Origin: a virus
Virus record (IMG/VR): IMGVR_UViG_3300025147_000038
Span: 1 to 26,052 of that record
Direction: 5' to 3' (one strand)
Length of the DNA: 26,052 nucleotides
The number at the start of each line of letters is the position of its first letter. Position 1 is the stretch's first letter. The translations under genes and the position numbers were made by a program. The notes beneath the pieces were generated by a model. It was not told where the DNA came from. It did not search any database and worked only from the letters and a program-made list of their open reading frames with translations. This document shows positions 1-26,052 of the stretch, in pieces.

Positions 1-1347
1 TGCTATTATTTTAGTATCAACATCGTAACCATCTACTATTGTTAGCAATCCTAAGTATGCCATTTCTCTGTAATCTATTTTATCTTTACTGTCTTTGAGT
101 TTGTTTTCTGGTATCCAATAATGTTGATGGATGTAGAAGTTTTTATCTATATCATTCGTTTCTTTATTACGTGTTTTAAATAACAGTGTAAGACAATTTA
201 AATCGTATGCTTCTGCCATATCTACTCCACCGATACATACACAATCTCTAAAAGTTTCTAAATCAAATTCTTCTTGTTCATATCCATAATCACTTGTTCT
301 AAGATAACTGATGCTTGAACCTAATTTCATATTTAGGTCTTTATTGAGTACCCATATTTTATGGTATTTATCTGTCTTTGCTTTTATTAGATTTTCCTTT
401 ATGTATTGATATTTTTTTATGGTACCTAAACTTGGATTAGACTTTTGAAATATTTTTAAATCATTATTATCTAAAGCTTCAAATATTTCAGCCTCTGATT
501 CGTCTTGGGTATACATCATAGGAAGATATCTATCCTCATCACTTTCACCATCGATTATAGCTTTGCCTCTTTTTTTCAATTGGTCTAATGCTCCGTCATC
601 GACAAACCCCTCACTCGTTATATAGATAGTTAAATGCTCATCTTTAATACTCATAGATTGATTGATACTATTGATGATAAACATATCTTTGCTCATCATA
701 TTAATCTCATCGATAATGGCAGATGCTATATTACGTCCTTCTGTATTTTTCATTTTTTCAGACATGCGGAAAATAGTATTCTTATTTTTGCACTCTATAA
801 GCTTTTGAGTTTTACGTGAGAATGTATTTTTAGCGTCTAACATCTCACGCATTGTAGCTACTGCATCATATACAAGTTTGCTTTGGTTGTCATCATTACT
901 ACTAACACATATATCACTACCAGATGGTAATAAGAATAAGTCACTTAATCCTACGCCACTGCTTGTCTCTGACTTTGCGTTTTTACGAGCTATCAATAGT
1001 AATGTTTCTGTAAAACGCTTAACCCATATAGTATCAGTCTCATTTTCCATTACTTCTATATGGAAACTATACAGAGCAGTTAGCCATGCTTTCTGCCATA
1101 ACATGAGATTCATCGGTTTACCGAAAAATGGAGCTTTAGTTAATTTTATATTTGACTGAATGAAGTCAATACGTAAATCTGCTTCAATGAAATCCATTTT
1201 ATATTTAGGATTATTCATTCCAGATATAAGCCATCTAAGTACTTTTTTAATATCTGCACCAGCTACTATATTGCCGTTTTTTATTTCTTGATAGTATTGT
1301 TTTATGTAATTGTCATCTATTGTTTGCTCTAATATTTGGTTGTCCAA
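1..1347 (-). CDS. terL: Phage terminase large subunit (partial, C-terminus beyond left edge)
   Basis: This is the ATPase/nuclease motor that cuts and packages phage DNA. Read from the minus strand, the first 449 codons are present. A Walker A variant of the terminase type (RKNAKS, residues ~121-126) follows a hydrophobic strand, Walker B with its catalytic Glu is ASAIIDE (~208-214), and the start of an RNase H-like nuclease is seen at GGVDMAEAYD (~373-382, Asp376 as candidate metal ligand). The start is inferred to be TTG at 1347: AGAGGTG lies 7 nt upstream and an in-frame TGA lies two codons upstream, so no longer form is possible. It lies directly downstream of a P27-like small terminase gene. 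The family assignment is firm; the rest of the nuclease domain is outside the window. Confidence 0.93.
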   Translation of the reverse strand, partial: MDNQILEQTIDDNYIKQYYQEIKNGNIVAGADIKKVLRWLISGMNNPKYKMDFIEADLRIDFIQSNIKLTKAPFFGKPMNLMLWQKAWLTALYSFHIEVMENETDTIWVKRFTETLLLIARKNAKSETSSGVGLSDLFLLPSGSDICVSSNDDNQSKLVYDAVATMREMLDAKNTFSRKTQKLIECKNKNTIFRMSEKMKNTEGRNIASAIIDEINMMSKDMFIINSINQSMSIKDEHLTIYITSEGFVDDGALDQLKKRGKAIIDGESDEDRYLPMMYTQDESEAEIFEALDNNDLKIFQKSNPSLGTIKKYQYIKENLIKAKTDKYHKIWVLNKDLNMKLGSSISYLRTSDYGYEQEEFDLETFRDCVCIGGVDMAEAYDLNCLTLLFKTRNKETNDIDKNFYIHQHYWIPENKLKDSKDKIDYREMAYLGLLTIVDGYDVDTKIIA

Positions 1348-1459
1348 TAATTGTCACCTCTTTGGTTATGTGTTTTACGGCTACGCCGTGATTATATTCG
1401 ACTCAGAGCCGTCTGGGCTTGTAGTTAATATTTTTATATATTCTAATATTCTTTTTGCC

Positions 1460-1795
1460 TTATATTGTCCTACGTTTAGCCTCATTTGCAGTTAACCATA
1501 ATCCAAGAGGGATTAATTCCTCTACTTCTTCGGTCTGTTTCAGTATTTGAACTAACGTTTTTAACGTATTATTGTAGTTATTACTCATGTCTTTATATTG
1601 TTTTGACGCATCCGTTTGCTTTTGTTGCTGGTTATTCTTCGGATTAACGCATATAAATGGTAATGTCTTTAAGTATTTTAAGTTGGATTCTATGAATATT
1701 AACTCTGATATTAAGCTAATACCCAGTACTTGTTGCTGCTCTGGCAATGTTTTTATTAGTTGTTCTAACTCTTGATATCTCTTATCTTCTTCCAT
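1460..1795 (-). CDS. P27-like phage terminase small subunit
   Basis: 111 aa, ATG preceded by AGGAGGACAAAT. The N-terminal half is helical and acidic; the centre reads LKYLKTLPFICVNPKN, then Q-rich residues and KQYKDMSNNYNNTLKTL, a pattern I associate with P27-family small terminases (conserved 'KxYxxxxxxYxxxxKxL' helix before a short tail). Its position immediately upstream of terL fits that role: recognition of the packaging site and handing DNA to TerL. A second TerS-like protein (HTH type) is encoded at 4138-4602, so which of the two recognises the packaging site is not decided by sequence. A 34-codon ORF overlaps its 3' end in another frame (1381-1485) but has no ribosome binding site. 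Confidence 0.6.
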   Translation of the reverse strand: MEEDKRYQELEQLIKTLPEQQQVLGISLISELIFIESNLKYLKTLPFICVNPKNNQQQKQTDASKQYKDMSNNYNNTLKTLVQILKQTEEVEELIPLGLWLTANEAKRRTI

Positions 1796-1799
1796 ATTT

Positions 1800-1934
1800 G
1801 TCCTCCTTTCTTTTTATAATCGGTCTGGAAATGGGCTAAAATCTTATGAAAATTTTCAAAAAAATGGCCTCTGTAGAATTAACTGATTGGCTCACAGCTG
1901 TCTGACGTAATTAATATGATGTATTTAGGGGGGG
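1800..1934. other. Non-coding gap before TerS/TerL; candidate cos/pac region
   Basis: 135 bp without a plausible ORF between the zinc-ribbon-like gene and the P27-like TerS. It contains a run of seven G (1928-1934) and, on the minus strand, an AT-rich block bounded by short G/C-rich ends (GGCCA at one side, CAGACCG at the other). DNA next to terS commonly carries the packaging recognition or cut site. That role here is inferred from position only. Confidence 0.25.
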
Positions 1935-2144
1935 CTATTCTCCACAGCATTGGTCATAGATACTGGAACCGTCATCATCTAACTGCTCTATGTTATTATC
2001 TAATGGGCTTATTTGTTTTAAGTCATGATTTAATTTAAATTTTTTATTGCAACATCGGCAGTTAACTTCTATCGTGTTGTCATCTACTACACGTATAAGC
2101 TCAAAGCTATGTAGTTGTAGACTAATGGTATATTTACACTCCAT
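1935..2144 (-). CDS. Small cysteine-rich protein (possible zinc ribbon), unknown function
   Basis: 69 aa, ATG with GGAGG 8 nt upstream. The N-terminal half alternates hydrophobic and polar residues like a beta sheet; the middle has a CRCC cluster (residues 29-32) and the C-terminus ends in QCCGE, so four to five cysteines could bind a metal or form a small ribbon fold. The C-terminal third is acidic. I do not recognise a family. Its place between the HNH/RuvC group and the terminase genes is typical of small phage proteins of unknown role. Confidence 0.6.
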   Translation of the reverse strand: MECKYTISLQLHSFELIRVVDDNTIEVNCRCCNKKFKLNHDLKQISPLDNNIEQLDDDGSSIYDQCCGE

Positions 2145-2288
2145 GTACTCATCCTCCTTTTTAATATCAGAATATATTTTAATATTCTTTTTGTATCAGA
2201 ACATAATCCGTGGTGGATTAGTCATAACGTAAAATCATTAGGATATATTTTAATATTAATTTAATATCAATATATATTTTATTATTGT
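2145..2288. repeat. AT-rich gap with three copies of an ATATATTTTAATATT-like word and a small hairpin
   Basis: The word ATATATTTTAATATT occurs at about 2169 and 2242, and a variant (ATATATATTTTATTATT) at about 2268. The first copy sits in a short inverted repeat (GAATAT/ATATTC). A 5-bp hairpin AATCC-GTGGT-GGATT lies at about 2206. No ORF or clear terminator is seen. It may be a regulatory spacer; function unknown. Confidence 0.35.
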
Positions 2289-2525
2289 TTAATCAATGAT
2301 AGTAAGTCCTAATACTACTCCAGTACCTATGCCAAATATACTTGAACCATACTTACCTTGTAGCTCTTCTTTACTACAGATTACTATCAACAATCCTATA
2401 ACCATTAAAGATAATCCAAATACCAATAACTTTGTTTTGATTCTCTTTATAGTTTTCTTTTCTATATCTCTTACGAGTGCATCTAACTCATCATCGAGTT
2501 TCTTTATCTGTTCTTTGTTTAACAT
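2289..2525 (-). CDS. Small two-TM membrane protein, unknown function
   Basis: 78 aa, ATG with AAGGAGG upstream. The first 32 residues are charged and helical (many K, E, D). Two hydrophobic segments follow, at about residues 33-51 and 59-77, separated by a short polar loop (KEELQGKYG). This is a membrane protein with a cytoplasmic helical head. It resembles no family I can name. It lies in the nuclease/packaging cluster, not the lysis cassette, so a holin role is not favoured although the size would allow it. Confidence 0.65.
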   Translation of the reverse strand: MLNKEQIKKLDDELDALVRDIEKKTIKRIKTKLLVFGLSLMVIGLLIVICSKEELQGKYGSSIFGIGTGVVLGLTIID

Positions 2526-2613
2526 ATTAAGTACCCTCCTTTATATAGATTCGCATTTCACATTGGCATCGGCTGTCAAGGCTATTACTTTGGCTCATCG
2601 CCACATTTAGTTG

Positions 2614-2883
2614 TTAATACTCCCTATCTAAAAATATCCTTGGTATTACTTGCATATATCCAGAATCAAAATCTTCATGTGCTAGCGTAAACTTAATATC
2701 ATGAGTATCATTAAACGTCTTCTGATATTCAAAGACTCCTAGCATAGCCTCACGGTCTTCTACATATATAAAAACAATTTCATGCATTGGGTCATAGTTT
2801 ATAACACCATTGCTTATATCTTTCTTGAATCCATCTATAAACTCATTAAGAGCTTTTGCTAATTCATCATTTACATTATTCAT
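2614..2883 (-). CDS. Small hypothetical protein, 89 aa
   Basis: The open frame extends upstream to about 2925, but the ATG at 2883 (MNNVNDELAK) is chosen because GAGGAG lies 9 nt before it, inside the last codons of the HNH gene; the longer form would overlap that gene without a binding site. The protein is mixed alpha/beta and acidic: an N-terminal helix, then strands around HEIVFIYVEDREAM and KFTLAHEDF. No catalytic motif is recognised. Tight coupling to the HNH gene (8-bp gap) suggests co-translation. Confidence 0.6.
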   Translation of the reverse strand: MNNVNDELAKALNEFIDGFKKDISNGVINYDPMHEIVFIYVEDREAMLGVFEYQKTFNDTHDIKFTLAHEDFDSGYMQVIPRIFLDREY

Positions 2884-2890
2884 ATTATTA

Positions 2891-3601
2891 TTACTCCTCA
2901 TATCTGTCTGGGCTATAAGACTCATACCAATCCTCTATGTACGTAGTCCATTGGTTGATGTCTCTACCTTCTTGGTTGTTCCTTAGATTGATTAGGCATT
3001 GCTCCATAGTCACATCAACTAATAGTCTCCTCTGTATGTTCAAGGCGTTACACAGCCGTTCTCTCTCACCAGCTGATGGTACGGTCACGACTACATAGCA
3101 TCGTTCCCATTTTCCGTTTCTGGTCTTGACGCAGTCATACAACGTATCCCTTACTGAGAAGACTACTTGCTTCATACTATCTGACTTAACGTACTTAGCG
3201 TTGGTAGCATTGAGCATCCTCCATATATAGTTGATGTTGATTATAATATCGTTAGCATTGAGTAATGACTCTGCATACTCTTCATAGCCACTACAAGGAG
3301 CACCATAGATTAATATGACCTCACGTTTGTTCTGGCCAGAGAATCGCTTATGTATCTCATTATGGCAATGAGCATGTACTACCTTGATGTTGTCTTGATG
3401 TAGAGCTATCTGACTATCATTGACGTTATCCTCTGTTAGTTCCTTAACATGATGTAGGATTACATCGTATCGTTGGAGGATTGGCTTATTACAATGTTCA
3501 CAGTATAAGAGTCCATCATCTGGACTTATACGCTGGTCTATCACTAATAGACGGAACTTACGCCATGTACTGCATGTGTAGAATGTTTTGAGTGTATACA
3601 T
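2891..3601 (-). CDS. HNH endonuclease fused to a P-loop kinase-like domain with a degenerate Walker A
   Basis: The N-terminal part (to about residue 89) is an HNH nuclease: CEHCNK, then HH, then KVVHAHCHNEIH, giving the Cys-x2-Cys structural pair and the His/Asn/His catalytic set. The C-terminal part reads like a nucleoside-kinase/P-loop fold: a hydrophobic strand followed by GAPCSGYEEYAE, where the GxPxSGK lysine is replaced by Tyr, and a later strand CYVVVTVPSAGERER. HNH proteins near terminases often help generate cohesive ends; that role here is inference. ATG at 3601 is preferred to 3607 because GGAGG then sits 8 nt away rather than 2-3. Base composition is less AT-rich than its neighbours. 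Confidence 0.8.
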   Translation of the reverse strand: MYTLKTFYTCSTWRKFRLLVIDQRISPDDGLLYCEHCNKPILQRYDVILHHVKELTEDNVNDSQIALHQDNIKVVHAHCHNEIHKRFSGQNKREVILIYGAPCSGYEEYAESLLNANDIIININYIWRMLNATNAKYVKSDSMKQVVFSVRDTLYDCVKTRNGKWERCYVVVTVPSAGERERLCNALNIQRRLLVDVTMEQCLINLRNNQEGRDINQWTTYIEDWYESYSPDRYEE

Positions 3602-3620
3602 ATTCATTGCCTCCTTTCTG

Positions 3621-4133
3621 TTATGCGATAGCTCTTAGCTTATATAAATGAGTTAAGCCTATTGCTATTGAGTCGAACATATCATCAGTCTTTATTACTG
3701 GCTTCTTCTTATATTCCTTTTCAGAATAAGCACCAATGCCCTCAAATACAGAATCTCCTTCATATCTATTCTTCAATGATATATAGACTTCCATTTTTTC
3801 AGCATCTCCTTTGCCAGCTACCGCTTTTTTAATTGTTGATGGAAAATATGTTGTTATTGGTAGATTGTATTGTTGAGCTAATAGCTTTACAGCTCCACGT
3901 ACCTCTGCAAGCAATAGTACATTACCTTTGTTCTTACCACCTACAAAACCCTCTTCCATAGCTATCTGGTCTGGCTTGTACTCTTCTATCATTGCTTTAA
4001 GTTTGTTATATATATCCAATATTTTATTATTACTATCAAAAGTCTTTACTCTGTTGCAACATACAAGAGTCTCATCATCGAGTATGCTATATCCAGTACA
4101 AACAGTTGATGAATCTACACCCATAATCCTCAT
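3621..4133 (-). CDS. RuvC-like Holliday junction resolvase
   Basis: An RNase H-fold nuclease expected to resolve branched DNA before packaging or during replication. Visible catalytic acids: Asp7 in IMGVDSST, Glu60/Glu61 in IAMEEGF, and the C-terminal Asp pair in TDDMFDSIAIGL (~150-154), in the order expected for RuvC. 170 aa from the chosen ATG at 4133, close to the usual size. This start lies just after the TerS stop (4138) with GGTG 5 nt upstream; a longer form from 4160 would overlap TerS and is less likely. The gene is translationally coupled to the HTH-type TerS. Confidence 0.88.
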   Translation of the reverse strand: MRIMGVDSSTVCTGYSILDDETLVCCNRVKTFDSNNKILDIYNKLKAMIEEYKPDQIAMEEGFVGGKNKGNVLLLAEVRGAVKLLAQQYNLPITTYFPSTIKKAVAGKGDAEKMEVYISLKNRYEGDSVFEGIGAYSEKEYKKKPVIKTDDMFDSIAIGLTHLYKLRAIA

Positions 4134-4137
4134 ATCA

Positions 4138-4602
4138 TCACCAACTGTCCTTATCTGCATTTTGTTGCTTTATCTTTAATTCTGCTAACTTTTGCTTTAA
4201 TTCATCGGTAGCATAATTGTTAAACTCTGTACCATTAGCCTTACTTATTTGTTTAAGTACTACTATGATTGCTCCAATGTCTGCCTTAACAAATTTTTTA
4301 TATGTAGTCTTAGTGATTGTTAATGCTCCAGTTTTATCCATTGACTCTGAGTTGTTTGTTTCTTCTACGAATCTATTTGTTGCACTTAATATAAGTTCTG
4401 AGTACATATCTGACTCTAAATCTTGTTTACCGTTTATGATTGCTTCAACTAACTCTGGATGTTTATCTTTGTATTTTGTTAGTGTGGTTTTATCTATACC
4501 GAGCTTCTCGGCTATTTGCCTCTCATTCATAGTCCTTGCCCACTTAGAGATTAAAGGCAAATGAGGTTTAACCATTGTGGTATATAGTGATGGTCTTGGC
4601 AT
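4138..4602 (-). CDS. Helix-turn-helix terminase small subunit-like protein
   Basis: 154 aa, ATG with AGGAGGCGAGGCAA upstream. An N-terminal helix-turn-helix is clear: NERQIAEKLGIDKTTLTKYKDKHPELVEAI (about residues 26-55). A central helical region carries a threonine-rich strand, and the C-terminus is a charged helix (ELKQKLAELKIKQQ). This layout is typical of HTH-type phage TerS, which binds the packaging site. It is far from TerL, with RuvC, HNH and small genes between, and a P27-like candidate sits next to TerL. It might instead be a DNA-binding partner of the RuvC/HNH nucleases. Confidence 0.65.
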   Translation of the reverse strand: MPRPSLYTTMVKPHLPLISKWARTMNERQIAEKLGIDKTTLTKYKDKHPELVEAIINGKQDLESDMYSELILSATNRFVEETNNSESMDKTGALTITKTTYKKFVKADIGAIIVVLKQISKANGTEFNNYATDELKQKLAELKIKQQNADKDSW

Positions 4603-4655
4603 TTGCCTCGCCTCCTAATTGTTTTTTATACAGATGATTTATTTGTTTTATCATC

Positions 4656-5366
4656 TTAATTGAATAATTTATTCCATGTTTCTGAACCTACTATTGCATC
4701 TGCACCAAGTCCATTTTTGCTCTGGAAGTTTATAACAGCTTGCTTAGTCTGATTACCAAAATAACCATCTGCACCGATTCCTAGCTTCTGTTGGATTAAT
4801 TTTGCATTAGCATCATATTTCGTTGGGTTATACTTAATGTAGTAGTTTGGATATGGAATAGTTTTAATGGTTTGTGTTGGGGCTTTAACTGTTGTATTAG
4901 TTAACTTAGCTTTAAATGCCCACCATCTTGCCCAGTTATTAGTACTCATTGATTGAGGACATATCTTACGACTTGCGTCATAATGTCTAACTACTTTGGA
5001 TGCTGGAACTTTATACTTAGCCATTAGTAACTTAACTAGGTCTATACAATTAGCTTCTGTCTTAGCGGTTACTATTCCATTCACTCTGCACATTTCTATG
5101 CCTATTGAATTTCTATTTGTAATGCCATATTTTCCATGTCCATCTCCACAGTGGAATGCTCCATCTGTATCTCTAACAACTTGAGTTATACTGTCATCAT
5201 CTACAAAGTAATTTGCACTTGCATTCCTAGTCCCAGTACAGAAGTAATTTGCATTACCCTCATCTGAATCGGTTTTATTGCCAGTATCATGTACTGTTAT
5301 AAATTCATGTGTATTCCCTCCATCGTAATGGTCATCGTCGTCAAAACGTTGTTTAATTGGTACCAT
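4656..5366 (-). CDS. Endolysin: N-acetylmuramoyl-L-alanine amidase with peptidoglycan-binding domain
   Basis: 236 aa. The N-terminal Amidase_2-type domain (about 1-150) shows the zinc ligands: His26 in TVHDTGN, His128 in VVRHYDAS and Cys136 in KICP, with Glu91 in SIGIEMC as the likely catalytic acid. It cleaves the MurNAc-L-Ala bond of the host wall at lysis. A Pro/Thr/Tyr-rich linker leads to a C-terminal PG_binding_1-like domain (about 185-236: KLIQQKLGIGADGYFG, QAVINFQ). There is no signal peptide, so export depends on the holin encoded immediately upstream (its stop and this ATG are 2 bp apart). Confidence 0.93.
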   Translation of the reverse strand: MVPIKQRFDDDDHYDGGNTHEFITVHDTGNKTDSDEGNANYFCTGTRNASANYFVDDDSITQVVRDTDGAFHCGDGHGKYGITNRNSIGIEMCRVNGIVTAKTEANCIDLVKLLMAKYKVPASKVVRHYDASRKICPQSMSTNNWARWWAFKAKLTNTTVKAPTQTIKTIPYPNYYIKYNPTKYDANAKLIQQKLGIGADGYFGNQTKQAVINFQSKNGLGADAIVGSETWNKLFN

Positions 5367-5368
5367 AG

Positions 5369-5665
5369 TTATTCACCATCCTTAACAATAATTGGCTCTG
5401 TAACTACAATAGTAGTCTCAACTTTCTTTACTTCGTCGCCATCTAATACATCCATAACCTCAGTTGCTGTCTCGATTAACTTAGCTACTGATGCAGCGTC
5501 AATCTTACCCTCTGTGATGATGTAGACTACTGCTGGTACGAGTATTAGTGATATGCTTGATACTATTGCAATTGTATTATCAGAGACTCCATAGAGACTG
5601 AGGATACCTACGATTACAGATACCAATGCCATTAAAAATTTTCTTGATTTTAATTTTTCTAACAT
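5369..5665 (-). CDS. Phage holin
   Basis: 98 aa with a basic N-terminus (KLKSRKF), two hydrophobic segments (about 11-27 and 32-51) and a charged, valine-rich cytoplasmic tail, the layout of short Gram-positive phage holins. It would form membrane holes that release the amidase encoded next. The ATG at 5665 is chosen because AAGGAGG then sits 9 nt upstream; a TTG two codons earlier would be too close to it. The lysis pair is compact. Confidence 0.85.
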   Translation of the reverse strand: MLEKLKSRKFLMALVSVIVGILSLYGVSDNTIAIVSSISLILVPAVVYIITEGKIDAASVAKLIETATEVMDVLDGDEVKKVETTIVVTEPIIVKDGE

Positions 5666-5671
5666 TTCCAA

Positions 5672-5811
5672 ATACCTCCTTGTTTAATTTTTTACATGTT
5701 TACATACTTACTTTATTACATTTTTACATAATTAAATAATTGTTTTATTACTCTTTTAAATGTTTTATCTTTTGTTAGTTTTAATGTTTGTTATTATGTT
5801 TGTTTAAATGT
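5672..5811. repeat. AT-rich spacer with TTTACAT repeats and TGTTTA-rich tract
   Basis: TTTACAT or TTACAT occurs at 5691, 5699, 5716 and 5723, i.e. about every 7-9 bp, followed by a TGTTTA-rich tract to 5811. It lies upstream of the holin on the minus strand. The words resemble the better-ordered array at 14193-14293. This may be a drifting simple repeat. Confidence 0.4.
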
Positions 5812-6090
5812 TTAAGTTCTGTCCTTTTCTTCCAATAATTTGATTTTTTCCTCTGAAGTTTTAATTCTATATTCATGATTGTCTAATTGTTTCTCATGAT
5901 ATAGTAACTGAACCTCTTGTTTTTCAGAATTTTGGATTAAAACTTGAATTTTCTCGCTCAAACCCTTGATAGTTGAGTTTAATTCTGATATCGATGCACT
6001 AAATCTTATGAATGGTCTTATGATTATTACTGCAATTGATGTTAATGCTCCAATCATTGATATAATTGCTATCCAGATTTCCCATGTCAT
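5812..6090 (-). CDS. Small protein with N-terminal membrane helix and coiled coil (lysis-cassette associated)
   Basis: 92 aa, ATG with GTAGGAGGT upstream. Residues about 4-26 (IWIAIISMIGALTSIAVIII) form one transmembrane helix; the rest is a long amphipathic, charged helix with heptad-like spacing (SELNSTIKGLSEKIQ, LEEK at the end). It lies first in the holin/amidase cassette. Proteins of this shape often accompany phage holins and may modulate lysis or act in the membrane as multimers. That role is inference; no specific family is claimed. Confidence 0.7.
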   Translation of the reverse strand: MTWEIWIAIISMIGALTSIAVIIIRPFIRFSASISELNSTIKGLSEKIQVLIQNSEKQEVQLLYHEKQLDNHEYRIKTSEEKIKLLEEKDRT

Positions 6091-6153
6091 TGTTATCTAC
6101 CTCCTACGCTTATAATTTTGTTATATATTTTTTGTTCCGATTTTGAAAATAAA

Positions 6154-6228
6154 AACGACGCCGAATTATCATATTTATTAAGAAAAGGAGTTAACTTAAT
6201 ATCTATGTTGGTACAATTCTGCGTCGTT
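6154..6228. repeat. 14-bp imperfect inverted repeat (arms 6154-6167 and 6215-6228)
   Basis: The arms are AACGACGCCGAATT and AATTCTGCGTCGTT, which match as an inverted pair at 13 of 14 positions, with a 47-nt AT-rich middle. The GC-rich ends (AACGACGC/GCGTCGTT, perfect) stand out against the AT background. It lies just upstream of the lysis cassette on the minus strand and could be an RNA stem, an operator or an origin element. Confidence 0.5.
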
Positions 6229-6383
6229 ATCTAATCAAGGAGTGATTATTTCCTAATCTTTTATATTATAGTAACGTTATATTCCATTAATAACTGCAAA
6301 AGGGCTGTCAATATCTTGTCAATGTCGCTATTTAGACTGGTTTGATTCGTTATTATGGAGTTTTGTTGTTGATTCTTTATATA

Positions 6384-6553
6384 TAGACGGAACTTTTAGA
6401 GAGTTTAATCTTATTCTTTACATATTGAGAGTTTGTTTTATTAATTTGATGAGGTTTAACTCTTTAGGTTATAATTTTAAAGAAAATAAGGATTAAAAGA
6501 ATCCAACTCAAAAGAGGAGTATAGTAATACAGTGATGTTGTTTTTTGTCCACT
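6384..6553. repeat. Non-coding direct repeat, copy A (~170 bp)
   Basis: Starts with TAGACGGAACTTTTA and ends with GTTTTTTGTCCACT, as copy B does. The last 36 nt (6518-6553) are identical to 7304-7339; the rest is clearly homologous with scattered substitutions. An internal hairpin, GGATT-AAAAG-AATCC (6490-6504), is kept in both copies with a loop of different length, and a weaker stem GAGAGTT/AACTCTT lies upstream. No ORF is kept between copies. Confidence 0.8.
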
Positions 6554-6752
6554 ACAGTTTTGTCATATTTTATGTATAATAAAGAGAATTCTGGACACAA
6601 TAAAAAAAGAAGAGATTGTTAAATCTCCTCTTGATATCTCACGCTATTAGCGATTTTGATTGGGTTTGAAAATAATTGTGAAGTAGCTACTATAACCTAT
6701 TTACTTTTGATTTTTTGGAGGTTATACTCATATTAACAAGTGAGTGTTTAAG

Positions 6753-6902
6753 TTAGACTAGAACTGTTGATGCAGAAGCTGAAACTTCTTCATCGAATAT
6801 GAATTCTACTTCATCAAAGTTTATTACATTATTTGTTTGTCTCTGTTGGTCGTTAAACCCAACAAAAACGATGTCTAACTCGTTAAATCTGTTATATCCC
6901 AT
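6753..6902 (-). CDS. Small acidic 49-aa protein of unknown function
   Basis: ATG at 6902 is preceded by GGGAGGAAAATTAA, a strong ribosome binding site, and the frame runs 49 codons to TAA at 6753. The product starts MGYNRFNELDIVFVGF, is acidic in its second half (NFDEVEFIFDEE) and ends in a small-residue tail VSASASTVLV. There is no membrane segment or signal peptide. The gene is enclosed by the two non-coding direct repeats. The short acidic body and Ser/Ala/Thr/Val tail would fit a peptide precursor, an antitoxin-like or inhibitor protein, but nothing decides between these. Confidence 0.65.
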   Translation of the reverse strand: MGYNRFNELDIVFVGFNDQQRQTNNVINFDEVEFIFDEEVSASASTVLV

Positions 6903-6994
6903 TTAATTTTCCTCCCTTCTTTGCTTTATCTTGTATTATAGCTGCGGATGGATTCGGAATATAACACTAATTTAAAAATAAATGACATAGATTT

Positions 6995-7024
6995 AAAAGA
7001 GGCTGAATATAGTCTCTTTTTTTT
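6995..7024 (+). terminator. Intrinsic terminator, plus strand
   Basis: A 10-bp stem AAAAGAGGCT / AGTCTCTTTT (one G.T pair), loop GAATAT, then eight T. It works best on the plus strand, where no gene precedes it, so it implies a plus-strand non-coding transcript from the repeat-A region. On the minus strand the T tract is only four. Confidence 0.7.
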
Positions 7025-7170
7025 GCGTTCACAACGCTATAAAATGCCCTACAATCGTTTTAAGGTTGTAGAGCTAATATTTGTACCAATTAATTGTTAA
7101 ATGTGCTTAGAATTGATTCTGTGAGCTTATGATGTTATTCTAAATGGAATGTTGAGTATTGCTTTAAGTG

Positions 7171-7339
7171 TAGACGGAACTTTTACTTCTTTAGGTCTTA
7201 TTCTTTATATAATAGATAGTTTGTTTTATTATTTTGATGAGGTCTATCTCTATAGGTTATAATTTAAAAGAAAAATAGGATTAAAGAATCCAACTCAAAG
7301 ATTAGTATAGTAATACAGTGATGTTGTTTTTTGTCCACT
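7171..7339. repeat. Non-coding direct repeat, copy B (~169 bp)
   Basis: Homologous to copy A in the same orientation, 787 bp away start to start. It keeps the GGATT-AAAG-AATCC hairpin (7278-7291) and the identical 36-nt 3' end. Sequence just before the repeats (ATGGA...GTTG...ATT..TTT) is also weakly similar, so the true unit may reach about 200 bp. AT-rich sequence with TATAAT follows both copies (6575-6580, 7372-7377). Confidence 0.8.
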
Positions 7340-7377
7340 TAGGATTAGTGATATTTTTAGGTCTATACTTCTATAAT

Positions 7378-7544
7378 AATAGAAACAGATAACATGAGTA
7401 TCTGGTAGTCGTTAATGTATATTGCTTGGTCGGACGAGTGGCATATACAGACTTTAATGGGGTTTACATAGTTTCCACAATCTGAATAGGGTGAAACCGA
7501 ACGAAAATATGTTAAGGAGCTATTTGATTGATAGCTTCTTTTTT
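7378..7544 (+). ncRNA. Candidate plus-strand structured RNA ending at a terminator inside the resolvase gene
   Basis: After TATAAT at 7372-7377 (no good -35 found) come three local hairpins: CAGATA/TATCTG (from 7386), GTATAT-T-GC / GCATATAC around 7418-7449 with an inner CTTG/CGAG stem, and GGTTT/AAACC (about 7461-7465 with 7494-7498). The segment ends at the terminator 7514-7544. It contains the 14-nt word AAACCGAACGAAAA (7494-7507), also present in the structured RNA at 12343-12356. GC content is higher than in surrounding spacers. Existence and ends are inferred. Confidence 0.4.
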
Positions 7545-8090
7545 ATTTGCCATTCTATAAAAGGTACCTCTATTAAGATTTAATCTTTTCATAGCTTCTG
7601 TGGCTGTTATTTCTCCACTCTTCCATATCTTAACCACTTGATTGAAATTTACTGGTTCTTGTATTATTGGGCGTCCTAATCTTTGACCCTTTGCCTTGGC
7701 AGCATCTATCCCCTCTCTCTGACGTTGTAATATGCTTTCACGTTCCAATTCTGACAACGCTCCGAATAGAGTCAATACAAATCTACCTTGTGGAGTTAAA
7801 GTGTCTATATGCTCCTTTAAGGACACCAGAGCGACGTTCTTATTTTGGAGACGTTCTACTATGGATAATAAGTCTCTTGTACTCCTAGCAAGTCTTGATA
7901 TGCTCTCTACATACAATACGTCACCGTCTCTAACATAACTAAGCATTTTTGTTAGCTCTGGTCTGTTTATATCTTTACCAGATATTTTCTCAGAATAGAT
8001 TTTATCCATACCTATTTGTTTTAATGCTATTTCTTGCCTATCTATATGCTGGTCGATTGAAGATACTCTGATGTAACCTATATTAGCCAT
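7512..8090 (-). CDS. Small serine recombinase (resolvase/invertase family)
   Basis: 192 aa. N-terminal catalytic domain with the nucleophile in IGYIRVSS (Ser10), the arginine-rich active-site segment ESISRLARSTRDL (about 62-74), and the long E-helix region ALSELERESILQRQREGI. The C-terminal helix-turn-helix (about 145-180, ITATEAMKRLNLNRGTFYRMA) binds the recombination site. Length is that of Tn3/Hin-type small serine recombinases. With a res-like array directly upstream and partition genes elsewhere, resolution of genome multimers is the likely role; DNA inversion is the alternative, but no inverted-repeat-flanked tail-fibre segment is seen. ATG follows AGGGGTGATGTT. Confidence 0.93.
   Translation of the reverse strand: MANIGYIRVSSIDQHIDRQEIALKQIGMDKIYSEKISGKDINRPELTKMLSYVRDGDVLYVESISRLARSTRDLLSIVERLQNKNVALVSLKEHIDTLTPQGRFVLTLFGALSELERESILQRQREGIDAAKAKGQRLGRPIIQEPVNFNQVVKIWKSGEITATEAMKRLNLNRGTFYRMANKKEAINQIAP
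7514..7544 (+). terminator. Intrinsic terminator, plus strand, overlapping the resolvase 3' codons
   Basis: Stem AAGGAGCTAT (7514-7523) / ATAGCTTCTT (7531-7540) with one G.T pair, loop TTGATTG, then six T (7539-7544). The same bases encode the last residues of the resolvase on the other strand. Its T tract is on the plus strand only, so it would stop transcription coming from the non-coding region towards the resolvase. Confidence 0.7.
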
Positions 8091-8112
8091 AACATCACCC
8101 CTTATGCTTTAA

Positions 8113-8205
8113 ACATAGCATAGAGTGTCACAGAAAGCCATCATTACTTTTGTGCTATCACTTTAATAGTTTTATAACCTTTTGTGTCATGTTTTCAGTA
8201 TGACA
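8113..8205. promoter_or_regulatory. Putative res site upstream of the serine resolvase
   Basis: Several related inverted half-sites are packed here: TGTCAT...ATGACA (8185-8205, 21 bp, perfect 6-bp arms), AGTGTCACAGAAAG (from 8124) facing CTTTTGTGCTATCACT (from 8147), and CTTTTGTGTCA from about 8179. The TGTC/GACA ends resemble those of Tn3-family res subsites. The position between the resolvase start and the next gene is typical. The crossover subsite is not defined. Confidence 0.5.
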
Positions 8206-8231
8206 ATAAATGCCTACCTTTTTGGACAAAT

Positions 8232-8256
8232 AAAAAAGAACCTCTCGGCTCTTATT
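8232..8256 (-). terminator. Intrinsic terminator, minus strand
   Basis: On the minus strand AAGAGCC-GAGA-GGTTCTT (one G.T pair) followed by six T. It overlaps the stop codon of the 94-aa gene and ends the accessory operon before the res site and resolvase. Confidence 0.75.
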
Positions 8257-8536
8257 GTGTCATGTAAATATATATATCTTTATTATTGATACAAGCTTCT
8301 TTTCTTATTCTATCAAAATTAATGCCATTTTTTTCAAGATATATAAAATACTTAAGTAAGTTATGATTATCTGCTTTAACCCAAGTATATAGACCAAGGT
8401 CTGGATAATCTTTATCGATTAATGCTTCAAGGTCTCTATAAGCTTCTAAAGATAATAGATATTTTTCATCATCATCCATTGCCCAAAATCCATCTTCTGA
8501 TGGGTCAATGGCTGTAAAGTTTACTACTTGACTCAT
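8252..8536 (-). CDS. Acidic 94-aa protein of unknown function
   Basis: ATG with AGGAGGAATGTAAT upstream. Strongly acidic in its first half (DPSEDGFWAMDDDEKY), then aromatic and helical (LYTWVKADNHNLLKYFIYLEK), without a recognised motif. It lies 21 bp downstream of the tail-tube paralogue and is closed off by its own terminator, so the two form a small transcription unit. Co-function with that paralogue (for example as chaperone or partner) is a guess from the arrangement only. Confidence 0.6.
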   Translation of the reverse strand: MSQVVNFTAIDPSEDGFWAMDDDEKYLLSLEAYRDLEALIDKDYPDLGLYTWVKADNHNLLKYFIYLEKNGINFDRIRKEACINNKDIYIYMTQ

Positions 8537-8557
8537 ATTACATTCCTCCTTTTATTT

Positions 8558-9337
8558 TTATTTGATTGCTTCTAAATACTCTTTAAATCCTTTTACATAT
8601 TCTTCATCGTTACAAATATCTTCAAATTCTACATTTTCATTGCCATCATAGATTTTTAATAATTCTCTGATGGTTACAACCGAACCACTACTAAGTGTTA
8701 CCTCTACATTTTCTGATATTGCGATATTGTTAGTACTTTTGCTTCTTAATTCATCGATAGTATCTATTGTTTGTACTGATGAGAAAAATAGCTTCTCGTC
8801 TACTGTAAAATTTCTATCACTGTGAATGAATTGTTTGCAATTTTCATTAGATTTGAAGAACCTATAGTTTGTTTTATTTTTTTTAAATTTTAGATGTATA
8901 TTAAACTCTTCATCATTATCGCTATCATTACGACCGCAACTTGGTATAATAAATTCACATTTTAAATTCCAAACATAGACATAGTCACCATTAAAGTCTC
9001 GTGTTTTGTAACCAATTGCAAAGTACTTGTTAACATGAACACCATTGTTAATAAAGGAACCAGTAACTGAATCGAATTCTTTCCCACTAAGTTTTGCAAG
9101 TGTTTCAAGTGAAACATAATCTAAAGTAATTTCATATTCATCGTCATTTTTGGTAAAGAAAGGTTCACCCTCTCTTGATAGTTTTATCATTTTAGCCTCT
9201 GGTACCTCAAATACATCCGCATATCTAATGGAATATTTATTATCTTCAATTATTTCAGCAAATGCTAAATGTGTAATACTTCTAAACTCCTTTGGGCTAA
9301 CTTTTGTTAATAGCTTCTTTTTCATTATATTATGCAT
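8558..9337 (-). CDS. Paralogue of the major tail (tail-tube) protein, with C-terminal extension
   Basis: 259 aa, ATG with AGGAGG upstream. It aligns along its length with the 203-aa tail protein at 24377-24988. The best block (residues about 66-127 here, 67-128 there) has 33 identities in 62 positions by eye, including SLETLAKLSGKEFDSVTGSF vs DLETLAKITGKTFDILTGTF, the shared NNG/DNG turn, YFAI and LKC. The N-terminal (hLaFAeI vs qLnFAkI) and C-terminal (FFSSVQTIDTIDEL vs YFNAIQTPDTLAAL) parts also match. About 60 extra residues follow. It is encoded 15 kb from the tail operon among accessory genes. It could be an alternative or minor tail protein, or an interfering decoy. Confidence 0.8.
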   Translation of the reverse strand: MHNIMKKKLLTKVSPKEFRSITHLAFAEIIEDNKYSIRYADVFEVPEAKMIKLSREGEPFFTKNDDEYEITLDYVSLETLAKLSGKEFDSVTGSFINNGVHVNKYFAIGYKTRDFNGDYVYVWNLKCEFIIPSCGRNDSDNDEEFNIHLKFKKNKTNYRFFKSNENCKQFIHSDRNFTVDEKLFFSSVQTIDTIDELRSKSTNNIAISENVEVTLSSGSVVTIRELLKIYDGNENVEFEDICNDEEYVKGFKEYLEAIK

Positions 9338-9395
9338 TTTTAATTGTCCTCCTTTTTTTTATTGTTTATAGATTATATAGTCCAAAAATAAAGAA

Positions 9396-9424
9396 TATAA
9401 AAAAAAGAGCCTTTATAGCTCTTT
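9396..9424 (-). terminator. Intrinsic terminator, minus strand
   Basis: Minus-strand stem AAGAGC / GCTCTT (9405-9410 and 9418-9423), loop TATAAAG, followed by a run of about ten T broken only outside the core. It directly follows the stop of the 95-aa gene. Confidence 0.8.
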
Positions 9425-9711
9425 TAATTTAGACAATACATATTTTTTTTGCTTTTTTCTCTTGAGTATATTCCAGTCATAACTCCTAATGTATTAATTA
9501 TTAATTGTTTATTTATGATTTGGAATTGCTTTAAATATGCTAACACCACATTTAGAACATATAGATTAGTGGTTAAGTCATCATTTATACGAATAACATT
9601 TTGTTTTTCAATCATTGTCTCTCTAAATAACTTACAATAATCCTCCATATTGTATGTATTATATATGCAATATTGTATATCTTTTATTAGTTCTTCATCG
9701 CTTGGGTTCAT
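9424..9711 (-). CDS. Hypothetical protein, 95 aa
   Basis: ATG with AAAGGAGAGGATATTAA upstream. The product is largely helical with Tyr/Asn-rich stretches (IQYCIYNTYNMEDYCKLF) and a hydrophobic centre (TNLYVLNVVLAYLKQFQIINKQLIINTLGVM), but no certain membrane helix; the tail is basic (SREKSKKN). No family recognised. It is the last gene before a terminator, downstream of the two winged-helix-like genes. Confidence 0.55.
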   Translation of the reverse strand: MNPSDEELIKDIQYCIYNTYNMEDYCKLFRETMIEKQNVIRINDDLTTNLYVLNVVLAYLKQFQIINKQLIINTLGVMTGIYSREKSKKNMYCLN

Positions 9712-9730
9712 TTAATATCCTCTCCTTTAT

Positions 9731-10369
9731 TTATTTGAGTACTTTCATTGCTTTAATATCTATTTCTTTATTTTTAAGACTTATAATTACGCTTTGTATA
9801 TCTAACAGTGGTCTTAATGCTGCCAACTCCGAATCATTTTCAAAATATTCTATGTATGTTTTTTCATTGAAATTTTTATAATTATGTAGGAAGTAGATTC
9901 TAATTTTATCGGTTCCATCAGTGTGATATATCTCTTTAACCAGATTGATGAGCTCCTTATAATCACAGTGCATCCATTGACGATTGTTAACTCCTAACAT
10001 GAGATAGTGATTGATTCCATACCTTGCTGTATTACCTATATACAATACATTTTTCTTAAATAGGTTATCATGCGTCTGCACATTGGGTAGAAATTTAACA
10101 TTTTCGTACTTATTCATTAAGAAGTGAGTTAATAATATAGCTCGTTTAATTTGTCTGCTTGAATACTTTTCGCTGGTGGTTGAATAGAAATGATAGATAC
10201 CTATTTCAGTCTTGTATAGTAATTTGAGTTGTGTTAGAGGCTCTAATTTATCGTTATTACATCCTAAGAGTTCGGTTGCTACCTCTCTGGTTACTATTTT
10301 ATATGCTTTAATTAATGCTAATCCTTTTTGATAATGGTTTTTGTAATCTTCATATGTTTTTAATATCAT
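9731..10369 (-). CDS. Hypothetical protein with probable N-terminal winged helix, 212 aa
   Basis: ATG with AGGAGGGCTTAACC upstream. Residues about 15-70 look like a helix-turn-helix followed by a wing (YKIVTREVATELLGCNNDKLEPLTQLKLLYKTEIGIYHFYS), then helices and an alpha/beta C-terminal part (KNVLYIG, KIRIYFLHNY). The order resembles the neighbouring 197-aa protein (HTH/wing, helix, then a nuclease-like alpha/beta part), so they may be distant relatives or partners. It resembles replication-relaxation-type mobile-element proteins only in general layout. Function unknown. Confidence 0.6.
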   Translation of the reverse strand: MILKTYEDYKNHYQKGLALIKAYKIVTREVATELLGCNNDKLEPLTQLKLLYKTEIGIYHFYSTTSEKYSSRQIKRAILLTHFLMNKYENVKFLPNVQTHDNLFKKNVLYIGNTARYGINHYLMLGVNNRQWMHCDYKELINLVKEIYHTDGTDKIRIYFLHNYKNFNEKTYIEYFENDSELAALRPLLDIQSVIISLKNKEIDIKAMKVLK

Positions 10370-10383
10370 GGTTAAGCCCTCCT

Positions 10384-10977
10384 TTATTTGTATGTATATT
10401 CTTTTACAAGGGTTACGTTAAGCCCCTCTGCATATACGTCTTTTTCTTGTTCAAGTTTGCCGTAGTTTTCAGTTATAATCTCAAAAGCGTAGGTACTGGA
10501 CTCTGTTATGATTACACTATCAACAGTGGAGCCCAGCTCTAATTTTTCCGCTCTATCCCAATATTCACGTTCTATATGGGTTCTCAATTCTAAGATTGTA
10601 TGTTTGTATTCTTGTTTTAGGTCTTGTTCATTTTTCCATTGAAATGAAGAGTTATTGGTTTGTGATTCAAGGTACACTTTGCAATACTGGGCTGATAATT
10701 TTTCATCGTGATAAGCACTGGTACTATGATACTTACAATTTTCTTGTCCAAATTCCTTGGCCATAAATTTATAACCTTTTTCATTTAGTTTATAATAGGT
10801 GCCTCTTGAATTTTTAATCTCTTCTAAAATGCCTTGCTTCATATAATTTTTGACTCTTGCCTCTGAAATGAAATTTTTGAGCTGGTCTCTGTTTGCATGA
10901 CAAGTATTGAGAAGCATTTTGTATAATTCCTTATCCCTCGAATTCATAGTTGATATATAGTTTTTTAATTTTGCCAT
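10384..10977 (-). CDS. Winged-helix protein, replication-relaxation-like layout, 197 aa
   Basis: ATG with AGGAGGTTTTTCAA upstream. The first ~85 residues form a winged helix: NRDQLKNFISEARVKNYMKQGILEEI, then GTYYKLNEKGYKFM as the wing. The C-terminal part has a strand pair STVDSVIITESSTYAFEIITENYGK that recalls a restriction-fold core (Asp...Glu-x-Ile), though the usual Lys is missing. This N-wHTH/C-alpha-beta arrangement is seen in replication-relaxation family proteins of plasmids and phages; assignment is tentative. It overlaps no gene and is followed after 14 bp by the 212-aa gene. Confidence 0.6.
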   Translation of the reverse strand: MAKLKNYISTMNSRDKELYKMLLNTCHANRDQLKNFISEARVKNYMKQGILEEIKNSRGTYYKLNEKGYKFMAKEFGQENCKYHSTSAYHDEKLSAQYCKVYLESQTNNSSFQWKNEQDLKQEYKHTILELRTHIEREYWDRAEKLELGSTVDSVIITESSTYAFEIITENYGKLEQEKDVYAEGLNVTLVKEYTYK

Positions 10978-11004
10978 TTGAAAAACCTCCTTTTTATAAA
11001 ATTA

Positions 11005-11041
11005 AAATGGTAGAAAAGGTTAATATTCCTTCCCTACCATC
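11005..11041 (-). terminator. Minus-strand hairpin, terminator or attenuator
   Basis: ATGGTAG (11007-11013) pairs with CTACCAT (11034-11040), extended by AAGG/CCTT with an asymmetric-looking AA/CC internal loop. On the minus strand TTTTAATTTTAT follows. It lies between the DUF3780-like gene at 11045 and the ribosome binding site of the next gene, so it may only partly block read-through. Confidence 0.5.
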
Positions 11042-11044
11042 TTG

Positions 11045-11560
11045 TTAAAACATAAATCTAAGTGCATATCTCCAACCACCTTGAATGTCTTTATCTTCGG
11101 CTCTATCAAGATTTTCATGAGTTATCATAGTATACATCCACCAGCGTTTTTCTCTTGTTAACATAAGCCAGTTACTTTTTGATATTAATAATCTTTCTAT
11201 ATTTTTTGAATTGTCCATGTCTAAATGTTCAGTAGCCCAGATTAGTATTAATAATTCTTTTCCTAAATTTCTATCAATTCGTGTATCTCCATCCTCTACC
11301 CAGTAGCCAGCATCCATATTTTCTTCTTTTAGACTTATGTTAAAGTCTTTTTCTATACATTTTTTTAACTGCATCCAGAGTATTAAAGATATAGTAGCTC
11401 TTACTTTATAGTTTACGTCTCCTATATTTGATATTGTTCTCTCTGCTATTGTTACTGATTGTGCTGCATTATCAATATGTAATGTGTAATAATTTCTTGA
11501 ATACTCGTTGTATCCATATTCAATAGTGTCTGTATGTCTTGTATATAGGTTATTTTTCAT
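11045..11560 (-). CDS. DUF3780-like protein, second of a tandem pair
   Basis: 171 aa, ATG with AGGAGGAAAATAAC upstream. It shares with the next gene upstream the order TIEYGY (start), LxxWMxxKK, K-N/E-DM-AG-W, TR-(D/N)-LG-ELLIL-W-TEHLD and a C-terminal GWR/NWR-A-(L/V)-(R/K)-(F/Y)-M. The C-terminal part (GKELLILIWATEHLD, EKRWWMYTM, GGWRYALRFMF) closely recalls the DUF3780 family, known from multi-gene anti-phage loci, by its WA-E, RWW-YTM and GWR-A motifs; I recognise this from memory, not a search. Standing alone in a phage it may be an anti-defence decoy or a defence moron. Confidence 0.6.
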   Translation of the reverse strand: MKNNLYTRHTDTIEYGYNEYSRNYYTLHIDNAAQSVTIAERTISNIGDVNYKVRATISLILWMQLKKCIEKDFNISLKEENMDAGYWVEDGDTRIDRNLGKELLILIWATEHLDMDNSKNIERLLISKSNWLMLTREKRWWMYTMITHENLDRAEDKDIQGGWRYALRFMF

Positions 11561-11585
11561 TGTTATTTTCCTCCTTTTTTATAGT

Positions 11586-12071
11586 TTATTGAAGCATGTA
11601 TTTAACTGCTCTTCTCCAATTTTCAGCAGATGTATCAACTTTCATATGTAGATATCGTAATTCTATGGTTGAAAGGTTAGCCCAGCATCTGGTTGCTATT
11701 ATTAATTTTTCTTTATCTTCTGGTTTTCTAATGTCTAAATGTTCTGTACCCCAAAATAATATTAATAATTCATCGCCTAATATTTTATTTAGTCTTGTAG
11801 TACCATTTTTGTTCCAACGTCCAGCATACATATCTTCGTTTTTAAGAGTTTCATTAAGTCTTATTTCTACACCTTTTTTTATAATCATCCAGTGTTCTAA
11901 TGTTATTTGAGACTCTAATTCTTCTTCAAAAGTACCATTACTTATACATCCTTTACATTTGTAAATTGTTACAACCTTATATTCTTCATTGACAAGTAAT
12001 CCATAGTAGCAAAATGAATGTTGTTCTTCTAAATACCCATATTCGATTGTTTTTATTTTAGTAGTTTTCAT
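11586..12071 (-). CDS. DUF3780-like protein, first of a tandem pair
   Basis: 161 aa, ATG with AGGAGGATAAATA upstream. Paralogous to the following gene over its whole length: TIEYGYLEEQ, LEHWMIIKKG, NEDMYAGRW, TRLNKILGDELLILFWGTEHLD, and NWRRAVKYML at the end. The RWW-YTM motif of the other copy is replaced by ELRYLHMKV, so the two have diverged in what may be the functional core. A CKGC pair (about residues 39-42) is unique to this copy. It is first in the operon behind a divergent promoter region. Function as for its twin; the family call is less certain for this copy. Confidence 0.55.
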   Translation of the reverse strand: MKTTKIKTIEYGYLEEQHSFCYYGLLVNEEYKVVTIYKCKGCISNGTFEEELESQITLEHWMIIKKGVEIRLNETLKNEDMYAGRWNKNGTTRLNKILGDELLILFWGTEHLDIRKPEDKEKLIIATRCWANLSTIELRYLHMKVDTSAENWRRAVKYMLQ

Positions 12072-12147
12072 TATTTATCCTCCTTTTTTACAATTAATAA
12101 AGTTTAATCTTTTAATTGTTTATTTATTTTACAAGGACAAATCTATA

Positions 12148-12176
12148 ATTATAATAGTTTTTTGCATAATAGCTAA
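12148..12176 (-). promoter_or_regulatory. Possible minus-strand promoter for the DUF3780-like operon
   Basis: On the minus strand TTAGCT (12171-12176), 17-bp spacer, TATAAT (12148-12153). The -10 is perfect, the -35 weak. It is divergent from the plus-strand promoter at 12242-12270, with a large inverted repeat between them. Confidence 0.35.
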
Positions 12177-12214
12177 ATATTCTTAAATAATCTTAAAGTA
12201 TGAATATAATATGA

Positions 12215-12275
12215 CTATTACTATGGATATACTTTTACATTTTGAAAGTGGAGTATGTATATACTATAGTAATAG
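12215..12275. repeat. Long inverted repeat at the ncRNA promoter, possible operator
   Basis: CTATTACTAT (12215-12224) plus ATATAC (12227-12232) face GTATAT (12257-12262) plus ATAGTAATAG (12266-12275), giving 10-bp and 6-bp matching arms with small offsets. The right arm covers the -10 of the plus-strand promoter and the end of its spacer, as an operator would. The centre holds the -35 TTGAAA. Confidence 0.55.
12242..12270 (+). promoter_or_regulatory. Vegetative-type promoter for the structured RNA
   Basis: TTGAAA (12242-12247), 17-bp spacer, TATAGT (12265-12270). Predicted transcription start is about 12276-12280, just before the GC-rich structured segment. No plus-strand gene follows, which supports a non-coding transcript. 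Confidence 0.65.
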
Positions 12276-12276
12276 G

Positions 12277-12545
12277 ATATATATATGTAACGGCAAGGCT
12301 TGCAAAGTCTGGCTTAACCAAGACCTCGAAGGCTACTAACCTAAACCGAACGAAAAACGGGATTTATCGAAGGTTCAAGAGCGTAGCGAGGGAACCTGGT
12401 GCTGAAAGCACGATAAAGACCGCTCGCTTCTGTCATTGTAGATGTCACGTAAGGGACATTTACAATGCGTATGAATGGACATGATAATGTCCAGAGTACG
12501 AAGAAGTTTGTAGAGAGGTTTAGGTTTATTCCATTTTTGCTTTTC
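12277..12545 (+). ncRNA. Candidate structured non-coding RNA, unassigned class
   Basis: The segment is far richer in GC than its surroundings and folds by eye into nested helices. Outer stem: AACCTAAACC (12338-12347) with GGTTTAGGTT (12517-12526), perfect 10 bp. Inside, CGG-GA-TTTATCG (12358-12369) pairs with CGATAAA-GA-CCG (12411-12422), with a GA/GA internal loop; it encloses AGGTTC/GAACCT (12371-12376/12392-12397) and GTGC-TGAAA-GCAC (12399-12411). Then a 13-bp hairpin (12434-12446/12455-12467, one G.U) and GGACAT-GATA-ATGTCC (12477-12492) on CGTA/TACG. Loop AGCGAG (12385-12390) can pair with CTCGCT (12423-12428), a pseudoknot. 5' of the outer stem, GTCTGG/CC-A-AGAC (12307-12324) forms a hairpin. 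The 3' end is uncertain; U-rich sequence follows the outer stem. Confidence 0.75.
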
Positions 12546-12682
12546 TTTTATTATTTACCTTTGAGGCATACATGAAAGTATTGGCGTATAAGGTTACTTT
12601 TCTCTGGTATTTTTAAAGGTGGGTGGAAAATTGATTTTTTTTATTTATAAAATAATCGATTGGCAGTGACATTTTTTTATAT

Positions 12683-12711
12683 AAAAAAGAAGAGCTTTTT
12701 AAGGCTCTTCT
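12683..12711 (-). terminator. Intrinsic terminator, minus strand
   Basis: Minus-strand GAAGAGC / GCTCTTC (12704-12710 with 12689-12695), 8-nt loop, then six T. It follows the 76-aa gene and shields the non-coding region from read-through. Confidence 0.8.
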
Positions 12712-12717
12712 GGGGTG

Positions 12718-12948
12718 TTATTTCATTACATCTTGTATTCTTTTAGCAAGTTCTGCTTGAAAAATAGCACTTTGCATTTCTTCAAGTGTAAAATCATCGA
12801 TATCAATTCTATCAAATATTTTATCTAACTCTTTATTTACTGTTTGCTTAACAACATTTCTTAAACTACTTAATATTATTGTTTTCATACCTACTTTTAC
12901 TTGTTCTTCCATTTCTGACTTAAGTTCAGCTTCGTTAAATTGTATCAT
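12718..12948 (-). CDS. Small charged helical protein, 76 aa
   Basis: The start is placed at ATG 12948 (MIQFNEAEL) because AAGGAGG lies 8-9 nt upstream; the open frame extends further but without a binding site. The protein is almost entirely amphipathic helix, rich in K, E, D and I/L (ELKSEMEEQVKVGMKT, RNVVKQTVNKELDKIF, EEMQSAIFQAELAKRIQ). No family recognised. It overlaps the end of the upstream 44-aa gene by 14 bp, implying translational coupling. Confidence 0.65.
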   Translation of the reverse strand: MIQFNEAELKSEMEEQVKVGMKTIILSSLRNVVKQTVNKELDKIFDRIDIDDFTLEEMQSAIFQAELAKRIQDVMK

Positions 12949-13069
12949 TATTATTACCTCCTTCACTATATTTGATAAGCATATCTCCAAGTTTCATAAT
13001 TACCCACGAAAGTGGGAATAGAATGAGTAATGTTTTTTCTAAATTGTCACAGTCTTTAAACTTTTTCAT
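12935..13069 (-). CDS. Small single-pass membrane protein, 44 aa
   Basis: ATG at 13069 with AAGGAG 9 nt upstream, running to TAA at 12935. The sequence has a charged N-terminus (MKKFKDCDNLEK), one hydrophobic stretch (about residues 13-32, TLLILFPLSWVIMKLG) and a polar, Asn-rich tail. The tail codons contain the ribosome binding site of the next gene. It is too short for family assignment; its strong binding site and tight coupling argue that it is real. Confidence 0.55.
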   Translation of the reverse strand: MKKFKDCDNLEKTLLILFPLSWVIMKLGDMLIKYSEGGNNNDTI

Positions 13070-13098
13070 TTCCGTTGTCTCCTTCTTTTTTTTTATTG

Positions 13099-13314
13099 CT
13101 ATTCGTCATCGTCTGGTATTTCAATTTCTCCACATACGGCAATTAATTTACCATTTAAAAGTATATCTCTACTGTTTATTGAATCGTTATTACATGATAT
13201 TTCTATCTCCATTTCAATTGCTTTTTTCTGTCTTTCAAGTTCTTTTTTTTCCTCTTCTATTGCTTTTTTAAAGTGGCTCATATCTAGTGGTGGAAAATAG
13301 TCTGATAATCTCAT
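13099..13314 (-). CDS. Small coiled-coil protein, 71 aa
   Basis: ATG overlaps the stop of the upstream gene (TAATG) and AAGGAGGACAAAT precedes it. Residues about 13-38 form a strongly charged helix (HFKKAIEEEKKELERQKKAIEMEIE) likely to be a coiled coil; the C-terminal part is a short beta-rich acidic end (KLIAVCGEIEIPDDDE). No family recognised. Confidence 0.6.
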   Translation of the reverse strand: MRLSDYFPPLDMSHFKKAIEEEKKELERQKKAIEMEIEISCNNDSINSRDILLNGKLIAVCGEIEIPDDDE

Positions 13315-13493
13315 TATTTGTCCTCCTTATATATTTGTTCGTAGTATAATTTAGCATCATTAGCTGTCACATTAGATAACGACTTAATTATTTCATCTGG
13401 ATTTCTAAAATCAATATATTCCCCATTAAATAAAATATCTAATTGCTCTTGCGTTAATGCTTTGCTAAAATTTGGTGGAAACGAATAACTCAT
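13314..13493 (-). CDS. Hypothetical protein, 59 aa
   Basis: ATG at 13493 with GGGAGGTAAAAAA upstream; TAA at 13314-13316 overlaps the next ATG by one base. The product (MSYSFPPNFSKALTQEQLDI...) is helical with a middle GEYIDFRNPDEIIKSL and an alpha-helical end rich in Tyr. It is tightly packed between the DUF3846 gene and the coiled-coil gene, so it belongs to the same operon. Function unknown. Confidence 0.65.
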   Translation of the reverse strand: MSYSFPPNFSKALTQEQLDILFNGEYIDFRNPDEIIKSLSNVTANDAKLYYEQIYKEDK

Positions 13494-13508
13494 TTTTTTA
13501 CCTCCCTC

Positions 13509-13946
13509 CTAAAATTCAAGTTCATAAGAGCTTGATTGTTCTTCTTTGATTAATTGTTTTCCTTCTGATGAAGAAACACTGTAATCCTCTATGTATTCTC
13601 TTTCTTGGAAACGCTCTGTATATTTAGTTATTTCAGAATCTGTTAATGAACGGAAATCTGCATTTTTAAAATCATCACCGACGATTAAGAAGGTTCCATA
13701 TACACAGTCAAATTTCTTTTTATCCTCATCTGGATATACATCATTAAGATATAGGTCACGATTTGGGATTGAGTAGAATTTACCTTCTTCATTTATGATT
13801 ATAACGGCTTCATCATCCCCAATATTCATACACTCGATTCTACCTCCAACTATGTGTTGTTTAGCTTCTAAGGTATTCTCAATAGTAACAACTTGTGGAG
13901 CTTTATCTTGTTCTACGATTAATACTGTAATTTCGTTTTCTATCAT
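13509..13946 (-). CDS. DUF3846 domain protein
   Basis: 145 aa, ATG with AGGAGGTGTTTAAAAA upstream, overlapping the HTH gene's stop (ATGA). The N-terminal ~110 residues match the DUF3846 pattern I know from phages and conjugative elements: ITVLIVEQDKAPQVVTIENTLEA, then IVGGRIE, IIINEEGK, IPNRDLY, and a later GTFLIVGDDF...SLTDSEITKY. The domain is common next to regulators on mobile elements of Bacillota; its biochemical role is not established. The C-terminal tail (about 115-145) is Ser/Glu-rich and unique. Confidence 0.8.
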   Translation of the reverse strand: MIENEITVLIVEQDKAPQVVTIENTLEAKQHIVGGRIECMNIGDDEAVIIINEEGKFYSIPNRDLYLNDVYPDEDKKKFDCVYGTFLIVGDDFKNADFRSLTDSEITKYTERFQEREYIEDYSVSSSEGKQLIKEEQSSSYELEF

Positions 13947-14167
13947 TTTTTAAACACCTCCTCATTGCGTCTTATTTCTAACAGCTCTTGAACTTCTAAT
14001 CTGGTTTCTTCCCATTTAATGCGAAATGATGGTAACCATTCTTTATAAGCTTTTCGGTATCTCAATACTGTCCTAACTGACAATCCAGTCTCAGTTTCAA
14101 TTTGTTTATTGGACATTTTAGCGTCAAATAATTGGAACATATCATATAAGCAAGTTATTTTTGTCAT
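13943..14167 (-). CDS. Small helix-turn-helix DNA-binding protein, 74 aa
   Basis: ATG with AGGAGGTAAAAAAACA upstream. Helix-turn-helix at about residues 16-40 (AKMSNKQIETETGLSVRTVLRYRKAYKE), resembling resolvase/homeodomain-like HTHs. The C-terminal part is a charged helix (EETRLEVQELLEIRRNEEVFKK). It lies directly downstream of the 10-bp-phased TGTTTAC array, which makes it a candidate for the protein that binds it, as autoregulator or initiator helper. This link is inference. Confidence 0.7.
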   Translation of the reverse strand: MTKITCLYDMFQLFDAKMSNKQIETETGLSVRTVLRYRKAYKEWLPSFRIKWEETRLEVQELLEIRRNEEVFKK

Positions 14168-14192
14168 TGTTTTTTTACCTCCTTTATTTTAT

Positions 14193-14293
14193 TGTTTAAA
14201 TTTGTTTACATTTAGTTATGTTTGTTTACTCATGTATACACATGTTTACGTATGTTTACAGATGTTTATTTGTTTGAATGTTTACTTGTTTAA
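14193..14293. repeat. Phased TGTTTAC iteron-like array
   Basis: TGTTTAC-like words start at 14193 (TGTTTAA), 14203, 14213 (degenerate TAGTTAT), 14223, 14233 (TGTATAC), 14243, 14253 and 14263 (TGTTTAT), exactly 10 bp apart, then at 14271, 14279 and 14287 with 8-bp spacing. Ten-bp spacing puts the words on one face of the helix. This is the pattern of iterons or operator arrays. It lies between a terminator and the HTH gene. Confidence 0.65.
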
Positions 14294-14318
14294 TTATATT
14301 TTAGATTTGGATTAAATA

Positions 14319-14345
14319 TAAAAAAAAAGAGCCCTACGGCTCTTA
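14319..14345 (-). terminator. Intrinsic terminator, minus strand
   Basis: Minus-strand AAGAGCC-GTAG-GGCTCTT followed by eight T. It follows the 60-aa gene and separates it from the iteron array and HTH operon. Confidence 0.85.
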
Positions 14346-14356
14346 TTTGTATTCTT

Positions 14357-14539
14357 TTAAATTGACTGAAATATTACGTTATATTGTATTTTATCTTGAA
14401 TTAAGATAAGTAATTTAAGTGTTGTTACATTGTAGATAATTATTGTTACATCTGTTCTTCTTGCCTCTTCATTATACTCAAAAACGATATACCCCTCATT
14501 TGCACAATCTTTTAGGTTTTTTATAATTTCATTACTCAT
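14357..14539 (-). CDS. Hypothetical protein, 60 aa
   Basis: ATG with AAAGGAGGCAATATAAA upstream, one base after the upstream gene ends. An N-terminal helix (NEIIKNLKDCANEG) is followed by beta-rich sequence (YIVFEYNEEARRTDVTIIIYNV) and a hydrophobic end. No family recognised. It is closed by a strong terminator. Confidence 0.55.
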   Translation of the reverse strand: MSNEIIKNLKDCANEGYIVFEYNEEARRTDVTIIIYNVTTLKLLILIQDKIQYNVIFQSI

Positions 14540-14540
14540 T

Positions 14541-14942
14541 TTATATTGCCTCCTTTAATTTGTTTTGTTTTTGGATTCGTCTCAAATCGCATACATGATT
14601 TTTACTCATGCCAGTAATTGCTATAACATCAATATTTTTAAGTGTTTTTAACATGTTCATGGCTCTTAAATCTTCTTCCTCTGAATAACGTGCAGTGTAA
14701 GTTTTCTTTATTCTATTGAATTCGAAATGCCTCTGCATGTAGATATCTATTGCTCTATTTACAGCATCTGTTGTAGATAACTTCATTCTTTTAAGTTGAT
14801 ATTCTAAGCTATCACCATCGAATTTATCGTATAGCTCATCACATATTGCAGCACATATAACATCTCGGTTATAATTATTGGTTTTAATAATTGCCCTTTC
14901 TACAATCTGTCTTGTACCTCTTGTTATTGAATCAATTCTCAT
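14541..14942 (-). CDS. Hypothetical protein with C-terminal helix-turn-helix-like segment, 133 aa
   Basis: ATG with AAAAGGAGTGATTAACT upstream. Mostly helical; the C-terminal third contains TLKNIDVIAITGMSKNHVCDLRRIQKQNKL, which reads as a helix-turn-helix, and the protein as a whole has the size of phage late-gene or copy-control regulators (RinA/ArpU size class), though I cannot assign it to either. It heads a two-gene unit closed by the terminator at 14319-14345. Confidence 0.55.
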   Translation of the reverse strand: MRIDSITRGTRQIVERAIIKTNNYNRDVICAAICDELYDKFDGDSLEYQLKRMKLSTTDAVNRAIDIYMQRHFEFNRIKKTYTARYSEEEDLRAMNMLKTLKNIDVIAITGMSKNHVCDLRRIQKQNKLKEAI

Positions 14943-15004
14943 AGTTAATCACTCCTTTTAATTTATTTGTTATTGTTAATATACAGTCGTAAATATAAAA
15001 AAAC

Positions 15005-15031
15005 ATAAAAAAAGAGCCTTACCAACTCTTT
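15005..15031 (-). terminator. Intrinsic terminator, minus strand
   Basis: Minus-strand AAAGAG / CTCTTT with an inner loop of nine bases, then seven T. It follows the 235-aa gene. Confidence 0.7.
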
Positions 15032-15047
15032 TATTTTTAGAGGCTAT

Positions 15048-15755
15048 TTATTTATTGTTTTCATCATCATACAGCCATCTGATTGTATTATTGGATACAT
15101 AGCCATCTATTGATTGTAGCCACGCTGGAAGGAGCTCTTGCTTGTTTATTGTGTAGTTATATAGGTCTTTTTTAAATTGAGTCATACCTTCTTCATTCAT
15201 CAAATATAGACCGAAATCATAAGCTTGTGTTTTACAGTTTAATTGGTATCCAAGGACTCCATTTTCTTTAAGTCTGTATGTTTTTTGCACTGTTGTGCTG
15301 TCATGGTGGCTGGATAAGCTAACAAGGAATGAACTACTATCACTACATATTTGGATGTTGAGAGCATCACCACCGAATTTCTTAGCTTTAAGTACTTTAC
15401 GATGTAATGTAAATAATCCAGCATTACCATATTTAAATATTCCATTAGCAAAATAGCTACTTGCTTTTCTTACTTCAACCTCTAAGGCAATACTACATGT
15501 ATTGCCAATATTAAGGATACTTCCATCATTTAAGAATGTTTCAACTCTGTTAGGTTCTAAAATTAAATTTGGATGTAGCTCTAATCCATTAAACATTGAA
15601 GCAAATATCTTAATGAAGTTTTCAGATATTTTATACATGCTTGGTTGGTCAAAATCTGATACTATTCTTTGTCCTTTTAGACATCTGTTTATGTAGTTAG
15701 TTACCTTTTGTTTTTCTTCCTCCATTTCTATTGTATTTAATATTTCATTTTGCAT
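15048..15755 (-). CDS. Hypothetical protein, 235 aa, encoded after the primase
   Basis: ATG with AAAAGGAGACTGAAAAAA upstream. A charged N-terminal helix (EMEEEKQKVTNYINRCLKG) precedes a long mixed beta/alpha region with strand-like stretches (NLILEPNRVETFLNDGSILNIG, CSIALEVEVRKASSYF) and a C-terminal segment WLQSIDGYVSNNTIRWLYDDE. No catalytic motif or family is recognised. Its place directly downstream of the primase suggests a replication or copy-control role, but this is only positional. Confidence 0.55.
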   Translation of the reverse strand: MQNEILNTIEMEEEKQKVTNYINRCLKGQRIVSDFDQPSMYKISENFIKIFASMFNGLELHPNLILEPNRVETFLNDGSILNIGNTCSIALEVEVRKASSYFANGIFKYGNAGLFTLHRKVLKAKKFGGDALNIQICSDSSSFLVSLSSHHDSTTVQKTYRLKENGVLGYQLNCKTQAYDFGLYLMNEEGMTQFKKDLYNYTINKQELLPAWLQSIDGYVSNNTIRWLYDDENNK

Positions 15756-15825
15756 TTTTTTCAGTCTCCTTTTATTTGTGTTTAATTTTTTACTTTTTTA
15801 AATGTTTGTTTTTATACTTTTAAAA

Positions 15826-17244
15826 TTATAAGGCAGTGATTTTCTTAGCATATCTACTAACTGTTTTAGCACTTATTTTTAATCTACCAGCTATGTCACT
15901 ATATGTAAGCTTGTCCATTAATAACAGTTTAATTTGAGCTACTGTGTTAGCTTCACGCTCTATCTTGTCAGTTTTGTTATTGGCTTTTCGTTTTTCACAT
16001 GTATTTTTATCTCTAAGTTGTTTTCTTGTTAATTTTTCTGGGTCTTCCATTAATTGTTTCATATGTTTTTGTTCTGATGGTGTAATATCTAATAGCTTTA
16101 CGATTTTTTCATTTTTATATCTATAATGGCTATATTCTCCACAAGTTAAGAACTTTTCATAATTCTTTGCTGCTGATGTTAATAATCCTTCAATTTCAGA
16201 ATCTGGTAATGGTTCGTCTAATAACTCGTTTGTATCATAAAGGATGTTAGCTAATTCATCGGCTGTGCTACCTAAGTAACATAGAGTTACACTCATTAAG
16301 TGTAAGTATTTGTTACGGCAGTTACAGTCACCCAAATTGTAATTTCTAAGTTCAAATAGCTTGTTTAGGTCATCGATTCTGTCTTTAAGTATTTTAGTAT
16401 CTTTGCCAGCTACATTAGCTACAAATGAATATAGGTTAGTTTGTTTTACTTTTTTAACTTGGATTTTTTCATTTTTCTTTGATACGTATTTTTCTTTTTT
16501 CTCGAAACCAAGCTTAGTAGCTAAATCGGAAAAGTTAATTTTATTGGATTCATTTAAATATAGGATTTTTGCAGTATTTCCAGTTTTATTGTTTACTGAA
16601 CTCATCATCCTAAAGATTCTTGAAAAATCTGTGCAAGCAGTGTCTGCATTAAATTGAGGTTTGTACAAATCTATAAGTTTTTGTAATAATTTTTTATATA
16701 GAACTTTTATGTATTTATTTTGAAGAGCTATGTTGTTTTCTAAGTTGAAAACTATGTAGTAACCATTGCCAGAGTAACATATTGCAGTAGGTTCAATACC
16801 TAAATTTTTAACGGTAAAGTCAAATATTTCTGTTTTTGCTTGCTCTGGGTCTTGTCCATACCAATCCAAGTCTAATACTATGTTTTTAATACCATAAGCG
16901 TTATCTTGTAATCTTCTATAAGCATAAAAATTAGCTATGCTCATATATAGACTGTATCCATAAGTAATGCTGTTTTTAATTATGTTTTGCATCATGTAAT
17001 CTGTGATGTTTTCTTTTTTATAAGAAAGGGTTAATACTTCTGGGATAGGTTTTCCGTTTTTATCTATTTTTTCTGATGGCTTGATGAGAACGAAACATAT
17101 AATTTTTTCTGATTTTGTTAATTCGTGAAATAATTTATATTGTACTTTGTAATCTTCATTGTCTAATGTTATTAAGTTATTTTCTACTTCAAATATGTCT
17201 TTAATTTCATCAAATTTTAATGCTTTTAATGCTAAATTAGTCAT
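15826..17244 (-). CDS. Replication primase of the archaeo-eukaryotic primase superfamily, with C-terminal HTH
   Basis: 472 aa from ATG 17244, chosen because AAGGAGGTT lies 7-8 nt upstream. The catalytic core shows IVLDLDWYG (Asp125, Asp127), SGNGYYIVF (158-166) and DTACTDFSRIFRMMSSVNNKTG (Asp201, Arg209, Arg212), in the order of AEP/PrimPol-type primases of plasmids and phages. A PriCT-like helical region follows, then a basic segment and a C-terminal helix-turn-helix (KLTYSDIAGRLKISAKTVSRYAKK, about 447-470) that may bind the origin. It probably primes replication of the extrachromosomal genome. It is divergent from parA, with a 450-bp AT-rich region between. Confidence 0.85.
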   Translation of the reverse strand: MTNLALKALKFDEIKDIFEVENNLITLDNEDYKVQYKLFHELTKSEKIICFVLIKPSEKIDKNGKPIPEVLTLSYKKENITDYMMQNIIKNSITYGYSLYMSIANFYAYRRLQDNAYGIKNIVLDLDWYGQDPEQAKTEIFDFTVKNLGIEPTAICYSGNGYYIVFNLENNIALQNKYIKVLYKKLLQKLIDLYKPQFNADTACTDFSRIFRMMSSVNNKTGNTAKILYLNESNKINFSDLATKLGFEKKEKYVSKKNEKIQVKKVKQTNLYSFVANVAGKDTKILKDRIDDLNKLFELRNYNLGDCNCRNKYLHLMSVTLCYLGSTADELANILYDTNELLDEPLPDSEIEGLLTSAAKNYEKFLTCGEYSHYRYKNEKIVKLLDITPSEQKHMKQLMEDPEKLTRKQLRDKNTCEKRKANNKTDKIEREANTVAQIKLLLMDKLTYSDIAGRLKISAKTVSRYAKKITAL

Positions 17245-17364
17245 AAAAAAAACCTCCTTTATCAAATTAATTAAATTAATGGTTAGACATAAGTCATCAC
17301 AATAATTAATCGATTTGATAAGAAGATTTACGTTAAATCATATACATATAAACACTCTAAGTTA

Positions 17365-17393
17365 TTGACTTAGAACTTATTATAGTATATAAT
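17365..17393 (+). promoter_or_regulatory. Strong vegetative-type promoter reading towards parA
   Basis: TTGACT (17365-17370), exact 17-bp spacer, TATAAT (17388-17393). The -35 lies in an inverted repeat CTAAGT-TATTG-ACTTAG, a possible operator. The nearest plus-strand gene is parA, 300 bp further on, with terminators between. Confidence 0.75.
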
Positions 17394-17399
17394 TCTCTT

Positions 17400-17487
17400 A
17401 TCGGATATAAATCAATTAGTTTTTTTGCAGAAAACTAAATGTCTCAGCAAGAATTGGGTACCAACCAGTTCTTGTTTTTATTTTTTG
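17400..17487 (+). ncRNA. Short leader RNA with two hairpins and an intrinsic terminator
   Basis: Two stems follow the promoter: TTAGTTTT / AAAACTAA (17416-17423/17431-17438, 7-nt loop) and the terminator CAAGAATTGG / CCAGTTCTTG (17448-17457/17465-17474, one T.G pair) with TTTTTATTTTTT after it. The predicted product is about 80 nt. It may be an attenuated parA leader or a small regulator of replication or partition. Confidence 0.55.
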
Positions 17488-17550
17488 TATAGGTATTTTT
17501 GTTATTATTTTTGTACTTGTTTAAAAGTATACTTCATATTCCAATATCTT

Positions 17551-17634
17551 ACCAGTTTTTTTTGCCTAACCAGTTCTTTTATATACTATACTAGCATACT
17601 CAGAAAAATATAAGAACTTTTTTATTTTTTTATG
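17551..17634 (+). terminator. Second terminator-like hairpin and ACCAGTT repeats upstream of parA
   Basis: AGTTCTTTTATAT (from 17572) pairs with ATATAAGAACT (to 17617) leaving a 2-nt bulge and a ~22-nt loop, followed by TTTTTTATTTTTTT. ACCAGTT stands at 17551 and 17569, matching the copy at 17464 that forms the first terminator. The words could be binding sites of the RHH partner protein. Confidence 0.45.
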
Positions 17635-17695
17635 TTTAATTGTTTACTTTTTTAATTTTTTAATGTATAATTAATATAGAAGGGTGGTGGTTTAG

Positions 17696-18424
17696 ATGAT
17701 AATTAATGTTTATACGGCAAAAGGTGGCTCTGGTAAAACTACAATATGTCATAATTTAGCTTACTTATTAGCATCTAAAAATAAAAGAGTGTTAGCTATT
17801 GATTGTGATGCACAAGCCAGTTTAACGACTTGTTTTGGGATTGATAATGTAGATTACACGTTTGCTGATGCTTTATTCAATAAAAGTATAGCTATAGAGG
17901 ATACTATTTTAGAAATAACTAAAAATATTTTTTTATTGCCAAGTAGTTACGCATTGTCATTGATTGATATACATTTTAATAATACACGGAAAGATAGACA
18001 GCTGCTGTCTAAAAAATTCTTGAAGAAAATTGAGAGCAATTTTGATTTTATATTAATTGATAATGCTCCATCTATAAGCATATTACAGCTTAATAACCTC
18101 ATTGCTTGTGATATGTTAATTAGCCCTATTGAGCCATCATATCTGTCTTATAAGACTTTAGAGACTACTAAAATCATCCTCGATGAACTTAATTTAAAAA
18201 CAAAACCTTACATAATTCTTAATAAATATAACGATAGAATTAATGATAATAAGGATATATATAAGTTAGCTGAAAATGATTATGATGTATTGGGTACTGT
18301 CTCCCAGAGCGTCAATGTATCTAAGATATATACTGGATTGCCTATTGTTATGCAGATGCCTAACGCCAAACAGAGCCAAGAATTACAACAAATATGCAAA
18401 GAACTAATAGAGAGGATGGGATAA
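17696..18424 (+). CDS. parA: ParA-family partition ATPase
   Basis: 242 aa. Deviant Walker A KGGSGKTT (residues 9-16), Walker A' DCDAQAS (36-42) and Walker B FILIDNAPS identify a ParA/Soj-type ATPase without an N-terminal HTH (the short, type Ib-like form). It would segregate plasmid copies by moving partner-DNA complexes over the nucleoid. ATG follows GGGTGGTGGTTTAG. The partner gene starts one base after its stop. Together with the resolvase and primase it indicates maintenance as a low-copy plasmid. It is one of only two plus-strand genes, placed between the tail operon and the primase. Confidence 0.93.
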   Translation: MIINVYTAKGGSGKTTICHNLAYLLASKNKRVLAIDCDAQASLTTCFGIDNVDYTFADALFNKSIAIEDTILEITKNIFLLPSSYALSLIDIHFNNTRKDRQLLSKKFLKKIESNFDFILIDNAPSISILQLNNLIACDMLISPIEPSYLSYKTLETTKIILDELNLKTKPYIILNKYNDRINDNKDIYKLAENDYDVLGTVSQSVNVSKIYTGLPIVMQMPNAKQSQELQQICKELIERMG

Positions 18425-18425
18425 A

Positions 18426-18713
18426 ATGAAAGAGAAATTATCGTTAAGTAATTATATAACTAATACCGAAAAAGTAGAGAATAAGAAGATTAAGGGGCTA
18501 TCCAAAACATTATTAATAGACGATACGTTTGACGCAAAAGGTCAAAAAAGACAAACATATTTCTTGAAGCAAGTACATATCAAAATGATTAAGGATATAG
18601 CTTATCATGCTGATACACCTAAGTCGGAATTAATGCAAAAAATCATAGAAATGTATACAAAAGAGCATTATGAAGAAATCTACAACGTAGCTATTAAAAA
18701 ATATCCTTTATAG
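18426..18713 (+). CDS. Ribbon-helix-helix partition partner of ParA
   Basis: 95 aa. A flexible basic N-terminus (about 1-37) is followed by RQTYFLKQVHIKMIKDIAYH and a second helix KSELMQKIIEMYTKEHY, the strand-helix-helix pattern of RHH (CopG/ParG/omega-like) proteins. In type Ib partition systems such proteins bind the centromere and stimulate ParA through their N-terminal arm, and often repress the operon. It is translationally coupled to parA and closed by a terminator. The assignment rests on this context plus the fold pattern. Confidence 0.75.
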   Translation: MKEKLSLSNYITNTEKVENKKIKGLSKTLLIDDTFDAKGQKRQTYFLKQVHIKMIKDIAYHADTPKSELMQKIIEMYTKEHYEEIYNVAIKKYPL

Positions 18714-18770
18714 GTTTTAGGAATAGGAATAGGGAAAGAGAAGGTAACATGACTTTGAACTAAAGTTAAA

Positions 18771-18797
18771 AGAGGGCTTTTTAGGGCTCTCTTTTTG
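18771..18797 (+). terminator. Bidirectional terminator between parA operon and tail operon
   Basis: AGAGGGC (18771-18777) pairs with GCTCTCT (18786-18792), with one G.T pair, and five T follow on the plus strand. On the minus strand four T follow, so it may end the converging tail operon as well. Confidence 0.75.
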
Positions 18798-18803
18798 TGT
18801 TTA

Positions 18804-20540
18804 TTATCTTGGCTCTCCTACATCGCTAAATGGTGCGTCGTTAATTAGCTGGAACCATAACTGCTCATAATTATAATCTAAATGGTCATATAATAACATC
18901 ATTCTATTGTATCCAACATGACAACTTTGGTCTACACTATCAGTATAGTTAACTTGAAAATATAGATAGTAAGCATTAGCTCCGTGTGTACTATCATAGC
19001 CCATACTCTGCTTAGATAGATATGTAAAAGTAATCATGCCACCAGAGCCATTATCTTTCGCATATGGTATATGTAAATATGATAATTGTACTTTTAAGCC
19101 AGTTTCAACCATTGGTAAATCATATTCATAACACTTTATATACATCTGTACTGGTCTGGACGCATATGGATAATCCTTAACTATGGTACATGTAAAGTTA
19201 AACATTGCACGTCTGCCATCCAATATTATAAGGCTTGCATTATAATAATTTTCAGTTGTTTTCATCTCTCCAATAAATCCAAATTGTATTAGTCTATAAG
19301 ATATATAATTATTGTTAATTATTGTTCCGCCTCCATTGTCTGTTGTTGGAGTATCTGTCACTGGTGTATATCCAGTGTCAATAACGGTATCTGGCGTATT
19401 TACATATGGAGTTGTTTTGTCTATATCTTTTGTATCTGTATATGTTTCATTTGGGTTGTTTACTATCTCATCAAATACGTCACTATCAGATATGCCTAAA
19501 TCTCCAAATTCAAGGGTATACTCTATTTCTGATGTCTCTCCATTGTAAAAATATAGGACTCCAAGGATTCTATAATATTCTCTTATCCTTAAACTATTAT
19601 TATTAATAGTTACTAAATCTCCATTCTTATATGTAACGTTTAACACATATTCATCAGTGCTATTTACGGCATTATTTCGAATATCAAAGCTCATGAGTTT
19701 AGATATGTTATGCAAAGGATACTCTTCGGCTGCAATGGAATTAAGCTTCTCAAAATAAACAGCATCTGCTACAACTTGCTTTTCACTATTTGATATATTA
19801 GTCTCAACATATAACTCACGTCTATTTATCCCAGTATTAAAGTTATTACTGGTTGCTGGATATGTTGAATAATGAGTATGTTCCGTGTCTGTACTTATTA
19901 TATGTGTACAGTATTCGCTGGCATCTACCTCATAATTAGTCGTTATAATATCGTATTTATCATCGGAGAATATAACGTCTAATTTTCTATTTTCACCAGC
20001 TTTAAACCTAAAAACAAATTGATTGCTACTATTTAATGTTATCTCATAACTACAATTACACTCTAAACATATATTTTTTATTACTGCAGCTAATGTTTTT
20101 CCAGTTATCTGTTTGTTAATGGCTTGTGAAAATGATGAGTTTACTTCGTAGATAAAATTGCTTATCTTTCTATTTGGATTTTTAGGGTTAATTATGTTCT
20201 CAATTAAGAGCTCATTAGTCACTGCAGATAATGCTCCATTTTTACGGACTGTTGGATATACTATTCTACGTTGTAACATACTCTCCAACATAACACCCTT
20301 AAATTCTATGTACTGCTCTTTCTCGTCATCCTTTATATATATTGAGTTAACGATACCAGTTTTAGTACCTTCCGTGTTTTGGATGTAATAGTCTTGTTTT
20401 ATTTTGCCTTTATAATCGATGGATAATTTTATTATAAAATCTCCACCAGTCTCACTTAAATATAACTCATGCCATGACATTTCATCATATTCTGTTATTT
20501 CCAATTTCTTCTTTAATGTTGCGTCATAAATTATGAACAT
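18804..20540 (-). CDS. Gp37-like tail protein (Tal-like) with probable receptor-binding C-terminus
   Basis: 578 aa, ATG with AAGGAGGTTTTAAT upstream. The first ~350 residues match the Siphovirus Gp37-like family of tail-tip/baseplate proteins (LEITEYDEMSWHELYLSETGGDFIIKL, EFKGVMLESMLQRRIVYPT, GKTLAAVIKNICLECN, RRELYVET). A low-complexity Thr/Asp/Pro linker follows (about 355-405), then a beta-rich C-terminal region (about 410-578) rich in Tyr, typical of receptor-binding domains. No separate fibre gene follows: the par operon begins directly downstream. So this protein may carry both the tip hub and host recognition. The second role is inference. Confidence 0.8.
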   Translation of the reverse strand: MFIIYDATLKKKLEITEYDEMSWHELYLSETGGDFIIKLSIDYKGKIKQDYYIQNTEGTKTGIVNSIYIKDDEKEQYIEFKGVMLESMLQRRIVYPTVRKNGALSAVTNELLIENIINPKNPNRKISNFIYEVNSSFSQAINKQITGKTLAAVIKNICLECNCSYEITLNSSNQFVFRFKAGENRKLDVIFSDDKYDIITTNYEVDASEYCTHIISTDTEHTHYSTYPATSNNFNTGINRRELYVETNISNSEKQVVADAVYFEKLNSIAAEEYPLHNISKLMSFDIRNNAVNSTDEYVLNVTYKNGDLVTINNNSLRIREYYRILGVLYFYNGETSEIEYTLEFGDLGISDSDVFDEIVNNPNETYTDTKDIDKTTPYVNTPDTVIDTGYTPVTDTPTTDNGGGTIINNNYISYRLIQFGFIGEMKTTENYYNASLIILDGRRAMFNFTCTIVKDYPYASRPVQMYIKCYEYDLPMVETGLKVQLSYLHIPYAKDNGSGGMITFTYLSKQSMGYDSTHGANAYYLYFQVNYTDSVDQSCHVGYNRMMLLYDHLDYNYEQLWFQLINDAPFSDVGEPR

Positions 20541-20553
20541 ATTAAAACCTCCT

Positions 20554-21276
20554 TTATATTCCTATATATTTTTTCTTAAATATGGCTGCTGATGTCTGAC
20601 TTGCTGATAAATAGTTATCGCCTTTTTGAAGAAATAACCAATCACCAGATTTTTGATGATATACATTAATTGTATTGTTGACATATACCGTTCTACGCTT
20701 ATTGTCGATTGTCACTAAGTCGCCAGCATTAAAATTATGAGTTACTGTTAATGTAAGGTTGTTAAAAGTTACATTTATTGCTGATGCAGATGATATTAAA
20801 TGCATCTCTATTATTGGTTCTACTTGTAACATGCTATTGTGAGCTACTGTTAATGGTGATGGTGATAAGTTATATACAGTGTCTTCGAGGTCGTAGAAAT
20901 ATGGGTCATCGCAGAATATAGTAACTGATGCTTTTGATTGATTTTCGAACCAGCTTGGAGTATATTCTATGACGCTACCACGGATTTCAAATTCTCCAAA
21001 AGTTTTAAATTTTAAGATTACGACTTCTCCGACACAACAAAAATTATATAAAGTTTGTCTCGTTGCTTTTACACTCCCAAGGATATCAAAAGTTATAGTT
21101 ATTTCACGTTCATTGATGGTTCTTGACGTTACATATACTCCGTCTTTGCCTACCTTCTTTGTACCTAAATTAAATTTAGGAGCAGACAATCCATCAATAT
21201 TACTTATAGCTAATTTGTTAGATTCATTTACTTCTAAGGTCTCACCATATGCGTTTGTTATTGTAAGTTCTATCAT
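20554..21276 (-). CDS. Distal tail protein (Dit, phage tail family)
   Basis: 240 aa, ATG with AGGAGGGACAAACA upstream. Typical Dit features: N-terminal belt domain with GVYVTSRTINEREITITFDI, then VGEVVILKFK, IRGSVIEYTPSWFENQSKASVTIFCDDPYFYD, followed by a C-terminal galectin-like part (FNAGDLVTIDNKRRTVYVN). It caps the tail tube and attaches the tip hub. Gene order tape measure - Dit - Gp37-like is the standard one. Confidence 0.9.
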   Translation of the reverse strand: MIELTITNAYGETLEVNESNKLAISNIDGLSAPKFNLGTKKVGKDGVYVTSRTINEREITITFDILGSVKATRQTLYNFCCVGEVVILKFKTFGEFEIRGSVIEYTPSWFENQSKASVTIFCDDPYFYDLEDTVYNLSPSPLTVAHNSMLQVEPIIEMHLISSASAINVTFNNLTLTVTHNFNAGDLVTIDNKRRTVYVNNTINVYHQKSGDWLFLQKGDNYLSASQTSAAIFKKKYIGI

Positions 21277-21288
21277 TGTTTGTCCCTC

Positions 21289-23688
21289 CTATTGACTTAA
21301 TACTTTTTTAAATTTTTTATTATTGTTATATATTTCTTTCTCGTTTAGAGATTTATTGTAGTTGTATGTTGGGGCATAACTTACAGTACTTGCTGTTTGA
21401 GTAGTGTTATTGGTTGTTACACTTCCACTACCGCCAGAGCCTCCATACGATGGTATGTTAGAACCTACGCCAGTTAATACTGGTTGTACGGTAGGTGTAC
21501 TAATACTAGCTTGTACCTTTATTGGAGTTTTACTTATACCTTTGTTAATATCTGAAACCATATCTTTTCCTACATCTTCTCCACCAGATAACCAGTTTTT
21601 TATGCTTTTCCAGATGTTGGCACAAATGTCGAATAAACCAGCTAATAAATTAGGGATAAAACTGACTATACCAGTAAGCATATTTTTCATCATGCCATCA
21701 CCTACATCAAACATCCCACCCAACATGTCACCAAACGCTCCAAAAATCATACCCATTAATTCTGGCCACGATTTAAGTAGCTCGAAAACTGCAAGTCCGA
21801 GACCCTCTCCGAGTGCCAGAAATAGTTGAATCGCAGCCATTAACAAATCTGGGATATGGCTCAAAAGTGCCATCTCTATGGCTATAATTATTTTAGGAAT
21901 TAATGGTACTAACTCTGCTATAATCATTGGTATAGCGTCTATAATGCCAAATAATAACTCAAAGGCTGCGTCTAATATTTTGTCTACATTTTTAACGAGT
22001 CCAAGAACTAATGCTTTAACGATTCCAACTGCTGATTTCAAAATCATCGGAGTATTATCGGCTATTGTTTGTGTAAGCATAAGTACCATATCTTCGATTG
22101 TGCCAGCTAACTCTGGGAGAGCTTGTATAATACCCATAATTAATGCCACTATAATTTGTAATCCAATAGGTAATAATAAAGATATAGAGCTTATTAACAG
22201 TCCAGCTATCTGTGGGATAATGGTTGTTATTGCCTCTTGTATTGCTGGCATATTTGCTGTTATAGCAGTACCTAATGATGTTATAATACTCTTGCCTATC
22301 TCTATGAATTTTGGTATCTCTGTGGCTAAATTAGCCACCATCGTTCCGATAGCAGTAGATAATGCACCAGTATCTATATTTCCACCATTAATTATTGATA
22401 AGATAACCTTATTAAGAGCTACATCTATACCAGCCATGCCCTCATAGGCTGCTGTTGACGCTCCACTCATAGCAACACCTAATACATTACTTGTTGTCTT
22501 AGTTGATGTGGTGAGCTTGTCCATACCATCTTGTACGGCACCGAGAGAGCTTAACATATCATCTGATAATACAGCTCCACTTTCTTTTGCTGTATCCATT
22601 AACTTTTTAAGCCCATCAGCACCAAGGTCTATCATTGGGTTTAAATCGCTTGCTGACTTACCAAGCATATCCATAGATAGAGCACTTCTTTCAGTTTCGT
22701 TTGGAATTTTACCTAAAGCATCAATTACTTCCCAATATACGTCTTCAGATTTTCTCAATGAGCCATCGGCATTTTTTACAGATATTCCAAGTTTATTGTA
22801 GTTATCTATTGCACCTTGTGCACCAGACGCAACATCAGCCATACCTTTTGTATTCTTTGTCAGTGAACCAGTTATTGTTGATAAATCTACATCGACAAGC
22901 CCAGAAATTGCATCCAATCCTTGTAATGTCTCTGTACTTATATTTGTTGTCGATGCAAGAGTCATCATATTATCAGCATAATCTGCACTCGCTGTTACAG
23001 CTGATTTTAGGATATCAGTTACACCACTTACGGCACTACCTATTGCTGATATACCAGCAGTAATACCAGACGCTATTAGACTTGACATTGCACCTTTTAA
23101 AACGGTGAAACCTTCTCCAGCTTTTTTTGAAGAATCATCTGTATGATTTAATTCTTGATTTAATTCATGTGTACTATGTTCAGCACTATCTGTACCATGT
23201 TCCATTGATGCAAGACTTGTATTATAGCCTCGTAATTCAGTTTCAGTCCTATTTACTACTGTTTGTTGTCTTGTTATTTCTGTAGTTAAGGCTCTTGTAC
23301 TTGCTTCGTCTGCTGACATTGCTCGCTCTACTGCTATAATCTCTCTTGCTAATCCTCTTGACGCTTCTGAACTTTCACCAGTAGCATTTGCTGATGCTGT
23401 ATGTGCTTCTCTTAGGTCATTTAATCTATTTCTATTTGTCTCTAAATTACGATTAGTTGCTTCTAATTGGTCTCTATATGTTTGTAATTTTTGATTCTGA
23501 ATTGCTAATGTTTTAGTGAAATATTCTGCACTTGCAGCAACTACTCCATATTCATCGCCAGCTAATTCTGCAGCTGATTTAGCAAGTTCAAACTCATTTT
23601 TAGCATCTTTTAGTGCAGTGTTTGACTCTTGTAGCGATGCTTTAAATCCGCTAACATCAAGTTTTAAACTGTTAGTATACTCTGCCAT
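21289..23688 (-). CDS. Tail tape measure protein
   Basis: 799 aa, ATG with AGGAGGTGTAACAATAT upstream. Residues 1-190 are a long coiled coil rich in Ala, Glu, Asn and Arg; an Ala/Gly/Ser-rich region follows; the middle (about 430-650) is strongly hydrophobic with repeated amphipathic/TM-like helices (ISSISLLLPIGLQIIVALIMGII), and the C-terminal part is Gly/Ser/Thr-rich. This is the standard profile of siphophage tape measures, which set tail length and enter the host membrane on injection. By the usual ~1.5 Angstrom per residue, the tail would be near 120 nm. No peptidase motif was seen. Confidence 0.93.
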   Translation of the reverse strand: MAEYTNSLKLDVSGFKASLQESNTALKDAKNEFELAKSAAELAGDEYGVVAASAEYFTKTLAIQNQKLQTYRDQLEATNRNLETNRNRLNDLREAHTASANATGESSEASRGLAREIIAVERAMSADEASTRALTTEITRQQTVVNRTETELRGYNTSLASMEHGTDSAEHSTHELNQELNHTDDSSKKAGEGFTVLKGAMSSLIASGITAGISAIGSAVSGVTDILKSAVTASADYADNMMTLASTTNISTETLQGLDAISGLVDVDLSTITGSLTKNTKGMADVASGAQGAIDNYNKLGISVKNADGSLRKSEDVYWEVIDALGKIPNETERSALSMDMLGKSASDLNPMIDLGADGLKKLMDTAKESGAVLSDDMLSSLGAVQDGMDKLTTSTKTTSNVLGVAMSGASTAAYEGMAGIDVALNKVILSIINGGNIDTGALSTAIGTMVANLATEIPKFIEIGKSIITSLGTAITANMPAIQEAITTIIPQIAGLLISSISLLLPIGLQIIVALIMGIIQALPELAGTIEDMVLMLTQTIADNTPMILKSAVGIVKALVLGLVKNVDKILDAAFELLFGIIDAIPMIIAELVPLIPKIIIAIEMALLSHIPDLLMAAIQLFLALGEGLGLAVFELLKSWPELMGMIFGAFGDMLGGMFDVGDGMMKNMLTGIVSFIPNLLAGLFDICANIWKSIKNWLSGGEDVGKDMVSDINKGISKTPIKVQASISTPTVQPVLTGVGSNIPSYGGSGGSGSVTTNNTTQTASTVSYAPTYNYNKSLNEKEIYNNNKKFKKVLSQ

Positions 23689-23712
23689 ATATTGTTACAC
23701 CTCCTTATATTG

Positions 23713-24243
23713 CTAGAACCAATCGTCTCCAGCTGGTATTCTTGTTACTTGATTGCTTTGATTTTTTTTATTTGGTTGTTCATAATATTTGTTTAATTTT
23801 TTTATAAAATTTAAGAATTCTCGAAACGTTAAATTGTAGATATCAAATGGACTTGTATTAAATTCTTTAGAAATTAATATCACATTATCAAACAATACTT
23901 CTGTTATTTTTTGGTTATCATTATTTGATGTCGTTGTTGCTTTGGTATCTACTTTGTTTGACGATGTACACTCAATAACTGCAAATAATATCTCTTCAAA
24001 ACAATTGGTTAATATATCTGGGTCAAGGGTTAATACTGTCTCAGAATCTATATCAAAAATATCTGTTAAGATATCGTTTAAGGCTACTTGATTGTTGATG
24101 TAAATATTGACTAAATCCAATTTGGTTAACTCTGATTTTAGCTCAGATTCAATTATTTCTAATATATCGACTGCATCTTTTAGTTTTATTTTCTTACCCT
24201 CTTTTTTATAGGTTTTTGTATCTGTAATGAGTGTTATGAGCAT
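23713..24243 (-). CDS. Tail assembly chaperone (gpG/GT-like, apparently one continuous ORF)
   Basis: 176 aa, ATG with GGAGGTGATGAT upstream. Position between tail tube and tape measure, an acidic helical N-terminal region (about 1-95) and a second region TEVLFDNVILISKEFNTSPFDIYNLTFREFLNFIKKLNKYYEQPNK fit the G and T parts of tail assembly chaperones. In many phages these are joined by a programmed frameshift; here both parts read in one frame. A run of eight A near the 3' end (around 23765) gives no long extension in the -1 frame. The assignment rests mostly on context. Confidence 0.65.
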   Translation of the reverse strand: MLITLITDTKTYKKEGKKIKLKDAVDILEIIESELKSELTKLDLVNIYINNQVALNDILTDIFDIDSETVLTLDPDILTNCFEEILFAVIECTSSNKVDTKATTTSNNDNQKITEVLFDNVILISKEFNTSPFDIYNLTFREFLNFIKKLNKYYEQPNKKNQSNQVTRIPAGDDWF

Positions 24244-24266
24244 ATCATCACCTCCTTAATTTAAAA

Positions 24267-24299
24267 AAAGGAAGAAGAATGTTGTTTTCTTCTTCCTTT
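24267..24299 (-). terminator. Perfect 13-bp hairpin with T-run between tail tube and chaperone genes
   Basis: AAAGGAAGAAGAA (24267-24279) pairs perfectly with TTCTTCTTCCTTT (24287-24299), loop TGTTGTT. On the minus strand seven T follow. It lies inside the tail operon and would reduce expression of downstream genes relative to the abundant tube protein. Confidence 0.8.
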
Positions 24300-24338
24300 G
24301 ATATTGATTAGATTTCAGTTAAATTTAGTTAAGCTTAA

Positions 24339-24374
24339 TTAAATTGTATTAAGATTGTAGTTAAATTGTATTAA
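24339..24374. repeat. Tandem copies of TTAAATTGTATTAA
   Basis: The 14-mer is at 24339-24352 and 24361-24374, 22 bp apart, just downstream of the tail tube stop and upstream of the hairpin. Related AGTTAAATTTAGTTAA words precede it. Possibly simple-sequence drift. Confidence 0.4.
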
Positions 24375-24376
24375 AT

Positions 24377-24988
24377 TTAAACTGTCTTAATTAGTGCTGC
24401 AAGCGTATCTGGGGTTTGGATAGCGTTGAAATACTGTGTAAAATTAAGTTTGTCATACGAACTATCTGATGTTATTGACTTAGCTGGTTCTCCAGTTTTC
24501 GTAAATGAATGATTAGTAGATATACAAGTAACTTTTAGTGTCTGGTTAGTTGAATCTGTACTATCATTTTGAGATTTAGACGCTTCGTCTGGTGGTAGAA
24601 TCTTGCATTTTAGTCTTGATACATATCTGTAATTATTTTTAGTATCTTTAGTTCTATAGGTAATAGCAAAATAGTCAGCTGTTGGTACTCCATTATCAAT
24701 AAATGTACCAGTAAGAATGTCAAATGTTTTACCAGTAATTTTAGCTAATGTTTCTAAATCTAGTACTGATACTACGATAGTAAGTTCATCTGCACCCTCT
24801 GCTGCTATAACTATTGCTGGTATATTGTCATAATAACTTGTCTTACTTGCTGTACTTGTAGTTTTTTGGATTTCTGCAATTCTGGATAATTGTTTTGGCA
24901 CCTCGCATGTATAAGCTAAGTCAGTATCTGCTGTAATTTTCGCAAAATTTAATTGGTCTACACCACGGTATTCTATTGCATCTTTCAT
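24377..24988 (-). CDS. Major tail (tail-tube) protein
   Basis: 203 aa, ATG with GGAGGTTACTAATA upstream. Its size, position (after head-tail joining and tail completion genes, before chaperone and tape measure) and beta-rich profile identify the tail-tube subunit. Features include DLETLAKITGKTFDILTGTFIDNG and YFAITYRTK...LKCK, as in phage major tail proteins that bind a neighbouring subunit through a long loop. A diverged paralogue with a C-terminal extension is encoded at 8558-9337. The internal terminator downstream suits high expression. Confidence 0.85.
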   Translation of the reverse strand: MKDAIEYRGVDQLNFAKITADTDLAYTCEVPKQLSRIAEIQKTTSTASKTSYYDNIPAIVIAAEGADELTIVVSVLDLETLAKITGKTFDILTGTFIDNGVPTADYFAITYRTKDTKNNYRYVSRLKCKILPPDEASKSQNDSTDSTNQTLKVTCISTNHSFTKTGEPAKSITSDSSYDKLNFTQYFNAIQTPDTLAALIKTV

Positions 24989-25110
24989 TATTAGTAACCT
25001 CCATAATTTTTATTTTTTAAATGTTTAATTTTATGTTTTTTTGTTTTTAAAATTGTTTGTTTTATCTTTATATTTTAGTATTCTTACGCTGTCATTATCA
25101 ATTGTTGAGC

Positions 25111-25443
25111 TTATTTGGTGGCGTAGGCGAAAAACATCTTACCTATGTGAGTATCCTCATCACTTAATGCATCCACTGGCATACTTGTCTGTATTTCATT
25201 GTCTCTTAATAGCTTTCTGGTTTGCCTAATTTCCTCATCCAAGGTCGTTATGTCATTTGTGTAATAATAAATAATATATTGATATTTACAAATTGTGGGT
25301 TCGTTATCATAATATTCTTCATCAGCACTGGTGAGAAAAAATGTGAAGAATGATAGAGGATATGTATCCTCATTGGTTAGACTCCCTTGTTTATAGCAAG
25401 GTAACCCTCTGGTCTCTAACAGTGTTATTAATTGTTCATCCAT
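25111..25443 (-). CDS. Tail completion/terminator-like protein
   Basis: 110 aa, ATG with GGAGGCGACTAAAAAT upstream. The sequence has the pattern LLETRGLPCYKQG, YPLSFFTFFLTSADEEYYDNEP, YQYIIYYYTNDITTLDEEIRQTRKLL found in small head-tail joining or tail-terminator proteins between the gp10-like and tail-tube genes. It would stop tail-tube growth and link it to the head. The order of genes supports this strongly; the exact subfamily is not fixed. Confidence 0.7.
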   Translation of the reverse strand: MDEQLITLLETRGLPCYKQGSLTNEDTYPLSFFTFFLTSADEEYYDNEPTICKYQYIIYYYTNDITTLDEEIRQTRKLLRDNEIQTSMPVDALSDEDTHIGKMFFAYATK

Positions 25444-25458
25444 ATTTTTAGTCGCCTC

Positions 25459-25896
25459 CTAAGTTAGATATTGTGATAAGAACTCATCAAAATGTGCTTC
25501 AAATATTCTACTAATTTCTTGGTTTGTCTTCTTACTATACATTGCATTAACAGCTGTTTTAGAAGGTTTAATCCTTGGAGTACCATATATTAGGTACTGA
25601 CTTACTAATGACTGTGATATGTCAAATCCTACGTATACTCTATATCCTCCACCCTTCATCTCTTTTATTTTTGGAGCAGTTAGGAGTGTACTTTTTACAT
25701 CTCCATGTTTATCCCAATTTACAGTCTTCCCATTTGATTTAAGCTTTGTTATTGCTTGGTTAAAATTGCCTTGAATCTGATGGAATGCATCCTTTAATGC
25801 TTCTTGTGCCAGAGCGTCTAATACTGATTGCTCTATATCGTTTTCTATGGCTTTCATACGTAAAAAATCACCAGTAAATGTTATTGTTTTTCCCAT
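25459..25896 (-). CDS. HK97 gp10-like head-tail joining protein
   Basis: 145 aa, ATG with AGAGGTGATATTTA upstream. N-terminal amphipathic helix (MKAIENDIEQSVLDALAQEALKDAFHQIQ), a middle with GGGYRVYVGFDISQSLVSQYLIYGTPRIKPSKTA and C-terminal helical EEISRIF-type end (QEISRIFEAHFDEFLSQYL), matching HK97 gp10 family neck proteins (the 'YGT.. kPs' segment is characteristic). It connects head completion and tail. Confidence 0.8.
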   Translation of the reverse strand: MGKTITFTGDFLRMKAIENDIEQSVLDALAQEALKDAFHQIQGNFNQAITKLKSNGKTVNWDKHGDVKSTLLTAPKIKEMKGGGYRVYVGFDISQSLVSQYLIYGTPRIKPSKTAVNAMYSKKTNQEISRIFEAHFDEFLSQYLT

Positions 25897-25902
25897 TAAA
25901 TA

Positions 25903-26052
25903 TCACCTCTTAGTATTGATGCGTCTAACTTTAATTTTTATAACCTTGTTACGCATTGATATATTTTCGATGGCTCCGATAATTTCATATTCTGCATTAT
26001 TGGTTAAACATTTAAACTTACAATCCTCAGTAATTAATGGATTATACCAAGT
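25903..26052 (-). CDS. Head closure/head-tail adaptor protein (partial, N-terminus beyond right edge)
   Basis: The last 49 codons are visible, starting TWYNPLITEDCKF and continuing EYEIIGAIENISMRNKVIKIKVRRI before TGA at 25903-25905. The 'TWYNP...YEIIGxxENxxMRNxxxxIKVRR' order is that of small head-closure proteins (SPP1 gp16-like). The stop lies 7 bp before the gp10-like ATG and the tail of the gene holds its ribosome binding site. Confidence 0.75.
   Translation of the reverse strand, partial: TWYNPLITEDCKFKCLTNNAEYEIIGAIENISMRNKVIKIKVRRINTKR

Follow-up and report, generated by a model that had tools for sequence, protein, structure and literature searches.

A candidate orphan structured RNA in a probable Clostridia phage-plasmid

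What lies at positions 12277-12545 of this 26,052-nt virus record, a stretch between two minus-strand operons where the GC content reaches 45%, compared with 19% in the left flank and 29% in the right? An earlier note, made from the letters of the same DNA, had pointed to the raised GC content and had proposed a highly structured plus-strand RNA in the accessory region of a phage-plasmid. To evaluate that proposal, we analysed the window (by which we mean the whole 26,052-nt stretch) for coding potential, fold stability, known RNA families and homologues. The GC values agree with what the note had reported. The stretch at 12277-12545 is non-coding and stands alone between neighbouring genes, and its predicted fold makes it a genuine candidate for a strongly folded orphan RNA on the plus strand.

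Genomic setting and limits of the RNA

The record carries tail genes, including that of a tape measure protein, together with genes for a serine recombinase, a ParA ATPase and a replication protein (Rep), and its TerL gene runs off the left end. The closest named relatives of TerL belong to a human faecal phage and to Butyrivibrio phages, and TerL is also ~40-45% identical to the proteins of prophage-like loci, mostly in Clostridia genomes. The relatives of Rep are encoded on plasmids of Clostridioides, Paraclostridium and Sarcina (~25-28% identity). Given these phage and plasmid affinities, the record is a phage-plasmid, most likely with gut-type Clostridia as its host group. The co-occurrence of Rep, ParA and TerL in one record bears out the proposed setting.

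To the left of the RNA region, a divergent DUF3780 gene (11586-12071, minus strand) starts at 12071. To the right is a convergent gene (12718-12990, minus strand) with a terminator of its own at 12688-12711 (minus strand); this right-hand flanking ORF encodes at most 90 aa and has no assigned family. The DUF3780 gene is one of two that adjoin each other (the second at 11045-11560, also minus strand) and are 40% identical. DUF3780 has been proposed to be a modification reader of Type-2 BREX-related defence systems (PMC12839542). The pair has no visible DUF499, methylase or helicase partner next to it, so these two genes could conceivably act in counter-defence or as decoys.

The sole plus-strand ORF listed across the RNA region has a TTG start at 12242, inside a promoter hexamer, and would encode 80 aa. 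No Pfam family matches it above the curated cut-off (the best has E 0.064), PHROG likewise yields none, and the region thus has no supported ORF.

The predicted free-standing RNA (12277-12545, plus strand) would take its 5' end from a candidate sigma-70 promoter and its 3' end from a U-rich stretch at 12533-12549. The placement of the 3' end is a guess, and a search for an intrinsic terminator on the plus strand of the RNA region found none. The promoter that had been described, TTGAAA-17-TATAGT, is present as hexamers at 12242-12270 (plus strand), and it is their position that supports them. As a match the promoter is no better than chance: promoter-like sequences number 10 against 8.9 expected in the region and 11 against 11.7 in the window. 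A perfect 10-bp inverted repeat, CTATTACTAT / ATAGTAATAG (12215-12224 / 12266-12275; 100% complementary, with 41 nt between the arms), flanks the candidate -35 hexamer, and its right arm overlaps the candidate -10. The repeat is a possible operator pair. The sequence TATAGTAATA, which overlaps the right arm (12266-12275), recurs at 6520 and 7306 within duplicated non-coding elements of the same record.

Stability, strand and predicted fold

The stability of the region is concentrated in a core domain at 12338-12526, which folds with -72.6 kcal/mol, compared with -41.6 +/- 4.0 kcal/mol in dinucleotide shuffles (z -7.7 to -8.3, with 500 and 200 shuffles; the best of the 500 reached -57.6). For longer segments, z is -4.36 at 12270-12550, where 0 of 200 shuffles folded equally well, and -5.2 to -5.5 at 12290-12540 and 12290-12535, and the 5' domain (12290-12337) is ordinary (z -0.02). 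When both strands of the 26 kb were divided into 414 segments of 250 nt, the RNA region ranked second and third.

In the predicted plus-strand fold, an outer helix, P1 (GGCAA/UUGCU, 12292-12296/12537-12541; mean pair probability 0.81), encloses a 5' stem-loop and the core. The stem-loop (12297-12334) pairs 12297-12301 with 12330-12334 and has an inner helix at 12307-12312/12318-12324. The core is closed by the 10-bp helix P2, AACCUAAACC / GGUUUAGGUU (12338-12347/12517-12526; helix probability 0.91), whose strands lie 179 nt apart from start to start with 169 nt between them. After P2, the junction contains an A-rich strand, GAACGAAAAA, that is predicted to be unpaired. Pair probabilities of the core helices are mostly above 0.9.

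Two arms branch from this junction. Arm A (12358-12422; pair probabilities 0.93-0.99, z -3.99) is built from the helix CGG/CCG, a GA/GA internal loop (12361-12362/12418-12419), the helix UUUAUC/GAUAAA and two hairpins (12371-12397 and 12399-12411). Arm B rests on the helix GCUUCU/AGAAGU (12426-12431/12502-12507; probability 0.88) and also carries two hairpins. One of these has 13 bp, including one G-U pair (CAUUGUAGAUGUC / GACAUUUACAAUG, 12434-12446/12455-12467; probability 0.99, z -5.8). The other is GAUA-capped and reads CGUAU-GAA-UGGACAU-GAUA-AUGUCCA-GA-GUACG (12468-12500; probability 0.97-0.99, z -5.5); in its internal loop GAA faces AGUA, letters that would suit a sarcin-ricin (loop E) motif. 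The long closing stem, the GA/GA loop and the 13-bp hairpin had all been noticed before, and each is present in the computed fold. Another detail of that description, a loop-to-flank pseudoknot, fares differently. The letters AGCGAG/CUCGCU (12385-12390/12423-12428) are indeed complementary and could form it, but such a pairing arises in 23.5% of shuffles and does not exceed chance. It would compete with a nested helix, CTC/GAG, that is itself weak (probability 0.44).

The two strands differ in the composition of their unpaired bases. In the plus-strand fold of the core, the 55 unpaired bases comprise 28 A, 19 G, 7 T and 1 C; those of the minus-strand fold comprise 28 T, 25 C, 12 A and 2 G. In natural structured RNAs, purines and especially A are over-represented among the unpaired bases. 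Because the unpaired bases of the core are mostly A and G on the plus strand, we take this to be the RNA strand. The bias, the z-scores and the ranking among segments together support the proposal of a highly structured plus-strand RNA.

The exposed bases, which are nearly all A or G, are located in junctions and internal loops, and this suits tertiary contacts and protein binding. On these grounds we favour, at slightly less than an even chance, an independently transcribed plus-strand non-coding RNA of ~250 nt that acts in trans as a protein scaffold or decoy. Such an RNA would fold compactly by means of its long closing helix, the junction with its unpaired A-rich strand and the two branched arms, and it would hold, or divert, a protein. 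Its use would probably fall during plasmid life or host take-over, although the timing is a guess.

Among the rivals of this reading two are stronger than the rest, a DNA element and a regulatory sRNA of antisense type. As a DNA element, the region would serve replication, packaging or recombination, its hairpins acting as single-stranded DNA or as cruciforms bound by protein. Consistent with this, both strands are far more stable than their shuffles (z ~ -7 for the minus strand of the core), and the phage-plasmid carries replication and partition genes. Counter to this, the unpaired letters are strongly one-sided, as in natural RNAs, and the distance to Rep and to the repeat-rich stretch between Rep and ParA is 3-5 kb. 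We therefore consider a DNA element improbable, even if it survives better than any other rival. Next comes the antisense-type regulatory sRNA, with phage or host mRNAs as its pairing targets. Regulatory sRNAs encoded by phages are well documented (PMC12197685), and the region has a promoter-like site of its own, but no complementarity of at least 12 nt was found elsewhere in the 26 kb. Furthermore, the sole unpaired C in the core disfavours the pyrimidine-seed type, and the RNA is too elaborate for a simple antisense. This explanation, too, has only a small chance of being correct.

A motif in common with drum RNA

The same phage encodes a drum RNA (RF02958; 7407-7515, plus strand; 61.8 bits, E 9.4e-11), a member of an Rfam sRNA family for which we found no described function. 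The 14-mer AAACCGAACGAAAA of the new RNA (12343-12356, plus strand) has an exact copy at 7494-7507 within the drum RNA. None of 1,500 shuffles yielded a common 14-mer, and the longest match among them was 12; drum was chosen for comparison only after the motif had been seen. In drum, the 14-mer falls on the conserved 3' strand of the consensus, CCGAAAGAAAA, after a helix; in the new RNA, GAACGAAAA is predicted to be mostly unpaired and to bridge two helices. The 3' half of the drum consensus also aligns colinearly with the 5' 67 nt of the new RNA. Comparable alignments occur in ~4% of shuffles.

A 14-mer that is identical in both RNAs and falls where drum is conserved, together with a colinear alignment, is what might be expected of a diverged drum-like RNA with added domains. 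However, the drum covariance model has no match in 12150-12750 up to E 10, the drum profile likewise has none, and the predicted fold and the helix partners around AAACCGAACGAAAA differ between the two RNAs. We assign a low probability to common origin of this kind. Because both model and profile miss the RNA region, the common 14-mer could be due to chance or could represent a small exchanged piece.

We read the 14-mer as a hint at one partner for both RNAs rather than at common descent. Returning to the scaffold or decoy reading, a single putative partner is suggested because the exposed motif beside the closing helix is repeated exactly in drum; this partner may hold both RNAs. It is possible that the new RNA opens a class of its own, for which there is a single sequence. 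In a bolder form, it would be the first of a class of ornate phage-plasmid RNAs in which the unpaired motif CC-GAACGAAAA after a helix, as in drum, binds one common protein. We regard this as unlikely; were it true, two unrelated folds would serve one phage-encoded or host ribonucleoprotein. A strongly folded orphan RNA of ~250 nt that includes the drum motif would provide a handle of testable size for finding the protein partner.

The drum RNA is convergent with the serine recombinase gene (7512-8090, minus strand) and lies just past the end of that gene. Among 199 genomes sampled from the phylum, 3 had a drum RNA, in 2 of them above the cut-off. Directly upstream of the drum RNA is one copy of a duplicated non-coding element of ~195 nt (6375-6571 and 7162-7357, plus strand), the copies being 76-88% identical in blocks. 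Just one compensatory change was seen between them, and neither copy alone is clearly above chance in stability.

Known RNA families and the search for relatives

No Rfam 15 family matches the RNA region at its gathering threshold, and at E up to 10 there are only weak matches, mostly to unrelated names. The most plausible of these names is Clostridiales-1 (RF01699). The hairpin at 12466-12502 resembles model positions 79-116 in its internal loop, 7-bp stem, GAUA loop and trailing CGAA, in a match that scores 15.5 bits (E 0.42), where 48 are required, and that leaves the rest of the model unmatched. A sub-threshold Clostridiales-1 RNA in MT835488.1 (13969-14120; 36.1 bits, E 7e-8) was considered as a relative and rejected, as it lies outside the phage part of that record and its fold differs. 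Judged from their ORFs, the two genes that flank it resemble the housekeeping genes purF and purB, an indication that part of this 'phage' record is host chromosome. With regard to a retron msr-msd, the ORF list of our record, a fragment, contains no reverse transcriptase, and the neighbours are DUF3780 and the ORF of at most 90 aa.

The earlier note had also raised the possibility of a divergent ROOL or GOLLD RNA. These RNAs are often located near tRNA islands. Both are non-coding RNAs of bacterial phages, large, structured and of unknown function, and many GOLLD members exceed 800 nt and have a conserved 3' region (PMC12286853). The new RNA is like them in being phage-encoded, structured and ornate and, as for ROOL, in having no neighbouring protein partner (PMC12286853). 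Thus, it might be imagined to form an RNA-only complex of their type, a multimeric cage. In contrast to GOLLD, its structured unit is far shorter, at ~250 nt. The ROOL and GOLLD covariance models have no match, whether at gathering or with E relaxed to 10, and the 26-kb record, a fragment, contains no tRNA or tmRNA and hence no tRNA island, although such islands are frequent rather than invariable neighbours of ROOL. Membership of either family is not upheld by these results, and a cage of this type is quite unlikely.

Relatives were sought by several routes. BLAST of 50,697 phage and 72,556 plasmid records found no homologue; the one phage match covers 9% of the query, at 12630-12675, which is downstream of the RNA. 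In IMG/VR, four DNA patterns returned no homologue among the matches listed, and a pattern allowing 3 mismatches found none in 299 genomes. Exact-pattern matches to GAGCGTAGCGAGGGAACC (two loci) and CCGAAMGAAAAACGGGA (six loci) were set aside, since they have no similarity beyond the pattern. A single-sequence covariance model was run around genes related to TerL and Rep, in loci and in genomes, with stricter filters for sets of more than 40 genomes. Scans of 398 genomes of a phylum and 381 of a class with this model gave no homologue, nor did ~1,200 genomes and records in all, in draws that partly overlap; a model derived from a single sequence would miss distant relatives, so that its silence is weak evidence of their absence. 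Four weak matches (13-20 bits) all lie within long coding frames or antisense to them and were attributed to chance.

Relatives defined by their genes gave the same picture. The RNA is present in none of 80 genome loci and 80 IMG/VR loci with related TerL, mostly 33-45% identical, and the only near-identical records are two fragments that do not cover the RNA site. It is absent from the nine records with related Rep that were searched whole. No relatives were obtained via DUF3780 or via 10384-10977. If no relative exists, present family libraries cover viral RNAs poorly. A single sequence for which no homologue was found might also be a chance or decaying sequence with palindromes, but we consider this very unlikely, given that the core is 15 kcal/mol more stable than the best of 500 shuffles. 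Weakest of all, and highly improbable, is an orphan guide-type RNA (omegaRNA/HEARO-like) for a host effector: the RNA is comparable in size and compactness to HEARO and omegaRNA, which are multi-helix RNAs of mobile elements, but RF02033 has no match here, whereas it matches 6 of 7 IscB loci in a positive control (119-170 bits), the IscB loci have no similarity to the RNA region, and no IscB, IsrB or TnpB gene was recognised beside the RNA, downstream of which there is no supported plus-strand ORF and the next gene (12718-12990) is on the minus strand.

Other parts of the record also have low folding energies. The intergenic region between Rep and ParA (17251-17500) folds as well as the RNA region (z ~ -6 on the plus strand and -5.2 on the minus strand), contains several repeats and inverted repeats, and is possibly an origin or partition site. 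The segments 24126-24500 and 25251-25500 (plus strand; z ~ -4.3 to -4.9) lie for the most part opposite tail-region genes encoded on the minus strand.
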